In this document: piece by piece, positions 1 to 64,000 of the stretch
Numbering within the stretch: the stretch's first letter is position 1
How the letters are laid out: the number at the start of each line of letters is the position of its first letter
Assembly: GCF_036014015.1 (NCBI RefSeq)
Contig: NZ_CP107905.1
Coordinates: 2,542,001-2,606,000, forward strand
Length of the DNA stretch: 64,000 bases
Reading direction: 5' to 3'
Source: Streptomyces sp. NBC_00457
GTDB lineage: Bacteria > Actinomycetota > Actinomycetes > Streptomycetales > Streptomycetaceae
Position numbers and translations under genes: made by a program
Notes under the pieces: model-generated
Seen by the model: only the letters and a program-made list of their open reading frames with translations
What the model was told of the DNA's origin: nothing
Database searches by the model: none

Positions 1-423
1 GATCCGCACCGGATGCCCGTCGGCCGCGTACTCCGCCTCGGCCGTGTCCGCGTTGTCGCGCCGGGCCTGCTCCATCTCCTCCAGCAGCCCGCCGATGGTG
101 GGCACTTCGTCGGGCATCTGCTCGACCACGCGTCGGCCACTGTCGTCGAGGCCGACTGCCTTCACCACCTCGCGGTCCTGGACCGTCACCCGGAAGGTCC
201 CGAGCAGGGACCTCTCTCCCTCACTCGACTTCAGCGTGTAGGTGTACGCATCGGGCTCAGCCCATGCGTTCCGGCTCTGCGCTGCAACGCTCTTGCTTCC
301 GGTTCCTTCAGCGGTTCCGGGGGACGGCGGTGTATCGGTGCCGCAGGCTGCGGTCGCGCACAGCAGCCCTCCGATCAGTGCGGCAGTGGCCAGGGCCCGG
401 GCGGGGAGAGGTACGGCGGTCAT
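1..423 (-). CDS. DUF6174-type lipoprotein, 3' end outside window
   Basis: The frame is open from an ATG at 423 to the left edge, so the C-terminus is missing. The N-terminus has a basic start, a hydrophobic stretch and a lipobox ending ATAAC near residue 28, so it should be a membrane-anchored exported lipoprotein. The rest (YTLKSSEGERSLLG, then a segment about VVKAVGLDDSGR and DEVPTIGGLLEEMEQARR) matches my memory of the DUF6174 family. Its function is unknown. The gene reads away from the copper cluster and is separated from it by a strong hairpin, so it is probably a separate transcription unit. Confidence 0.75.
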   Translation of the reverse strand, partial: MTAVPLPARALATAALIGGLLCATAACGTDTPPSPGTAEGTGSKSVAAQSRNAWAEPDAYTYTLKSSEGERSLLGTFRVTVQDREVVKAVGLDDSGRRVVEQMPDEVPTIGGLLEEMEQARRDNADTAEAEYAADGHPVRI

Positions 424-542
424 GGCGGCAGTCCCTTCACAGACGGCTACCGCTATGACGTGGGTGGGCCGGATAACGTTCGGCAGGCCCATCGGGCACG
501 CCAGGCGGGTCTGCCGCAGTTGCCGTCTCAGCGGGCTGAACC

Positions 543-576
543 TCCCGCGGGGCGGCGGGAGTTCCGCCCCGCGGGA
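543..576 (-). terminator. Strong hairpin terminator after the copper run
   Basis: A perfect 13-bp inverted repeat (arms 543-555 and 564-576) encloses an 8-nt loop, 16 bp past the stop of the YcnI gene. It has no T tract, as is common in high-GC actinomycetes. It probably ends the minus-strand copper operon. Confidence 0.7.
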
Positions 577-591
577 CACCGGCGTCGCCGG

Positions 592-1326
592 TCAGCTCCC
601 GGCAGAGGCGCCCCGGCGCCGTACGAGCCACGCACCGCCCGCGACAACGAGCAGCGCCACGACCGCCACGCCGACGAAGAGCCCGGTCGAGCTGTCCTCG
701 TCCTTGTTCTCGTCCGTGGCGTTGGCGGCCGCTTCCGCGGTCGCGGTGTCGGTGGCCGTTTCGGTGGGGGTGGGAGTCGGGCTGGGGGTCGGGCTCGCGG
801 TCGGGCTGGGGCTGATGGGGGTGGCGCCCGGGGCGGCGGCCTTCAACTCCAGGACCGGCGCGGGCTGTTCGCCTTCCTCGCCGCCGGTGGGAAGCTCGAT
901 CCAGCGGGAGACCTCGCCGTCGCTGTAGGTCTCGACGGTCTTGAACGCGATCTCCTTGGCGTCAGGCAACTGCCGCACCTTCACCTTGTACTCGGCGTCG
1001 ACACCGGTCGCGAGCTTGGCCCCGCCGACGGTGTAGCCGTCGGCGGTGGCCTTGAACTTCCAGCCCTTGGGCGCCTCTTCGAGGGTGACGTCGGCGGGCG
1101 CGATGCCCTCGGGCAGGACGATACGCAGCTCCGTGAAGCCGGCGGTGGCTGACTCCGCCTCGGAGACGAAGGTGAGGGTGACGTTCTCGGCGAGGGCCTG
1201 CGTCTTGTCAGCCTCGACTTCCGCGTGGGCGGCGGCCGGTGCGGCCAGAGCGAGGGTGGCGGTCAGCGCGGCGGCGCCGACTAGAGCGGCCCGGCGTGCC
1301 AGACGGGCAGCGTGATGGGTGGACAT
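592..1326 (-). CDS. YcnI family (DUF1775) copper-associated membrane protein
   Basis: The protein is 244 aa. A signal peptide ends near residue 33 (APAAA), so His34 would be the mature N-terminus, as in YcnI proteins where an N-terminal histidine helps bind copper. A DUF1775 beta domain follows (about 34-170), with a Trp in EVSRWIEL. A Ser/Thr/Pro linker, one transmembrane helix and an RRR tail follow. The ATG at 1326 has AAGGAG 7 nt upstream; longer frames run into the upstream gene. It overlaps that membrane-protein gene by 46 bp and is last in the CopC-CopD run. The role is probably copper binding or delivery at the outer face of the membrane. Confidence 0.88.
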   Translation of the reverse strand: MSTHHAARLARRAALVGAAALTATLALAAPAAAHAEVEADKTQALAENVTLTFVSEAESATAGFTELRIVLPEGIAPADVTLEEAPKGWKFKATADGYTVGGAKLATGVDAEYKVKVRQLPDAKEIAFKTVETYSDGEVSRWIELPTGGEEGEQPAPVLELKAAAPGATPISPSPTASPTPSPTPTPTETATDTATAEAAANATDENKDEDSSTGLFVGVAVVALLVVAGGAWLVRRRGASAGS

Positions 1327-2060
1327 GGGGAACTCCTTGCGCGTGAAGCCGGGCACGCCGAAGCGGCGGCCCGGGTGAGGGGACGGACTGGGACGGGTGC
1401 GTGTCCCGGTGGTCCCCTGCGCACCAGCGCATGTTCCAGGGTGAGCGTGCGTGCCGCTCTGGGCTGTGCGAAGCAGCCTGTCAGACGTACGGTCGTCGGC
1501 GCGGGCACCGTGACGGCGTCCAGCCGCGGCACCAGCCGGGCCAGTACGCCGACGGCGGCGCGGCCTGCCGCGCGGGTGGCCGTGAGCGCGGCGGCCAGGG
1601 CGGCGTCGGCGCGCTGCACCAGGCAACCCGCCGCCAGCGCGGCGACGAGATGGGCGACGGCCATCGCCGTAGAAGCGTGATGCCAGGCATGCCCGTCCTC
1701 CACATGCACGGCAGCGCCACCGCCCATGGGATGCCCCGCATGACCGGCACCCGAGTCACCGGTACCTCCCGCCACGGTCAGCGACAGATGCAGCGCGCCC
1801 TGCGCGACCAGCGTGCACACGGTGACCACGGGCAGCGAGAGCCGCCGCCGTGCGAACGGCCACACGATCACGAACTGCCCGACCGCGAACGCGGCCACCA
1901 GCCGCCACGGCACCGAGCCTTCGGCGACCGCGTCATGCCCGAGGGCGGCGAGCACGCTGCCGACGAGCGCGAACGCCGCGGCCCGCACGTGCACTCCCGC
2001 ACGGCTCGGCCGCGTCCCGGCGGTCCGGCCGCCGGACCGCGTCACGTGATCACCGGGCAC
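1281..2060 (-). CDS. Polytopic membrane protein of the copper cluster
   Basis: A 259-aa protein with about four hydrophobic helices. A His/Met-rich loop (GHAGHPMGGG, HVEDGHAWHH) lies between helices 3 and 4 and could bind copper. The C-terminal part contains an RRGPP motif and is probably cytoplasmic. It is a distant paralogue of the gene at 6033-6713, with the same helix spacing, a GH in the first helix, an H-L-V helix 4 and an R-x-P-P tail. The last 46 bp overlap the YcnI gene, suggesting coupled translation. I do not know a defined function. The start at 2060 is the first ATG after the upstream stop. Confidence 0.7.
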   Translation of the reverse strand: MPGDHVTRSGGRTAGTRPSRAGVHVRAAAFALVGSVLAALGHDAVAEGSVPWRLVAAFAVGQFVIVWPFARRRLSLPVVTVCTLVAQGALHLSLTVAGGTGDSGAGHAGHPMGGGAAVHVEDGHAWHHASTAMAVAHLVAALAAGCLVQRADAALAAALTATRAAGRAAVGVLARLVPRLDAVTVPAPTTVRLTGCFAQPRAARTLTLEHALVRRGPPGHAPVPVRPLTRAAASACPASRARSSPCPPITLPVWHAGPL

Positions 2061-2069
2061 GGTCGCCCA

Positions 2070-2549
2070 TCATGCTCGTTCCGTCCCCGCCTGTCCGGAC
2101 TTCTCGCGAATCACCTCGGCAAGCCGGTCCGGGGTCCGGGTGGAAACGTACAGGTACGGCGTGGGGTCGTCGGGGTCGAGGATCTCCACGCGTACAGCGG
2201 CGGTGATGTAGCTGCGCATGACCATGAACGCACGCAGATCCGCCTTGTACGTCCGCCAGGCCCGGGCCTCCTCGCCGCGCAGGACCTGCGGCTCGCCGAG
2301 CACGTCGAGTGGAATGCGGGCGTCCCCGACGACCAGCAGCCGGTCGGTGACCCGGATCCGCATCGACCCCTGGGAGCTGACGTGGACCCCGGCCAGGCAG
2401 GTGCCGGCCGTCAGGGCGAGGAGGGCGGCGATCGTGCCGTAGGGCAGGAAGACCAGGGCCAGGGAGAGGCCGAAGAGAGCGGCGATGACCCACCAGGAAG
2501 CGGGGGCGGTCAGGCGTTCGTCGTAGCTGGGGGTCGTGCTGGCGGTCAC
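2070..2549 (-). CDS. DUF3093 membrane protein
   Basis: A 159-aa protein with two N-terminal transmembrane helices (about residues 18-55) and a soluble domain holding LLVVGDARIPLDVLG, RAWRTYKADLRAFMVMR and PYLYVSTRTPDRLAEVI. This is the DUF3093 pattern, which resembles a small membrane-tethered PH-like fold. Many actinomycetes carry one copy elsewhere; here it is inside the copper run, 9 bp upstream of the next gene. Its function is unknown. Confidence 0.8.
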   Translation of the reverse strand: MTASTTPSYDERLTAPASWWVIAALFGLSLALVFLPYGTIAALLALTAGTCLAGVHVSSQGSMRIRVTDRLLVVGDARIPLDVLGEPQVLRGEEARAWRTYKADLRAFMVMRSYITAAVRVEILDPDDPTPYLYVSTRTPDRLAEVIREKSGQAGTERA

Positions 2550-2657
2550 TGCGGCTCACCTTGTCGGATACGTCGTGCGTGGTGGGGGCGTTCATGGGGG
2601 TGGAAGAGGCGGGTCTGGCCGATGAGGTACTGCATGAGCTCCGTCCTCCTGGCCCGG

Positions 2658-3329
2658 TCAGCCGGACAGCCGGTCCTCGATGAGTGCCTTGAACGCCTCG
2701 TAGGAGCCGGGCGGCTGAATCCGGCTGCCGTCGACGAAGAAGGTCGGGGTGCCCTGGACGCCGAGGCCGAGGCCGTCGCGCTGGTCGTCCTGGACGCGGC
2801 CGGCGACCTCGGGGTCGGCGAGCGCGGCGTCGAACTCGGCCATGTTCAGGCCGAGTTCCTTCGCGTAGCCGCGGAAGACGTCCTGCTTCCAGTCCTGTGA
2901 CTCGCCCCATTCCTTCTGCGTGGTGAAGAGCTTGGTGTACATCTCCTCGAACTTGCCCTGCCGGGCCGCGGCTTCGGCGGTGCGGGCGGCGAGTTCGCCG
3001 TTGCGGTGGCCGGGCATGGGGAAGTAGCGGGCGACGAAGGTGACCCGGTCGCCGTACTCCTCGCGCAGCTTCTCCACCACCGGGTAGTACGCACCGCACC
3101 CCTCGCACTCGAAGTCGAGGAACTCCACGATGGTCAGTTCGCTCCTGGCCGGGGTGGTGAGCCGGTGGCTGTTGCCGCGGACAGGCAGCGCCTCGGCGGC
3201 CGGCTGCACGTCCAGGCCGCCACTGCCGCTCCGGTCGTCGGGAGCGAGCAGCAGGTAGGAGCCGAAGGCGGCGGCGAAGCCGGCCAGCAGCACCGCGGCG
3301 ACGATCAACTGCTTCTTGAGCTTGCTCAT
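2658..3329 (-). CDS. DsbA-like membrane-anchored thiol oxidoreductase
   Basis: The 223-aa protein has an N-terminal anchor (residues 5-28) and an extracytoplasmic thioredoxin fold with CEGC, as in DsbA family members of actinobacteria. The cis-proline is in QGTPTFF. It probably oxidises, isomerises or reduces thiols of exported proteins. In this cluster it may keep copper-site cysteines of cytochrome oxidase assembly proteins in the right state. The ATG at 3329 overlaps the stop of the CopD/CtaG gene by 4 bp, which points to translational coupling. Confidence 0.88.
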   Translation of the reverse strand: MSKLKKQLIVAAVLLAGFAAAFGSYLLLAPDDRSGSGGLDVQPAAEALPVRGNSHRLTTPARSELTIVEFLDFECEGCGAYYPVVEKLREEYGDRVTFVARYFPMPGHRNGELAARTAEAAARQGKFEEMYTKLFTTQKEWGESQDWKQDVFRGYAKELGLNMAEFDAALADPEVAGRVQDDQRDGLGLGVQGTPTFFVDGSRIQPPGSYEAFKALIEDRLSG

Positions 3330-5371
3330 GATTCCTCGTGTGGGGTGTCGGGGCGGGCCGGACGGCGGTCGCGGGCGTGCAGGCTCGCCAGATAGGCGTT
3401 GTAGGCGGCCAGCGGGTCGGTGTCGCCGCCGCGCTCGATCTGCCGGTCGACGCGGCGGGCCTCGCGCTGGTCGGAGCGCATCCACTGGATGGCCAGGACG
3501 ATCGTGGTGATCAGGACGGGGATGTCGCCGGTGGCCCAGGCGATGGCGCCGCCGTTGTACTGGTCGTCCAGCGCGTCGGCGACCCAGGGCCGGTCCAGCA
3601 GCGTCCACCAGCCCTCGCCGATCAGGGCGGTCGAGCTCATCAGCGAGATGCTGAACCAGGAGTGGAACGGCATCGTCAGGATCAGCACGAACAGTCGGCC
3701 GAGATACGGCGGGCGGCGTGGGCCGGGGTCGATACCGATGATCACCCAGAAGAACAGCAGGCCCGTGGCGAGGAAGTGCACCAGCATGACCATGTGTCCG
3801 AGATGGCTGCGCATCAGCGTCTCGAAGAGCGAGGTGTAGTAGACGACGAAGGCGCTGCCGATGAACAGCACGCTCGCCACCACCGGATTCGAGATGAGCT
3901 TGACGTAGCGGCTGTGCAGGAGCTTCAGCAGCATCTCTCGCGGCCCGTCCGGTGAGCCCTTGGGAGCGGCGGGCAGCGCGCGCAGGGCGAGAGTGGCCGG
4001 CGCCCCCAGGACGAGCAGGATCGGCACCGACATGGCCAGGAGCATGTGCTGGCCCATGTGCACGCTGAACAGGACCTTGCCGTAGGTGTTCAGCCCGCTC
4101 ATGGTCGCGAGCACGGTCAGCGCCAGGCCCAGCAGCCACGCGATCGTCCGCCCGACGGGCCAGTTGTCGCCGCGGGCGCGCAGCTTGCGTACGCCGGCCA
4201 GGTAGAGGAGCGCGGCGCCCGCGGTGCCGAAGGCGAACAGCGGGTCGAAGTGCCACTGCGTGAACAGCGGCGTCCACGGGAAGTCGCCGAGCGGTGGCGG
4301 AATCGGGAAGCCCAGCAGCTCCTCGGACGGCGACAGCGAGGCGTCACCCGCGCCCGGTGCGGGGGTGCGCGACAGGCCCACCGCGAGCCCCATCGCCGCC
4401 GCCATCAGCAGCAGTTCACCGGCCGCGAGCCGGACGAACGCCCGCCGCCTCCCCTCGGCGAGGGCGGGCAGGGTGCGGCGACGGTGCCAGTAGCCGATGC
4501 CGCCCAGCAGCGCGAGTGCCACCGCCTTCGTCAGCACCATCAGCCCGTACCGGCTGGTGAACACCTCAGTGAGGGACGGCAGTCGGACGGCGGCGTTGAC
4601 GATGCCGCTGAGGCCGACCGCGAGCAGCGCCCACCCGGCGATCGGGCTGAACCGGCGGACCGCTGCGGTTGCCTGCTCCTCACGGCGCGCGGCGGCGACG
4701 AGCACGAAGACGAGGCCGCCGACCCAGACCGCGACCCCGAGCAGGTGCAGGGCGAGGCTGCTGACCGCGGCGTCATGGTTGCCGGCCGCCGAGGAGTGCC
4801 CGGTGAAGGCGGGCGGCAACAGTCCTGCCAGCGCGAGCACGAGTGCACACCGGGCCCAGCGGGCGCTGCCGATGCCTACGCACAGGGTGGCGATGACGCC
4901 TGCGGCTGCTGCGGTCAGGGCGTAGGAGCGGCCTTGGGCGTCGGTGGTGACGAAGTCCGCCACGATCGCGGGCGAGGAGATCTCGCCGACCGGCTGGGCG
5001 AACAGGTCGGACAGCGTGAACACCAGGACGGCGCCCGACGCAGCCGCCCACAGCCCAGCCGCGCAGGCAGCCCATGTGAGATAGCGGAGCTGTGCGGGGC
5101 CGAGGCGCCTGCCGCCGGGCAGCAGTACGACCACCAGCAGCAGCGCGCCGACGGTGGCCACGGCCGCCGCGTCCGTGAGAGTTCGGGCCACCGGCAGCCC
5201 CCACGCGGTCAGCGCGCCCGCGTCCGGAATCCCCGGGATCGCGGTGGCGGCACCACCGCCGGCCCATACGGCGATCAAGGCGACGGCGACACAGGCGCCT
5301 ACCGCCACGGCCAGGACCAAAGGAAGTCGGGGCAGTCGGCCGGTACCGGCGGCCTTGGTGTCAGTCGCCAT
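3326..5371 (-). CDS. CopD / CtaG fusion: copper import and oxidase assembly
   Basis: The 681-aa protein has about 14-15 hydrophobic helices. Residues 1 to about 340 form a CopD domain (FTGHSSAAGNHDAAVSSLALHL and WVGGLVF regions). Residues about 350-640 form a CtaG/Caa3 assembly domain (QWHFDPLFAFG, HMGQHMLLAMS, HFLATGLLFFW, MPFHSWFSISLM). The fusion is known in actinobacteria. CopD moves copper inward and CtaG delivers it to the cytochrome oxidase CuB site. It overlaps CopC by 11 bp upstream and the DsbA-like gene by 4 bp downstream. Confidence 0.93.
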   Translation of the reverse strand: MATDTKAAGTGRLPRLPLVLAVAVGACVAVALIAVWAGGGAATAIPGIPDAGALTAWGLPVARTLTDAAAVATVGALLLVVVLLPGGRRLGPAQLRYLTWAACAAGLWAAASGAVLVFTLSDLFAQPVGEISSPAIVADFVTTDAQGRSYALTAAAAGVIATLCVGIGSARWARCALVLALAGLLPPAFTGHSSAAGNHDAAVSSLALHLLGVAVWVGGLVFVLVAAARREEQATAAVRRFSPIAGWALLAVGLSGIVNAAVRLPSLTEVFTSRYGLMVLTKAVALALLGGIGYWHRRRTLPALAEGRRRAFVRLAAGELLLMAAAMGLAVGLSRTPAPGAGDASLSPSEELLGFPIPPPLGDFPWTPLFTQWHFDPLFAFGTAGAALLYLAGVRKLRARGDNWPVGRTIAWLLGLALTVLATMSGLNTYGKVLFSVHMGQHMLLAMSVPILLVLGAPATLALRALPAAPKGSPDGPREMLLKLLHSRYVKLISNPVVASVLFIGSAFVVYYTSLFETLMRSHLGHMVMLVHFLATGLLFFWVIIGIDPGPRRPPYLGRLFVLILTMPFHSWFSISLMSSTALIGEGWWTLLDRPWVADALDDQYNGGAIAWATGDIPVLITTIVLAIQWMRSDQREARRVDRQIERGGDTDPLAAYNAYLASLHARDRRPARPDTPHEES

Positions 5372-5945
5372 GGCCGGTCCGCCTCCGCCTCACCAGGTAC
5401 GCGCCCACGGCTCCGGACGCGGCCAGCGCACCGGCCCCGGCGAGGACTGGCACGGTCGCGCCGGAGGATTGGTCATCGGCCCGGCCCGTCTCCGGCGACG
5501 GGGAGGCTGCGGTCTCCTGCTGGACCGTGGCCGATGGGCTCGGCGTCTGCGCGGTCTCCTTGACGGTGAAGGTGTACGAACCCGAGACGGGGTGCCCGTC
5601 GGCGGACACCACCCGGTAGCCGACCGTGTAACGGCCCGCGGGAGCACCGGTGTCGAGCGCGAGCGTGACGGTCTTGCCCTCGACCTGCGGCTCCCCCTCG
5701 GCGGCCGACGCTCCGTCCGCCCCCGTCACGGCGACCTTGGCGTACTTCTGGGTCATGGGGTCGCTGAAGGTCAGTGTCACGCGTGGGGGTAGCCCGGCGA
5801 GCGACGCGTCGGCCCCCGGGCTGCTGGTTTCCAGTTCGGTGTGGGCCGCGGCCTGCGGCGCGGTGACGGCCAGGGCCGCGAGGGCGGCGGGTACGACGAG
5901 GACACGTGCCGCCGTGCGGGCGGCACGCCGGTCGGTGACGTGCAT
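5361..5945 (-). CDS. copC: CopC-type copper-binding exported protein
   Basis: A 194-aa protein with a signal peptide ending APQAAA, so the mature protein starts with His, the N-terminal copper ligand of CopC. The CopC domain has LTFSDPM and SADGHPVSGSYTF, the latter holding the second conserved histidine region. A Ser/Thr/Pro linker, one transmembrane helix and an RRRR tail anchor it. The ATG at 5945 begins a proper signal peptide; the longer in-frame start adds residues with no RBS support. As first gene of the run it probably passes copper to the CopD domain. Confidence 0.92.
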   Translation of the reverse strand: MHVTDRRAARTAARVLVVPAALAALAVTAPQAAAHTELETSSPGADASLAGLPPRVTLTFSDPMTQKYAKVAVTGADGASAAEGEPQVEGKTVTLALDTGAPAGRYTVGYRVVSADGHPVSGSYTFTVKETAQTPSPSATVQQETAASPSPETGRADDQSSGATVPVLAGAGALAASGAVGAYLVRRRRTGHGD

Positions 5946-6032
5946 GGTGTGGGACTTTCTGTCGTCCCCCGGCAGCACGGAGCCGCCGGGACGGGAGGAC
6001 CGGCCCGCCGGGCGGTCCTCGCGTCGTGCCCG

Positions 6033-6713
6033 TCAGGGCAGGCAGGGACCGCCGATCGGCATCGGCCGGAAAAGGGCGAAGGGTGCAGCGGACGCACGCG
6101 CTCGGCGCGGCGGAGCCCTGCCCTCGTGCAGCCGCGCCAGCACCGCCGACCGCAGCGGCGCGCTGCTCTCCCGGAGCGTGACCTGCGGTCCGGTGCCATG
6201 GGCACGGCCGAGCAACGGCCAGACGAACAGCAGCAGTTGGCGTACGGCGGTCAGCAGCGGCCGGGACTGCCACAGCAACTGCTCCGTGACGCCCAGCAAC
6301 CGGGCGGCGATGACCAGGGTGACCAGATGCCCGGCCAACAGCACACCGGCGGGCGGTCCGGCGTCCCCGCCGTGCTCGACCACGCCGGCCAGACCGCCCG
6401 GCACCGCGCCCCGGCCGGTCACGGCCTGGCAGGCACCGGGCAGCGCGTAGGCAACGTGGTAGGCGATCTGCGCTGCGGCGAGGACGCCGACCACCTGGCT
6501 GTCGGTCAGCCGACGCCGCGTCAGTACCGCCGCGCCCGGAACCGCCACGGCGGCGACCGCCGCGACGATGATCCACCGGGGCGCGTGACACTGGGACAGC
6601 GCATGTCCGGCCAGCGGCAGCAGCACGCACAGCACCGCGAGCACTCCGGCCCGCAGCCCGCGCAGCACCCCGGACGCCGGGGAGGCGGAGCCTGGCGGGC
6701 AGAGCGGTCGCAT
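6033..6713 (-). CDS. Polytopic membrane protein, paralogue of the 1281-2060 gene
   Basis: From the ATG at 6713 this is 226 aa with about four helices (LRAGVLAVLCVLLPLAGHAL, IIVAAVAAVAVPGAAVL, VVGVLAAAQIAYHVAY, GVLLAGHLVTLVIAARLLG). The last part contains GRAPPRR. Helix order, the GH in helix 1 and the R-x-P-P tail match the gene at 1281-2060. The frame stays open upstream to 6929, but that extension is Arg/Ser-rich and lies in the divergent promoter region. It is probably copper-related by position only. Confidence 0.62.
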   Translation of the reverse strand: MRPLCPPGSASPASGVLRGLRAGVLAVLCVLLPLAGHALSQCHAPRWIIVAAVAAVAVPGAAVLTRRRLTDSQVVGVLAAAQIAYHVAYALPGACQAVTGRGAVPGGLAGVVEHGGDAGPPAGVLLAGHLVTLVIAARLLGVTEQLLWQSRPLLTAVRQLLLFVWPLLGRAHGTGPQVTLRESSAPLRSAVLARLHEGRAPPRRARASAAPFALFRPMPIGGPCLP

Positions 6714-6982
6714 GAGGTCGAGCCTTCGGGAGTCCGTCGCGGGGGTTGGAGGCTGTGGGCACGGGCTGGAACACCGTACGCCTGGGCAGCGTACCCACCG
6801 CACGCCCGCGGCGGACCGCCGGGTGCCCCTCATCCCACCACCCTCCACCGATCGCACATTCCCGCAGGTCAGAGGCGTATTAACGGACATGACAAACGTC
6901 ACCGGTGCAGCCTTTGCCGATTCGCTCACCGATGCGTCTCACTGCCACCGAGGCACCCGTCACGAGGGGCAAGGGGCACAGC

Positions 6983-8005
6983 GTGAGCGATCACGGACAT
7001 GAGCACAGCGCGGGGCACGACCACGGCTCCGGGGGACACGCGGGGCACTCCCACGGCATCACCGCCGACGCCGACCGGCGCTGGCTGGGGATCGCGCTCG
7101 CGCTGATCACCACGTTCATGGCGGCCGAGGTCGTCGTCGGCGTCATGGCCCGTTCCCTGGCGTTGATCTCGGACGCGGCGCACATGCTCACCGACGCCGT
7201 CTCCATCGTGCTCGCCCTGATCGCGATGCGGCTGTCCGCCCGACCGGCCCGCGGCGGCTACACCTACGGCCTCAAGCGCGCCGAGATACTCTCCGCCCAG
7301 GCCAACGGCCTGACCCTGCTGCTGCTCGGCGCCTGGCTGGCGTACGAAGCCGTGGAGCGGTTGATCGACCCGCCCGAGGTCGAAGGCGGGCTGATGCTCG
7401 TCACCGCGCTCGCCGGCATCGCGGTGAACGTGGTGGCGACCTGGTGCATCTCCCAGGCCAACCGGTCCTCCCTCAACGTCGAGGGCGCCTACCAGCACAT
7501 CCTCAACGACCTGTTCGCCTTCATCGGCACCGCGATCGCCGCGCTCGTCGTCGTACTGACCGGGTACGCCCGCGCCGACGCCATCGCCACGCTGGTCGTG
7601 GTCGCCCTGATGGTCAAGGCCGGGTACGGCCTGATGCGCGAGTCCGGTCGCATCTTCCTCGAGGCCGCCCCCGCCGACGTCGACCCCGACCGGCTCGGTG
7701 ACGAACTCGTCGCCCAGCCTGCCGTCGTCGAGGTCCACGACCTGCACGTCTGGCAGATCACCTCCGGCCAGGCGGCGCTGTCCGCCCACGTCCTCGTCGA
7801 AACCGGCGGCGACTGCCACGCCGTACGCCGCGCCCTGGAGGAACGCCTTCGCCACGACTACGGCATCGACCACACCACGCTCCAGGTCGACCACGTCCCC
7901 GAACTGGTGCTCCAGGTCGGCGGTCCCGGTGAGACGGCCGACCTGGGGACGCACTGCGAGGATCCGCACGGTCCCGTGCACCGGAACGCGCCGCACGTCC
8001 ACTGA
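6983..8005 (+). CDS. CDF family zinc/divalent cation exporter
   Basis: A 340-aa cation diffusion facilitator. The N-terminus is His-rich (HGHEHSAGHDHG and GHAGHSHG within residues 1-26). Six membrane helices follow; SDAAHMLTDA in helix 2 and LNDLFAFIG in helix 5 carry the conserved His/Asp site. The C-terminal cytoplasmic domain has HDLHVWQITSG, then a His tail. The GTG at 6983 has GGGGCAAGGGG upstream and starts exactly at the His-rich segment, so I prefer it to an ATG at 6905. Members export zinc or related ions with proton exchange. It is about 60% like the CDF gene at 15116-16117 by eye. Confidence 0.93.
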   Translation: MSDHGHEHSAGHDHGSGGHAGHSHGITADADRRWLGIALALITTFMAAEVVVGVMARSLALISDAAHMLTDAVSIVLALIAMRLSARPARGGYTYGLKRAEILSAQANGLTLLLLGAWLAYEAVERLIDPPEVEGGLMLVTALAGIAVNVVATWCISQANRSSLNVEGAYQHILNDLFAFIGTAIAALVVVLTGYARADAIATLVVVALMVKAGYGLMRESGRIFLEAAPADVDPDRLGDELVAQPAVVEVHDLHVWQITSGQAALSAHVLVETGGDCHAVRRALEERLRHDYGIDHTTLQVDHVPELVLQVGGPGETADLGTHCEDPHGPVHRNAPHVH

Positions 8006-8015
8006 TTCCTGGCGG

Positions 8016-8040
8016 GGTGCCGCCGGGCTCCGGCGGCACC
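8016..8040. terminator. Bidirectional hairpin between convergent genes
   Basis: A perfect 11-bp inverted repeat with a 3-nt GCT loop lies between the ends of the CDF gene (8005) and the DUF305 gene (8048). It can serve both strands. Confidence 0.75.
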
Positions 8041-8047
8041 GCGCCTT

Positions 8048-8677
8048 TCATCCCGCCTTGGCGCCCCGCTGGGTGAGCATGTCGGCCATCAGGTCGATCT
8101 CCGCCTGCTGCCCGTCGACCATGGTCTGCGCCAGCCGTACGAGCTTGTCGTCGTCCGCCATCTTCACCGCGCCGCGCGCCATGTCGACGCCGCCCTTGTG
8201 GTGAGCGGTCATCAGCCGCAAGTAGAGGATCTCGGCGTTCTTCCCCTTGGCCTCGCGCAACTGGTCCAGCCGCGTGTTGGTGGCCATGCCGGGCATGAGC
8301 GAGCCGTCCTTCGCCTCGTACATCGCGCCGTGGCCCATCCACGTCATCGGCGTCTCGGTGGAGGACTTGTTCAGCTCCCACGCCTCCAGCCGGCCCAGCA
8401 GCATGCCGCGCTGGTTGGCCTGCGTGTTGATGACGTCGTACGCGAGGGTGCGCACCTCCTCGTCGTCGGTGCGGTCGCGGACGATGAACGACATCTCCAC
8501 GGCCTGCTGGTGGTGCACGGCCATGTCCCGTGAGAATCCGGCCTCAACGGAATTGTCGCCAGGTGCGGACGCGTTCGCAGTGCCCTCAACCGCCCGCCAC
8601 ACGACGACGGCGGCTGCGACCGCCAACACGACACAGGCGAGGACGACGAGGGTGCGGCGGGTGACGGCCCCGGTCAT
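8048..8677 (-). CDS. DUF305 exported metal-associated protein
   Basis: A 209-aa protein with one N-terminal transmembrane segment or signal (residues 8-28) and a DUF305 four-helix domain. The paired His motifs are present: DMAVHHQQAVEMS and LMTAHHKGGVDMA, with Met-rich stretches (WMGHGAMYEA, LMPGMA). DUF305 proteins resemble ferritin-like metal binders and are often found beside copper genes. Its start overlaps the end of the DUF3105 gene by 4 bp, so the two are co-transcribed. Confidence 0.88.
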   Translation of the reverse strand: MTGAVTRRTLVVLACVVLAVAAAVVVWRAVEGTANASAPGDNSVEAGFSRDMAVHHQQAVEMSFIVRDRTDDEEVRTLAYDVINTQANQRGMLLGRLEAWELNKSSTETPMTWMGHGAMYEAKDGSLMPGMATNTRLDQLREAKGKNAEILYLRLMTAHHKGGVDMARGAVKMADDDKLVRLAQTMVDGQQAEIDLMADMLTQRGAKAG

Positions 8678-9321
8678 GCGGCGATCCCTCCCGTGCAGGC
8701 GGCACCCGGCTCAGGGGTCTGCGCGCCCTGCACGTACTTGTCGAGGAACTTCTCCACCCGGGGGTCGGTGGCGGAGTCCACGCTCAGCTGCTTGCCCCAG
8801 GCGGACAGGACGATCGGCGACGACTGGTCGGCGAACGGGCTCATCAGCGTGTACGGGGTCTTGGTGACCCGGTCCTTGAGCGTGCTGACGTCGTTGTCCG
8901 CGGCCTTGTCGGTGTAGGTGATCCAGACCGCGCCGTGCTCCAAGGAGTGCACGGCGTTCGTCTCGCCGATCTCCTTGTCGTAGACGTCGCCGTTGCAGTT
9001 CATCCATGCCTGGTTGTGGTCGCCGCCGACACCCGGGGACATCTTGTAGTCGACCGGGGTGTTGACGTGCTTCTGGCTGAGGTCCTTGAAGGACTTCTCC
9101 CCCGCCACCGGCTTGGCGGCAGCGGCCTCCTCCGCGGCCTTCTCGCCCTGCGCCCGGTCGACGAGGTACCAGCCGCCTGCGACGACGCCGGCCACGATGA
9201 CCCCGCTGCAGGTCCAGGTGATGATGCTGTTACGGCGTTCGCGCGCCGCCTGGGCGCGGCGCATCTCCTCCAGCTTGGCGCGGCGGGCGACGCGCTGTTC
9301 CTTGGCTCGGGAAGACCCCAT
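8674..9321 (-). CDS. DUF3105 membrane-anchored exported protein
   Basis: A 215-aa protein with a charged, Arg/Glu-rich cytoplasmic start (residues 1-30), one transmembrane helix (about 34-55) and an outer DUF3105 domain. The domain shows HNQAWMNCNGDVYD, AVHSLEHGAVWITY and a C-terminal Cys near residue 210. The spaced His and Cys residues suggest a metal site. The function is unknown; the gene lies directly upstream of, and overlaps, the DUF305 gene. Confidence 0.87.
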   Translation of the reverse strand: MGSSRAKEQRVARRAKLEEMRRAQAARERRNSIITWTCSGVIVAGVVAGGWYLVDRAQGEKAAEEAAAAKPVAGEKSFKDLSQKHVNTPVDYKMSPGVGGDHNQAWMNCNGDVYDKEIGETNAVHSLEHGAVWITYTDKAADNDVSTLKDRVTKTPYTLMSPFADQSSPIVLSAWGKQLSVDSATDPRVEKFLDKYVQGAQTPEPGAACTGGIAA

Positions 9322-9463
9322 GGCATGTCCTTGTCCCCACCGCGCGGGCAGGGCGCGGCGGTGCGATTCGAGCGGTCGAGGGCCTGCGCGCCCGTCAGGT
9401 GCGGGGGCAGGAGGGATCGGCGGGCACGACCCGATGCGCTTGGGCCGTGCGGTGTGCCCGGTC

Positions 9464-9883
9464 CTAGATCCGCTGAATCTGCAGGTGATGGATGCCTGGT
9501 GTGTGGACGAGAACGCCCGGTGCTCCGCGGGCGGGAGGAGAGTCCAGTGTCGGGACCGCGGTCGTCACGTCTGCCGACTGAGGTGACGGCACCGGCACGG
9601 AGGTGGTGGTGCCGGTGACGGCCTCGGCGGAGCGACAGTGCGCGTCGCCGGGCCCGTGCTCCGACTCGGGGCACTCGTGGCCGGCGGCCGAGCCGACAGC
9701 GGCGTCGGTGCGTACGACACTGTCCGGCGCGGAGGCGGCAGGCACGCGCAGCGTCGTGTCGGCGCTGTGGGCGCACACCGGGAGCACCCACATCAGCACG
9801 GCGAGCAGAGCGACACAGCGCAGCACGACAAGCGGGGTCGCGCGTCCTGTCGCGCCCCGGACGCCGTGGTACCGGTTGCTCAT
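9464..9883 (-). CDS. Small membrane/exported protein, DUF6153-like
   Basis: A 139-aa protein with one hydrophobic helix (VVLRCVALLAVLMWVLPVCA), then a hydrophilic, Ala/Ser/Thr-rich outer part containing HECPESEHGPGDAHC. The C-terminus HLQIQRI resembles the ELQLLRI end that I recall for DUF6153 proteins, which also often neighbour DUF305 genes. The ATG at 9883 is chosen because upstream extension enters the divergent CmtR promoter region. The family assignment is tentative. Confidence 0.6.
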   Translation of the reverse strand: MSNRYHGVRGATGRATPLVVLRCVALLAVLMWVLPVCAHSADTTLRVPAASAPDSVVRTDAAVGSAAGHECPESEHGPGDAHCRSAEAVTGTTTSVPVPSPQSADVTTAVPTLDSPPARGAPGVLVHTPGIHHLQIQRI

Positions 9884-9952
9884 CGCCGCAGATCGTAGCC
9901 AAGCGGTGCCGGAGCCGGGGAGTTGAGCTTCAAATCGGGCCCGAGTCCATAG

Positions 9953-9973
9953 ATTCAGGATTACCTGAATCCA
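9953..9973 (+). promoter_or_regulatory. CmtR-type operator, copy 1
   Basis: A perfect 7-bp inverted repeat, ATTCAGG-ATTA-CCTGAAT (9953-9970), lies 20 bp before the cmtR-like start at 9991. It shares CAGGANNNCCTGAATYCA with the sites at 14825 and 16518, each beside a paralogous repressor gene. It is the likely self-operator. It also lies between divergent genes, so it could influence the minus-strand gene ending at 9464. Confidence 0.65.
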
Positions 9974-9990
9974 TGATTTCATGTACCGTC

Positions 9991-10332
9991 ATGTCTGTGC
10001 TGAAACTCGCCTCCGACACCGACGCGCTGGCCCGCTTCGGCCGCGCGCTCGCCGACCCGATCCGCTGCCGCATCCTGCTCGCCCTCCGCGAGGCGCCCGC
10101 CCATCCGGCCGACCTCGCCGAGCGCCTGGAGATCTCCCGCACCCGGCTGTCGAACCATCTCGCGTGCCTGCGCGACTGCGGCATCGTCGTCACCGTCCCC
10201 GTAGGCCGACGCGTCCGCTACGAGCTGGCCGACGCCCGCCTCGGCCACGCCCTGGACGACCTGCGCGGCGCCGTAGTGGCCGTCGAGGCCGACCGGACCT
10301 GCCCGGACGCCGACGAGAAGGACTGCTGCTGA
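9991..10332 (+). CDS. cmtR: CmtR-type ArsR metal-sensing repressor 1
   Basis: A 113-aa winged-helix ArsR/SmtB protein. GRALADPIRCRILLAL and SNHLACLRDCGIVV follow the mycobacterial CmtR pattern. Cys59, Cys63 and Cys104 correspond to the CmtR Cd/Pb ligands 57, 61 and 102, with an extra CC at the C-terminus. The ATG at 9991 keeps the start clear of the inverted repeat; the ATG at 9973 would begin inside it. The stop overlaps the next start (TGATG), so it is in an operon with the cation transporter. It should repress until Cd, Pb or a similar ion binds. Confidence 0.88.
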   Translation: MSVLKLASDTDALARFGRALADPIRCRILLALREAPAHPADLAERLEISRTRLSNHLACLRDCGIVVTVPVGRRVRYELADARLGHALDDLRGAVVAVEADRTCPDADEKDCC

Positions 10333-11078
10333 TGGCGGTGCAGATATCCGTCGGACCCGCCCCGCAGCGCCGCACCCAACTCGCCCGGCGTATACGGCTC
10401 CTGGTCGCCGCCACCATCACCTACAACGTCATCGAGGCGTTCGTCGCGATCACCGCCGGTACGATCGCCTCCTCCACCGCCCTGATCGGCTTCGGCCTGG
10501 ACTCCGTCATCGAGGTCTCCTCGGCCGCGGCCGTCGCCTGGCAGTTCTCCGCCCGCGAGCACGCCGTCCGCCAGGCGCGCGAAAAGACCACCCTGCGGAT
10601 CATCGCCGTCTCCTTCTTCGCGCTCGCCGCCTACGTCACCGTCGACTCCGGCCGCGCCCTGACCGCCGCCCGCGAGGCCGCGCACTCCACCCCGGGCATC
10701 GTGCTCGCCTCCCTGTCCCTCGCGGTGATGCCGTTCCTGTCCGCGGCCCAGCGCAAAGCCGGGCGTGAACTCGGCTCGGCCTCGGCCGTGGCGGACTCCC
10801 AACAGACCCTGCTGTGCACATACCTGTCCGCAGTCCTGCTCGCCGGGCTGCTCGCCAACTCCCTCCTCGACTGGTCCTGGGCCGACCCGGCCGCCGCCCT
10901 GATCATCGCCGCCGTCGCGGTCAAGGAAGGACGCCAGGCATGGCGGGGCGAGGCCTGTTGCTCCGTGCCGGTCGGTCTCGCCGAGGCAGCGGGGCGGGAG
11001 ACGGGCGACCGGGAGGGCTGCGGATGCGGCCCGGGCTGCTCGTGCCGCGGGCCGCAGAAGGAGGTGGACGAGCGATGA
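10332..11078 (+). CDS. CDF-superfamily cation transporter with Cys-rich tail
   Basis: A 248-aa membrane protein with about six helices and no long C-terminal cytoplasmic domain. ITAGTIASSTALIGFGLDS and VADSQQTLLCTYLSAVLL match the short actinobacterial cation transporters that accompany CmtR-like regulators. The C-terminus has EACC and then CGCGPGCSC, a probable soft-metal binding tail. Translation is coupled to the upstream repressor and to the downstream methyltransferase (4-bp overlap). The role is probably efflux of Cd, Pb, Zn or similar ions; direction is inferred from the operon. Confidence 0.8.
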   Translation: MAVQISVGPAPQRRTQLARRIRLLVAATITYNVIEAFVAITAGTIASSTALIGFGLDSVIEVSSAAAVAWQFSAREHAVRQAREKTTLRIIAVSFFALAAYVTVDSGRALTAAREAAHSTPGIVLASLSLAVMPFLSAAQRKAGRELGSASAVADSQQTLLCTYLSAVLLAGLLANSLLDWSWADPAAALIIAAVAVKEGRQAWRGEACCSVPVGLAEAAGRETGDREGCGCGPGCSCRGPQKEVDER

Positions 11079-11707
11079 CCGGCTGGGCCTGGGCGGCACT
11101 CGCGCTCTACGGGGCGTGGCTGATCGCGGCCTTCGGAATCCGCACGCTGATCCAGCGCCGGCGTACTGGCGACGCCGGCTTCCGCGGCCTGTCCGGCACT
11201 CCCGGCTCAGCCGCCTGGTGGGCCGGAGTGCTGTTCGCCGTGGCGCTGCTCGGCGCCGTAGCCGCACCAGCCGCGACCCTGGCGGGCGTGCCCGTCCTCG
11301 TCGAGGAGACTCCTGCGGTGTACGGCACCGGTGCGGCGATCGCCGTGCTCGGCGTGGCCGGCACGCTGATGGCACAGGGAGCCATGGGCGCCTCATGGCG
11401 CGTCGGCGTGGATCCCGACGAGCGCACCGCACTGGTCACCGGCGGCCTCTTCGCGTACGTCCGGAACCCCATCTTTACCGCGATGGGTGTCACCGGCCTC
11501 GGACTCACGCTGATGGTCCCCAACATCCTGGCGCTCGCCTCCCTCGCCGCCCTGATCGTCGCGGTCGAATTGCAGGTCCGCGTGATCGAGGAGCCCTACC
11601 TCCAGGCGACCCACGGGGCGGCCTACCTCACCTACGCGGCCCAGGCCGGGCGCTTCGTCCCCGGTGTCGGGCGACTGCAGATCCGGGGCGACGAAGCCGG
11701 GGCGTAG
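11075..11707 (+). CDS. ICMT-like membrane methyltransferase
   Basis: A 210-aa protein with about five hydrophobic helices. The C-terminal half has YVRNPIFTAMGV and EEPYLQATHGAAYLTY, then RFVPG, the signature of the isoprenylcysteine carboxyl methyltransferase/PEMT superfamily. Its substrate is unknown. Relatives beside heavy-metal genes are common but not well characterised. It overlaps the transporter by 4 bp, and the RBS GAAGGAGG lies inside the upstream gene. Confidence 0.82.
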   Translation: MTGWAWAALALYGAWLIAAFGIRTLIQRRRTGDAGFRGLSGTPGSAAWWAGVLFAVALLGAVAAPAATLAGVPVLVEETPAVYGTGAAIAVLGVAGTLMAQGAMGASWRVGVDPDERTALVTGGLFAYVRNPIFTAMGVTGLGLTLMVPNILALASLAALIVAVELQVRVIEEPYLQATHGAAYLTYAAQAGRFVPGVGRLQIRGDEAGA

Positions 11708-11953
11708 CACTGCGCAGATCTCAGTGCCCGCTTCTCAACCTCCGGTATGGACCCGCCAACTGCGCCCGCACAGCGGGAACGAGGTCAGCGTCACCCAACC
11801 TCTGCACACCAGCGTGCGACACCATCCGCCATGACAGAAGGATGGGGAATCGGCAGCCGAGCACACGTGGTGGTTCCTGCCCGTCCGCGGCCGGGATCGG
11901 GGCCGGTGCGGGGCGCCGACGCGACCTGTGCACCGGCGTCCCGCACTCAAGCA

Positions 11954-12367
11954 TCACGAGCCTTGGATCATTTTCTTGATCTCAGGCAGCTTCGTGTCGG
12001 AGTCGACGTTGACGAAGATGACGTCATCAGACGCCTGTTCCAACCCGATAGCAATGCTGGGATCCACTCCCTCAATCGCATAGGCGGTCGTCGAGGTTGG
12101 CGTCGCCTGACCGTCGCTGTCATCGCTCGGCGTGTCGTCGCACGGCGGAAGGGTGGCGGCACCGAGCTTGTTCCCGAGGGTGAAGCCCCTGACCTCTGCG
12201 CCCGAGTACGTGCGGTTCTGGTACTCGGCCCGGTACGCGCAGGACGACGCAGACTCGCCGCCGTCGCTGTCGCTCGACGAGGTGCAGGCGACGGACATGG
12301 TGACCAGGACTGCCGACAGCAGCGTCCACACGGATCCGGTCCTGCCGATCGGGAGTGCGGCTTTCAT
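11954..12367 (-). CDS. DUF6281-type lipoprotein
   Basis: A 137-aa protein with signal and lipobox (VTMSVAC, Cys28). The mature part has CAYRAEYQNRTYSG, TLGNKLGAATLPPCDD, AYAIEGVDPSIAIGL and a C-terminal VDSDTKLPEIKKMI. I recall this pattern as DUF6281, a Streptomyces lipoprotein family of unknown function. It is 33 bp downstream of the metalloprotease and on the same strand, so they may be co-expressed. Confidence 0.75.
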   Translation of the reverse strand: MKAALPIGRTGSVWTLLSAVLVTMSVACTSSSDSDGGESASSCAYRAEYQNRTYSGAEVRGFTLGNKLGAATLPPCDDTPSDDSDGQATPTSTTAYAIEGVDPSIAIGLEQASDDVIFVNVDSDTKLPEIKKMIQGS

Positions 12368-12400
12368 CGGTACGCCTCCTCTTGGAGCGTCTGCTCCAGT

Positions 12401-13507
12401 TCAGTAGATGCTGCGGAGGCCGAGCACATCACCCTTGCCGAGCGTCCTGGCCCTCGTCGAGCACTCGATCGAGTTCCCGAACATGGTGAGGTTGTTGTGC
12501 GCCCCGTAGATGTCTTTCAGTCCGAAGATGTGCCCGGCCTCATGAGTACCGACGCTGCGGATGTCGTATTTGTTCGAGCAGTTGGCAGCCGGCTTGTTCG
12601 TGAAGTCGAAATCGTGGGTGTTGAAGCGGACGTCAGCCTCGCGCAGGTCGTTCTTGACGCCGGGCGTTGGCCAGGTACGCGAGCAGGTAGCGGCGACGGT
12701 GCCGTTCCCGAGATTGCCCGCGTCCCACGTGCTCAGCCCGTCGAAGCCGGTGCACGTGTTGCTGGAGTTGATGTCCCCTTCACGGGTCGTGTAGGCCAGG
12801 AAGTTGGCCTTGTGCGCGCCGACCTGGTCGCTGTAGCCGCAGTTGTTGCTGCTCTCGGTGATGTTGTCGAGCGCCTCGTAGAACGACCACAGGGCGTCGT
12901 TCTTGGACAGCCCTCCGGGCAGGCCGCCGTCACCGATGTACCAGTTGTAGGTGCCGTACTCTTTCTGGTCTTTCGTCGCGTACGTTCCGTCGCTGCACGC
13001 GCCGGGAGCGGCGGCCGCGTCCACGTCCGCAATCTCGGCCTCGGCGCTGGCATCGGACGCGTCCGCATCCGTGCTGTCCGACTCCTGCGACAGGTCGCCC
13101 GTCGTCTCAACCGGGTTCGACAGGACATCGGGTACGTCGGAGCCCGCGGTGGAGGTGTCCACACTGGCACTGGTCAGGTCGTAGGAGACCACGCCGCTGG
13201 AGGTGACCTCCAGTGTGAATCCGTGAGACGTGCCGTCCGCGGCCAGCGCGTCGACGCTCACGGCGGTATTGGGTTCGGGCACCGTCAAACCGGTGCCGTC
13301 GTACGTGACCACGCGCCCCACTGCATCGCACAAGATCACAGACGAGCCGGCGGGCAGCTCGCCAATGGTCAGCTCCCCTTCCGAAAGCTCACAGACGTCT
13401 GGCCCTGCCACGGCAACGTTCGCGCTGCCGGCGACCGCCGACAGCGAACCCGCGAGCGCGAAAGCCGTGATCGCTCTTCCTATGAGTCCTGGGTTACGCC
13501 CAGCCAC
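12401..13507 (-). CDS. Secreted zinc metalloprotease-like protein
   Basis: From the GTG at 13507 this is 368 aa with a clean signal peptide ending near ANVAVAG. A propeptide-like acidic Ser/Ala/Asp region spans about residues 130-175. The catalytic part is C-terminal: THEAGHIFGLKD gives HExxHxxGxxD with Asp as third zinc ligand, and NLTMFG is a likely Met-turn. Several Cys pairs suggest disulfides. It resembles snapalysin/metzincin-type secreted proteases, but the N-terminal 200 residues are unfamiliar. An ATG at 13573 in the same frame would bury the signal peptide, so it is less likely. Confidence 0.75.
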   Translation of the reverse strand: MAGRNPGLIGRAITAFALAGSLSAVAGSANVAVAGPDVCELSEGELTIGELPAGSSVILCDAVGRVVTYDGTGLTVPEPNTAVSVDALAADGTSHGFTLEVTSSGVVSYDLTSASVDTSTAGSDVPDVLSNPVETTGDLSQESDSTDADASDASAEAEIADVDAAAAPGACSDGTYATKDQKEYGTYNWYIGDGGLPGGLSKNDALWSFYEALDNITESSNNCGYSDQVGAHKANFLAYTTREGDINSSNTCTGFDGLSTWDAGNLGNGTVAATCSRTWPTPGVKNDLREADVRFNTHDFDFTNKPAANCSNKYDIRSVGTHEAGHIFGLKDIYGAHNNLTMFGNSIECSTRARTLGKGDVLGLRSIY

Positions 13508-13525
13508 TCTCCACCCCCCGTATCC

Positions 13526-13541
13526 TCCCGCTTGTGCGGGA
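13526..13541. other. Hairpin over the protease leader
   Basis: A 6-bp perfect stem with a TTGT loop overlaps the GGAGG on the minus strand upstream of the protease start at 13507. Such a hairpin could limit ribosome access. The neighbouring 13545-13625 is clearly A/T-richer than its surroundings and is the probable promoter. Confidence 0.35.
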
Positions 13542-13668
13542 ATTGAACAGATCCGGAAGAGCGTAGCCGTCAAATCATCACAAAAACTGTCTGGTTAGAG
13601 ACAAAATAATCTTGCTCCGTATGGCTAATTTTCGACTGGCACATGCCTCGAACTCGCCAGCGACCGGG

Positions 13669-14091
13669 CTAGGCGCAGCCCGGCGGTTTCTCCTCGGTCG
13701 GTACGAACTGCATCGTGGGCATCCCGACGGCGTCGAAGTTGGCGGTGTCCGGGCCGATCAGAGTCATGTAGCCGGCGAGTCTCTGACTGTCCTGCGAGGG
13801 CGGCTCCCCCTTGACCTGCTCGACACCGGGGAACACGGAGTCCAGAACCCACCAACGGCCCCCGAATTTCACCCACTTGATCCCGCAGCGCGTATAGATG
13901 TCGTACGGATACGGCTTGTGCTGCTCGGGCTCCGCCGGCCCTTCTTGCCACTTGTCCTTCGCGACGGTGCGGGCGGGCAGGGTGGGGCCGGTGTACCCCT
14001 CGTCATCCGGGTTGTCGGACGAGGACGAGCAGCCGGAGAGCAACAGCCCCGCACTCAGGAGCAGGACAGCGGCTTGGTACGACATTTTCAT
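13669..14091 (-). CDS. Lipoprotein of unknown function
   Basis: A 140-aa protein with a signal peptide and lipobox LLSGC. The mature domain has PYPYDIYTRCGIKWVKF, GGRWWVLDSVF and LAGYMTLIGPDTANFDA, ending PPGC. I have seen this pattern in Streptomyces lipoproteins without an assigned role. The last Cys can pair with the one in YTRCG. The start at 14091 is the only Met before the signal. It lies downstream of the CmtR-2 gene but is 188 bp away from the decayed transporter, so it is probably separate. Confidence 0.7.
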   Translation of the reverse strand: MKMSYQAAVLLLSAGLLLSGCSSSSDNPDDEGYTGPTLPARTVAKDKWQEGPAEPEQHKPYPYDIYTRCGIKWVKFGGRWWVLDSVFPGVEQVKGEPPSQDSQRLAGYMTLIGPDTANFDAVGMPTMQFVPTEEKPPGCA

Positions 14092-14279
14092 GTACCTCAG
14101 ACGCTGCGGACGCATGTTCCGTTCGATCCCTGCGGGCCTCAACAGCTGCGGCGGCCCAACGTGGAGAGCCCGCGCCGATGCGTATCCTCGTGGTGCTGAC
14201 CTGCGGCATCGAGGTGGAGAAACAGGCACCACGGATGCAGGACCGCTTCCCCGTTGACCCGGATCCCCGTCGCGTCTCG

Positions 14280-14476
14280 CCGCAGAGTCCGCGCCGAACG
14301 CGGGTTCGGTGAGCCCCGGTTGCTCTAGGCGCAACAGCACCGTGCCGGTTACGGTGCCTGCGGCCCACGTCTGTGACGAGCCGGACGTTCCAGGTGATCG
14401 CAGCCACGCCCGGAGCCATATCCGTTTCGCCTGCGTGCCACAACGAGCGGAGAGGGCCCGAGGGGAATCGCGGTCT
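14280..14476 (-). pseudogene. Decayed cation-transporter gene after CmtR 2
   Basis: Directly after the CmtR-2 stop, the minus strand reads PLGPSPLVVARR, then in a second frame VAAITWNV, then in a third AAGTVTG. These line up in order with SVGPAPQRRTQLARR, VAATITYNV and ITAGTIAS at the start of the transporter gene at 10332, which likewise follows a CmtR gene immediately. The frame changes mean it cannot make that protein. The match fades beyond about 14300. Between 14092 and 14279 I see nothing recognisable. Confidence 0.5.
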
Positions 14477-14812
14477 TCAGCAGCAGTTCTTCGCTTCGGC
14501 GTCGACGCAGGTACGGTCGGTCTCGACGGCGACCACGGCGGTGCGCAGGTCGTCCAGGGCGTGGCCAAGGCGGGGGTCGGCCAGCTCGTAGCGGGTGCGG
14601 CGACCGTCGGGCACGGTGACTACCAGGCCGCAGTCGCGCAGGCACGCCAGGTGGTTCGACAGCCGGGTGCGCGAGACGCCGAGGGCGTCGGCGAGGTCGG
14701 CGGGGTAAGCGGGGGCGTCACGGAGGGCCAGCAGGATGCGGCAGCGGATCGGGTCGGCGAGCGCGCGGCCGAACCGGGCCAGCACCTCGATGTCGGAGGC
14801 AACAGTCAGCAC
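14477..14812 (-). CDS. cmtR: CmtR-type ArsR metal-sensing repressor 2
   Basis: A 111-aa ArsR protein close to the 9991 gene. Cys57, Cys61 and Cys102 fall at exactly the numbers of the metal ligands of mycobacterial CmtR, with a CC end. It starts with GTG at 14812, where a frame from MLTVASD begins; an operator-like repeat begins 13 bp upstream. The gene that should follow it is degenerate, so this repressor may now act on other sites, possibly those of its two paralogues. Confidence 0.87.
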   Translation of the reverse strand: MLTVASDIEVLARFGRALADPIRCRILLALRDAPAYPADLADALGVSRTRLSNHLACLRDCGLVVTVPDGRRTRYELADPRLGHALDDLRTAVVAVETDRTCVDAEAKNCC

Positions 14813-14824
14813 ACCACGACCATA

Positions 14825-14842
14825 CAGGACTTCCTGAATTCA
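14825..14842 (-). promoter_or_regulatory. CmtR-type operator, copy 2
   Basis: CAGGACTTCCTGAATTCA on the plus strand contains CAGG-N4-CCTG and an adjoining CTGAATTCAG palindrome. It begins 13 bp upstream of the GTG of CmtR 2, the same spacing as copy 3 to its gene. From 14843 to 15013 I see no gene. That stretch holds only a 14-bp palindrome at 14977-14990. Confidence 0.62.
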
Positions 14843-15013
14843 GACAGTCGTGTATGCCTCGAGGGTGCATGTGTGGCCCGACCTCCCGTACGGCTCGGGC
14901 GGGCGCGTGAGGACCACGCCCTGGACACCATGGCCGGAGGTGACGGACGCGGGCACAACACGGTGCCGTAGCTCAACTTCCTGCAGGAAGGCGGAGTTCC
15001 ACCTCACAGAACA

Positions 15014-15045
15014 AGGCGCCCGGCCGGGAAAGCCCAGCCGGGCGC
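15014..15045 (-). terminator. Hairpin terminator after the CDF operon
   Basis: A perfect 10-bp inverted repeat (arms 15014-15023 and 15036-15045) with a 12-nt loop lies 70 bp past the stop of the CDF gene on the minus strand. Confidence 0.65.
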
Positions 15046-15115
15046 CTGCATGGGATTGCTCTGCCGGATCAGAAACATCGGTTCAACGCCGGTTCGGAAT
15101 GCAGGCGCATTTCTG

Positions 15116-16117
15116 TTACGCCGTGCCGGGTGCGATTCCCGACAGGTCCGCGGTGTGCGTGCGGCCATGCGGGTCGGGGCAGTGCGGGCGGGGCTCGGCA
15201 TCGTTCCGCTTGGCCGGTGCGTGGTCGACCTGCAGGGTGAGGTGCTCGATGCCGTACTGGTCGTGCAGCATGTGCTCGACGTCGGCGCGCACGTCATGAC
15301 ACACGGCCTCGGGCCGTACCAGGATGTGCGCCGACAGCGCCGGGTAGCCGGAGGTCACCTCCCAGATGTGCAGGTCGTGCACCTCGACGACGTGCTCGAG
15401 CGCGGCCGTCCGGGCGCCGACCTCGTCGGGGTCGAGGCCGGCAGGTGCGGCCTCCATGAACACCCGGCCGGAGTCGCGCACCAGCCCCCAGCCGGCCTTG
15501 ACCATCAGAGCGGCCACGAGCAGGGCTGAGATGGCGTCCGCCCGGGCCCAGCCGGTGAGCCAGACCACCAGGCCGGCAGCGGTCGTGCCGATGAAGGCGA
15601 AGAGGTCGTTGAGCAGGTGCTGGAAGGCACCCTCGACGTTGAGCGAGGACCGGTTGGCCTTGCTGACCAGCCAGGTGGCGACGATGTTCACGGCGATACC
15701 GGCCACGCCGGTGACCACCACGTACAGCCCTTCGACCTCGGGGGGTTGGATGAGGCGGTGGATCCCCTCGTACACGAAGTAGACCGCGAGCAGCAGCAAC
15801 GTGAGGCCATTGACCTGGGCGGATACGATCTCGGCGCGCCGTAGGCCGTAGGTGAACCCGCCGCGCGCCGGACGGGCCGCGATCCGCATGGCGACCAGCG
15901 CGAAGACGAGGGCCATGGCGTCGGTGAGCATGTGCCCCGCGTCCGAGATCAGCGCGAGTGACTGCGCGAGGACACCGACGACCACCTCGATGGCCATGAA
16001 GCCGACGATCAGTACGAGGGCTCCGGTGAGGTAGCGCCGGTCGGCGTCGGCGCTCACACCGCGCTGATGGCCGTGCGCGTGCGTCTGTGTATGTGCGTCT
16101 GGGTCATGGGTGCCCAT
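15116..16117 (-). CDS. CDF family zinc/divalent cation exporter
   Basis: A 333-aa cation diffusion facilitator. The short His-rich start is HTQTHAHGH. Six helices follow, with SDAGHMLTDA in helix 2 and LLNDLFAFIG in helix 5 as the transport site, then a cytoplasmic domain with HDLHIWEVTSG. It closely resembles the gene at 6983-8005, but its N-terminal His segment is shorter. It lies 52 bp downstream of the third ArsR gene on the same strand, so repressor and exporter form one operon under the operator at 16518. Confidence 0.93.
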   Translation of the reverse strand: MGTHDPDAHTQTHAHGHQRGVSADADRRYLTGALVLIVGFMAIEVVVGVLAQSLALISDAGHMLTDAMALVFALVAMRIAARPARGGFTYGLRRAEIVSAQVNGLTLLLLAVYFVYEGIHRLIQPPEVEGLYVVVTGVAGIAVNIVATWLVSKANRSSLNVEGAFQHLLNDLFAFIGTTAAGLVVWLTGWARADAISALLVAALMVKAGWGLVRDSGRVFMEAAPAGLDPDEVGARTAALEHVVEVHDLHIWEVTSGYPALSAHILVRPEAVCHDVRADVEHMLHDQYGIEHLTLQVDHAPAKRNDAEPRPHCPDPHGRTHTADLSGIAPGTA

Positions 16118-16169
16118 GGGGTCTCCCTGTTCTCGGTCGGTGTCACAGGTCGTTGGTGGTACGCCGATG

Positions 16170-16505
16170 TCACAGGTCGCCGGTGTGGTCCGCGTCCGAC
16201 GCGGTATGGCTGTCGCTCGGCCTGCATGCAGCCTTCAGCAGGTCGCCCAGCGCGTGGCCGAGACGGGTGTCGCTCAACTCGTAGCGCAGTCGGCTGCCTT
16301 CGGGGACAGCGACCACCAGACCCTGCTCGCGCAGCGCGGACAGATGCCCGGCGAGCACCGAGCCGTCGAGGCCGGTGCGGTCGGTGAGGTCGGCGGCGTC
16401 CGCGGGCGCACACCGCAACGCGAGTACGAGTCGGCATCGTTCGGGATCGGCGAGGGCACGACCGAAGTGGGTGAGCACTTCGGCCTCTCCGGCAGCTTTC
16501 AACAT
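16170..16505 (-). CDS. CmtR-like ArsR regulator lacking the Cys sites
   Basis: A 111-aa ArsR protein of the same length and fold as CmtR 2 (GRALADPERCRLVLAL, DTRLGHALGDLL). The metal positions have changed: residue 57 is Ala, 61 is Gln and 102 is Ala. The DNA-recognition helix also differs (DGSVLAGHLSAL against SRTRLSNHLACL). A Cys94 and several His in the tail (CRPSDSHTASDADH) could form another site, for example for zinc. It heads an operon with the CDF exporter at 15116. Confidence 0.85.
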   Translation of the reverse strand: MLKAAGEAEVLTHFGRALADPERCRLVLALRCAPADAADLTDRTGLDGSVLAGHLSALREQGLVVAVPEGSRLRYELSDTRLGHALGDLLKAACRPSDSHTASDADHTGDL

Positions 16506-16517
16506 GGAACGAGAGTA

Positions 16518-16535
16518 CAGGACATCCTGAATTCA
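16518..16535 (-). promoter_or_regulatory. CmtR-type operator, copy 3
   Basis: CAGGACATCCTGAATTCA on the plus strand differs from copy 2 at one base in 18. It begins 13 bp upstream of the ATG at 16505. It would control the ArsR-CDF operon and could be shared with the other two repressors. Confidence 0.62.
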
Positions 16536-16757
16536 AAGGAAGGTGGATTCACTCGCTCGTGGATCGATGGGGTGGCTGGGGTTCCTCTGCACCCCGGACA
16601 GAGCCTGTGGTGCCCGCTGCTCGAACTGACGCTGACTCAGCTCACGCCGTGCCGGAGATCGTTGTTCGCGGTCGTCCTCAGCACTGTTCATCGCGCGTTC
16701 GGTTTCTCCCTCGAAACTCAACTGTCCCCCCACATCAGTTGAAGGAGAGGCTTCACG

Positions 16758-18260
16758 ATGACGGACAGACACAGCGAAGATCCTGAGTACTCGGCGATCT
16801 CTCGGCGACGTTTAGTCAAGTACGCCGGTGTGGGAGCGACGCTGGCGGCGGCGAGCCCGCTGCTGGGCGCCGGCCCGGCGGCGGCCGACGACGAGGACGA
16901 CCGCAAGGCCGGGCAGTCCGGCAACTCCCGACACCGGGTATGGCGGGCCGGCGATCACCACGTGCACTCGGAGTACAGCGGCTCGTTCGACACGTCGACG
17001 AACCCGCCGAAGTTCCAGAAGGGCGGCGACGCGGTCTACCCGATCGTCACGAACGCCATCATGGCCAAGCAATTCGGTCTGAGCTGGGTGATGTGTACCG
17101 ACCACGGCGGACCGACGCACTCGAAGGTGAACCTGGAGCAGGCTTACCCTGACCTGCTGCGCTCGCGCGTGCTGGTGCCCGAGGTTCTCCAGTTCTGGGG
17201 CATGGAGTTCGACGCCCCGGCCCTGGACCACCACACGCTGATGATCCCGCACCACCGTGACGAGGCGCAGCAACTGTTCGAGCTGGAGAGCCGCTTCGCC
17301 AAGCGCGACGCCTTCCCCAACGATCCCGGCCGCGACACCGAGGCCAAGATGATCGAGTTCCTGAAGGCCGCGAAGGGCATGCCCCGCAAGCCGCTGGTGA
17401 TCGCCCACCACACCTCACGCTCGGCCACCGGTCTCGGCGTCTACGGGCAGGACACGCCCCGGGAGTTCCGCAACGGCAACAACGCCGCTCCGGAGATCTA
17501 CGTCGGCTTCGAAGCGGCTCCCGGCCACCAGGCGGGCCCGCTCGTCGGAGCGGCTCGCGGCGCGTACGGGAGCCACCCGACCTATGGCGGCTTCGACCAG
17601 ATGACGGCGCGCGTCGGCGGGCTCTGGGACTCCCTGCTCGGCGAGGGCCGCCGGTGGTGGATCACCGCGACCTCGGACTCGCACGTGCACTGGACGCGGG
17701 GCGGCTCGGACTTCTGGCCGGGCGAGTACAGCAAGACGTGGGTGCTGGCCCGGCAGGACTACGCCGACATCATGGACGGCCTGCGCAACGGCCGCATCTG
17801 GGTGGGAACCGGTGACCTGATCACCGGTCTCGACCTCACGGCGAGCAACAGCGGCAAGCGGGCCGCCATGGGCGAGTCGCTCACGGTGAGCAGCCGTGGC
17901 CGCACGGACGTCGACATCGAGATCCGGTTCCGGCCCCTGGAGGGCAAGAACGGCAACGGTGACCGTCCGGAGGTCCAGCGCGTCGACCTGATCGTGGGTC
18001 AGATCACCGGCCCGAGCGCCAGCCTCGACACCGACACCAACCCGACCACGAAGGTCGTGGCGCGGTTCGGCCCGCGCGACTGGCGCAAGCAGGGCAAGGA
18101 CTACGTCATCCGGCACACCCTGCGGAATGTGGAGACCGACCTGTACGCCCGCGTGCGCGGCACCAGCACCGACGAGGCCGAACCCCTCGCCGACAGTCTG
18201 GAAAGCCCCTGGGACGACCTCTGGTTCTACTCGAACCCCGTGTTCGTCAAGGTCCGCTAG
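16758..18260 (+). CDS. Tat-exported PHP-domain phosphoesterase
   Basis: A 500-aa protein. SRRRLVKYAGVGATL and a hydrophobic run ending GPAAAD form a twin-arginine signal, so the protein folds and probably loads metal before export. The PHP domain has HHVHSEYSG (67-75), a CTDHGG, IAHHTSR and TSDSHVHW, which supply the His/Asp metal cluster. The C-terminal 130 residues are beta-rich. PHP enzymes hydrolyse phosphoesters; the substrate is unknown. The RBS GAAGGAGAGG precedes the ATG at 16758. Confidence 0.88.
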   Translation: MTDRHSEDPEYSAISRRRLVKYAGVGATLAAASPLLGAGPAAADDEDDRKAGQSGNSRHRVWRAGDHHVHSEYSGSFDTSTNPPKFQKGGDAVYPIVTNAIMAKQFGLSWVMCTDHGGPTHSKVNLEQAYPDLLRSRVLVPEVLQFWGMEFDAPALDHHTLMIPHHRDEAQQLFELESRFAKRDAFPNDPGRDTEAKMIEFLKAAKGMPRKPLVIAHHTSRSATGLGVYGQDTPREFRNGNNAAPEIYVGFEAAPGHQAGPLVGAARGAYGSHPTYGGFDQMTARVGGLWDSLLGEGRRWWITATSDSHVHWTRGGSDFWPGEYSKTWVLARQDYADIMDGLRNGRIWVGTGDLITGLDLTASNSGKRAAMGESLTVSSRGRTDVDIEIRFRPLEGKNGNGDRPEVQRVDLIVGQITGPSASLDTDTNPTTKVVARFGPRDWRKQGKDYVIRHTLRNVETDLYARVRGTSTDEAEPLADSLESPWDDLWFYSNPVFVKVR

Positions 18261-18339
18261 CTCAGGTCCGCCGAGCCGTCGCCACCCGCGGCGTGCGACC
18301 GGCGCCGCCTCGGGTGAGCGGTCGAATGGACGGAATCGA

Positions 18340-18374
18340 GTGGTTCAGGCGCCGAGGCCGGCCGCCTGAACCAC
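18340..18374 (+). terminator. Hairpin terminator after the PHP gene
   Basis: A perfect 12-bp inverted repeat (arms 18340-18351 and 18363-18374) with an 11-nt loop lies 80 bp past the stop at 18260. Confidence 0.68.
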
Positions 18375-18423
18375 TCAGGCGACGGTCGGATGACGGCGTC
18401 TTGATCGACACCGGGCCAGGACA

Positions 18424-18882
18424 GGTCTGTACTGGCTGGCCCTCGAACCCGACGACACACTCCGTGTGGCCGCGGAGCAGAAGGCGGCCTCCGCGGCGAT
18501 CCGGGTCACGGTCGTCGCCGGAGAGGCCGGTCACCTGCCCGGCAAGGACGGCGAGTTCGACGCGGTGGTCACCTCCCTCGTGCTCTGTTCGGTCGATGAC
18601 CTGACCGGCGCGCTCGCGGAGACAGCCCAGGTGCTGCGCCCCGGCGGCGAGCTGCGCTTCTACGAGCATGTGCGCTCACCCCGCGGCTGGGCGGGACTCC
18701 TGCCGGACGCGATCACCCCGGTGTGGCGCAGGGCCGCGGGAGGCTGCCGCCCCAACCGCGACACCGAGACGGCCATCCGCGCAGCCGGCTTCACCATCAC
18801 CGACCTCGACGCGTTCGGCTTCTCACCGTCGCCGTTCATGCCGAACGTCCGGCACGTGCTGGGCACCGCCGTCCGGTCTTGA
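18424..18882 (+). pseudogene. 5'-truncated class I methyltransferase
   Basis: The open stretch reads ALEPDDTLR, then VTVVAGEAGHLPGKDGEFD, VLRPGGELRFYEHV and a C-terminal RHVLGTAV. This is the second half of a UbiE/Methyltransf_11-type SAM methyltransferase. The N-terminal part with the glycine-rich SAM loop is absent: upstream in frame there are stops at 18367 and 18391 with no matching sequence. A GTG at 18466 could still start a 138-aa protein, but it could not bind SAM normally. The break lies just downstream of the hairpin at 18340-18374. Confidence 0.65.
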
Positions 18883-19047
18883 CGGCCGGACTACGGCGTC
18901 ACGGGACCCGCACCGAGCCCACGCGCAGCATGGGTCTTGGCGCCGACCCCGCTCCACCGCTTCAGTCGAGTACGCCGACGAGTTCGTCGACCCCGTCCCT
19001 CAGGTCGGGCTCCAGTCGCATCTCGCCATGGCTACCCGCTCGCTGCT

Positions 19048-19176
19048 TCACCGTCCACCTCGGCTTTCTGGTCCGTCCGGACTCAACCCCTTCAGGTATG
19101 CCCGGAGCTCTTCCGGCGTCGGTTCCCTTGGAGTCGGCATCTCCGGAAGCCGGTTCAAGGGGTCTGTCGCACACAC
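19048..19176 (-). CDS. Possible 42-aa protein
   Basis: A short frame follows the lipoprotein stop in the same frame. It reads DPLNRLPEMP, then EPTPEELRAYLKGLSPDG and ends soon after. The composition is protein-like and Pro/Glu-rich, and the GTG at 19176 could start it, but there is no good RBS. It may also be a leftover C-terminus. The rest of 18883-19197 shows nothing I recognise. Confidence 0.3.
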   Translation of the reverse strand: MCATDPLNRLPEMPTPREPTPEELRAYLKGLSPDGPESRGGR

Positions 19177-19197
19177 GAATTCACGCCGGTCACAGCA

Positions 19198-19839
19198 TCA
19201 GCCGATGTTGAAATCGAGATTGGTCACGTACCAGGCGTCGGCGATCTTGGTGGACTCCATCTTGACGTCCAGCTGTCCTGAGTCCAATCCGGTGGAGTGA
19301 GACAGGATGATCTTGTCGAGAGGTTGTCCGTCGACGGTGACCTTGTCGGCGGGGACCATCGCCTTGTCGCCGGTGACCGGGACGGTGGCGACTTCCACCT
19401 TCGGGTTGTTCGTGGGCGGCTCGGGCATGAACGACGTACGGAACTTCCCGATGTTCTTCTGCATTTGCCGCACCTCAGGCGCATTGCTGTTGCACCTCGA
19501 CGGGGTGCCGGCTCGCGCGGGCGACGAATCGGCGGCGGGTTCACCCATCAGCAGGCACGCCTGCTTCGGCTGACCCTTGATGACCGCGGTGACCCACGCG
19601 GCAACCGCCCCCTCGGCTGTGGACTGGCGGACGGCTGAGGGCTGCGTCGCCGCCGAACCATCCTGCTGCTTGCCCTTGTTCGCCTTCTCCGAGTCGGCCG
19701 GGGTCGAACTGCTTGCGGCCGGCTCCTTGTCCGCGGCGGAGCCCGTATCGCTCGAGCACCCCGTGACACCCGCGGCCATCGCCGCCAGCGCGCCCCCGGC
19801 GATCCAGCTCACGGTCCTCTTCCTGTAGCTCACTAACAC
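19198..19839 (-). CDS. Lipoprotein of unknown function
   Basis: A 213-aa protein from the GTG at 19839, which has AAGGA upstream at 11 nt; another GTG lies at 19833. The signal ends in a lipobox AGVTGC. A Ser/Lys/Gln-rich linker (about 30-75) leads to a domain with AVAAWVTAVIKGQPKQACLLM, PEVRQMQKNIGKFR and WYVTNLDF at the end. The layout resembles small exported proteins of the NTF2/Mce-associated type, but I cannot name a family. Nothing in the context defines a role. Confidence 0.68.
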   Translation of the reverse strand: MLVSYRKRTVSWIAGGALAAMAAGVTGCSSDTGSAADKEPAASSSTPADSEKANKGKQQDGSAATQPSAVRQSTAEGAVAAWVTAVIKGQPKQACLLMGEPAADSSPARAGTPSRCNSNAPEVRQMQKNIGKFRTSFMPEPPTNNPKVEVATVPVTGDKAMVPADKVTVDGQPLDKIILSHSTGLDSGQLDVKMESTKIADAWYVTNLDFNIG

Positions 19840-20255
19840 CGTTCCGGCAGTCCTTCCCCTAGACACACATATGCCTCGATGGCACCCCGAGGCATCTCCC
19901 GTCGAGGTACCGCATCGACCATGGAGACGGAATGGGCAACGAAACGGTTCGCTGTTGGAGCGTTGACATGCGCGCCGGTCGATCACCGCGCCCGCAGGGT
20001 GCCGGGATCGGGAACGCGCCCGGCTGGGTGGTCAGGCTGCTGTCCGATGACCGGACCGTGTCGCCGCCTGCGGAGACCAGCAGCGTCATCGCCCGACGCG
20101 AACACACCGATGTCGCGCTGTCCCGACGCACGATCCGCCGCCGAGGTGATGCGGCATCAAGCCAAAGTGCTCCAAGCTCCGTCGGTCGCCTTCCGAGATC
20201 AGTGCGTCGCTCATATCCTCGTGCGCCAAGCAGTTACCGACGGTAAGGGGTAGCG
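19840..20255. other. Gene-free stretch
   Basis: I see no convincing gene in these 416 bases; the open frames lack a plausible start or protein-like composition. The stretch holds an inverted repeat at 19871-19895 (8-bp arms, 9-nt loop). Promoters of the divergent lipoprotein and FAD-oxidoreductase genes should lie here. Confidence 0.5.
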
Positions 20256-22019
20256 ATGGGCGGCGCCACACGCAGAGGGTTCCTGGGCACAGCCGTGGCC
20301 GCCGGCGGCGGGGTCGCCCTCGGAACCCCCCAGCGGGCCGCGGCCCGGAGTGGCGCGGTCCCACAGACCGTGGCCGTACTGGGCGGGGGCGTCGCCGGGC
20401 TCACGGCCGCGCACGAACTCGCCGAACGCGGCTTCCGGGTCACGGTCTACGAACGCAAGGCGCTGGGCGGCAAGGCCCGCAGCATGGACGTACCGGGCAC
20501 CGGCACAGGCGGCCGCGGACCACTGCCCGGGGAGCACGGCTTCCGCTTCATCCCCGGCATCTACCACAACCTGCCCGACACCATGCGGCGCATCCCCTTC
20601 CCCGGCAACACCAACGGTGTCCACGACAATCTCGTCGCCCCCAAGGAGATGCTGTTCGCCCGGTCGGGCGGCCGCGAGGACATCCGGATCCCGCTTCCCT
20701 GGCCCGGCAACACCCCGGCCGAACTCACGCCCGACGAGATCCGCCGCGCCCTCACCTCGCTTCTGGACACCGCCTTCAACCTCCCCCTCCACGAGGCCCT
20801 CTACTTCGCCAACCGATTCCTCGTCTTCCTCACCAGTTGCGACGAGCGCCGCGACGAAGCCTGGGAGCAGACGCCGTGGTGGGAGTTCGTACGGGCCGGA
20901 CGGATGTCGTACGACTACCAGCGGATCCTCGCCGTCGGCATCACCCGCAACATCGTGGCCACCAAGGCGGAGGAAGCCAGCACCCGTACGGTCGCCACCT
21001 TGCTGGAGGCCTTCGCCTTCAACCTCCTCGGGCGGGGCGCGGACGGACCGCTGGACCGGATCCTCAACGCGCCCACCAACGAGGCCTGGATCGATCCCTG
21101 GGTGACGTATCTGAAGTCACTCGGGGTCGAGTTCCACGTCGGCTGGACCGTACGGGACCTGCCCCTGGAGGCGGGCCGGATCGCCGGGGCCGTCATGGAG
21201 GACCCGGAAGGTGCCCGTCGGACCGTCACCGCCGACCACTACATCTCGGCCATGCCGGTCGAGCACGCCCGCCGCACCTGGAACTCCGCCGTGCGCGCCG
21301 CCGACCCCCAACTGGCCGAGTGCGACCGGCTGGAGACGGACTGGATGACCGGCATCCAGTTCTATCTGACCGAACGTACGCCGATCCTGCACGGCCACCT
21401 CGACCTCATCGACTCCCCCTGGTCGCTGACCGCGATCGCCCAGGCCCAGCACTGGCCGGGCCACGACTTCCCCGCCGACTTCGGGGACGGCACGGTCGCG
21501 GACTGTCTGTCCGTGGACGTCTCCGAGTGGGATCAGCCGGGCATCCTGTACGGCAAGACGGCCAAGCAGTGCACCCGCACCGAAGTCGCCCGCGAGGTGT
21601 GGGCGCAGTTGAAGGCGGCGCTCAACGACACCGGCCGTACGGTCTTGAAGGACTCCGTACTGCACTCCTGGTTCCTCGATCCGGCCGTGGACGGACTCGG
21701 CACTCCGAACCCGGTCAACGAGGAACAGCTGCTCATCCATCCGACGGGGACCTTCCACCACCGTCCGCGGTCGGCCACGAAGATCCCCAACCTCTTCCTG
21801 TCCGGCGATTACGTGGCCGTGCCCATAGATCTGGCCACCATGGAAGGCGCCAACACCTCGGCCCGGCAGGCCGTCAACGCCCTGCTGGACGGGATCGGTT
21901 CGGCCGCCGAGCGATGCACTGTCACCCCGCTGTACCGGGCCCCCGAGTTCGAGGCGCTCAAACGCCACGACCGCACCCGTTACCTCCTCCGACTGCCGAA
22001 TCTCTTCGACGTCGGTTGA
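20256..22019 (+). CDS. Tat-type FAD oxidoreductase (squalene/phytoene desaturase-like)
   Basis: A 587-aa protein beginning with a twin-arginine signal (ATRRGFLGTAVAAGGG), then VAVLGGGVAGLTAAHELAERG, the dinucleotide-binding fold for FAD. GEHGFRFIPG, WWEFVRAGRMSYDY and FLSGDYVAVPIDLATMEGAN fit the amine oxidase/HpnE group, which includes hydroxysqualene dehydroxylases and phytoene desaturases. The exact substrate is unknown. The export signal is unusual for a carotenoid or hopanoid enzyme. No other isoprenoid gene is near, so it probably acts alone. Confidence 0.82.
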   Translation: MGGATRRGFLGTAVAAGGGVALGTPQRAAARSGAVPQTVAVLGGGVAGLTAAHELAERGFRVTVYERKALGGKARSMDVPGTGTGGRGPLPGEHGFRFIPGIYHNLPDTMRRIPFPGNTNGVHDNLVAPKEMLFARSGGREDIRIPLPWPGNTPAELTPDEIRRALTSLLDTAFNLPLHEALYFANRFLVFLTSCDERRDEAWEQTPWWEFVRAGRMSYDYQRILAVGITRNIVATKAEEASTRTVATLLEAFAFNLLGRGADGPLDRILNAPTNEAWIDPWVTYLKSLGVEFHVGWTVRDLPLEAGRIAGAVMEDPEGARRTVTADHYISAMPVEHARRTWNSAVRAADPQLAECDRLETDWMTGIQFYLTERTPILHGHLDLIDSPWSLTAIAQAQHWPGHDFPADFGDGTVADCLSVDVSEWDQPGILYGKTAKQCTRTEVAREVWAQLKAALNDTGRTVLKDSVLHSWFLDPAVDGLGTPNPVNEEQLLIHPTGTFHHRPRSATKIPNLFLSGDYVAVPIDLATMEGANTSARQAVNALLDGIGSAAERCTVTPLYRAPEFEALKRHDRTRYLLRLPNLFDVG

Positions 22020-22533
22020 CAGCACTGCTGAACCGGCTGGAGCTGCGGAGTCGCCCGGTTGTAAACGCACGGTCCCTTCACGCCATTGCAGCACGGGTAC
22101 GCCACCAAGCGGCAGCACCTGTCGGTGAACTCATCGTTGAGCCGCCGAACGCCCGGGGAAGATCCGCACCTGCTGGCGTGTCCCCGCGTCGGCGGTCCAC
22201 TGCGTCAGCGGCATTCCTCGCAGCGACCGATGAGTTCCGGGGCCTGGTCGGTCTACCTCTGCACAAGCGAACGAGTTGCATAGCTTGGCCACTTCGCCGG
22301 GGACCGGACGGCACGGCCCGTCGGCGGGGCCGGTGCAGCCGGCCGGGAAGGGGCGGGACGCACGGAATGTGACAGGCAGTCAGTGAGCACGGACGCTGGA
22401 CCGCTCAAGTCCGAAGACTCGCCATGCGTGGGCGAGCTGGAGCGATCCTCAGCGCCCTGCAGGAAGCCCGCCGCTCCGGTCCGGTCCTCGATGCAGCAAC
22501 CTGGACAGGGGAGGGCTCGTCCTACAAGGCACC
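22020..22533. other. Gene-free stretch
   Basis: About 510 bases between the FAD oxidoreductase and the DUF817 gene carry no frame I would call coding on either strand. I found no repeat, no tRNA-like fold and no clear operator. Confidence 0.5.
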
Positions 22534-23346
22534 ATGTTCACCAATAGCATCAACGGCCCCCTGGCTGTATCGGTTCGTCAGCTGCGTGATTTCGCCTGGA
22601 TACACATCCGGGCCTGCTCTTTCGCCATCGCGCTACTGTCCGGGGTCGCAGCGTCCACCGTGCTGCCCCATCTGCCCGTGGCGCGTTATGACCTGCTCGT
22701 TGCCTACGGCGCCCTGCTCACCCTGCTTTTTTGGCTGCGTGGCTGGGAAAACGGCCGGGATATCGCTGTCATCGCCGTCTGCCACGTCATCGGCCTGGCT
22801 TTCGAGCTGGTGAAGGTGTCCCTCGGCTCTTGGAGCTATCCGGAGCCGGCCGTGCTGAAGTTCGCGGGCGTCCCGCTGTATGGAGGTCTCCTCTACGCGG
22901 CCGTCGGCAGCTACGTGTGCCGGGCCTGGCACCTGTTCGACCTGGAGCTGGTCCGCTATCGTCCGCGGGCGACAGCAGTCGTGGCCGCGGCGATTTACGT
23001 CAACTTCTTCAGCCACCACTGGCTGCCCGATGTGCGCTGGCTGCTGGCTGGACTGCTCCTGGCGGTCACGGCGGGCACCTCGGTGCGTTACACGGTGCGC
23101 CATGTACGCCACCGGATGCCGCTGGCGTTCTCGTTCGTGCTGATCGGTTTCTTCCTGTGGGTGGCGGAGAACCTGGCCACCTACGTCGGCGCCTGGCGCT
23201 ACCCGTACCAGCTTGATGGCTGGCAGCCGGTCGCAGCGGACAAGTTCGGGGCCTGGGCCCTGCTGATCAGCATCACCTTCGTCCTGGCGGCAGTTGGCCG
23301 GTCCCACCGCCGCGAGGACAGCGTCAGCGAACCAGGTCTGCCCTGA
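22534..23346 (+). CDS. DUF817 integral membrane protein
   Basis: A 270-aa protein with about eight transmembrane helices. FAWIHIRACSFAIALL, LAFELVKVSLGSWSYPEP and YVNFFSHHWLPDVRW match the DUF817 family. The WSYPEPA and FFSHHW stretches are the most conserved parts. The function is unknown. The ATG at 22534 directly precedes residues that fit the family start, and the next gene follows after 83 bp on the same strand. Confidence 0.85.
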   Translation: MFTNSINGPLAVSVRQLRDFAWIHIRACSFAIALLSGVAASTVLPHLPVARYDLLVAYGALLTLLFWLRGWENGRDIAVIAVCHVIGLAFELVKVSLGSWSYPEPAVLKFAGVPLYGGLLYAAVGSYVCRAWHLFDLELVRYRPRATAVVAAAIYVNFFSHHWLPDVRWLLAGLLLAVTAGTSVRYTVRHVRHRMPLAFSFVLIGFFLWVAENLATYVGAWRYPYQLDGWQPVAADKFGAWALLISITFVLAAVGRSHRREDSVSEPGLP

Positions 23347-23429
23347 TCTGCAAGGATGCGAGCCGCGCATTGACGTTGGCGGCTGCGGCGTGGCCTGATA
23401 CTCCCTCAGGAACAGGAGGGGGGCCTGCT

Positions 23430-23906
23430 TTGTCGACGCTTCCGAGGAAGTACCGGATTCCGACGAGCATGATCAGGTACACGATCTTCGCAGCGGCCGT
23501 GACCTCTGGGGCGATCTACCTGGTCCCCTGGGGCATGGGCCTTCCAAGCTCGACAAGGACCGGGATCACGGTCGCGGGTCTGGTGGCCATCCTCATCGTG
23601 GTCGTCCGAATTCTGCGGCTGGGTACGGTCGTGGCCGCGGACGGCGTCACCCGCCGAGGTTTTCTTGCCGACCGGCACCACCCATGGTCGGACATCCACG
23701 AGCTTGAGGTGATCGACCGGCAGGTCGTCCACGTGGCGTACGGCTTCCAGGTCACCTCGCGCTTCGTGGTGCGCGTCGCCGTCGGTCAGCGGCGCCGACG
23801 CAAGACCCTGCTGTTCCTCGACGAGCGTGGCTTCACCGGTGCCGACCGGTTCCGCGCGGAACTCGATACCGTCGCCGCGTTGTGGGATCAACAGCGCGCG
23901 GCATGA
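23430..23906 (+). CDS. Membrane-anchored PH-domain protein
   Basis: A 158-aa protein starting at a TTG (23430) with AGGAGGGGGG 6 nt upstream, a strong RBS. Two helices (IRYTIFAAAVTSGAIYLV and GITVAGLVAILIVVV) come first, then a bacterial PH-like domain (GVTRRGFLADRHHPWSDI, HELEVIDRQ). This is the layout of the PF10756-type PH domain proteins. The role is unknown; it is possibly co-transcribed with DUF817. Confidence 0.72.
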   Translation: MSTLPRKYRIPTSMIRYTIFAAAVTSGAIYLVPWGMGLPSSTRTGITVAGLVAILIVVVRILRLGTVVAADGVTRRGFLADRHHPWSDIHELEVIDRQVVHVAYGFQVTSRFVVRVAVGQRRRRKTLLFLDERGFTGADRFRAELDTVAALWDQQRAA

Positions 23907-24026
23907 CCGATGAGTTCAACTCCGCCTGAGGGCAAGGCCGACTGGAGCGCCCGCGGGAGGTGAGGAGGGTACGACTCGCTCACCGCCAACCGTTGGCCGG
24001 CCCTCGGCCGCGTATCGGGAGGCGGG

Positions 24027-24416
24027 TCAGCCGGTGGAGGCATCCTGCCACGGGCCGCAGCTCCACGGAGTGCCTCCGGCGCCGTCCTGGAGGCAGGCGC
24101 GGATATCGATGAGCCTGTTCTCGGGCAGGGAGAGGTTCCAGGTCTTCGTGTTGTGCGCGCCGTTGGGGTTGTAGTACGAGTTGATGGTGGACGAGCCCTG
24201 GTAACGCCACTGGGCCGTGGCGCCATGGCCGTCGGCATGGTTGTCCTCGGAGGTGAGTATCTCGCCGTCGCTCTCGAAGTACGTGAACGAGTCCAGGCCA
24301 GCGCTCCCCGCGCCGTACAGAATGGCGGACGCCGGGGTCGCCGCCATCGCAACCACTGCGCCGCTGGCCGCGATCACGCCGGCCGTCATCAGGAGATTTC
24401 TTCGGACACTGCCCAT
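24027..24416 (-). CDS. Small secreted protein
   Basis: A 129-aa protein with a signal peptide (RRNLLMTAGVIAASG to TPASA). The mature domain of about 100 residues is rich in Tyr, Asn and Gly and has two Cys (RACLQDG and WSCGPW) that can form a disulfide. The ATG at 24416 is preceded by GGGTGGGG; a GTG at 24431 is an alternative. I recognise the general type of Streptomyces secreted beta-rich small proteins but no named family. Confidence 0.65.
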   Translation of the reverse strand: MGSVRRNLLMTAGVIAASGAVVAMAATPASAILYGAGSAGLDSFTYFESDGEILTSEDNHADGHGATAQWRYQGSSTINSYYNPNGAHNTKTWNLSLPENRLIDIRACLQDGAGGTPWSCGPWQDASTG

Positions 24417-24501
24417 GGAAGTGAACCCCACCCATATTCGAACTGACTTTCAGGACGCGCCGAAGATATCACTGGGGCAACACGTACCGCGCCGATACCG
24501 G

Positions 24502-25839
24502 CTACCGCACCAGACACGGCCGCTTGCCGCTGAACTCCCAGCCGGGGATGAGGTATTGCATGGCGAGGGCGTCGTCGCGGGCGCCCAGGGCCTTTGTCCG
24601 GTAGAGGTCATGCGCGGCGAGGAGGCGGTCCATGTCGAGGTGGATGCCCAGTCCGGGGGCGGCGGGGACCGCGATCTCGCCGTCGATGATGCGGGGCGGG
24701 GCGGTGGTGAGCCGTTCCAGGCCTTCCTGCCAGATCCAGTGGGTGTCGAGGGCGTTGTACTCGCCGGGGGCCGCCGCGCCGCAGTGGGTGACCATGGCCA
24801 GGGAGATGTCGAAGTGGTTGTTGGAGTGGCAACCCCAGGTCAGGCCCATCGCGTTGCACAGCTGGGCCACGCGGACCGAGCCCTGCATGGTCCAGAAGTG
24901 CGGGTCGGCCAGGGGGATGGAGACCGACTGGAGGGCGAGGGCGTGGGTGAGCTGACGCCAGTCGGTGGCGATCATGTTGGTGGCGGTGGGGAGACCGGTG
25001 GCGCGGCGGAACTCGGCGAGGATCTCCCGCCCGGAGTAGCCGTCTTCGGCTCCGCAGGGGTCCTCGGCGTAGGCGAGCGTACCGACGAGAGGACCGCACA
25101 GTTCGACGGCCTCACGCAGGGACCACGCGCCGTTCGGGTCGAGGGTGATGCGCGCCTCGGGGAAGCGGTCCTTCAGGGCCCGTACGGCCCTGACCTCCTC
25201 CGCGCCCTCCAGGACACCGCCCTTGAGCTTGAAGTCCCGGAAGCCGTACAGGTCGTAGGCCGCCTCCGCCTGGCGGACGATCGCCTGCGGCGTCAGGGCC
25301 TCCTCGTGGCGGATCCGGTACCAGTCGACCGACGCGTCCGGTTCACGGACGTACTCCAGGTCCGTGCGGTCGGGGTCGCCGACGTAGAAGAGGTAGCCCA
25401 GCACCCGTACGGAATCCCGCTGTTGGCCGTCGCCGAGGAGTGCGGCGACGGGGACGTCGAGGTGCTGGCCGAGGAGGTCGAGCAGCGCCGACTCGACGGC
25501 GGTGACCGCGTGGACGGTGGTGCGCAGGTCGAAGGTCTGGGCGCCGCGGCCGCCGGCGTCGCGGTCGGCGAAACGGTCGCCGATCGCCCGCAGGACACGC
25601 TTGTAGTCGCCCACCTTCGCCCCCACGACCAGTGACTCGGCGTCCCGCAGCGTCCGCGTGATCTTCTCCCCGCCGGGCACCTCCCCCAGCCCGGTGCGGC
25701 CCTCGGAGTCGGTGAGGACGACGACGTTGCGGGTGAAGTAGGGGCCGTGGGCGCCGGAGAGGTTCAGCTCCATGCAGTCCCGGCCGGCGACGGGATAGAC
25801 GGAGAAGGCGGTGACGGTCGGCTGGCTCATGCTCATCAA
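24502..25839 (-). CDS. gudD: D-glucarate dehydratase
   Basis: A 445-aa enolase-superfamily enzyme that dehydrates D-glucarate (and L-idarate) to 5-keto-4-deoxyglucarate. The catalytic set is complete and offset by about one from E. coli GudD: Lys204-x-Lys206 in FKLKGG, Asp234 in LDPNGAW, Glu259, Asn288 in TNMIATDW, Asp312 and His338 in CHSNNHFD. It is the last gene of the minus-strand run with the permease and KdgD, 61 bp after the permease. IclR control from the divergent promoter is likely. Confidence 0.95.
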
Positions 25840-25900
25840 GATCCTTGGATACGGGGGTGAAGGGGCCGTGGGCGGAGGCTGCGGAGGCTTCAGAGACTCT

Positions 25901-27238
25901 TCAGAGACTGAGGACGTCGAGGACCCATTCGCCCAGCAGAACGCCGCCCAGGCCGAGGACGGCGAGGACCGTCGTATAGGTGGTCCGCACCTTGATCGCC
26001 TCGATGACGGAGAGGTTGAAGTACTCCTTGAACAGCCAGAATCCGGGGTCGTTGACGTGGGAGCAGGCGATCGAGCCGCAGGCGACCGCGAGCACCATCA
26101 TCTCGGGGTGGACCCCACTGCCCGCGAGCAGCGGCAGGACCACGCCGGAGGCGGTGACGACGGCGACGGTCGCCGAGCCGAGCGCGACGCGGAGGATGAC
26201 GGCGACGAGCCAGGCGAGGACGATCGCCGAGATGGCCCAGTCGTCCGTGGCGTCCTTGATGTAGTCGGAGATCCCGCCTTCGACGAGGACGTTCTTGAAG
26301 GCCCCTCCGGCCCCGATCACCAGCAGGATCATCGCCATCGCCTGGGCCGCCGAGCTGCAGGAGGCGCCGACCTCGGCCAGGCTGCGGCCGATCCGCGGGC
26401 CGAACGCCCAGATCGCCAGGCACAGGGTCAGCAGCAGCGCGATCGGCGCCGAGCCGAGGAAGGCGACGGTGTTCAGCAGCGGGCTCTCGCCGGAGGTGGC
26501 CATGTCGGTGACCGCGGCGGCCACGATCAGCACCACGGGGAAGAGCGCCACGAACAGCGACCAGCCCAGCCCCGGCATCTCCTCGTCGGTGAACTCCCGG
26601 TCGCTGACCAGGCCCTTGGGGATGGCGGGGTTCATCGCCCTGACGAACGGCAGGCGCGGCCACACCAGCGCGATGAGCGCACCGGCCGGGACGGCGATGA
26701 ACAGGCCGTAGAACAGGGTGAGTCCGACGGAGGCGTGGAAGGTCGCGGCGACGGCGGTGGGGCCGGGGTGCGGCGGCAGGAAGCTGTGCATCGTGGACAG
26801 CGCGATGGACATCGGCAGCCCGACCCACAGCAGCCTCGCTCCGGTCACCCTGACCAGGGTGAAGGCGATGGGCACGATGATGATGAACGCGACCTCGTAG
26901 AACATGGTCACGCCGATCAGCATGGACGTGACCACCATGGCCACCTGGACCCAGCGCGGCCCGAACGCGTCGAGGATCTTGCCGGCGATGCGCTGCGCGG
27001 CGCCGGAGTCCCCCATCACCCGGCCGACCATGGCGCCGAGCCCGATGGTGAGCATGGTGTCGCCGATCTGGTCCCCGATGCCCTCGGAGAGGACGTCCGG
27101 GATGGTCGCCACCGGTATGCCCTGGACCAGCGCGACGCCGACCGCCACGAGCAGCAGCGCGGCGAAGCCGTTGAGCCTGAGCCGGGTCATGAGGAGGAGC
27201 AGGATCACGACACTGATCCCGACTACGAGGAGAGGCAA
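25901..27238 (-). CDS. GntP family gluconate/glucarate permease
   Basis: A 445-aa polytopic protein with about 12-14 helices. [20 protein letters not shown] near the start, [17 protein letters not shown] in the middle and [16 protein letters not shown] near the end are hallmarks of the gluconate:proton symporters. Its place between KdgD and GudD suggests uptake of glucarate or a related sugar acid. It takes the ATG at 27238 as start. Confidence 0.93.
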
Positions 27239-27326
27239 AGCAGTTCCCCTTTGAACTGTTCACTGTGGGCCGCCGGCGCGGGGCGGCGGGTGGTGGTGGT
27301 GACGCGGGCGCCGCCGGCCGGATGCG

Positions 27327-28295
27327 TCAGGCAGGTCGCCGTACGGCGTCGACGAGGCTCAGGCCGTGGTCGAGCACTTTCTCCAGGTCGGCGAGATCGT
27401 CCGCGCCGGGGTCGGTGAGCGGGGCGCGGACCGGGCCGACCGGGAGGCCGCGCAGCCGGGCGGCGGCCTTGACCAGGGAGACGGCGTAGCCCGGTACCCG
27501 GTCGCGCAGCTCGACCAGGGGGACGTAGAACTCGCGCAGGAGCCTGGTCACGAAGGCGTCGTCGCCGCTTTGCAGGGCGGTGAAGAAGGCGTTCGCGATC
27601 TCGGGTGCGAAGGCGTGGACGGCGGAGGAGTAGGCGGGGACGCCGACGGTGGCGTAGGCGCGGGCCTGGATCTCGGCGGTGGCGGCGCCGTTGAAGAAGA
27701 GGAAGCCCTCGGGGGCGGCGAGGGTGAGGCGCTGGAGGCGGTCGAGGTCGCTGTGGCCGTCCTTGAGGCCGATGACGCCGGGGATCTGTGCGATCCGCCT
27801 CAACGCGTCCGCCCCGAACGCCACTTGGCCCCGCTGGTAGGCGATGAGCGGCAGCCGGGTGCCGGCGGCGATCCGGCGCAGCTGTGCCACCAGGCCGTCC
27901 TGCGGCGCCCCGACCAGGTAGTGGGGCAGGACCAGCAGGGCGTCGGCGCCGGCCTCCTCGGCGATACGGGCGAACCGCAGCGCCTGCGCCCAGCCGTAGC
28001 CGGTGCCCGCGACCACCGGAAGCCGGCCGTCGGCGACCTCGACCGTGGTCTCGACGACCGCGCGGTACTCGTCCTCGTCCAGCGAGAAGAACTCCCCGGT
28101 CCCGCAGGCCGGGAACACCGCCCCCGGCGCCGTGGCCAGCCGGCCGGCCAGGTACTCCCGGTAGGCGTCGAGGTCGAGCCGGCCGTCCTCCCGGAAGCTC
28201 GTGAGCGGGAAGGACAGCACCCCGCCCGCCATTCCGTCCCGGAGGCGCCGGACGACCCGTCCGGCTTCCGCACTGATCTCTGCCACGAATCTCAT
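27327..28295 (-). CDS. kdgD: 5-dehydro-4-deoxyglucarate dehydratase
   Basis: A 322-aa DHDPS/NAL-family TIM barrel. Lys178 in IGLKDGHSD is the Schiff-base lysine, Tyr153 in IAYQRG is the partner, and GTGEFFSL holds the substrate loop. The enzyme dehydrates and decarboxylates 5-keto-4-deoxyglucarate to alpha-ketoglutarate semialdehyde. The dehydrogenase for the last step to alpha-ketoglutarate is not in this window. It is the first gene of the operon, with two repeats (28301-28330) just before its start. Confidence 0.94.
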   Translation of the reverse strand: MRFVAEISAEAGRVVRRLRDGMAGGVLSFPLTSFREDGRLDLDAYREYLAGRLATAPGAVFPACGTGEFFSLDEDEYRAVVETTVEVADGRLPVVAGTGYGWAQALRFARIAEEAGADALLVLPHYLVGAPQDGLVAQLRRIAAGTRLPLIAYQRGQVAFGADALRRIAQIPGVIGLKDGHSDLDRLQRLTLAAPEGFLFFNGAATAEIQARAYATVGVPAYSSAVHAFAPEIANAFFTALQSGDDAFVTRLLREFYVPLVELRDRVPGYAVSLVKAAARLRGLPVGPVRAPLTDPGADDLADLEKVLDHGLSLVDAVRRPA

Positions 28296-28300
28296 CCCTA

Positions 28301-28330
28301 TATGCAGATGGTGTCCACGTATGCAGATGG
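28301..28330. promoter_or_regulatory. Tandem TATGCAGATGG repeats, candidate IclR operator
   Basis: TATGCAGATGG occurs at 28301-28311 and again at 28320-28330, a 19-bp period. Both copies lie between divergent kdgD and the IclR gene, immediately upstream of the kdgD start. They probably bind the IclR-family regulator. Confidence 0.5.
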
Positions 28331-28401
28331 AGGCTAGGTGGGTGAACGGGTTAGGTCAATGGGTGGCCGGGCACGGACGGCCGCAGATTTACGATGTCCC
28401 C

Positions 28402-29190
28402 ATGTCGGAGGGGAGAGGTGTTCGCGGCGTGAAGTCGGCGTCCCGGACGGTCGCGCTGCTGGAACTGCTCGCCGCCCGGGGCGAGGAACCCTCGCGCCTG
28501 GATCAGCTCGCCGAGGAACTGGGCGTGCCGCGCAGCAGCATGTACCAGCTGTTGCGGACCCTGGTCGACTGCGGCTGGGTCCGCACCGACGCCACCGGCT
28601 CGCTGTACGGCATCGGGATCCGCGCACTCCTCACCGGCACCAGCTATCTCGACGGCGACCGGCGCATCCGTGCGGTCCGCCCGTACCTGGACGAGGCGTC
28701 GGACGCGCTCGGCGAGACGATCCACCTGGCGCGGCTCGACGGCGGCGACGTCGTCTATCTCGCCACCCGGGAGTCCCACGAGTATCTGCGCACCATCAGC
28801 CGGGTCGGCCGCCGCGTCCCGGCCCACGCCGGCGCCCTCGGCAAGGCCCTGCTCGCCGAACGCCCCGACGGTGAACTCCCGCTCCCCGAGGACCCGTTGA
28901 CCGCCCTCACGGAGAACACGCACACGACCCGCGCCGCCCTGCTGGCCGACCTGGCCCGGGTACGCGAGCGCGGCTACTCCGTCGACCGCCAGGAGACGGT
29001 GACCGGCATCGCGGGCTTCGGCTTCGCCCTGCGGTACGGCGCCCCGGCGACCGACGCCATCAGCTGCTCGGTCCCGGTGGCCCGGCTCACCCCGGACCAC
29101 GAGGCCCGTATCGTCGCCGTGATGCGGGAGATACGGGCGAAGATCGAGGCCCATCTGCCGCGTGCCCCGGGGGCACCGGACTGGCGCTGA
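28402..29190 (+). CDS. IclR-family regulator of glucarate genes
   Basis: A 262-aa protein with an N-terminal winged helix (SRTVALLELLAARGE, LGVPRSSMYQLLRTLVDCGW) and a C-terminal IclR effector domain (GETIHLARLDGGDVVYLA, RVGRRVPAHAGALGKALLA, GYSVDRQETVTGI). The ATG at 28402 is preferred; the frame is open further upstream, but the added residues cover the promoter. It is divergent from kdgD, so it probably senses a glucarate pathway compound and controls that operon. Confidence 0.9.
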   Translation: MSEGRGVRGVKSASRTVALLELLAARGEEPSRLDQLAEELGVPRSSMYQLLRTLVDCGWVRTDATGSLYGIGIRALLTGTSYLDGDRRIRAVRPYLDEASDALGETIHLARLDGGDVVYLATRESHEYLRTISRVGRRVPAHAGALGKALLAERPDGELPLPEDPLTALTENTHTTRAALLADLARVRERGYSVDRQETVTGIAGFGFALRYGAPATDAISCSVPVARLTPDHEARIVAVMREIRAKIEAHLPRAPGAPDWR

Positions 29191-29226
29191 GCGCCGCGCG
29201 TGCGCCCGGTCACGGGGAGGCCGGGT

Positions 29227-30450
29227 TCAGCCCGCCCAGCGGCCCGACGTGAACGTCACCGCGAGGACCACCATCAGCGGCGCGACCACGACGAGGTACG
29301 CCTCCTTCACCCAGCCGCGCCGCAGGCTCCAGTGGGCCAGGCCCGTCCACAGGGGCCACCAGAGCAGCGTGGCGCGGGGAATGGACAGGTACCAGTACGA
29401 CGTGCCGAGAGCCCAGAGGTTGAGCGCGATGAAGACGGCCTCCGGCCAGCGGCGGCGGTACAGCAGCAGGGCCAGCAGCACGAGCCCGGTCGCCATCGCG
29501 GCCAGCTCCAGCTGGAACTCCCAGGCGTAGCCGGTGGTCAGGAGGTGGTCGAAGGCGTTGTCCCGGGTGTGCCGGAACGCTTCGGCGGGGGTGTGGAAGT
29601 CCCGGTACCAGCCGCGTTCCTGGGCGTGCTTCCAGGCCATCCAGTCGCCGGTCTGTGCGTGCAAGTAGACCGTGTAGACCGCGGCGGGCAGGACGGGCAG
29701 CGCGCACCAGGGCAGCGCGCGCATCCGGCGCTCGCCGCGGCGGTCGTCCCGGGCCAGCAGGAACTCGACGAGGATCGCGGCGGCCAGGAACAGCCCGCTG
29801 ACCCGGGTGGTGGTGGCCGCTGCGCCGAGCAGGCCGGCGAGGGGCCAGTTGCGGTTCTTCGCCGCGAGCCAGGCCGGCAGCGCGAACGCGAGGAAGAGCG
29901 CTTCGGTGTATCCGGCGGCCAGGAACACCGCGGTCGGCGACAACAGCAGGAAGGTGACGGCCCGTTGGCCCGCCCGGGCACCGTCCGGGTGGCCGAGCCC
30001 GGCGATCCGGCCCAGCGCCACCACCGCCACGGCGCCGCTGACCAGGGAGATCAGCAGCCCGGCCACGGTCCAGTCGGGGATGACGGTGTGTACGGCGCGG
30101 AGGGTGAACGGGAAGCCCGGGAAGAAGGCCACCCGGTTGTCGGAGGCGGGGTCCATCCCCGGGAAGGAGCCGAAGTACCCGTATTCGGCTATGTGTCGGT
30201 AGTGGGCCCAGTCCCACCGCTCCCAGTGGGACAGCCACGGGGCCGGTGACTTGGCGTCCCCGTCGGCGGGGAACAGCCACGCGGTGCAGTAGGTGACGAG
30301 CCACAGTCCGAGGCGGGTGAGGGCGTAGAGCCGCAGCACCCGGCGGTCCGCGGGGGTCAGCCGGTCGAGCAGTCGCCGCCGTGGTGGGGCGGCACGAGGC
30401 ACTTTCCTTACGGGACTTGCGACGTTCCGTTCGGGCAGGGTCGCGGTCAT
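29227..30450 (-). CDS. PIG-V-like mannosyltransferase family protein
   Basis: A 407-aa polytopic protein with about nine helices. SHWERWDWAHYRHIAEYGYF followed by VAFFPGFPF is the lumenal-loop motif of GT-C/PIG-V-like mannosyltransferases that use a polyprenyl-phosphate sugar. RGWYRDFHTP is a second outer loop. It resembles the next gene upstream (30478). It probably adds a sugar to a cell-surface lipid or protein. It lies 27 bp after the upstream gene. Confidence 0.82.
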   Translation of the reverse strand: MTATLPERNVASPVRKVPRAAPPRRRLLDRLTPADRRVLRLYALTRLGLWLVTYCTAWLFPADGDAKSPAPWLSHWERWDWAHYRHIAEYGYFGSFPGMDPASDNRVAFFPGFPFTLRAVHTVIPDWTVAGLLISLVSGAVAVVALGRIAGLGHPDGARAGQRAVTFLLLSPTAVFLAAGYTEALFLAFALPAWLAAKNRNWPLAGLLGAAATTTRVSGLFLAAAILVEFLLARDDRRGERRMRALPWCALPVLPAAVYTVYLHAQTGDWMAWKHAQERGWYRDFHTPAEAFRHTRDNAFDHLLTTGYAWEFQLELAAMATGLVLLALLLYRRRWPEAVFIALNLWALGTSYWYLSIPRATLLWWPLWTGLAHWSLRRGWVKEAYLVVVAPLMVVLAVTFTSGRWAG

Positions 30451-30477
30451 CGTGCATCCATTCCTGGGTCCGCCGGG

Positions 30478-31737
30478 TTACGGGACGCCGAGTTCGAAGA
30501 GGACGTAGCCCGCGTAGGAACCGGAGGCCACCGCGGCTATGGAGAGCACCGTGAGCTGGAGGCGCAGGCTGAGCCGGCGCAGCGCCAGGGCGAGCGGGAT
30601 GAACAGCGGGAACGCCGGGAGCAGATAGCGGGAGACGTTGCCGAAGATCTGCTGGCTGCCCAGGACCAGGGCGAGGGTGACGGCGGTGTAGACGACCAGG
30701 ACGGCAGGCGGGCGCAGCCGGATCAGCAACGGGAGGAACACGGCCGCCAGCAGCACCACGCAGACGCCGACGATGTCCGCGTAGGGCCAGGCGAAGAGGT
30801 AGTCCTTGTGGCCGACCGGGACGGAGGTGAGGACGTCGAGGGTGTACTTGCCGTAGTCGAACTCGTGGGCCCAGGCGCCGGATTGGAGCTTGAAGTAGCC
30901 GCCGTAGTCGCCCATGCGATGGCCGACCCAGAGCAGGTAGGCGAAGAGGCCGAGGGGGGCGACGGCCACCGCCGCGAGTGGGCGCAGGATGCCTTCGTGG
31001 CGCCGGTGCCGGTGGATGGCGAGGAGTGCGGCGACGGCGAGGGCGGCGATCAGGGCGCCGGCGGTGGGGCGGTTGAGGCCGGCCGCGCAGGTGAGGAGGC
31101 CGGCGGTGAGCCAGTTCCGGCGCATGACCGCGTAGCAGGCCCAGGCGGCCAGGGCGACGTAGAGGGAGTCGGAGTAGACCGCCCACTCCACGCCGGAGCC
31201 GGGCCAGACGGCGAACAGCCCGGCCGCGGTCAGCCCGGCGCGCGGGCCGCCGAGGTGCGCGGTGACGGCGTAGATCCCCAGGGCGGCGGCGAAGGAGGCG
31301 ACGACCGAGACGAGCAGTCCGGCGCCGAAGGTGCCCAGGCCGGTCACCTCGGAGACGAGCCGCATCAGGGCCGGGTAGAGCGGGAAGAACGCCGCCGAGT
31401 TCCCTTCGAGGGTGATCAGTCCGGTGGCTCCGGGGATCGGGCGGAGTTCGGGGTGGTAGCCGTGCGCGGCGATCTGCTGGTACCACCAGCCGTCCCAGGT
31501 GCCCAGGACGTCCCAGGCGTGGGCGCCGCCGCCGAAGCGGGGGTTCTTCTTCCGGAAGTCACCGGCGGAGTCCAGCAGGTACATGAAGACGGAGAAGCCG
31601 ATGAGCTTCAGTACGCCGTACAGCGCCAGCGGCGGACCGTAGCGCACGGCCAGGCGGTGCAGCCGCTGCCGGCGGTCGGGCACGACGGGGTGCGGGGGTG
31701 CGGTGTGGTCGGGAACGACCGTGAGCGTCGTGTTCAT
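30478..31737 (-). CDS. GT-C glycosyltransferase, PIG-V-like
   Basis: A 419-aa membrane protein with about 10-11 helices. LGTWDGWWYQQIAAHGYHPE and AAFFPLYPALMRLV are the catalytic first-loop motifs of this family, with WD supplying the acid. Its ATG overlaps the stop of the GT2 gene by 4 bp, so the two are coupled. The likely donor is the polyprenyl-phosphate sugar made by the GT2 enzyme. Confidence 0.85.
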   Translation of the reverse strand: MNTTLTVVPDHTAPPHPVVPDRRQRLHRLAVRYGPPLALYGVLKLIGFSVFMYLLDSAGDFRKKNPRFGGGAHAWDVLGTWDGWWYQQIAAHGYHPELRPIPGATGLITLEGNSAAFFPLYPALMRLVSEVTGLGTFGAGLLVSVVASFAAALGIYAVTAHLGGPRAGLTAAGLFAVWPGSGVEWAVYSDSLYVALAAWACYAVMRRNWLTAGLLTCAAGLNRPTAGALIAALAVAALLAIHRHRRHEGILRPLAAVAVAPLGLFAYLLWVGHRMGDYGGYFKLQSGAWAHEFDYGKYTLDVLTSVPVGHKDYLFAWPYADIVGVCVVLLAAVFLPLLIRLRPPAVLVVYTAVTLALVLGSQQIFGNVSRYLLPAFPLFIPLALALRRLSLRLQLTVLSIAAVASGSYAGYVLFELGVP

Positions 31738-33005
31738 CGGGCGGTCCGTCCCAGGGAGCGAGGGGTACGGGTGGCACGGGCTGCACGGCTGCTGAAGACC
31801 CAGGCCCGGAAGAGCAGGAACCGCAGCAGGGTCGCAGCGAGGTTGGCGGCCACCAGGACGGCGAGTTCGATGCGGTGATCGGCGGTGGGCGCGATGTGGT
31901 GCAGGGCCGCGAGTGATCCGCTGGTGAGCGCCAGGCCGACACAGAAGGTGACGAGGCCGCGGGCCTGGTGACGCAGGGCGCCGCCGCGGCCGCGCAGCCC
32001 GAAGGTGAGCCGCCGGTTCGCGGCCGTGTTGGCGACGGCGCAGGCCAGCAGCGCCACCGCGTTGGCGGCCTGGGGTCCCAGCGGCGGACGCAGCGCCGCG
32101 TACAGGATCAGATAGCAGAGGGTGCTCACCGCTCCTACGGCCGCGAAGCGCACCAGTTGCGTGAACAGACCGGGCGCCGGGGCCTCGGCTCCCTGGGACG
32201 GTTCCGCCGACGGCAGGGTGCCGCGGGCCAGTGCGCGGCCGATCCGGGCGATGCCCCGCAGGTCGGCCAGCGCGGTGGCGAGGATGTCCACCCGGCTGTC
32301 GGGGTCGTCCACCCAGTCCACCGGCACCTCGTGGATCCGCAGCCCCGCCCGCTCGGCGATCACCAGTAACTCGGTGTCGAAGAACCACGCGGAGTCCTCG
32401 ACCAGGGGCAGCAGTTGCTCCGCGACCTCGCGCCGCACCGCCTTGAAACCGCACTGCGCGTCGGAGAAGCCCACGGCGAGCGTGGAGCGCAGCAGCACGT
32501 TGTAGCAGCGGGAGATGATCTCCCGCTTGGGGCCGCGCACCACCCGGGAGCCGTGGGCCAGCCGGGTGCCGATGGCGATGTCGGAGTGCCCGGAGATCAG
32601 CGGGGCCACCAACGGGAGCAGCGCGGCCAGTCCGGTCGACAGGTCCACGTCCACATACGCGAGCACCGGGGCCCGGGACCGTGACCAGGCCGCCCGCAGC
32701 GCGCGGCCCCGCCCCTTCTCCTCCAGCCGTATCCAGTCCGTCTCCGCCAGCTCGCCGGCCAGCCGGGCGGCGATCCGTGGCGTGGCGTCGGTGCTGGCGT
32801 TGTCGGCGACGGTGATCCGGAACGGGTACGGGAACGTCTCCCGCAGGTGCGCGTGCAGCCGTCGTACGCTCCGCTCCAGATCGGCCTCCTCGTTGAACAC
32901 GGGCACGACCACGTCCAGGACGGGCTCCGGATGGTGCGCGGGGAGCGGGGCGGGGCGGGGCAGCCGGTCCCTTCCCATGAAGGCGATCGTCCCTGCGTTT
33001 GTCAT
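31734..33005 (-). CDS. GT2 glycosyltransferase fused to GtrA domain
   Basis: A 423-aa protein. Residues about 30-260 form a GT-A polyprenyl-phosphate glycosyltransferase: VVPVFNEEADLERSV, ADNASTDATP, YVDVDLSTGL (DxD) and SDAQCGFKAV. Residues about 285-410 form a four-helix GtrA domain (RFAAVGAVSTLCYLILYA), probably a flippase-like helper. It would make polyprenyl-phosphate-hexose for the two GT-C enzymes downstream. The start at 33005 is tentative; a second Met lies at 32978. Confidence 0.86.
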   Translation of the reverse strand: MTNAGTIAFMGRDRLPRPAPLPAHHPEPVLDVVVPVFNEEADLERSVRRLHAHLRETFPYPFRITVADNASTDATPRIAARLAGELAETDWIRLEEKGRGRALRAAWSRSRAPVLAYVDVDLSTGLAALLPLVAPLISGHSDIAIGTRLAHGSRVVRGPKREIISRCYNVLLRSTLAVGFSDAQCGFKAVRREVAEQLLPLVEDSAWFFDTELLVIAERAGLRIHEVPVDWVDDPDSRVDILATALADLRGIARIGRALARGTLPSAEPSQGAEAPAPGLFTQLVRFAAVGAVSTLCYLILYAALRPPLGPQAANAVALLACAVANTAANRRLTFGLRGRGGALRHQARGLVTFCVGLALTSGSLAALHHIAPTADHRIELAVLVAANLAATLLRFLLFRAWVFSSRAARATRTPRSLGRTAR

Positions 33006-33090
33006 GGTTCGTCCTTGTCTGTACTCCGGCGCAGGGCGTGCGGAAGGCACACGCGGCGCGGGGTGATCGCTGGGGTGGTCGAGTGGGGTT

Positions 33091-33615
33091 CTAGTCGGCC
33101 GAACCGATGAAGGACGACTCGGGGGCCGACGGCTCCCCTGTCTCCGGCACGCCCTGTGTCGAAGTGGGTGACGGACTGCTCTCGCCCGTGGCGCCGTTAT
33201 CCGTGGCGCCCACGGACGGATCCCCGGAGTCCGAGGTCGCGCCCCCCGCCGACGCGGGGGGTGCGGTGGTGGGCGCGTACGAGTCCGCCGAGCCGGTCGG
33301 GGACGAGGACGGGGACGAAGTCGCGGTCGGCGACGGGCCCGGCGGCGAGGTCTCGCTCGCCGGGGACGACGGACTGACGGCGGGCCGCGGGTTGGGAGCG
33401 CTGGGCTCGTCCCTGACCTGGCCGTCGGGCAGCAGGAACAGCCCGATGCCGAGTCCGGCGACCGCCAGTACGGAGCCGACGGCCGCCTGTGCCGCGCGGA
33501 CCCGGCGCCGTGCTCGTACGCCCGCCCGCAGACGGTCCTGATACTTCGGTTCGTAGGGGGTGTGCTCCTGGGTGTCGCGCATCAGCTGCGCCAACTGCCG
33601 CTCGAAGTGATCCAT
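33091..33615 (-). CDS. Membrane protein paired with the sigma factor, probable anti-sigma
   Basis: A 174-aa protein with a cytoplasmic N-terminus of about 45 residues (DHFERQLAQLMRDTQEH), one transmembrane helix (AAVGSVLAVAGLGIGLFLL) and an outer Ser/Thr/Pro-rich tail of about 100 residues. It lies 10 bp downstream of the sigma gene, the usual place for a SigE-type partner. No zinc anti-sigma HxxxCxxC motif is seen, so the anti-sigma role is inferred from position only. Confidence 0.68.
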   Translation of the reverse strand: MDHFERQLAQLMRDTQEHTPYEPKYQDRLRAGVRARRRVRAAQAAVGSVLAVAGLGIGLFLLPDGQVRDEPSAPNPRPAVSPSSPASETSPPGPSPTATSSPSSSPTGSADSYAPTTAPPASAGGATSDSGDPSVGATDNGATGESSPSPTSTQGVPETGEPSAPESSFIGSAD

Positions 33616-33625
33616 GACTTCTCCC

Positions 33626-34132
33626 TCACCCCACCGGCTCGATGACATCGGCCAGCAGCCGGCGCAGCCGCGCCACTCCACGCGAGGCGTGCGACCGGGC
33701 CGTACCGACCGGGCAGCCCAGCACCTGGGCGACGTGCGCCTCGGGCAGGTCCTGGTAGTAGCGCAGCACCACCGCGGCCCGCTGCCGGGACGGCAGTTGT
33801 GCCAGCGCGGCCTCCAGCCGGGACCGCTCCGCCACGGTCGCGGACACGTCACCCGTCACCGCCACCTCGGGCAACTCCTCCACGGGGCGCTCGCCCCACC
33901 AGCGCCGCCGGGCCGAGCGAGCCGCCGCTCGCGACAGCACCTTGCGCACGTAGGCCTCCGGTGCCTCGTCGGCGATCTTCGGCCAGACGAACCACAGCTT
34001 GACCAGGGACTCCTGCAACAGGTCCTCGGCCCGGTGCCGATCGCCTCCGGTGAGCAGACGCGCCAGATGGAACAGCCCCGACCAGCGGGCGGCCACGAAC
34101 TCGTCGAACTCACCGGCCCGATCTTGTTCCAT
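33626..34132 (-). CDS. SigE-family ECF RNA polymerase sigma factor
   Basis: A 168-aa protein with sigma region 2 (FDEFVAARWSGLFHLARLL, AEDLLQESLVKLWFVWP) and region 4 (LPSRQRAAVVLRYYQDLPEAHVAQVLGCPVGTARSH). This is the SigE-type group of actinobacteria, which lack a C-terminal extension. It is divergent from a methyltransferase gene. A Crp-like site lies about 80 bp upstream of the start. Confidence 0.93.
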   Translation of the reverse strand: MEQDRAGEFDEFVAARWSGLFHLARLLTGGDRHRAEDLLQESLVKLWFVWPKIADEAPEAYVRKVLSRAAARSARRRWWGERPVEELPEVAVTGDVSATVAERSRLEAALAQLPSRQRAAVVLRYYQDLPEAHVAQVLGCPVGTARSHASRGVARLRRLLADVIEPVG

Positions 34133-34212
34133 CCGCGCTGTCCCCAGTTCTCGCCGGCTCGCCTACACAAGGGAGAAGGCACTGACAGCCCCTTCACGCT
34201 GCATTCACAGCC

Positions 34213-34228
34213 GGTGATCTGGATCACA
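34213..34228. promoter_or_regulatory. Crp-like binding site
   Basis: GGTGATCTGGATCACA differs at one base from the TGTGA-N6-TCACA pattern and contains GTGATC-TG-GATCAC as a perfect inverted repeat. It lies between the divergent sigma-factor and methyltransferase genes. Streptomyces Crp recognises a closely related sequence. Confidence 0.45.
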
Positions 34229-34292
34229 CCGAAGCATGCACATAACCAGGCGAATATGAAAAACTGCCGCATAAGGCACCCGAGGAGACCCG

Positions 34293-34982
34293 GTGAGCAA
34301 CCCTGGCGACAGGCTCGACTACGGAACGCTACGACCCGACCGCACCGGTCAGGCCGAGGCGTTCGACGCCATCGGCAATCGCTACGACGAGGCCTTCCCG
34401 CACAAGGAAGGGCAGGTCGCGGCGGCCGCATGGCTCATCGGCTCGCTGCCGGCCGGGTCCCGGGTGCTGGACCTGGGGTGCGGAACCGGGCTCCCGACCG
34501 CGCGCCAGCTGGCGGAGGCGGGCTTCGACGTGGTCGGGGTGGACCTGTCGGACGGGATGGTCGCGCTGGCCCGCGACCATGTGCCCACCGGGGAGTTCCA
34601 TCAGGCGGACATCGCGGACCTGCGGCCCGGCGGCCCCTTGGACCTCGGGCGCTTCGACGGCGTCGCCGCGTTCTTCTCCCTGCTCATGCTCCCGCGCGCG
34701 GAGATCCCCCTGGCCCTGCGCACCGTCCGTCATCTGCTGCGTCCCGGCGGCCTGTTGGCCCTGTCGATGGTGGAGGCCGATGTGGACGACTTCTCGATCC
34801 CCTTCATCGGAAGGAGCATCCGCGTCTCCGGCTACCTGAGGGACGAACTGCGCGAGGTCGTCGAGACGGCGGGCTTCGAGATCGGCGACGAGTCCTCGTA
34901 CACCTACGCTCCGGCGGCCGCCGACATCCAGCCCGAGGTACAGATCTTCCTGCACTGCCGGCGCACGCCCGACGACTCCTGA
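34293..34982 (+). CDS. Class I SAM-dependent methyltransferase
   Basis: A 229-aa protein. VLDLGCGTG (about residues 58-66) is the SAM loop, followed by GVDLSDGMV and LRPGGLLALSMVEAD. AFDAIGNRYDEAFPHKEGQ at the start is typical of UbiE/Methyltransf_25-like enzymes that act on small molecules. The substrate is unknown. It starts at a GTG with GAGGAG 6 nt upstream. The next gene follows after 42 bp on the same strand. Confidence 0.86.
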   Translation: MSNPGDRLDYGTLRPDRTGQAEAFDAIGNRYDEAFPHKEGQVAAAAWLIGSLPAGSRVLDLGCGTGLPTARQLAEAGFDVVGVDLSDGMVALARDHVPTGEFHQADIADLRPGGPLDLGRFDGVAAFFSLLMLPRAEIPLALRTVRHLLRPGGLLALSMVEADVDDFSIPFIGRSIRVSGYLRDELREVVETAGFEIGDESSYTYAPAAADIQPEVQIFLHCRRTPDDS

Positions 34983-35024
34983 ACCGCTCGCCGGGGCGCG
35001 GGCCGCACGCCCGGAAGGACACGC

Positions 35025-36884
35025 ATGACGAAGCAGCTCGGAACCGGTGACGACACCGGGGGTCCCGCGCCCGGTGCGCGGGAATCCGCTGCGTTCATGC
35101 ATCGGCCGCAGCCGTCCGGCTCCGACAACCGCGGGGTGACCGTGCGCCTGCCGGCCGCCGAGGCCCCCGCCGGACCCGACGCCACCCCGCCGCAGACCGA
35201 CAGGCTCCGCTATCTCGACGCCGCGACCCGGCAGATCGCCCGCGGCATGAATCTCGACGAGACGCTGTACGAACTGTGCCGCGCGGCCGTCCCGGCGTTC
35301 GCCGACACGGCGTTCGTCCATCTGTACGCCCCCCTGCCGATAGGCGACGACATCGGCGCCGCCCCCGAGATCCTGCGGCTGCACACCGTGGACCACGCGT
35401 CCCTCCGGGCCCCCGCCGGCCAGGGCTCCGCATCACCCGCGCCGAGCGCGCACACCCTCCAGGCGGCCGAGGTCGTCCACCCGGCCACCACTGGACTGCT
35501 CGCCAAGCTGCTCCAGGACGGACGGCCGGTGTTCGGCAGCGACCCGGGCGTCGCCCCGGCGGCGGCCGAGCTGCTCGGGAGGGTGCACATGCCCCGGTCG
35601 GCACCGCCCGGGCGACGGCTGATCATCGCCCCGCTGCACGGCCGCAACCACGCCCTGGGCAGCGTCGTCCTGATCCGCGGACCCGACCGGCCCGACTTCA
35701 CCGGCGACGATCTGCTGGTGGCCTCCCAGCTCGCCACCCACACCGCCCTCGGGCTGGACAAGGCGATGCTGTACGAACGTGAGGCATCCGTCGCGGACAC
35801 GTTGCAGCGCACGATGCTCCCGCCGTCGCTTCCGGAGCCGCCCGGGGTCCGGCTGGCGAGCCGCTATCTGCCGGCCTCGCGGACCGCGCAGGTCGGCGGG
35901 GACTGGTACGACGCGATCCCGCTGCCCGGCAACCGCGTGGCCCTGGTGATCGGCGATGTGATGGGCCACTCCATGACCTCGGCCGCGATCATGGGCCAGC
36001 TGCGGACCAGCGTGCAGACCCTGGCCGGGCTCGATCTGCCCCCGGACGAGGTGCTGCACCACCTCGACGAGCAGGCGGGACGCCTGGGCAGCGAGCACAC
36101 CGCGACCTGTCTGTACGCGTTGTACGACCCCGTACTGCACCGGCTGATCGTCTCCAGCGCCGGACATCTGCCGCCGGTGCTGCTGCGTCCCGACGGCGGC
36201 GTGGAGGTGCTGGACGTCCCGCCCGGAGCGCCGATCGGTGTCGGCAGCGGCGGATTCGAGTCCGTCGAGACCCACGCGCCGACCGGGGCGACGCTGCTGC
36301 TGTACACCGACGGCCTGGTCGAGTCCCGCGACTCGGACGTCATGACCGGCGTGGAGCGGCTGTGCGCCCGGCTGCGCGCGACTGGTTCAGGATCCGCGCC
36401 GCCGACCCTGGAAGGCCTGTGCGACCAGGCCCTCGGCACCCTGGGCTCCGGTGGCCGCGACGACGACATCGCGCTGCTCGCGGCCCGGTTCGAGGGCATC
36501 CTGCCGGAGACCGTCGCCTACTGGTACATGGCTCCGCGCCCGCAGACCGCCCGCCAGGCCCGCCGGCTGACCCGCAGGACCCTGCACGGCTGGGGCCTCG
36601 ACGACCTCCTGGAGTCCACCGAGCTGATGGTCAGCGAGGTGGTCGCCAACGCCGTGCGCTTCGCCTCCCGCCCGATCACCCTGCGGCTCCTGTGCACGGA
36701 CGTGCTCCGCTGCGAGGTCGGCGACGACTCCCCCGTGGTACCGAGGATGCGCCACGCCCGCCTGAGCGACGAGGGCGGACGCGGGCTGTTCCTGGTCGAC
36801 CAGCTGTCAGAGCGCTGGGGGGCAACTCGGGTGAGCACGGGCAAGGTTGTGTGGTTCGAGCAGCCACTTCCTCCCGCGGGTTAA
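35025..36884 (+). CDS. GAF-PP2C (SpoIIE-type) phosphatase with C-terminal ATPase
   Basis: A 619-aa protein. A GAF-like sensor covers about residues 60-250. A SpoIIE-type PP2C serine phosphatase covers about 265-470 (QVGGDWYDAIPL, IGDVMGHS, LYTDGLVESR, GRDDDIALL with the metal Asp residues). A HATPase_c anti-sigma-kinase-like domain covers about 485-615 (MVSEVVANAVRFA, DEGGRGLFLVDQLSERWG). This is the usual Streptomyces switch architecture that acts on anti-sigma antagonists. It is possibly linked to the sigma factor at 33626 but lies on the other strand. Confidence 0.9.
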   Translation: MTKQLGTGDDTGGPAPGARESAAFMHRPQPSGSDNRGVTVRLPAAEAPAGPDATPPQTDRLRYLDAATRQIARGMNLDETLYELCRAAVPAFADTAFVHLYAPLPIGDDIGAAPEILRLHTVDHASLRAPAGQGSASPAPSAHTLQAAEVVHPATTGLLAKLLQDGRPVFGSDPGVAPAAAELLGRVHMPRSAPPGRRLIIAPLHGRNHALGSVVLIRGPDRPDFTGDDLLVASQLATHTALGLDKAMLYEREASVADTLQRTMLPPSLPEPPGVRLASRYLPASRTAQVGGDWYDAIPLPGNRVALVIGDVMGHSMTSAAIMGQLRTSVQTLAGLDLPPDEVLHHLDEQAGRLGSEHTATCLYALYDPVLHRLIVSSAGHLPPVLLRPDGGVEVLDVPPGAPIGVGSGGFESVETHAPTGATLLLYTDGLVESRDSDVMTGVERLCARLRATGSGSAPPTLEGLCDQALGTLGSGGRDDDIALLAARFEGILPETVAYWYMAPRPQTARQARRLTRRTLHGWGLDDLLESTELMVSEVVANAVRFASRPITLRLLCTDVLRCEVGDDSPVVPRMRHARLSDEGGRGLFLVDQLSERWGATRVSTGKVVWFEQPLPPAG

Positions 36885-36898
36885 GCTGGCCGACGCAG

Positions 36899-37112
36899 CT
36901 GGTTCGCCCCGTCCGCCAGGCGGGATGCGTCGCAAGAGGGAACCCGGTGAAATTCCGGGACTGCCCCGCAGCGGTGAACGGGAACGACCGCCGTCATACG
37001 CACTGGGTCCGTGAAACGGGCCTGGGAAGCGACGGCCAGTAGATGTCTCTCGTACGACGACGAGACGTGCCCGTGAGTCCGAAGACCTGCCAACTGCCCG
37101 TGTGCGAACCAC
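36899..37112 (+). promoter_or_regulatory. Cobalamin riboswitch upstream of metE
   Basis: The outer stem pairs TGGTTCGC (36900-36907) with GCGAACCA (37104-37111). The core GAGGGAACCCGGTGAAATTCC followed by GGGACTGCCCCGCAGC, and the box GAGTCCGAAGACCTGCC near 37075-37091, are the standard B12-aptamer parts. It should turn down the B12-independent MetE when adenosyl- or methylcobalamin is plentiful. The start of metE is about 150 nt further on. Confidence 0.93.
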
Positions 37113-37259
37113 TCGTGCGCGGACATCCCGGTGACCTCGAGGGCGGGTCGGCGTACCACCGAGCGGACGGCCAGTGGCCGTTGCCGTCCGGTCGGTCACC
37201 CTTCGCGTTCTCGTCCCGTCTCCGGGATCTCTGGGATTCATCTCGCGAAGGAGATCTCC

Positions 37260-39578
37260 GTGACAAGCAAGCCCGCAGCCGCGGCAGCACGGGCCACCGT
37301 GTACGGCTACCCCCGCCAGGGCCCGCGCCGGGAACTGAAGAAGGCGATCGAGGGCTACTGGAAGGGCCGCGTCACCGCCGACGCCCTCCGCGCCACCGCC
37401 GCCGAACTGCGCAGCGGCAACTGGCGGCAACTGTCCGGCGCCGGCATCCACGAGGTGCCGACCGGTGACTTCTCGTACTACGACCACGTCCTCGACACCA
37501 CCGTCATGGTCGGCGCGATCCCCGAGCGGCACCGCGCCGCCGTCGAAGCGGACGCCCTGGACGGCTACTTCGCCATGGCGCGCGGCACCCAGGACGTGGC
37601 GCCGCTGGAGATGACGAAGTGGTTCGACACCAACTACCACTATCTGGTGCCGGAGTTGGGCCCGGACACGGTGTTCACCGCGGACTCCGCCAAGCAGGTC
37701 ACCGAACTGAAGGAAGCCCTCGCCCTGGGCCTGACGGCGCGTCCGGTCCTGGTCGGCCCCGTCACCTACCTCCTGCTCGCCAAGCCCGCCCCCGGCGTGG
37801 CCGCCGACTTCGACCCGATCACCCTCCTCGACCGGCTGCTCCCGGTGTACGCCGAGGTCCTCGCCGACCTGCGCGCCGCCGGCGCCGAGTGGGTGCAGCT
37901 GGACGAGCCCGCCCTCGTCCAGGACCGCACCCCGGCCGAACTGAACGCCGCCGAGCGGGCGTACCGGGAGCTCGGCGCCCTCACCGACCGGCCGAGGCTG
38001 CTGATCGCCTCGTACTTCGACCGGCTCGGCGACGCACTGCCGGTGCTGGCCAAAGCCCCCGTCGACGGACTCGCGCTGGACTTCACCGACGCCGCCGCCG
38101 CCAATCTGGACGCCCTCGCCGCGGTCGGCGGGCTGCCCGGCAAGCAGCTGGTCGCCGGTGTCGTCGACGGCCGCAACATCTGGGTCAACGACCTGTCGGC
38201 GTCGCTCACCACGCTCGGCACCCTTCTGGGCCTGGCCGACCGGGTCGACGTCGCGGCCTCCTGCTCCCTGCTGCACGTCCCCCTCGACACGGCGGCCGAG
38301 CGGGACATCGAGCCGCAGATCCTGCGCTGGCTCGCCTTCGCCCGGCAGAAGACCGCCGAGATCGTCACCCTCGCCAAGGGCCTCGCCCGCGGCACCGACG
38401 CGATCACCGCCGAACTCGCCGCCAACCGCGCCGACCTGGCCTCCCGCGCCAACTCCCCCATCACCCGCGACCCGGCCGTACGGGCCCGCGCCACGGACGT
38501 CACCGCCGCCGACGCCCGCCGCTCCCAGCCGTACGCCGAGCGGGCCGCCGCCCAGCGCGCCCACCTCGGCCTGCCGCCGCTGCCGACCACCACCATCGGC
38601 TCGTTCCCGCAGACCGGCGAACTGCGCGCGGCGCGGGCGGACTTGAAGGCGGGCCGGATCGACACGGCCGGCTACGAGGACCGGATCAGGGCGGAGATCC
38701 AGGAGGTGATCTCCTTCCAGGAGAAGACCGGCCTGGACGTCCTGGTGCACGGTGAGCCCGAACGGGGCGACATGGTCCAGTACTTCGCCGAGCAGCTCAC
38801 CGGCTACCTCGCCACCCAGCACGGCTGGGTCCAGTCCTACGGCACCCGCTACGTCCGCCCGCCGATCCTGGCCGGCGACATCTCCCGTCCCGAGCCGATG
38901 ACGGTGCGCTGGACGACGTATGCCCAGTCCCTCACCTCGCGCCCCGTCAAGGGCATGCTCACCGGCCCGGTCACCATGCTCGCCTGGTCCTTCGTCCGCG
39001 ACGACCAGCCGCTCGGCGAGACGGCCCGGCAGGTCGCGCTGGCGCTGCGCGACGAGGTGAACGACCTTGAGACGGCCGGAACTTCGGTGATCCAGGTCGA
39101 CGAACCGGCCCTGCGCGAAACGCTGCCGCTGCGCGCCGCCGACCACCCCGCCTACCTGGCCTGGGCCACGGAGGCGTTCCGCCTCACCACCAGCGGAGTG
39201 CGTCCGGACACCCAGATCCACACCCACATGTGCTACGCCGAGTTCGGCGACATCGTCCAGGCCATCGACGACCTCGACGCGGACGTCATCAGCCTGGAGG
39301 CGGCCCGCTCCCATATGCAGGTCGCCCGTGAACTCGCCGGCCACGGCTATCCGCGCGAGGCCGGACCCGGCGTGTACGACATCCACTCCCCGCGCGTGCC
39401 GAGCGCCGAGGAGGCGGCCGAACTCCTGCGCACCGCCCTGAAGGCGATCCCCGCCGACCGGCTGTGGGTCAACCCCGACTGCGGCCTGAAGACCCGCGCC
39501 TGGCCGGAGACCCGTTCCTCACTGGAGAACCTGGTCGCCGCGGCCTACACGGTCCGCGCCGAACTGCCGACACCCTGA
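37260..39578 (+). CDS. metE: Cobalamin-independent methionine synthase
   Basis: A 772-aa protein with the two MetE barrels. The N-terminal half starts [20 protein letters not shown]. The C-terminal half has [29 protein letters not shown] and [13 protein letters not shown], with His and Cys of the zinc site, and [10 protein letters not shown] for the last Cys. It transfers the methyl group of 5-methyl-THF-polyglutamate to homocysteine. The GTG at 37260 has GAAGGAG 6 nt upstream and follows the riboswitch. Upstream in-frame Met residues lie in the leader and are not used. Confidence 0.96.
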
Positions 39579-39593
39579 CCACCTGCCTCCCCA

Positions 39594-39624
39594 CCGGCCG
39601 GGGCGCCCCGTGCGCCCCGGCCGG
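39594..39624 (+). terminator. Hairpin terminator after metE
   Basis: A perfect 13-bp inverted repeat (arms 39594-39606 and 39612-39624) with a 5-nt loop begins 16 bp past the metE stop. Confidence 0.75.
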
Positions 39625-39670
39625 ATTCAGCACACGACCCCGCAGCAGAGGTGATTGCACATATCGGGAC

Positions 39671-39703
39671 GAATGGATTTCGCTACAAGTTCCGAAATTA
39701 TTC
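39671..39703 (+). promoter_or_regulatory. Imperfect inverted repeat, candidate ROK operator
   Basis: ATTTCG (39677-39682) and CGAAAT (39693-39698) flank a 10-bp spacer, with outer GAAT and ATTC. The A/T-rich site lies about 100 bp before the sugar-binding protein gene, the first gene of an operon that encodes a ROK regulator. Confidence 0.4.
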
Positions 39704-39797
39704 GTGACGGGTGCGCCACTTGGCCGAAATGCGCGCTCCATACCTTCCTGGAATCGCACCTCTGCCCTCAGTGCCTTCAGGAGACAGGAGCCCCCGC

Positions 39798-41096
39798 GTG
39801 CCACATTCCCTGCGCCGCGGCGCCCTACGGCTGACCGCCGGTATAGCGCTCATCTGCACCTTCGCCCTTGCGGGCTGCGGGCGCGGCGGTGACACCGCCG
39901 CGACGGGCACCGCCGAGCCCGTCGACGACTCTCCGGCCACCGGCAGCGTCGATGTCTGGGCCGCCCAGGGCGACGCCGATGTGCTCGAGAAGGTCATCGA
40001 GCCCTTCAAGGCCGACAACCCCGACGTCAAGGTCAATTTCACGCTGATCCCGAACGGCGAGTACTACACCAAGCTCCAGTCGGCGGTCGCGGCGGGCAAG
40101 GGACCCGATGTCGCCCAGTTCTTCCCCGAGTCGCAGGCGCAGTTCCTCGATCCGTCGATCCTGCAGCCCGTGCCGGACGGACTCGTCGACAAGGGCACCT
40201 TCTTCAAGAGTCTCTGGGACGCGGGTGTCGTCAAGAACGTGGCCTATACGGTCCCCTGGTACGCCTACACCTACGCGCTCGTCTACCGCTCCGACCTCGC
40301 CGACAAGGCGGGCGTGAAGGCGCCGACGACGTGGAAGGACACGGTTCCCTTCCTGAAGGCGATGCAGGACGCCGGCGCCGGACGTGGCCTCGCAGCCGAC
40401 ATCGGCTGGGACATCTTCAACGGCCAGGACGTCGCGATGTACGCCTGGCAGGCCGGCGGCTCGCTGTTCTCATCCGACGGCAAGTGGACCCTGGACACAC
40501 CGGAAATGGCCGAGGCGATCAAGTACAACGCGTCGTTCTTCACCTCGGGCGCCGCCGACACCAGCACGCCCACCTTCCTGGACGCCCAGCCGTACTTCAC
40601 CTCCGGCAAGACCGCTTCGATGATCACGGGACCTTGGGTCATCGGCCAGCTCGACAAGGCCGCGGGCAAGGACGGCTGGACGGCGTCCCATGTCGCCACC
40701 GCGCCCCTGCCGGCCGGGGACTCCAGCGGCGCCTCCTTCTCCGCCGGAGGCAGTTGGGGCGTACTCGCCGACAGCGACAACGCGGACGCGTCCTGGAAGT
40801 TCGTCCGCCACCTCGCGGAGCCGAGCACCCAGGTCGCGCAGTACAAGGCATACAGCTCGCTGCCGGCCGTCATCTCCGCCTGGGACGACCCGGCCATCGC
40901 GGACCAGCCGCTGCTGGACGCCTTCTTCACGCAGATGAAGAACACCCGGGCGTTCCCCCAGGTGACCACCTGGCAGCAGGTCGCGACCCGGCTGGGCAAG
41001 GAGATCGAGGCCGTGGCCAAGGGCACGGAGAGCGCGGAGAAGGCCGCAGCGAACGTCCAGGCGTACGCCGAGAGCGTCGGCACCGGTGCGGAGTGA
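39798..41096 (+). CDS. Sugar ABC transporter substrate-binding lipoprotein
   Basis: A 432-aa cluster 1/MalE-type binding protein. The signal ends in a lipobox (FALAGC). The mature domain has VDVWAAQGDADVLEKVIEPF, KLQSAVAAGKGPDVAQFFP and ASMITGPWVIGQL, the usual hallmarks. The GTG at 39798 has ACAGGAG upstream. It is the first gene of an operon with two permeases and no ATPase gene; Streptomyces often uses a shared MsiK-like ATPase. The downstream enzymes suggest the ligand is a glycoside or nucleoside-like sugar. Confidence 0.92.
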   Translation: MPHSLRRGALRLTAGIALICTFALAGCGRGGDTAATGTAEPVDDSPATGSVDVWAAQGDADVLEKVIEPFKADNPDVKVNFTLIPNGEYYTKLQSAVAAGKGPDVAQFFPESQAQFLDPSILQPVPDGLVDKGTFFKSLWDAGVVKNVAYTVPWYAYTYALVYRSDLADKAGVKAPTTWKDTVPFLKAMQDAGAGRGLAADIGWDIFNGQDVAMYAWQAGGSLFSSDGKWTLDTPEMAEAIKYNASFFTSGAADTSTPTFLDAQPYFTSGKTASMITGPWVIGQLDKAAGKDGWTASHVATAPLPAGDSSGASFSAGGSWGVLADSDNADASWKFVRHLAEPSTQVAQYKAYSSLPAVISAWDDPAIADQPLLDAFFTQMKNTRAFPQVTTWQQVATRLGKEIEAVAKGTESAEKAAANVQAYAESVGTGAE

Positions 41097-41103
41097 TCCG
41101 CGG

Positions 41104-42036
41104 ATGACGACCAACACCGTCAAGATGACCACCGGCATCGTCAACGTGCGCCGCCGCCGGGGCGGCGGCGCCCGGCGAACGGCTGTCGCCTGGCTGTTCC
41201 TGGCACCGTTCACCGTCGTGTTCCTGCTCTACACGGCGATCCCCACCGTCGCCGCGCTCGGGTTCAGCCTCACCGATCTGCGGGGCACGGATCTGCGGCA
41301 TCCGTTCGCGGTCGACTTCACGGGCCTCGAGAACTATCTCCGGCTGTTCCGGGACCAGAGTTTCCTGCGGGACCTCGTGAACACCGCCGTCTTCGTGGCC
41401 GTCGGCGTGCCGCTGACCATGGGGACCGGGTTCGCGCTGGCCCTGGCGCTGAATTCCGGCATCCGGCGACTGCGCGGGATGTTCCGCACGGTCTTCTTCG
41501 CACCGGTCGTCACCAACGTCGTGGCGGTCGCCCTGATCTGGCAGTACGCCTTCAACGACGGCGGCACCGTCAACAAGGTGCTCGGCGCCGTCGGCTTCGC
41601 CGGACCGAACTGGCTGGACGACCCGAACCTGGCCATGCCCGTGGTCATCCTGCTGGGCATCTGGCGCAACTTCGGCATCGCGATGGTGCTGTTCCTCGCC
41701 GGTCTGCAGGCGATTCCCCGAGACGTGTACGAGGCCGCCGCCCTCGACGGGGCGGGCCGGTGGCGGCAGTTGAGGCACATCACCCTGCCACTGCTGCTGC
41801 CCACCATCCTTCTGGTCTCGGTGCTGCTGACCGTCTTCTTTCTCCAGGTGTTCGACGAGCCGTATCTGCTCACGGACGGCGGCCCGCTCGGTTCCACCGA
41901 GTCCGTGGCGCTGTACACCTACCACCAGTTCGGGGCGGGCGAGTTGGGGATGTCGTCCGCCGCGTCCTTCGTGATGCTCGTGCTCGTGGCCGTGGTGAGT
42001 CTCGTCCAGTTCCGACTGCTGAGGTCCCGCACATGA
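41104..42036 (+). CDS. Sugar ABC transporter permease, MalF-type
   Basis: A 310-aa protein with six or seven helices. FFAPVVTNVVAVALIWQY and the EAA loop DVYEAAALDGAGRWRQLRHITLPLL are clear, the latter being the ATPase contact. The ATG at 41104 follows the binding-protein stop by 7 bp and overlaps the next permease by 4 bp. Confidence 0.93.
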   Translation: MTTNTVKMTTGIVNVRRRRGGGARRTAVAWLFLAPFTVVFLLYTAIPTVAALGFSLTDLRGTDLRHPFAVDFTGLENYLRLFRDQSFLRDLVNTAVFVAVGVPLTMGTGFALALALNSGIRRLRGMFRTVFFAPVVTNVVAVALIWQYAFNDGGTVNKVLGAVGFAGPNWLDDPNLAMPVVILLGIWRNFGIAMVLFLAGLQAIPRDVYEAAALDGAGRWRQLRHITLPLLLPTILLVSVLLTVFFLQVFDEPYLLTDGGPLGSTESVALYTYHQFGAGELGMSSAASFVMLVLVAVVSLVQFRLLRSRT

Positions 42037-42914
42037 CCGCCGTCGCCGCGTTCGAAGACGCCCACCTGACCACCGGCCGGATCGCCGTGCGCCGCCGGTC
42101 CGTCTCCCGACCGCTGCTGTACGGCGCGCTGGTGCTGTGCGCGCTGCTCACGATGCTGCCGTTCCTCTGGGTGATCAGCGGCTCGCTGCGCAGTCTCGAC
42201 GAGATCCGCTCCGACCCCGGCGCCTGGCTCCCCACCGACGTCACCTTCGACAACTTCGTACGGCTGTTCAGCACCGAAGGCTTCGGCCGGTTCATGGTCA
42301 ACAGCATCGTGGTCGCGGCCCTCGTGGTGGCCGGCAACATCGTGACGGCCTCGGCTGCCGGCTACGCGCTCGCCAAGCTCGACTTCGCGGGCAAGCGGAT
42401 CGCGTTCGGCGCGGTCATGGCGGCGCTGATGGTGCCGCTCACCGCGGTGTTCGTCCCGCAGTTCGTGATCACCGTCGACCTGGGCCTGGCGGACACCCTC
42501 GCCGGTATCGCCCTGCCCGGCATGGCGCTGCCGCTGTCGGTGTTCATCATGCGGCAGTACGCGATGTCGGTTCCCGACGAGCTCCTCGAAGCGGCGCGGA
42601 TCGACGGCGCGGGCGAGTTCCGGATCTTCTTCCGGATCTTCCTGCCGCTGGCCGGCCCCGCGGTCGCGACGATCACGATCATGTCGTTCCTCACCTCGTG
42701 GAACAACTTCATCTGGCCGCTCATCGTCGCCCAGAGCATGTCCAGTTACACGCTGCCGGTGGGCCTCGCCGCCACCAGTCAGGCCGCGGCACACGTCACC
42801 GACTACGGCCTGATGCTGGCCGGCGCGATCGTCGTGATGCTGCCCGTGCTCGTCCTCTTCCTGTTCCTGCAGCGCTACTTCGTGCAGGGCATCTCCGGAA
42901 CGGGCATGCGGTGA
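42033..42914 (+). CDS. Sugar ABC transporter permease, MalG-type
   Basis: A 293-aa protein with six helices. The EAA loop reads ELLEAARIDGAGEFRIFFRIFLPL. The C-terminus (FLQRYFVQGISGTGMR) is the usual end of MalG-like permeases, KG being replaced here by SG. It is coupled by overlap to the upstream permease and to the ROK gene downstream. Confidence 0.93.
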   Translation: MTAVAAFEDAHLTTGRIAVRRRSVSRPLLYGALVLCALLTMLPFLWVISGSLRSLDEIRSDPGAWLPTDVTFDNFVRLFSTEGFGRFMVNSIVVAALVVAGNIVTASAAGYALAKLDFAGKRIAFGAVMAALMVPLTAVFVPQFVITVDLGLADTLAGIALPGMALPLSVFIMRQYAMSVPDELLEAARIDGAGEFRIFFRIFLPLAGPAVATITIMSFLTSWNNFIWPLIVAQSMSSYTLPVGLAATSQAAAHVTDYGLMLAGAIVVMLPVLVLFLFLQRYFVQGISGTGMR

Positions 42915-44077
42915 CGCGGTCCGCGCCGACGACCGGCATGAACGGCCTGAACCAGAGCGCCGTACGACGGGTCAACACCTCCGTCATCCTGCGCGCGTTG
43001 GCGGTGTCGGCCGAGCCGACGACATTGACCGCGCTCGCCGAGCAGGCCGGGCTCTCCCGCCGCACCATCGAGCTGATCCTCGACTCGCTCGTCGAGGCGG
43101 GCTGGGTGACCGAGCTGGACCGGGTTCCGACGAGCGGCGGTGCCGGGCGCCCCGCCCGGCGGTACGAACTGCGGGCCGAGCAGGCCCTGTTGGCCGCGGT
43201 GCGCATCACCACCTCGGACGCGTCGGCGGCGGTCGCCGATGTACGCGGCCGTGTCCTCGGCCGCGCGCACCGACCGCTGCGCGCCTACCAGGATCCGCAG
43301 GTCACCCTCGACGACGCCGCGGCTCTGGTGCGGGCGGCGCTCGACGACGCGGGCGGCTCGGCGGACCGGCTGCGGGCCGGTGCGGTCGCGGCCGGCGGTG
43401 CCATCGACGACGACGGAGTCGTACGGCGCCTGGTGCACACGACGCGCTGGGAAGGCGTGCACCTGCCCGATGAACTCGCGCGCCGCATACCTGTGCCCTG
43501 GTTCGCCGACAACGACTCCAACCTCGGAGCCCTCGCGGAGCGTTGGCGCGGTGTGGCCGACGACCACGACAACGTCGTCTGGGCGGTGCTCGGGAACCGC
43601 ACCGGTCTCGGCATCCTCATCCGAGGAGCCGTACACCGCGGTCTCGACGGCGCCGCCGGTGAAATCGTCGAAGCGGTGTCGATGCCGACCGGCTCGGTCG
43701 AGAACCACCCCGTCGCCGGGCTGACCTCACCGGAGCCGGCCCAACGTGGCGTCGCACTCCGCCGGTTCGACGCGGCTCGCTCCGGCGACGCCACCGCGCT
43801 CGCGGAGGTCGACGAGTTCGTGAGGAACATCGCCTCGATCCTCACCACCCTGTCGTGGACGATCGCACCCTCGCTGATCGTGCTCGGCGGGGGTCTGGAG
43901 GACGCGGCCGATGTGCTGCTGCCCCGGGTGCGCGAGGCGCTGCGCCGTGCCCGGACCCCCGCGGTCGAACTGCGCGCCACCGGCCTGGGCCGCGACGCCC
44001 CGCTGATCGGCGCCGTCAAGCTGGCGCTCGACCGCATGGACACCGAGCTGTTCGGCCCGCTGATCCCCCGCGCGTGA
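42911..44077 (+). CDS. ROK-family transcriptional regulator
   Basis: A 388-aa protein from the GTG at 42911, overlapping the permease by 4 bp. An N-terminal winged helix (LTALAEQAGLSRRTIELILDSL) precedes a ROK domain (ADNDSNLGALAERW, NRTGLGILIRGAVHRGLDGAAGEI). The zinc motif CxCGxxGC of ROK sugar kinases is missing and DGxG is weak, so this is a repressor rather than a kinase. It probably senses the substrate of this operon and acts on the upstream repeat near 39671. Confidence 0.88.
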   Translation: MTRSAPTTGMNGLNQSAVRRVNTSVILRALAVSAEPTTLTALAEQAGLSRRTIELILDSLVEAGWVTELDRVPTSGGAGRPARRYELRAEQALLAAVRITTSDASAAVADVRGRVLGRAHRPLRAYQDPQVTLDDAAALVRAALDDAGGSADRLRAGAVAAGGAIDDDGVVRRLVHTTRWEGVHLPDELARRIPVPWFADNDSNLGALAERWRGVADDHDNVVWAVLGNRTGLGILIRGAVHRGLDGAAGEIVEAVSMPTGSVENHPVAGLTSPEPAQRGVALRRFDAARSGDATALAEVDEFVRNIASILTTLSWTIAPSLIVLGGGLEDAADVLLPRVREALRRARTPAVELRATGLGRDAPLIGAVKLALDRMDTELFGPLIPRA

Positions 44078-44125
44078 TCGCGTACGCCCCCTCACACAGC
44101 CCCTTGTGCAAGACAGGAGCATTCC

Positions 44126-45655
44126 TTGACCCCCACCCCGCGCACCGACGTCCTCGTCGTCGGCAGCGGCATCATGGGATCCGTCGTGGCCCGACTGCTG
44201 CGCGACACCGATCCGGCGCTGCGCATCACGATGGTCGACGGCGGTACCGCGATCGGCGAGGTCCCCGGCCGTCATCTGCACGACGTGGACGACCCGGTGC
44301 TGTGGTCGCGCTACAACGAACAGGTCACCACCGGCATCCAGGGCATGTACACGGGCGCCGAAGTGGTGCGCGACGTGGCCGGCAGCCTCACTGATCTGCC
44401 GCCAGGCATGTTCCACGCGCTCGCCTTCGGCGAGGACGCCGAGGCGATGCCCGCGACGGCGCTCGCCTGGAACGCGGGCGGCATGGGCGTGCACTGGACC
44501 GCCGCGACACCGTGGCCCGCGGGCGACGAGGTGTTCGACTTCGGCGACCCGGCACGCTGGGCGGCGGATCTGGACACCGCGCGCCGGGTGCTCGCGGTGA
44601 CCCCCTCCCCGATCGGTCCGACGGAGGTCGGCCGACTGGTACTCGACGTACTGCGTCGACGCTACGACGGGACGGGACCGGACGACCGCGGCCCGCAGCC
44701 GATGCCCATGGCCGTCACCGCGTCCGCATCGGGCCCCCTGCCGCGCACCGCTCCCGGGACGGTCTTCCCTCCGCTCGCGACCAGCGGCGACCCGGCCTTC
44801 ACCCTGGTCACCCGTACCCTCGTGACATCCCTCGTCGTGTCGGACGGCCGGGTCACCGGCGCCCGGCTGCGTCGGGTCGCCGACGGCGCCGAGTCCGAAC
44901 TCCGGGCGGACGCCGTGGTGGTGTGCGCCGACGCGCTGCGCACCCCGCAGCTGCTGTTCGCCTCGGGCATACGGCCCGACGCGCTCGGCCGCCACCTCAA
45001 CGAGCACGCCTTCGTCACCGCCCGCGTGCTGCTCGACCTCGACCGATTCGGCCTCGACCTGGAGGCCCTGCCCCTGCCGCGCACCGGCGAGTTCTGCACG
45101 GACTCCCTCTGGCTGCCGCAGAACGGCACGGTACAGCCGTTCCACGGACAGATCATGAACCGGACGTACGTCGACGACAACGGCCGCCCTCTCGCGCATT
45201 CCGTAGGCCTCTCGCTGTACGTCCCCGTCGAGTCCCGCCCCGAGAACCGGCTGGTGTTCTCCGACACCGAGACCGACCTCGCCGGTATGCCGCGCATCGG
45301 CATCGCGTTCGGCTACTCCGACGCCGACCGTGCGCTGATACGACGGGCACTGGCCGAAGTCGGGGCGCTCGCCGAGGAGTTCGGCCCGTTCGATCCGCAC
45401 ACGGAACGCGCGCTGCTCCCGCCGGGCTCGTCCCTGCACCTGACCGGCACCGTCCGGTCCGGCACCGCCGACGACGGCACCAGCGTGTGCGACCCGGACG
45501 GCAGGGTCTGGGGCTTCGACAACCTGTACCTCGCCGGCAACGGGGTGATCCCGACGGCGATGGCCGCCAACGTCACGCTGACAGGCACGGTGACCGCGGT
45601 GCGGGCCGCCCACGCCGTGGCCGAGCGTCTTGCACTGATGGGAGTTGGATCATGA
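44126..45655 (+). CDS. GMC oxidoreductase, pyranose oxidase / C-glycoside oxidase type
   Basis: A 509-aa flavoenzyme. TTG start at 44126, with ACAGGAG 6 nt upstream. VLVVGSGIMGSVVARLL binds FAD. GGMGVHWTAATP (119-129) matches the pyranose 2-oxidase motif in which the His (123) is covalently linked to FAD. His438 in LHLTGTVRSG and Asn482 in AMAANVTLTG are the likely catalytic pair. Relatives oxidise C2 or C3 of free sugars or glycosides, including C-glycosides. The partner genes favour a keto-glycoside intermediate. Confidence 0.85.
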   Translation: MTPTPRTDVLVVGSGIMGSVVARLLRDTDPALRITMVDGGTAIGEVPGRHLHDVDDPVLWSRYNEQVTTGIQGMYTGAEVVRDVAGSLTDLPPGMFHALAFGEDAEAMPATALAWNAGGMGVHWTAATPWPAGDEVFDFGDPARWAADLDTARRVLAVTPSPIGPTEVGRLVLDVLRRRYDGTGPDDRGPQPMPMAVTASASGPLPRTAPGTVFPPLATSGDPAFTLVTRTLVTSLVVSDGRVTGARLRRVADGAESELRADAVVVCADALRTPQLLFASGIRPDALGRHLNEHAFVTARVLLDLDRFGLDLEALPLPRTGEFCTDSLWLPQNGTVQPFHGQIMNRTYVDDNGRPLAHSVGLSLYVPVESRPENRLVFSDTETDLAGMPRIGIAFGYSDADRALIRRALAEVGALAEEFGPFDPHTERALLPPGSSLHLTGTVRSGTADDGTSVCDPDGRVWGFDNLYLAGNGVIPTAMAANVTLTGTVTAVRAAHAVAERLALMGVGS

Positions 45656-46260
45656 TCCACATCGCGAAGGAATACCGTGTGGCCCTGCCGGCTTGGATCG
45701 ACGACGAGCTGGCCGACGTGCCCTCCGTCATCCCCGGCCGCGACGACCGGATGCGCCTCGTGCACCGCCTCGCCGAGCGCAACTGGCGCGAGGGCAACGG
45801 CGGCCCGTTCGCGGCAGTCGTCGCCGAGCGGGACACCGGCCGGATCGTCTCCGTGGGTGTGAACGTCGTGCTCGCCTCCGGGGTGTCGAGCGCGCACGCC
45901 GAGGTCGTAGCGCTGGGTCTCGCCCAGCGGGCGACCGGCGGCTGGGACCTCGGCGGCCCGGGCATGCCGACGCACGAGCTGGTCGTGAACTGGCGTCCGT
46001 GCGTGCAGTGTTACGGCGCGACGATGTGGTCCGGGGTGCGCGGCCTCGTGGTCGCCGGCGAGGGCCCGGAGCTGGAGGAGATCACCACGTTCGACGAAGG
46101 CCCGCTCGGCGCGGACTGGGCGGAGCAGTTCGAGGCCCGCGGCATCGAAGTCGTACGGGATGTGCTCCGGGACGAGGCGCTGGCCGTGTTCCGGAACTAT
46201 CGGGATGCGGTCGACGCCGATGGCGTCGTCGTCTACAACGCGCGCGGAGGTGCCGTATGA
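45652..46260 (+). CDS. Zinc-dependent deaminase of the cytidine/guanine deaminase family
   Basis: A 202-aa protein. The zinc signature is complete: HAE (82-84) and PCVQC (116-120). The N-terminus (GNGGPFAAVVAERDTGRIV) is that of nucleoside/guanine deaminases. Its stop and start overlap both neighbours by 4 bp, so it is tightly tied to the oxidase and isomerase. The substrate is unknown; in this context it may be a base or amino group from the imported compound. Confidence 0.83.
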   Translation: MIHIAKEYRVALPAWIDDELADVPSVIPGRDDRMRLVHRLAERNWREGNGGPFAAVVAERDTGRIVSVGVNVVLASGVSSAHAEVVALGLAQRATGGWDLGGPGMPTHELVVNWRPCVQCYGATMWSGVRGLVVAGEGPELEEITTFDEGPLGADWAEQFEARGIEVVRDVLRDEALAVFRNYRDAVDADGVVVYNARGGAV

Positions 46261-47183
46261 CACCGCGGTTCGCAACCGACATCATCACCTTCTACCACCC
46301 GGATTTCTGGGGCCTCGAATCCGCGGACGCCGTGCGCGACTGGGCCTCGGCGAACCCTGAGAGCTTCTGGCAACGGGTGATGGACGCGCTGACCGAGGCC
46401 GGCGTCACCGGCATCGAGTTGACCTTCGCGCCCGGCGACATCGACTCGGCGTTGCGTGCCTTCGGCAGCACACGGGCGTTCCGCCGCGCACTCGATGCCC
46501 GGGGCCTGTCCGTCGTGAGCGCGTTCATCGCCGGGAGCGACGCCCCCGACTGGCGGGACAGCGAGAACCTGCCCGGGATCGTCGCCGACGCCGAGCGACG
46601 CGCCGCCTTCCTCGCCGACATGGGAGCCGAACTCCTCGTCGCCGGACTGCCCATGCGAACGACGTTCGGCACGCGCCCGCCCTTCTTCGTCGACGCCGCC
46701 TACATGACGCGGATGGCCGGCATCGCCCACGTGGTCGGCGAGGCCGTCGCCCGGCACGGGGTGAAGCTCGCCTTCCACACGGAGTCGAACAGCACGCTCT
46801 GGTACGAGCGCGACATCGACCTGTTCATGGCTCTGACCGATCCACGGTACGTGTGGCTGTGCCCCGACTCCTGCCACATCGCGCTCGGCGGAGGCGACCC
46901 CGTAGCCGTCGCACATCGCCACGCGCAGCGCATCGCGCTGGCGCACTGGAAGGACGCGGTCAGGCCGATCGACGTCCACCTGACCATCGACGAAACGGTC
47001 TTCGCCCAACAGCAGCCCTACATGGCCGAATTGGGCACCGGCATCGTGGACTGGAGAGGATGGGCCGACGCTATGTCCCGCACTCCCGGCGCCGGCACCA
47101 TCCTCATCGAACTGGACGAGGCTCCCGATCCCATCGCCGCACTCCGGGCAGGGACGGCCGTAGCCCGGGAGGCCGGGACATGA
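46257..47183 (+). CDS. Xylose-isomerase-like TIM-barrel epimerase/isomerase or lyase
   Basis: A 308-aa AP-endonuclease-2/sugar phosphate isomerase-type barrel. Metal ligands are visible: Glu176 in FHTESNS, Asp204 with His207 in [11 protein letters not shown], His230 in LAHWKD and Glu285 in IELDEAP. Proteins of this type serve as isomerases, 3-epimerases and, beside GMC oxidases, as keto-C-glycoside lyase alpha subunits. No separate small beta subunit gene is seen here. It is the last intact gene of the operon. Confidence 0.83.
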
Positions 47184-47433
47184 CCGGCTCCTCGCCCGCG
47201 AGCCGGTGCTCGCGGGCGTACCCCTCCAGCAGTGCACGCAGTTGCCTACGCCCCCGGTACAGCCGCGACAGCACCGTGCCGACGGGCGTCCCCATGATGT
47301 CGGCGATCTCCCGGACGGTGAAGCCCTCCACGTAGGCGAGGTGCACGGCGATCCAGAAGTCCTCCGGGATGGCACGCAGCGCCGCCTCGACGTCGGCGTC
47401 AGCGATGTGGTCGAGCACCTCCGACTCGGCGGA
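47104..47433 (-). pseudogene. N-terminally truncated ECF sigma factor
   Basis: Only sigma region 4 remains: [16 protein letters not shown], then [18 protein letters not shown] and [21 protein letters not shown], closest to SigR-type factors. Region 2 is missing; upstream of about 47435 the matching sequence stops. The end overlaps the isomerase gene by 80 bp on the other strand. A GTG at 47418 could start a 104-aa protein, but it would not be a working sigma factor. Confidence 0.68.
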
Positions 47434-47636
47434 CCGAAGGCCTGGTGGCGCGCGAGCAGTCGGAACAGGACGCCCGTTCCTTCAACGCCGTCCTCACGGA
47501 CGCCGGTCTGGTCCGCCTGCACGAGGCCGAGGCCGTCCATGTCGTGAGCGTCCGTCGCCACTTGTTCGACCACCTCGAAGGCGTGGACCTGGCCGGGCTG
47601 GCCACCGCGTTCCAGCACATCGCCGCCACCGGCTGA
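47424..47636 (+). pseudogene. C-terminal fragment of a MarR-family regulator
   Basis: [20 protein letters not shown] followed by LTDAGLVRLHEAEAVHV and VRRHLFDHL matches the wing and dimer helix of MarR regulators. The N-terminal 85 or so residues with the recognition helix are missing. The fragment begins where the truncated sigma factor begins on the other strand. A GTG at 47445 could make a 63-aa peptide without a DNA-binding helix. Confidence 0.65.
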
Positions 47637-47669
47637 CGACTGGAGGCGCGGTCCACTCGCTCGTAGTAA

Positions 47670-47684
47670 TGGAATCCATTTTCA
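47670..47684 (+). promoter_or_regulatory. Zur-like box upstream of the GTPase
   Basis: The reverse strand reads TGAAAATGGATTCCA, 12 of 15 matches to the Streptomyces Zur pattern TGAAAATGATTTTCA. It ends 38 bp before the GTPase start. The position and the COG0523 protein both suggest zinc-starvation control. Confidence 0.65.
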
Positions 47685-47722
47685 TGTAGCGTGGCCGTGC
47701 TCGCCCACCCAGGAGAACCGCC

Positions 47723-48913
47723 ATGCCTTCCCTCGACCCGTCCGACCGCCTGCCCGTCACCGTGCTGTCCGGGTTCCTGGGAGCGGGCAAGACGACGTTG
47801 CTCAACCATGTCCTCGGCAACCGTGAGGGCCTGCGGGTCGCGGTCATCGTCAATGACATGAGCGAGATCAACATCGACGCCGCGCTGGTCCGCGGCGGCG
47901 AGGCCGCTCTGTCGCGGACCGAGGAGCGCCTGGTCGAGATGACCAACGGGTGCATCTGCTGCACTCTTCGCGACGACCTCCTGGAGGAGGTCGACCGGCT
48001 GGCCCGCGAGGGCCGCTTCGACTACCTCCTCATCGAGTCGTCCGGCATCTCGGAGCCGATGCCGGTCGCGGCCACCTTCGCCTTCGCCCGCGACGACGGC
48101 GCCACCCTCGGCGACCTGGCCCGGCTGGACACCATGGTCACCGTCGTGGACGCCGCGAACTTCGTGCGCGAACTGGCGGGCGGCGACGAGCTGGTGGAGC
48201 GAGGGCTCGATCAGTACGAGGACGACGAGCGCACCGTCAGCGATCTGCTGATGGACCAGGTCGAGTTCGCCGACGTGATCGTCGTCAACAAGCTCGACCT
48301 CGTCGACACCGCGACGGCCGACCGGCTGCGCGCGACGCTCGCCCGCCTCAACCCGGCCGCCCGGATCGTCCCCGCCGAGCACGGCCGGGTCGACGTCCGC
48401 GAGGTGCTGGGCACCGGCCTGTTCGACCTGGAGCGCGCCCAGCAGGCGCCGGGCTGGGTCCGGGAGCTGAACGGCGACCATGTCCCGGAGACCGAGGAGT
48501 ACGGCATCTCCTCCACCGTCTTCCGCGCCGAACTGCCCTTCCATCCCGGCCGGTTGTGGACGTTCGTGAGCGAGCAGCTGGACAGCGGAGTCTTCGGGGA
48601 GGTCCTGCGCTCCAAGGGCTTCTTCACCCTGGCCAGCCGCCCGCAGGTGACCGGGCTGTGGTCGCAGGCCGGTGCGGTGGCCCGCTTCGAGCCGTCCACC
48701 GCGCGGGACGAGCAGGCGCCGTACGCACAGGAACTGGTCTTCATCGGCACCGAGTTGCAGGCCGAGCCGCTGCGGGCCGCGCTGTCCGCCTGTCTGATGC
48801 GGGCCGGTGAAGCGCCGCCCGCCACCGACCCCTTCCCGGCCTGGGAGACGTACGGCATCGACGACGCCTGCGAGCACGAGGAGCACCCCGAGCTGGTCGC
48901 GGGGGCCCACTGA
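47723..48913 (+). CDS. COG0523 (CobW-like) GTPase, probable zinc chaperone
   Basis: A 396-aa protein. Walker A is GFLGAGKTT (17-25). The CxCC metal motif is NGCICC (77-80), and VVNKLDL is the G4 motif. The CobW C-terminal domain follows from about 265, and the tail [14 protein letters not shown] is His/Glu-rich. Members insert metals into target proteins, and the Zur-controlled ones act under zinc shortage. With the upstream Zur-like box that is the best assignment. The methyltransferase follows after 71 bp. Confidence 0.9.
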
Positions 48914-48984
48914 CTCCGGGCCGGGCGGTGGACGCAGCCACGGCACCGCCCGGCCCGGTACGGACACCGAACCGGGAGGCTGCC

Positions 48985-49806
48985 ATGACTCAGCACACCG
49001 TACGTCTGGGCACGGTCCAGGAGACCCTGCTCATCCCGCTCTACGGCCGCGCGGTGGAGAACCGCAAGCCGGAAGCCGCCCTGCGCGACGTGCGGGCCGA
49101 GGAGATCGTCGCCTCGATCGACTACGACTTCGCCCGCTTCGACGACGGACCTAGCCTGCTCGGCTCGGTGCTGCGCACGAGTCTGTTCGACCACTGGGTG
49201 CGGGACTTCCTCGCCGAACACCCCGAGGGCACGGTCGTCGAGATCGGCACCGGCCACAACACCCGGTACGAGCGCGTCGACAACGGCCGGGTCCGTGGGT
49301 TCGACCTCGACCTGCCCGACGTGGTCGACCTGCGCCGGACCTTCTTCAAGGACACCCCGCGCCGGACGATGATCCCGGCATCGGTGACGGACGCGTCATG
49401 GGCCGAATCGCTGCCCACGGACGGCCCGTACTTCCTCGCCGCCGAGGCCGTCCTGCCGTACTTCGAGGAGAAGGACGTCCGTAGCGTCGTCGACCTCCTC
49501 GCCGACCGCTTCCCGGGCTCGCTGCTGGCCCTCGACACGACGGGCCCCGGCATGGTCGACACCCAGGACGAGCACGACGCACTCAGCAAGGTCGACGCAC
49601 GGCTGACGTGGAACTGCACGGACCCGGCCCGGCTCGCCGAGTGGCGCCCCGGAGTCCAGGTCCTCGCCTCGCACACGCTGGCCACTCTGCCGTCCGCGAT
49701 GTACGACGAACTACCGGGCGGCTACCAGGAGATGCTCACCGGCCTCGCCGCGATGAAGCTGCCGACAGTCGAGGACTACCGGCTCAATCTCGTGCGACTC
49801 CCCTGA
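48985..49806 (+). CDS. LCMT-like class I SAM methyltransferase
   Basis: A 273-aa protein of the leucine carboxyl methyltransferase/PKS O-methyltransferase group. VVEIGTGHNTRYERVDNG binds SAM and FDLDLPDVVDLRR follows as in that family, with AEAVLPYFEE further on. The ATG at 48985 has GGGAGG 6 nt upstream. It sits between the zinc GTPase and the ATPase, so it may belong to the same zinc response. The substrate is unknown. Confidence 0.85.
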   Translation: MTQHTVRLGTVQETLLIPLYGRAVENRKPEAALRDVRAEEIVASIDYDFARFDDGPSLLGSVLRTSLFDHWVRDFLAEHPEGTVVEIGTGHNTRYERVDNGRVRGFDLDLPDVVDLRRTFFKDTPRRTMIPASVTDASWAESLPTDGPYFLAAEAVLPYFEEKDVRSVVDLLADRFPGSLLALDTTGPGMVDTQDEHDALSKVDARLTWNCTDPARLAEWRPGVQVLASHTLATLPSAMYDELPGGYQEMLTGLAAMKLPTVEDYRLNLVRLP

Positions 49807-49910
49807 CGGGCGTCCCGCATTACTACCCAATTTTCAACTTGCCGTGCCTGCCGCCCAGTTGAGTGTCCGCGGATTTGACACCAGCCCCCGCGATCACCAA
49901 TCTACGTTCA

Positions 49911-49925
49911 TGACATTCATTTCCA
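49911..49925 (+). promoter_or_regulatory. Zur-like box upstream of the ATPase gene
   Basis: The reverse strand reads TGGAAATGAATGTCA, 12 of 15 matches to TGAAAATGATTTTCA, 16 bp before the start at 49942. It has the same orientation as the box at 47670. Confidence 0.6.
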
Positions 49926-49941
49926 ATAGGGGCGGTTAGGC

Positions 49942-50901
49942 ATGCGTGTGGCCTTCGTGGGTAAAGGCGGCAGCGGCAAGACGACCCTGTCCGCACTCTT
50001 CGCCCGTCATCTCGCGCGCTCGGGCGCGCCCGTCGTCGCCATGGACGGCGACATCAACCAGCACCTGGCCTACGCCCTCGGGCTCGACGAGGACGAGGTC
50101 TTCGCCGCGCCGCCGCTCAGCGCGCGGACCGGTGAGATCAAGGACTATCTGCGGGGCACGAACCCGCGGATCCCGTCCCGCGAGGCGATGGTGAAGACCA
50201 CGCCGCCCGGGCGCGGCTCGCGGCTGCTCCGGCTGCTCGGCGACGACGAGATCCACTCGCTCCACGTCCAGCGGGTCGGCGAGGTGTCCCTGATGGTCAC
50301 CGGCGCCTTCGACGAGAGCGATCTCGGGGTGGCCTGCTACCACTCCAAGCTGGGCGCGGTCGAGCTGTACCTCAACCATCTGGTCGACGGCCCCGGCGAG
50401 TACGTCGTCGTCGACATGACGGCCGGCGCGGACGCTTTCGCCTCGGGGCTGTTCACCCGGTTCGACATGACGTTCCTGGTCGTCGAGCCGACCCGCAAGA
50501 GCGTCTCGGTCTACCGTCAGTACCGCGACCACGCGGCCGAGTTCGGCATCCCGGTCGCCGTGGTCGGCAACAAGGTCACCGGCGCGGACGACCTCGACTT
50601 CCTGCGCAGGCACGTCGGCGACGACCTCCTCGCCCACTGCGAGCAGTCCGCCTTCGTCCGCGCCCAGGAACAGGGCCGCGACCAGGGCGAGCTGGAGCCC
50701 GCCAACGCCGAGGCCCTGCAGCGACTGCAGGCCGCCGTCGACGCCCGTACGAAGGACTGGGCGGCCTTCCAGCGGCACGCCGTCGAGTTCCACCTCCGCA
50801 ACGCCACCGCCTGGGCCAACGAGGCCACCGGCCGGGACCTCGCCGACCAGGTCGACCCCGATTTCGAGCACGGCCCCGCGGCCCTCGCGGCCTTCGCCTG
50901 A
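49942..50901 (+). CDS. CooC/MinD-like ATPase with deviant Walker A
   Basis: A 319-aa SIMIBI-class ATPase. GKGGSGKTTLSALFARHLA (7-25) is the deviant Walker A of ParA/MinD/CooC proteins, and VVVDMTAGADAF is the switch with the Asp. VDGDINQHL-like MDGDINQHL follows strand 2. Metal-insertion ATPases such as CooC are close in design. The Zur-like box points to a zinc-linked maturation role, which is inference. The small protein gene follows after 54 bp. Confidence 0.82.
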   Translation: MRVAFVGKGGSGKTTLSALFARHLARSGAPVVAMDGDINQHLAYALGLDEDEVFAAPPLSARTGEIKDYLRGTNPRIPSREAMVKTTPPGRGSRLLRLLGDDEIHSLHVQRVGEVSLMVTGAFDESDLGVACYHSKLGAVELYLNHLVDGPGEYVVVDMTAGADAFASGLFTRFDMTFLVVEPTRKSVSVYRQYRDHAAEFGIPVAVVGNKVTGADDLDFLRRHVGDDLLAHCEQSAFVRAQEQGRDQGELEPANAEALQRLQAAVDARTKDWAAFQRHAVEFHLRNATAWANEATGRDLADQVDPDFEHGPAALAAFA

Positions 50902-50955
50902 CCCCACCGCACCCCTGCGTTCCACCACCAGCACAACAGACAGGACACCCCCTTC

Positions 50956-51348
50956 ATGTCGCTCGACGTCTCCCCGCAACTGCTCGCCGAAGCCGAGAAC
51001 GGCCAGGTGCGGGAAGAGGACTTCGTGGATACGGTCCGTACGTCCCTGCCGTACGCCTACGATCTGATCGCCCGCCTGGTCGGCGAACTGGGCGCCGGTC
51101 AGGCCGAGTTCGCTGACAACCAGACTCCGCCGCCCTCCGAGAAGGAGCGCGGTCAGCTGCTGCGGGCGCTGTCCAGCGACGCGATCCGCGGCAGCCTGGA
51201 GCGGCACTTCGGCGTCGCCCTCGCCTTCCAGAACTGCCACCGCGTCGCCGTGTTCCCGCCCGAGGCGCGCGGCGGTGAGACGTACACCCGCTTCACGTCT
51301 CTGCGCGCCCAGATCCTGAACCAGTCGCCGGAGTTCCGCGACTGCTGA
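50956..51348 (+). CDS. SCO5389-like small conserved protein
   Basis: A 130-aa acidic, soluble protein. TVRTSLPYAYDLIARLV, FADNQTPPPSEKERGQLLRAL and HFGVALAFQNCHRVAVF match what I recall as the SCO5389 family of actinobacteria, whose function is unknown. It is in the same operon as the ATPase above. Because Streptomyces chromosomes usually carry the main copy elsewhere, this may be a zinc-limitation paralogue. One conserved Cys is in QNCHR, and the chain ends RDC. Confidence 0.72.
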   Translation: MSLDVSPQLLAEAENGQVREEDFVDTVRTSLPYAYDLIARLVGELGAGQAEFADNQTPPPSEKERGQLLRALSSDAIRGSLERHFGVALAFQNCHRVAVFPPEARGGETYTRFTSLRAQILNQSPEFRDC

Positions 51349-51361
51349 GGCCGCATGCCTG

Positions 51362-51394
51362 CCGCCGCGACCCTGGACATCAGGGTCGCGGCGG
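51362..51394. terminator. Bidirectional hairpin between convergent genes
   Basis: A perfect 14-bp inverted repeat (51362-51375 and 51381-51394) with a 5-nt loop lies between the ends of the SCO5389-like gene and the LysR gene. Confidence 0.78.
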
Positions 51395-51402
51395 AGCAGG
51401 GG

Positions 51403-52305
51403 TCAACTCCGGGTCAGATCCCGCGCCGTGCGGCTGATTCGGTCGAGCGCGACACGGGCGGCAACGACGGCCGGGTGATCGTGGCTGCCAGTTCGGGTGG
51501 CGATGAGGACGCGCCGAGCGTTCGGCGGCGTCAGCTCGGTGAGTGTCACCGTAGGAGCGTGGACGCCCAAGGCAAGTTGGGGCAGGAATCCGACCGCCTG
51601 CCCGGCTTCGATCAATCGCACATGGAAGGTGAGGTCGGTCGACTGGTAGCGAACGTGGGGTTCAAAGCCGGCTTGGCGACAGACTGCGTCGGCCCAGCGC
51701 CTGGCGGCATTGCCCTCGGGCTCCATGACCCAGGGCAGGTGCGCGAGAGCCGCGAGTTGCGGCGGCTCGCCATCCGGTGGGGTGGCCAGAAGAAGAGGAT
51801 CCTCGAGCAGAAGCTGAGTGTGCAGGCCGGTCAGAGCCCACGGCGGTTCTCCCGGATACTCCTCGGCGAGGACCAGGTCGAATTCGTGCGCGACAAGTGC
51901 CCGCAGCGGTGTGCGTTCGTTCTCCTGATGCACGTGGACGCGAAGCCGCGGATGCTCGCGCTGAAGCAATTCTACGGCAGGTAGGACCAGGGTCTTGGCG
52001 GCAGTCTGGAAGGTTGCGACCCGCAAGTCCCCCTCGAGCACAGTTTTCGTCCGCGCGATATCCGCCTCGGCCTGCTCGAGCCGGTCCAAGATCACCTCGA
52101 TATGCCCGACCAGCATCTCCGCCGCGGGCGTCAGACGGACCCGACGTCCCATGGGTTCCAGGAGCGGGACGCCCACCTCGGCCTCCAGCTGCGAAAGCTG
52201 CGACGAGATGGTCGAAGGACTGTACGAGAGGGCCGAAGCCACAGCTGCAAGGGTGCCGCGGTGCTTGAGTTCGCGCAGCAACCGAAGCCGGTGAAGGTCG
52301 TACAT
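51403..52305 (-). CDS. LysR-family transcriptional regulator
   Basis: A 300-aa protein. The winged helix is N-terminal (LRLLRELKHRGTLAAVASAL, SPSTISSQLSQLEAEVG) and the effector domain follows from about 90. The ATG at 52305 gives the usual MYDLHRLRLL start; the longer frame adds residues with no family support. It is divergent from the Liv-type operon, 358 bp away, so it probably controls that operon. Confidence 0.88.
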   Translation of the reverse strand: MYDLHRLRLLRELKHRGTLAAVASALSYSPSTISSQLSQLEAEVGVPLLEPMGRRVRLTPAAEMLVGHIEVILDRLEQAEADIARTKTVLEGDLRVATFQTAAKTLVLPAVELLQREHPRLRVHVHQENERTPLRALVAHEFDLVLAEEYPGEPPWALTGLHTQLLLEDPLLLATPPDGEPPQLAALAHLPWVMEPEGNAARRWADAVCRQAGFEPHVRYQSTDLTFHVRLIEAGQAVGFLPQLALGVHAPTVTLTELTPPNARRVLIATRTGSHDHPAVVAARVALDRISRTARDLTRS

Positions 52306-52663
52306 CACGCACCAATCGCCGCTCGCGACCAACCGATTCGTCGCTTGAGACAACCGATCGTACGGGAAAGCATTCGCCGACCCGCATTGAGTCGCCGAGA
52401 GACCAGGTGCAGGTCGGCTTGATTGGTCGAAAAAACCGACGAGTGCGCATCGATAACGACGACTGGACCGGACATTGGTGGGCGCCTAGCATTCCAGAAC
52501 CGCGAGATTCGGCCACCCCGAGATCCGCGCTACGGCCGACGCAGCCCGCAGCGCATGGGTATTGGTCATCAGTTCTCCCCACGCTGTCGTCGCTGCCTGC
52601 CGGCCCACCCGCCCGCCCGCCGCAGGCCGATCAGATCTCCCGCCGTGCGAATTCGGAGAGGCC
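52306..52663. other. Divergent promoter region
   Basis: There is no gene in these 358 bases. They separate the LysR gene from the Liv operon and should hold both promoters. A moderately A/T-rich patch lies around 52420-52450; I could not define a LysR T-N11-A box with confidence. Confidence 0.45.
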
Positions 52664-53986
52664 ATGACACCACCCCGTGCACGTTGGCGCGTACGCCGCG
52701 ATCCTGCTCGCCTGTCACTACTGCGGGGAGCGGTCATGCTCGCGATCGCCCTGCTCGGCGTCGTGGCCGTGGGCGCTCCGACGTACGCGGCTGATGATCG
52801 GACCGTGCAGGGAACGTTGCGCAACTCTGCCGACGACAATGCACCGGTCGCTGGGGTGAAGATCAGTGTCCGGACCAGTACGGGGAAGACGTACACAGGC
52901 GCCAGCAACGACCAGGGCCGGTTCGCGATCACTGTGCCCGGCAGCGACTCGGGCACCTTGGCCGTCATCCTGGACACCAAAACGCTGCCCGATGCTGTGC
53001 GGATCCGCGACGGAGCGTCGAACACCCTGCGGCCGACGGGCAGCTTGAGCACGATCACCGTGAACTTCCCCCTCGGTCCCGATACCCGTCAAGTGTCGAC
53101 AGTGTGGGACCAGGTCCCCCAACTGCTCTACAACGGCCTGCAGTTCGGCCTGGTGCTGGCATTGGGGGCGCTTGGCCTGTCCATGGTCTTCGGCACGACG
53201 GGACTGTCAAACTTCTCCCACGGCGAGCTGGTGACCTTCGGGGCATTCGCCACCTATCTCGGCAACCGGGTCGTGGGGCTGCCCATCGTCGTGGCGGTGG
53301 CGATGGCGGTAGGGCTGTCGGCCCTGTTCGGCTACCTGAACGAAAAGGGTTTGTGGCGTCCACTCAGACGCCGCGGAACGGGACTGATCGCCATGATGAT
53401 CGTCTCGATCGGTCTGCAGTTCTTTCTCCGGAACTTCTACCAGTACTTCACAGGTGGCCGCGCCCTGACCTACCGCGAATACGTCACGCCCGCCGGCCGA
53501 GACGCCTTCGGCCTGTTCACCTACACCATGCGAGACGTCGTCATCATCTCCATCAGTGGGCTTGCGCTCGTCGCGGTCACTCTCGCTCTGCAGTACACCC
53601 GGCTCGGTCGCGCCACACGAGCGGTGTCGGACAATCCGGCCCTGGCCGCCGCGACGGGGATCAACGTCGGCCGTGTCATAGCCACGGTGTGGATCGTGGG
53701 CACCGCGCTGGCGGGACTGAGCGGGGCGTTCTTGGGATTCTCCCAATCGGTGAGCTACCAACTGGGAGCGCAGATACTGCTGTTGATCTTCGCCGCCACC
53801 TGTGTCGGAGGTCTGGGATCAGTGTGGGGCGCGATGATCGGCTCGGTCATCATCGGGCTGTTCGTCGAGACCTCAACCTTGGTCATCCCGTCGGAACTCA
53901 AGTTCGCGGGCGCGATGGTCCTGCTGGTGCTGGTCCTGCTCGTCCGACCACAAGGCCTGCTCGGCCGTGCCGAGAGGGTCGGGTGA
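52664..53986 (+). CDS. livH: LivH-type ABC permease with exported N-terminal domain
   Basis: A 440-aa protein. Residues 1-42 form a signal or helix ending in PTYAAD. Residues about 45-130 form a beta-rich carboxypeptidase-regulatory/SdrD-like domain (VQGTLRN, GVKISVRTSTGKTYTG, DQGRFAITVPG). The LivH permease with about eight helices covers 145-440 (VFGTTGLSNFSHGELVTFGAF, ALQYTRLGRATRAVSDNPALA). Normal LivH is about 290-300 aa. The ATG at 52664 has GGAGAGG upstream. Confidence 0.87.
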   Translation: MTPPRARWRVRRDPARLSLLRGAVMLAIALLGVVAVGAPTYAADDRTVQGTLRNSADDNAPVAGVKISVRTSTGKTYTGASNDQGRFAITVPGSDSGTLAVILDTKTLPDAVRIRDGASNTLRPTGSLSTITVNFPLGPDTRQVSTVWDQVPQLLYNGLQFGLVLALGALGLSMVFGTTGLSNFSHGELVTFGAFATYLGNRVVGLPIVVAVAMAVGLSALFGYLNEKGLWRPLRRRGTGLIAMMIVSIGLQFFLRNFYQYFTGGRALTYREYVTPAGRDAFGLFTYTMRDVVIISISGLALVAVTLALQYTRLGRATRAVSDNPALAAATGINVGRVIATVWIVGTALAGLSGAFLGFSQSVSYQLGAQILLLIFAATCVGGLGSVWGAMIGSVIIGLFVETSTLVIPSELKFAGAMVLLVLVLLVRPQGLLGRAERVG

Positions 53987-53990
53987 GGAC

Positions 53991-54971
53991 ATGGACATCA
54001 TCGGCGCCGTCACGGGGGCACTGCACGACGGCTTCGGCTATCTGGCCGTCTCGTTCTGCCTGGCTGCGATCGGTTTGAACATTCAGTTCGGCTACGCCGG
54101 GCTGGTCAACTTCGGTCAGGCCGCCTTCTTGTCGGTGGGCGGCTACATCATGGGCGCGGCGATCGCCACGAGCGGGATTCCCACCGTCCTCGCGATCCTG
54201 CTCGCGATCGCCTGCACCGTGGCGCTGGCGTTGATATTGGGCATCCCCACCCTGCGTCTTCGGGCGGATTACCTGGCGATCGTCACCATCGCGGCGGCAG
54301 AGATCCTACGGCTTGTGTTCGGGACGTCGTTCCGGACGTACTTTCACGGCAAGGACGGTGTGACCGGCTTTACCGCCGGGTTCCGAAGCCTCAACCCGCT
54401 GCCGAACTATGACGGCTTCTTCCTCACCTACAGCCGGGAGGAGCTGTGGACCATCATGGTCGGCTGGGGTCTGGTCATCATGATCAGTCTGCTCACCTGG
54501 GCCCTGATGCGGTCACCGTGGGGAAGGGTTCTCCGGGGCATCCGTGAAGACGAGGATGCGATGCGGTCTCTGGGCAAGAACGTCTACGGCTACAAGATCC
54601 AGGCCCTCATCCTCGGTGGAGTGGTCGGATGCGCCGGAGGCTTCGTGGGCGCGTTCGGGGCAGCTTCGGTCCAGGCCGACACGTTCAACCTGGACTTCAC
54701 CTTCATCGCCTTGACCATGCTCATCCTCGGCGGCGCCGCTCGGATCCTTGGTCCGATCGTCGGCGCGGTGATGTTCTGGGCGGTCCTGTCGTTCCTCGGA
54801 TCGATCTTGACGCAGTTGGCGAGCTACCCGGTCGTGGGGCGGTTCATGAACGCCGACCAAGCGTCAACCATCCGGCTGATGTTGGTCGGACTGGTGCTGA
54901 TGCTGCTGATGATCTACCGGCCGCAAGGCATCTTCGGTGATCGAAGGGAGATCGCGCTCGATGCCCACTGA
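53991..54971 (+). CDS. livM: LivM-type ABC permease
   Basis: A 326-aa protein with about eight to ten helices. GYAGLVNFGQAAFLSVGGY and SPWGRVLRGIREDEDAMRSLG are the LivM loops. It begins 4 bp after livH and overlaps livG by 11 bp, so it forms one membrane complex with LivH. Confidence 0.92.
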   Translation: MDIIGAVTGALHDGFGYLAVSFCLAAIGLNIQFGYAGLVNFGQAAFLSVGGYIMGAAIATSGIPTVLAILLAIACTVALALILGIPTLRLRADYLAIVTIAAAEILRLVFGTSFRTYFHGKDGVTGFTAGFRSLNPLPNYDGFFLTYSREELWTIMVGWGLVIMISLLTWALMRSPWGRVLRGIREDEDAMRSLGKNVYGYKIQALILGGVVGCAGGFVGAFGAASVQADTFNLDFTFIALTMLILGGAARILGPIVGAVMFWAVLSFLGSILTQLASYPVVGRFMNADQASTIRLMLVGLVLMLLMIYRPQGIFGDRREIALDAH

Positions 54972-55896
54972 CAATTTCCCCACTGACCACCTCACCTCTG
55001 GCACTGCCTTGCAGTCGGTGCCGCGTGAGCCCGGCGCTGCCAAACCCGACCCCGTTGTGGTCGTGAACGGAATCCGCCGCACCTTCGGCGGCCTCACCGC
55101 GGTCGACGTGGAGCATCTCGAAATCCAACGTGGGATCATCACCGCCTTGATCGGACCCAACGGTGCGGGCAAAACCACGTTCTTCAACCTGCTCACCGGC
55201 TTCGATCAACCCGACGCCGGTTCCTGGTCCTTCGACGGGACACCGCTCAAAGGCAAGGCGGCCTACAAAGTGGCACGCCTCGGCATGGTCCGGACCTTCC
55301 AGCTGACCAGAGTGCTCTCGAAACTGACAGTGCTGGAGAACATGCGGATGGGCGCCACAGGGCAGCGTGGCGAACGCTTGTGGGCCGCCGCACTCCCCGC
55401 CCTGTGGCGGGCGCAGGAACGAGACATCACCGACCGGGCCCGGGACCTGCTCAAGCGGTTCAAGCTCGACGCCAAGGAGGAGGATTTCGCCGGATCCCTG
55501 TCAGGCGGCCAGCGAAAGCTGCTCGAGATGGCGCGAGCACTCATGGTCGAACCGAAGCTGGTCATGCTCGACGAACCCATGGCCGGCGTCAACCCAGCGC
55601 TGAAGCAGTCCCTGCTCGGGCATGTGAAGTCGCTGCGGGATCAGGGAATGAGTGTCCTGTTCGTCGAACACGACATGGACATGGTGCGAGAGATCTCCGA
55701 CTGGGTGGTCGTCATGGCCCAGGGCAAGGTGATCGCCGAGGGACCTCCCACATCCATCATGTCCGACGAACGCGTCATCGACGCCTACCTCGGAGCTCAC
55801 CACGACACCGACATCAGCGAGCTCGAAAGCGTCATCCAGGTCGAGCACACACACGACCACGCCGAGCAGAGGGCCGACCGGGAGGTCCCGAGATGA
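54961..55896 (+). CDS. livG: LivG-type ABC transporter ATPase
   Basis: A 311-aa ATPase. Walker A is GPNGAGKTT, the signature is LSGGQRKLLEMARAL, Walker B is LVMLDEPMAGV and the switch His is in VLFVEHDMDMV. RTFQLTRVL is the Q-loop region typical of LivG. N-terminal (about 45 residues) and C-terminal tails are longer than usual, the latter His/Asp/Glu-rich (HTHDHAEQ). Confidence 0.93.
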   Translation: MPTDNFPTDHLTSGTALQSVPREPGAAKPDPVVVVNGIRRTFGGLTAVDVEHLEIQRGIITALIGPNGAGKTTFFNLLTGFDQPDAGSWSFDGTPLKGKAAYKVARLGMVRTFQLTRVLSKLTVLENMRMGATGQRGERLWAAALPALWRAQERDITDRARDLLKRFKLDAKEEDFAGSLSGGQRKLLEMARALMVEPKLVMLDEPMAGVNPALKQSLLGHVKSLRDQGMSVLFVEHDMDMVREISDWVVVMAQGKVIAEGPPTSIMSDERVIDAYLGAHHDTDISELESVIQVEHTHDHAEQRADREVPR

Positions 55897-56708
55897 CGTC
55901 TGCCCATCACGGCCCATCGGACTCCCAGATCACCTCTCGGACAAGGCACTTGCAGGCGGCCGAGGACGCAATCCTTCGCGCCGACGATCTGATCGCCGGG
56001 TACCTCCCCGGAGTCAACATCTTGAACGGCGCCGACCTGTACTGCCTGCCCGGCGAGCTGGTCGGCATCATCGGACCCAACGGCGCCGGCAAGTCGACAC
56101 TGCTCAAAGCACTCTTCGGGCTGGTCAAGGTCACCACCGGCACGGTTCGCCTGCGGGGCGAGGAGGTCACGAACCAGCGCGCCGACGCACTGGTATCCCA
56201 AGGCATCGGCTTCGTACCGCAAACCAACAACATCTTCCCCTCGCTCACCATCGAGGAAAACCTGCAGATGGGGTGCTATCAGTCCCCCAAGAAGTTCGCC
56301 CCCCGGTTTGCGTTCGTGACCGATCTGTTTCCTGCGCTGGGTCGGCGCCGCAGGCAGCGGGCCGGACAACTGTCAGGCGGTGAGCGGCAGATGGTGGCCA
56401 TGGGCCGGGCTCTGATGATGGAACCCTCCGTGTTGTTGCTCGACGAACCCTCAGCGGGCCTCTCCCCGGTGATGCAGGACGAGGTGTTCGTCCAGACCCG
56501 AGCCATCAACCGCACCGGTGTATCGGTCGTCATGGTCGAGCAGAACGCACGCCGCTGCCTGCAGATCTGCGACCGCGGGTACGTCCTCGACCAGGGACGC
56601 AACGCCTACACCGGGCCCGGACAGTCGCTGGCCCGTGACCCCCGGGTGATCGAGCTGTATCTCGGCACCTTGGCCAAGGCCGCCCAGGCAGAAGGCACAC
56701 CTTCCTGA
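55893..56708 (+). CDS. livF: LivF-type ABC transporter ATPase
   Basis: A 271-aa ATPase overlapping livG by 4 bp. Walker A is GPNGAGKST, the signature LSGGERQMVAMGRAL and Walker B SVLLLDEPSAGL. VPQTNNIFPSLTIEENLQMG is the LivF Q-loop. An N-terminal extension of about 25 residues is present. It pairs with LivG to drive the importer. Confidence 0.93.
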   Translation: MTSAHHGPSDSQITSRTRHLQAAEDAILRADDLIAGYLPGVNILNGADLYCLPGELVGIIGPNGAGKSTLLKALFGLVKVTTGTVRLRGEEVTNQRADALVSQGIGFVPQTNNIFPSLTIEENLQMGCYQSPKKFAPRFAFVTDLFPALGRRRRQRAGQLSGGERQMVAMGRALMMEPSVLLLDEPSAGLSPVMQDEVFVQTRAINRTGVSVVMVEQNARRCLQICDRGYVLDQGRNAYTGPGQSLARDPRVIELYLGTLAKAAQAEGTPS

Positions 56709-56776
56709 CCCCCGCCACGGCACGGTCATGCACCACGCCAAGAGCGCAACAGTCCTCACCCACCCTTGGAGATCCC

Positions 56777-58087
56777 ATGTCGCTCCCGCGACGCATCATC
56801 TGCATAGCCGTTTCGGCCTCCGCCGCGCTGGCAACCGCCGCTTGCGGCTCCAACGACAGCCCCTCCCAAGCCGGCAACGAGCCGTCGGCCAAGGCGGGCA
56901 CCCAGCTCTACTTCGTGGACGGCAACACCGCCGACTACTCCGGTGATTTCGAGCCGGGCACTCTCAACGGTGTGCGCGCCACCCTGCCCGGCGGCAAGAT
57001 CGGCGACGAGTTCCGACAGCGGATCCTCAAGATCAACAGCAAGGTGAAGGACTTCACCTACGCTCCCGAGGCCTACGACGCCACGATCCTCTCCGCCCTG
57101 GCTGCGATCGCCGCCAAGAACGACTCCGGCAAGGCGATCGCCGAGAAGGAGATCGGTATCACCAGGGACGGGACAAAATGCACCAGCTTCAAGCAGTGCG
57201 CCGGCCTGCTCGCTGACGGAACGGACATCGACTACGACGGTGCCTCGGGCCCGATCCAGTTGAACTCGACAGGAAGCCCGTCCGCGGCGACCGTCGGCAT
57301 CTACCAATTCGGGCAGGACAACAACTACAAGAATGTCCGCTACGTCAGCGGCACCACCCCGGACCAGGCCACCATCCGAGCCGACCAGAAGGTCAGCGGC
57401 CCCATCCCCAAGGGGGACGGCGTCCTGACGTTCGGCACCCTGCTCCCTGCCACAGGGGACAGCTCCTTCCTCGGCGCCCCGCAATTCGCGGGCGTGGACC
57501 TGGCCGTGGACGAAATCAACAAGGCCGGGGGTGTGCTCGGCAAGGGCGTGAAGCAGCTGAAGGGCGACTCCGGTGACGGGTCGCCGAACATCGCGCCGTC
57601 CGAGACCGACAAACTGCTCCGCGGTGGCGCCGACGTCATCATCGGCGCCGCTTCCTCGTCGGTGTCGCTGTCGGTCATCGACAAGATCACCGGGGCCGGC
57701 GCCGTCCAGATATCGGCCGGAAACACCTCGACCGCATTCGACACCTACCCCGACCACGGCATGTACTTCCGCACGGCCCCCTCCGACGTCCTGCAGGGGC
57801 AGGTGATGGCCCAGACCATCACCGAGGACGGTCACAGCAATATCGCAGTCCTCGCCCGACAGGACGCCTACGGCGAGGCACTGGCGAAGAACGTCCGCTC
57901 CTTCTACGAGGAGTCCGGCGGCAAAGTCGTCTCCTATGTCCTCTACGACGCGACCGCAGCCAACTACACGGCCGAGGTGGAGAAGGTGAAGGCCCAGCAC
58001 CCGGACGCCATCGTACTGATCTCGTTCGACGAGACCAAGAAGATCGTTCCGGAACTCATCAAGGCCGGCATCGGCCAGAACGGCTGA
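56777..58087 (+). CDS. Branched-chain-type substrate-binding protein, lobes in swapped order
   Basis: A 436-aa lipoprotein (lipobox TAAC, Cys23). The Liv-type binding fold is present but its halves are in reversed order. Residues about 41-192 carry what is normally the C-terminal part: QLYFVDGN, DFTYAPEAYDATILSAL, CTSFKQCAG (likely disulfide 135-141), DYDGASGPI, GIYQFG. Residues about 213-436 carry what is normally the mature N-terminal part: GVLTFGTLLPATGDSSFLG, FAGVDLAVDEINKAGGVLG, IIGAASSSVSLSVI, ILISFDE-like IVLISFDET, ending ELIKAGIGQNG. The breakpoint is thus just before QLYFVDGN. Both ends join across a linker at about 193-212. It follows the Liv ATPases by 68 bp. Confidence 0.85.
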   Translation: MSLPRRIICIAVSASAALATAACGSNDSPSQAGNEPSAKAGTQLYFVDGNTADYSGDFEPGTLNGVRATLPGGKIGDEFRQRILKINSKVKDFTYAPEAYDATILSALAAIAAKNDSGKAIAEKEIGITRDGTKCTSFKQCAGLLADGTDIDYDGASGPIQLNSTGSPSAATVGIYQFGQDNNYKNVRYVSGTTPDQATIRADQKVSGPIPKGDGVLTFGTLLPATGDSSFLGAPQFAGVDLAVDEINKAGGVLGKGVKQLKGDSGDGSPNIAPSETDKLLRGGADVIIGAASSSVSLSVIDKITGAGAVQISAGNTSTAFDTYPDHGMYFRTAPSDVLQGQVMAQTITEDGHSNIAVLARQDAYGEALAKNVRSFYEESGGKVVSYVLYDATAANYTAEVEKVKAQHPDAIVLISFDETKKIVPELIKAGIGQNG

Positions 58088-58104
58088 GCCCGTACCTGGC
58101 CGAC

Positions 58105-58139
58105 GGTCGTGGCCGCGGATCCGCCCCGCAGCCACGACC
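58105..58139 (+). terminator. Hairpin after the binding-protein gene
   Basis: A perfect 9-bp inverted repeat (arms 58105-58113 and 58131-58139) with a 17-nt loop lies 17 bp past the stop. It may be only partly effective because the PLP-enzyme gene follows. Confidence 0.5.
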
Positions 58140-58182
58140 ACCCACACTGCCGAATCGCCCGTGGAGTGGAGAAGTTTTTCGC

Positions 58183-59412
58183 ATGACCACGAGACCGACG
58201 AAAGCCAGGCCCGCCACCGCGGGGTACGGCGCCGACCCCGACTTCGACACGGTGTACGACCGTGCCAGTTTCGGGTCGGCGAAATGGGCCAACCAATGGG
58301 ACGAATTCTCACCGCGTGTCCAGGGCGAGGATCTGCTGTCGCTATGGACGGCCGACATGGACTTCCGGGCACCGACGACCGTCATCGACCGCCTGCGCGC
58401 CGCCGCGGACCACGGTATCTACGGCTACACCCTGCGAGACCCGGAACACTTCCGGATCGTGCAGAACTGGTTCACCGTCAGGCACGGCTGGACACCACCG
58501 CTGGAAACGCTCCTCCCGGCCCCTGCGATCATGTCCTCGGTCGCAGCGATCCTGCGCACCTTCACCGCCCCTGGAGACGGGGTGATCGTCCAATCACCGG
58601 TCTACTCGCCGAACTTCGAGGCCATTACCGGTAACCACCGGCGGCTGCTCGTGAACCGGCTACGGCTCATTGACAACCGCTATGAGTTCGACCTCGACCA
58701 CCTGGCCGAGCTGGCCGCATCCGGCGCGAAGGTGCTCTTGCTCTGCAACCCCCACAATCCCTCGGGGCGGAGCTGGACGGCCGACGAGTTGCTCGCCGTG
58801 AACGACATCTGTGCGCGCTACGACCTGCTGGTGATTTCCGACGAGATTCACTGCGACATCCGACTGAACAGTCGGCCCCACGTGGTCTACGCCTCGATCA
58901 GCAGCGACGCCGCCCGCCGCGCATTCATCTGCACCGCCCCCACGAAGACCTTCAACCTTGCCGGCCTGCCAACGGCCACACTCTCGGTTGGCGATCCGTC
59001 CCTGCGCTCGGAACTGCTGAACGCCATGCGGGCATCGTTCATGATCAACGCACACTACTTCGGTCGTCTCGCCTTGGAGACCGCCTACACCACGGGCGGT
59101 CCGTGGCTCGACCGGCTGACCGGCTATCTCAAGGGCAACGTGGCCTTCGTGCAGGAGTTCGTCCAAGAGCGGCTGCCCGAGATCACGCCGATGCCGCCGG
59201 ACGCGTCGTTCCTGGTCTGGCTGGAGGCTCGTGAGCTTGACGCTCGTGTGGGCGGGCTGCACCAGTTCCTTGTCGACCGTGCGGCTGTCAATCTCTACGA
59301 CGGCCGGGTCTACGGCCCCGGAGGAGAGGGATACGTCCGGCTCAACGTCGGCTGCCCCCGGAAGGTGTTGACTGAGGCGCTCGAACGCATCGATCGTGCG
59401 CTGTCACGCTAA
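58183..59412 (+). CDS. MalY/PatB-type PLP-dependent C-S lyase or aminotransferase
   Basis: A 409-aa fold type I PLP enzyme. ADMDF near residue 58 is the MalY/PatB signature. CNPHNPSGR, VISDEIHCDI and the PLP lysine Lys255 in TAPTKTFNLAG follow, and GYVRLNVGCPR is the substrate carboxylate site. Members cleave C-S bonds (cystathionine-type) or aminate. It stands 95 bp after the binding protein, so it may process an imported sulfur-containing or branched amino acid. Confidence 0.9.
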   Translation: MTTRPTKARPATAGYGADPDFDTVYDRASFGSAKWANQWDEFSPRVQGEDLLSLWTADMDFRAPTTVIDRLRAAADHGIYGYTLRDPEHFRIVQNWFTVRHGWTPPLETLLPAPAIMSSVAAILRTFTAPGDGVIVQSPVYSPNFEAITGNHRRLLVNRLRLIDNRYEFDLDHLAELAASGAKVLLLCNPHNPSGRSWTADELLAVNDICARYDLLVISDEIHCDIRLNSRPHVVYASISSDAARRAFICTAPTKTFNLAGLPTATLSVGDPSLRSELLNAMRASFMINAHYFGRLALETAYTTGGPWLDRLTGYLKGNVAFVQEFVQERLPEITPMPPDASFLVWLEARELDARVGGLHQFLVDRAAVNLYDGRVYGPGGEGYVRLNVGCPRKVLTEALERIDRALSR

Positions 59413-59444
59413 GCGGCCTTGGTGAAGTCGGCTGCGGTTCGGCA

Positions 59445-59508
59445 GCGCCCCGAAGGGGCGCGGGGCTGTGTTGAATCTGCGGCTACCGCCGCGTGGGCGC
59501 GACCAGCC
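59445..59508 (+). repeat. Intergenic hairpin repeat, copy 1
   Basis: GCGCCCC-GAA-GGGGCGC (59445-59461) is followed by GGGGCTGT, a GCGGC-TACC-GCCGC hairpin and GTGGGCGCGACCAGCC. The same order occurs in reverse at 61960-62022. The first hairpin can end transcription of the PLP-enzyme gene. It is of the kind dispersed between genes in Streptomyces. Confidence 0.72.
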
Positions 59509-59586
59509 ACAACGGTCCCGCGGACGATCGACGGCCCATCGCGACACTTCCCGCGGAGCGCTTGGCGCTCCGCGCCACATCCGCCG

Positions 59587-60810
59587 TTACGGCCAGTGAA
59601 GGCGCAGGGTCTGCGGGGACCGGTGGATCAGCGTGGGGCGCATGGTGACCGGGCGGTCCTCGGCCAGGCGGAGGCCCGGTAGGCGACCGGTCAACTCCCG
59701 CAGGGTGATGTGGAGTTGTTCGCGGGCGAGTTGTGAGCCGGGGCAGCTGTGCACGCCGAACCCGAAGGCGAGGTGGCGGTCGGGTGTGCGGGTGATGTCG
59801 AAGGTGTCGGGGCGCGGGTGCCGTACCGCGTCCCGGTTCGCCCCGCCGAAGGCCACGAACAGTGCGGCACCGGCGGGGAGTTCGGTGCCCGCGAGGGTGA
59901 CCGGGCGGGTGGTGACGCGGCGGAATCCCTGCAGGGCGGTGTCGTAGCGTGCCGCCTCCTCGATCGCCGCCGGGATCCGGTCGGGCTCGGCGCACAGCAG
60001 CTCCCACTGGTCGCGGTGGCGCAGCAGGTGCAGGACCGTCGTGCCGATCAGTGCGGTGGTGGTGAGGTGGCCCGCGAGGAGCAGGTTCTGGAGGTGGGCG
60101 ACTAGTTCGTGCCGCTGTTCCAGGGTGAGTTCGCCCTTGCCCGGGGTGGTGACGGAGGCGATGAGGTCGGTGCAGAGGTCCTCGCGGGGGTGCGCGTGCC
60201 GCTCGCGCACGTAGCCGTCGAGGACGCGCTGCATGGTGACGACGTCCTCGGCGACGGCGACCTGGTCGTCCTCCCCCAGTGGACGGAAGAGCAGTTCCTC
60301 GGCCCGGTACCCGCCGTGTACGACGGCGGGTACGTCGGCCGGGTCGAGGCCGACGATCCTGCCGATCACCTCGCCGGGGAGCCGCATCGCGTAGGCCGAC
60401 ATCAGCTCGGCCTCCCCGTCCCCGGCGAACGCGTCGACGAGAGCGGCTGCGCGCTCGGCGGCGTACGGCAGCACGGCGGCGACGCGCGCCGGTGACAGGC
60501 CGCGGACGATCGGCGCGCGCAGCCGCTGGTGCAGCTCCCCGTCGGCGGTGACGACGACGGGCCGCCCGCCGAACCCGCCGCCGAGGACGGCGAGCGCGGC
60601 GGGCGATGGCAGCACGTCCGGCCGCAGCGCGTTCGCCGACGAGAAGTCCTCGGGGCGGCGCAGGACTTCTCGTACGTCGGCGTCCCGGGCCACCAGCCAG
60701 GCGTCCAGCTCGGCGAGGTGCACGAGGCCGTCGGTGTGCCGGGCGCGCGCGTAATGCGCGTAGGGATCGCGCTGCAACTCGTCGAGTCTGCCGTGCAGGT
60801 GAAGGTCCAT
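59587..60810 (-). CDS. Cytochrome P450
   Basis: A 407-aa bacterial P450. The heme thiolate is Cys357 in FGFGVHSCPGSQLAR and the ExxR pair is Glu286/Arg289. The I-helix reads LLLAGHLTTTALIG (243-256). The acid that normally precedes the conserved Thr (AGHET or AGxDT) is Leu249 here, so oxygen activation may be altered. No ferredoxin gene is near. The substrate is unknown. It is 35 bp downstream of the DUF2278 gene on the same strand. Confidence 0.9.
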   Translation of the reverse strand: MDLHLHGRLDELQRDPYAHYARARHTDGLVHLAELDAWLVARDADVREVLRRPEDFSSANALRPDVLPSPAALAVLGGGFGGRPVVVTADGELHQRLRAPIVRGLSPARVAAVLPYAAERAAALVDAFAGDGEAELMSAYAMRLPGEVIGRIVGLDPADVPAVVHGGYRAEELLFRPLGEDDQVAVAEDVVTMQRVLDGYVRERHAHPREDLCTDLIASVTTPGKGELTLEQRHELVAHLQNLLLAGHLTTTALIGTTVLHLLRHRDQWELLCAEPDRIPAAIEEAARYDTALQGFRRVTTRPVTLAGTELPAGAALFVAFGGANRDAVRHPRPDTFDITRTPDRHLAFGFGVHSCPGSQLAREQLHITLRELTGRLPGLRLAEDRPVTMRPTLIHRSPQTLRLHWP

Positions 60811-60845
60811 GAGGCGCCCTCCGGTGGCGACACGTCGTCGGGTCG

Positions 60846-61859
60846 TCAGAACACCACGGTCCAGCCCTCACGTCCCCCCTGCTGCCCGGTGTACGAAACG
60901 CCGTGCACCTTCAGGCCGCCCGCGTCGAGGAGGTTGATCTCGCCACCGTTGTTGCCGAGTCGGGCGCCGTCCGCCGTGAGGGGCACGGACAGGAAAGCGC
61001 CGGGGGCCAGCGGGCCGGACGGTACAGGGGAGCCGTGTCCCAGGCGGTCGGTGATGCGCCAGCCGGTGAGGTCGACACGGTCCGGCGAGGCGTTGAGCAC
61101 CGTCACCGTCTCCGCCTCGGGCGCCGGGCCCTTGGGGTTGACCAGCGCGGCGACGACCCGCACCCGCTGGCCGCCGGGCTCGGGGCGCGTACCGTCGGCG
61201 CCTTCCAGCGCGTGGCCGGTGATGTCGTCGGTGTGCCAGGACTGGCTCTGGAAGGCGAGGAAGATCCCGACCCAGCGCGACTGTCCGGGGAAGTGGAGCA
61301 GAATGCCGCCGTCCTGCCACACCCCGTCGTCGCCCCGGAAGCGGCGGCTGTTGCCCTGGTTCATGTGGATGTCGTGGACGCCGTTGCCGGGCCGGAAGCC
61401 GAAGACCTTGTCCTGGGCGCCGTTCTCGGGCCCCCAGCGCTCGCCGAAGACGTACAGCCGGGCCTCCGGGTCGTCGACCGCGCGCCGCACATAGTGGTCG
61501 AGGACGTCGGCGAGGTCGTTGTCGGGACCGTCCGCGTCCGGCGGCAGCGGGCGCATCCGCGCCGGGTCGAAGAGGTTGCCGCGGACGAAGTCGAGGTTCG
61601 GGCCGCCGGGTCCGGCCGGCAGGGTGTTCCAGCCGCTGGTGAGGCCTTCCAGCCGGTCCGTGACGGGGTGCCGGAAGTCCTCGTCGACGAGGTACAGCAG
61701 CTCGCTGGGCCGCTCCTGCGACAGGACGTTGACCGCGGCGCGGTAGTTCGTGCCCGCGTCGTCCGTGAGATGGATCTGGTAGTGCGGCGTGTCGTCGGCG
61801 CCCTCGCGCCGGGTGTCGACCGCACGTGTGATCAGTACGCCATAGGCCTTCAGTGGCAT
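60846..61859 (-). CDS. DUF2278 protein with C-terminal lamin-tail-like domain
   Basis: A 337-aa protein. The DUF2278 domain covers about 1-215 (MPLKAYGVLITRAVDTRREG, HYQIHLTDDAGTNYRAAVNV, VHDIHMNQGN). The last 100 residues form a lamin-tail-like beta domain (LVNPKGPAPEAETVTVLN, VDLTGWRITDRLGH). The ATG at 61859 has GGGGGAG 9 nt upstream; an earlier TTG lacks this spacing. The function is unknown. Confidence 0.87.
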   Translation of the reverse strand: MPLKAYGVLITRAVDTRREGADDTPHYQIHLTDDAGTNYRAAVNVLSQERPSELLYLVDEDFRHPVTDRLEGLTSGWNTLPAGPGGPNLDFVRGNLFDPARMRPLPPDADGPDNDLADVLDHYVRRAVDDPEARLYVFGERWGPENGAQDKVFGFRPGNGVHDIHMNQGNSRRFRGDDGVWQDGGILLHFPGQSRWVGIFLAFQSQSWHTDDITGHALEGADGTRPEPGGQRVRVVAALVNPKGPAPEAETVTVLNASPDRVDLTGWRITDRLGHGSPVPSGPLAPGAFLSVPLTADGARLGNNGGEINLLDAGGLKVHGVSYTGQQGGREGWTVVF

Positions 61860-61959
61860 GACGAACAACTCCCCCTGATGGCGGGCGGATTGCCCGCCTA
61901 TGCGGGCATGCTAAGCGCTCCGCTGGAAGAACGGTAATAAGTCTGCGGGCCGGTGGGGG

Positions 61960-62022
61960 GGCTGGTCGCGCCCACGCGGCGGAGCCGCAAATCGATACAG
62001 CCCCGCGCCCCTTACGGGGCGC
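61960..62022 (-). repeat. Intergenic hairpin repeat, copy 2
   Basis: This is the reverse orientation of the element at 59445. Read on the minus strand it has GCGCCCC-GTAA-GGGGCGC, GGGGCTGT, TGCGGCTCCGCCGC and GTGGGCGCGACCAGCC. The loops differ between copies but the stems are kept. It lies between divergent DUF2278 and SRPBCC genes. Confidence 0.72.
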
Positions 62023-62054
62023 GATTCCGCACCGGACTTCCCTACGATCATTGC

Positions 62055-62495
62055 GTGGTCGACTTCCTCCTCGAACGCACCGCGCCCCTCCCCCTCCCCG
62101 AGGCCTGGCGCCGGCTCACCGAGTGGCCCCGCCATGGCGAGGTCGTCCCGCTGACCCGGGTCACCGTCGTCACCCCACCCCCCACGGGGGAGGGCACGGT
62201 GTTCGTCGCCCGCTCCGGGCTCGGCCCCCTCGCCTTCGACGACCGCATGGAGGTCACCGTGTGGCACCCACCGGGCGACGAGACACCGGGTCTGTGCCGA
62301 CTGGAGAAGCGGGGCCGTGTGATCACCGGCTGGGCGGAGCTCGAAGTGCGACTGGGGCCGGGGGGCCGGGCGCGGGTCGTCTGGCGCGAGGAACTGGGGG
62401 TGCGGCCGCTGCCCGGGGTCTTCGATCCGGTGGTGGAGCGGGCGGCGCGGTATGTGTTCGGGCGGGCGGTGAATCGGTTGCTCAGGCGGCCGTGA
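62055..62495 (+). CDS. SRPBCC-fold protein
   Basis: A 146-aa protein from the GTG at 62055. VVDFLLERTAPLPLPEAWRR starts like polyketide cyclase/START-type SRPBCC proteins, with EWPRHGEVVPLTRVTVV, GWAELEVRLGPGG and a C-terminal helix ending VNRLLRRP. The cavity is probably for a hydrophobic ligand; no catalytic role can be read from it. The gene begins soon after the repeat. Confidence 0.82.
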   Translation: MVDFLLERTAPLPLPEAWRRLTEWPRHGEVVPLTRVTVVTPPPTGEGTVFVARSGLGPLAFDDRMEVTVWHPPGDETPGLCRLEKRGRVITGWAELEVRLGPGGRARVVWREELGVRPLPGVFDPVVERAARYVFGRAVNRLLRRP

Positions 62496-62532
62496 AAGGG
62501 CCCCTGCGGCCCTGCGGCCCCCGCGCGCAGTC

Positions 62533-63345
62533 TCAGAGACTGAAGGCCCGTCGCGCGTTGCCGGACAGGAACAGTTCCGTGGTCTCATCGTCCAAGCCCA
62601 GTTCGGGAAGGTGTTCCAGTGCCCGACTCGGCATGATCATCGGGTAGTTGGAGCCGAACAGGACCTTCCCGCGGCCCCGGCCGCGCAGGTAGGCGACCAG
62701 TTCGGGCGGGTAGCGGTGGGCGGTGTAGGCGCTGGTGTCGATGTAGACGTTGGCGTGTTTGTCGGCGACCGCGATCATTTCCGTGGTCCAGGGATAGCCG
62801 ATGTGCCCGCACACGATGGTCAGTTCGGGGAAGTCGAGGGCGACCTGGTCGACGTACGGAATGGGGCGGCCCGTCTCGGAGGGGCGCAGCGGGCCGGTGT
62901 GGCCGACCTGGGTACAGAAGGGGATGCCGAGGTCGACGCAGGCGGCGTAGAGCGGGTAGTACAGCCGGTCGGTGGGCGGGAGTTGCCAGAGCCAGGGGAC
63001 GATCCGCAGGGCGACGAAGCCGAGTTCCGTCACGGCTCGGCGCAGTTCGCGTACCGCCGGGACCGGGCGGGTGAGGTCGGCGCCGGCCACTCCGCGCAGT
63101 CTGCCGTCCGACCGGTCGACGAACTCGGCCACCTCGTCGTTGCTGATCAGCGGCCCCTGCGGGCCGTACCAGGCCGCGGACAGGCCGATCTCGACATCGG
63201 CGGCGGCCAGCGCGGCCACCGTCGCCTTGACGGGCAGTGGCTCCTCGAGCCGCTCCATGCCCGTCCAGCGGCGCAGGGACTCGAACATCTCGTGGTTAGA
63301 GTGCCGGAGTGTGGGGTGCTGCATCCAGGCGTCGATGACGGGCAT
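62533..63345 (-). CDS. Amidohydrolase-2 family hydrolase or decarboxylase
   Basis: A 270-aa TIM-barrel protein of the ACMSD-like amidohydrolase-2 group. GFVALRIVPWLWQLPPTD, CTQVGHTGPLRPSETG, IVCGHIGYPW and LFGSNYPMI are family motifs with the metal His residues and the Asn/Asp-strand end. The N-terminal DxHxH is changed to DAWMQH. Its stop codon is 37 bp from the convergent SRPBCC gene. It is preceded closely by the XdhC gene (4-bp gap), so they are co-transcribed. Confidence 0.85.
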   Translation of the reverse strand: MPVIDAWMQHPTLRHSNHEMFESLRRWTGMERLEEPLPVKATVAALAAADVEIGLSAAWYGPQGPLISNDEVAEFVDRSDGRLRGVAGADLTRPVPAVRELRRAVTELGFVALRIVPWLWQLPPTDRLYYPLYAACVDLGIPFCTQVGHTGPLRPSETGRPIPYVDQVALDFPELTIVCGHIGYPWTTEMIAVADKHANVYIDTSAYTAHRYPPELVAYLRGRGRGKVLFGSNYPMIMPSRALEHLPELGLDDETTELFLSGNARRAFSL

Positions 63346-63349
63346 GCGG

Positions 63350-64000
63350 TCAGGCTACCGACCCGATCCGCCCCGTCGGCTCCGCCGCCGACGTCACGTC
63401 GTGGTGGATCGGCGTGTGGGCGCCGGCGAGGGAGACGCCGCTGCCGCCGCGGCGGGCCGCGACGATCTCGGAGGCGATCGACAGGGCCGTCTCCTCAGGG
63501 GTACGGGCGCCGAGATCGAGGCCGATCGGGGAGCGGAGCCGGGCCAACTCCAGCTCGGTCACGCCGACTTCGCGGAGGCGTTCATTGCGGTCGAGGTGGG
63601 TGCGGCGGGAGCCCATCGCGCCGACGTAGGCGACCGGGAGCCGGAGCGCGAGCTTCAGCAGGGGTACGTCGAACTTGGCGTCGTGGGTCAGGACGCACAG
63701 GACCGTACGGCCGTCGACCTGCGTGCCCTCCAGGTACGTGTGCGGCCACTCGACGACGATCTCGTCGGCCTCGGGAAAGCGGGTCCGCGTGGCGAAGACG
63801 GGGCGGGCGTCGCACACCGTCACGTGGTAGCCCAGGAACTTGCCGATGCGGACCAGCGCCGACGCGAAGTCGATCGCGCCGAAGACGATCATCCTGGGCG
63901 GCGGGACCGAGGACTCTACGAGGATGGTGAGCGGGGCTCCGCAGCGCGAACCCTGTTCGCCGATCTCCAGGGTGCCGGTGCGGCCCGCGTCCAGGAAGGC
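63350..64000 (-). CDS. xdhC: XdhC/CoxI family protein, 5' end outside window
   Basis: The frame is open from the right edge (64000) to the stop at 63350, 216 codons, so the N-terminus is missing. An XdhC_C Rossmann domain is clear: RMIVFGAIDFASALVRIGKF, VCDARPVFATRTRFPEAD, CVLTHDAKFDVPLL, YVGAMGSRRTH and SPIGLDLGARTPEETALSI. Upstream in frame, GEQGSRCGAPLTILVE continues the linker to XdhC_CoxI. Such proteins insert the sulfurated molybdenum cofactor into xanthine or CO dehydrogenases, which probably lie to the right. Confidence 0.92.
   Translation of the reverse strand, partial: AFLDAGRTGTLEIGEQGSRCGAPLTILVESSVPPPRMIVFGAIDFASALVRIGKFLGYHVTVCDARPVFATRTRFPEADEIVVEWPHTYLEGTQVDGRTVLCVLTHDAKFDVPLLKLALRLPVAYVGAMGSRRTHLDRNERLREVGVTELELARLRSPIGLDLGARTPEETALSIASEIVAARRGGSGVSLAGAHTPIHHDVTSAAEPTGRIGSVA

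Follow-up and report, generated by a model that had tools for sequence, protein, structure and literature searches.

A naturally permuted Liv-type solute-binding lipoprotein in a Streptomyces transporter cassette, and the apparent recurrence of permutation in its family

Introduction

Natural circular permutations of proteins are usually inferred from two end states. The closest described relatives of the protein reported here are the Liv-type (HAAT) solute-binding proteins of PF13458 (LivJ/LivK; PDB 4gnr, 3ipc and 4n0q), a family in which an N-terminal part is followed collinearly by a C-terminal part. Permuted type I binding proteins are available from the laboratory: ribose-binding protein has been engineered into circular permutants (PDB 7QSP and 7QSQ), as mentioned in PMC10601554. 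In another family, the cpRAS GTPases (PMC2430557) are a natural permutation with a scattered distribution. In open-access PMC full text, judged by title and the start of the abstract, we found no paper on a solute-binding protein that is circularly permuted in nature.

The window, the 64,000-nucleotide stretch of Streptomyces sp. NBC_00457 DNA analysed here, encodes a lipoprotein that shares with the Liv-type proteins homology in both parts, a lipid anchor and LivHMGF-like neighbours. It differs from them in that the two parts are swapped, a linker runs over the old ends and the new ends lie in another loop. Because the order of the parts is swapped, we regard it as a variant of the Liv-type solute-binding proteins of PF13458 rather than as an ordinary member. 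The ribose-binding protein permutants are laboratory-made whereas this permutation is natural, conserved and apparently recurrent; it shares a scattered distribution with the cpRAS GTPases, but unlike them its family comprises several permuted clades, cut at either of two nearby sites, and has doubled proteins that still exist. Within a single family, apparently with several origins of permutation, there are normal, permuted and fused doubled forms, the units of the last sharing 50% to 100% identity, and permutation by duplication can therefore be studied as a repeated natural experiment.

Results

Architecture of the permuted protein

The protein begins with a signal peptide and a lipobox that ends at Cys23. 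Both an export signal and an anchor are therefore present in the sequence. A tether follows, TQLYFVDGN opens the folded part, and the C-terminus reads ELIKAGIGQNG (Table 1). In native order, PF13458 matched only aa 218-433, corresponding to profile positions 3-216 of 343 (106 bits against a curated cut-off of 31.7). The segment aa 41-213 alone (window positions 56897-57415) matched PF01094 at positions 267-350 of 353 (E-value of 3.7e-4). With the parts swapped, PF01094 matched in one stretch over positions 6-350 of 353 (92.5 bits versus 84.8 in native order) and PF13458 extended to position 306 (109.3 versus 106 bits), so the gain in score was modest. Profile annotation overlooks such a permutation: at E-values up to 1, the four matching Pfam models span aa 218-433 or parts thereof.

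Table 1. Features of the permuted protein and of the surrounding cassette (window positions).
Feature	Position	Strand	Evidence or remark
LysR-type regulator, first cassette gene, divergent from LivH	51403..52353	-	
LivH-like permease, start uncertain, N-terminal CarboxypepD_reg-like stretch	52562..53986	+	NCBIfam below curated cut-off; PF02653 above
LivM-like permease, start uncertain	53967..54971	+	below curated cut-off
LivG-like ATPase	54937..55896	+	below curated cut-off
LivF-like ATPase, start approximate	55890..56708	+	below curated cut-off
Circularly permuted Liv-type solute-binding lipoprotein, 436 aa	56777..58087	+	ORF, ATG start, Pfam, homologue order, AlphaFold2
Signal peptide and lipobox ending at Cys23	56777..56845	+	sequence; Cys23 invariant in 76 aligned permuted proteins
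aa 43-192, homologous to C-terminal part of normal-order sisters	56903..57352	+	57-66% identity to 13/13 sisters; PF01094 positions 267-350
aa 193-212, linker across old C- and N-termini	57353..57412	+	P195 and Q204 unchanged throughout the alignment of 76 permuted proteins
aa 213-436, homologous to N-terminal part of normal-order sisters	57413..58084	+	64-72% identity to 13/13 sisters; PF13458 positions 3-216
PatB-family C-S lyase, last cassette gene	58183..59412	+	TIGR04350, 385 bits versus cut-off 340

A database search with the native query listed at least 120 homologues with 60-93% identity over 90-100% of the query. Searching with the swapped query returned the same proteins together with normal-order ones, which are N-then-C and align to 89-99% of it with 60-66% identity. 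Among the 135 homologues listed, 122 were permuted, 13 had the normal order and none were unclear; including the query, 123 were permuted. In all 13 normal-order sisters (P0121-P0123, P0125 and P0127-P0135), the N-terminal part matched aa 213-436 and the match to aa 43-192 lay directly behind it, at the identities given in Table 1. We consider these matches to both segments decisive for a permutation. The first-pass annotation had read the protein as a C-terminal part, a linker and an N-terminal part, and this is borne out by the Pfam positions and by the homology of both segments to every sister. Chance similarity of aa 41-192, which would have undone that reading, is ruled out by the 13 of 13 sister matches.

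The motifs at the ends tell where the chain was opened. Sisters carry GIGPxDVQxYFVDGN at the junction of their parts and end in ..YVTGxI, while the folded part of permuted homologues mostly opens with QLYFVDGN and ends near GIGQ or GLGQ, typically passing over the old termini as ..YVTGxIPDxxxVKxxQxVSGxxPKGDG... It had been proposed that ELI-x-AGIG runs directly into QLY-VDGN in normal-order proteins; the order of the two motifs holds, but a few residues intervene in the sisters. The cut costs the query hardly any aligned residue, as its QNG is about as long as the sister stretch between AGIG and Q-x-YFVDGN. The domain therefore appears complete, opened in one loop and provided with a linker of ~20 aa over the old ends.

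Cys135 and Cys141 (window positions 57179-57199, aa 135-141) are invariant in the alignment of 76 permuted proteins, from which P0126 was omitted for an internal deletion, and the equivalent pair is invariant in the 13 sisters. The pair likely forms a disulfide.

AlphaFold2 produced a confident model of the query (pLDDT 85.7), adding to the sister homology and the shared order of 122 of the 135 listed homologues in support of the complete, circularly permuted Liv-type binding protein that had been suggested from sequence inspection. A sequential structure alignment placed model aa 215-435 on residues 1-221 of 3ipc; for the putative bilobed type I fold, such alignments to solved structures covered only aa 214-436 of the model. 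Swapping the parts increased the best PDB match from 208 to 289 query residues. Foldseek aligned 198-254 columns of the permuted model, versus 325-424 columns (rmsd 7-15, in the 50 rows listed) for a model of the normal-order protein P0123; as the latter model is poor (pLDDT 62.8, from 13 sequences), this control shows only that this one normal-order protein aligns along its length.

Taken jointly, the data are best explained, with a probability of about 0.87, by an ABC importer of the Liv (HAAT) type whose solute-binding protein, of type I and anchored by a lipid, is permuted, the permutation having arisen recurrently via duplication. The new termini would interrupt the loop that connects the last helix to the strand QLYFVDG, with the old termini bridged by the linker, and the lipid tether would be attached at this new-terminus loop and not, as is usual, at the first strand. 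A normal-order gene duplicated in frame and in tandem would yield an N-C-N-C protein, and subsequent loss of the first N part and the last C part would leave C-N behind the signal peptide. Duplication and loss would have occurred at least four times in the family, or five times by the best tree, and at two sites close to each other. The clearest physical change brought about by the permutation is the site of the lipid tether, which would lie on the second lobe, and this move may have an effect. The family also permits a test of whether the tether point of a binding protein matters to its transporter, and it is a source of natural permuted scaffolds for biosensors.

Cut sites and number of origins

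The ends of the permuted proteins show two cut sites: type A, found in the query, and type B, located ~25 residues further on. Type B proteins continue through ..DGNxGNxxGExFDxG to the C-terminus and start anew near L(E/A)G(V/M/W)(K/R)GT. For phylogenetic analysis, all proteins were re-ordered to N-then-C beforehand, and open frames were left out if they matched in the N part alone (22) or had no match above the threshold (5). Permuted proteins were found in five places among the normal-order ones, both in a FastTree phylogeny of 183 rows and in an IQ-TREE phylogeny of 81 rows (LG+C20+F+G4), the latter obtained from 338 extracted rows that were thinned by similarity to 131 and then by hand. 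Three of the permuted clades are cut at the query's site, namely the main clade (IQ-TREE support 100/89), clade A2 (L043 and L044; 100/95) and clade M (100/100). The other two, clade B (100/96) and clade B2 (two genomes; 100/100), are of type B. A tree of the N part alone recovered the same five groups, so they were not created by the re-ordering. In the tree of the C part alone, 36 of 78 branches were open and the main clade was split, requiring three changes, and the other four groups were intact.

We compared joinings of the permuted groups by the AU test; the groups had been defined after the first tree was seen, and the joinings represent a subset of the possible pairs. A single origin of all permuted proteins was rejected (all five groups joined, p = 6e-78). 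Likewise rejected were main with A2 (5e-5), main with B2 (8e-65), B with B2 (1.5e-4), A2 with M (0.012), A2 with B2 (0.006), main with B and M (9e-6), B with M and B2 (0.008), and A2 with B and M (1e-4). The joining of B and M was not rejected (p = 0.063). Since this pairing stands, the trees point to at least four origins rather than to five, the number in the best tree. Clades B and M, possibly one clade, differ in their cut site.

The same topology might be read as one old permutation followed by repeated reversion to the normal order by the same duplication route. As duplication could run in both directions, tree counts alone cannot separate gain from loss. This reading is nonetheless unlikely: the wider superfamily and outgroup L005 have the normal order, the permuted clades are nested singly in normal-order branches, which would require more changes, and two different cut sites occur among the permuted proteins. 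With recurrent gain as the preferred reading, we think it rather probable that this actinobacterial solute-binding protein family is a permutation hot spot, with at least four and probably five origins, neighbouring cut sites, and in-frame tandem duplication that still goes on, so that doubled proteins of every degree of divergence are present. The shift of the tether to the second lobe may be under selection.

Gene neighbourhood and cassette

The gene of the permuted protein adjoins LivHMGF-type transporter genes in the same direction; the Liv names are best NCBIfam matches, all below the curated cut-offs. In agreement with the first-pass annotation, the frame is intact and follows right after the Liv ATPase genes, the LivF-like gene ending at 56708. 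Because the genes are adjacent and co-directional, the protein is most likely the binding protein of this transporter, a predicted partnership in which it would bind an amino-acid-like ligand and deliver it to the LivHMGF proteins encoded just upstream. A sulfur-containing amino acid as the ligand would be a guess from the downstream PatB lyase.

The block 51399-59415, which comprises the LysR, LivHMGF, permuted protein and PatB genes, has 93-96% DNA identity to loci in Streptomyces scabichelini (L032) and Nonomuraea sp. G32 (L035), and megablast found no match outside the block at these two loci. This confinement of the identity points to horizontal transfer of a ~8-kb cassette common to Streptomyces and Nonomuraea. 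PatB follows the permuted gene in all six cassette copies seen (the window, L029-L032 and L035).

In most loci with enough flank among the best 80 of 568 in the genome scan, the binding-protein gene lies beside LivHMGF, usually in convergent orientation. Exceptions in orientation were L046 (divergent) and L100 and L105 (co-directional), and at L061 LivHMGF was not seen beside the binding-protein gene. The cassette places the binding-protein gene behind LivF and co-directional with it, while most other loci have it convergent to LivFGMH; this difference suggests that the cassette locus is inverted or re-assembled. Residues 81-127 of the LivH-like permease resemble a CarboxypepD_reg beta-sandwich (26.1 bits, under the cut-off of 32.3) and perhaps form a domain that faces outward and contacts the binding protein.

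A different role, that of an orphan receptor or sensor instead of a LivHMGF binding protein, would fit the three clade M loci examined (L222, L223 and L224), none of which has a LivHMGF match in the ~19.5 kb around it, and also L051, where a permuted binding protein is joined to an Hsp70-like domain. For the query we doubt it, given that LivHMGF is adjacent and co-directional in the window and that LivHMGF also lies alongside the gene in most loci with enough flank, whether permuted or of normal order.

Doubled N-C-N-C proteins

If permutation proceeds by duplication, a fused N-C-N-C protein is predicted (INTERMEDIATE). The genome survey contained two such cases, L213 (an 818-aa frame with a separate further copy adjacent) and L214. 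The region around L213 (L228) has four consecutive units that are convergent to LivHMGF. When the L213 protein was searched against the database, the 120 matches listed comprised 58 N-C-N-C proteins (781-872 aa) and 62 N-C proteins; named sources include Chloroflexota, Poriferisocius and Ilumatobacter. Comparing the two units within each of 14 N-C-N-C proteins, we found 50-70% identity in seven and 97-100% in the other seven (P0142, P0186-P0189, P0192 and P0197), the latter being spread over three regions of the tree. In P0192, the sequence that follows the unit 1 lipobox recurs in the linker between the units, as an in-frame duplication sparing the signal peptide would leave it. Near-identical units could alternatively reflect gene conversion or, where the source is a metagenome, its assembly.

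The first-pass annotation had suggested an in-frame tandem duplication with loss of the outer halves. N-C-N-C proteins do exist in the wider family, some with near-identical units, but the units placed in the trees (among them those from 14 of the 58 database proteins) all fell among normal-order branches and none was sister to a permuted clade. The N-C-N-C proteins show that the duplication route is available and lend it indirect support, and the permuted clades may have taken it.

It is also conceivable that the C part of one paralogue was fused to the N part of another, with no duplication of a single gene. Neighbouring copies occur (L058, L213 and L228) and the main clade is split in the C-part tree; against this, that tree is poorly resolved and the other four permuted groups hold in the trees of both parts. 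With neighbouring paralogues there would moreover be little distinction from duplication, and we consider such a fusion quite improbable as a replacement for the duplication reading.

Two loci, L229 and L228, contain rows of three and four neighbouring binding-protein units, respectively, that are partly fused. P0206 and similar proteins of ~754-777 aa combine a normal-order binding protein with an NMT1-type binding domain (PF13379/PF09084, from precomputed Pfam matches), which would represent a second kind of binding-protein fusion.

Selection and distribution

Compared with five close relatives, the query gene has a dN/dS of 0.21-0.25; with L033, which is more distant, the value is 0.385, and there dN exceeds dS in the linker. 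These values indicate purifying selection and, together with the intact gene cluster, speak for a functional gene. Misassembly, a frameshift or a decayed gene, in favour of which nothing was found, is ruled out for practical purposes, since many independent records show this order, the frames are intact and the gene is under purifying selection.

The best 80 of the 568 loci included 20 permuted ones (L029-L046, L048 and L051), 59 with normal order and one, L070, too short to class by segment order. The permuted loci come from independently assembled genomes of Streptomyces (Streptomyces sp. GESEQ-4 and S. scabichelini), three Nonomuraea, Marmoricola sp. Leaf446 and several Nocardioides, as well as from some MAGs. 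Among 150 genomes of the window's family, a full-length permuted match was found only in the window's own genome. A survey of the phylum, scoring four candidates per genome, found full-length permuted matches in at least 8 of 396 genomes (E-values up to 1e-30). They were present in at least 12 of 248 genomes of one order and in 2 of 36 of another. In one family of the window's class, 107 of 150 genomes matched, eight of them with the N part only, and at least 99 gave full-length permuted matches, the order of the parts being checked in open frames for 22 of these genomes. The permuted lipoproteins of this family belong to clade M and, judging by the three loci without LivHMGF, would be orphan binding proteins.

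The distant permuted rows include metagenome assemblies. L051 carries two permuted copies. In one of its frames (positions 1031-4000, + strand; 990 aa), a type B permuted binding protein is joined to an Hsp70-like domain (PF00012, aa 48-394) and a hydrophobic stretch, and this fusion is a possible transmembrane receptor.
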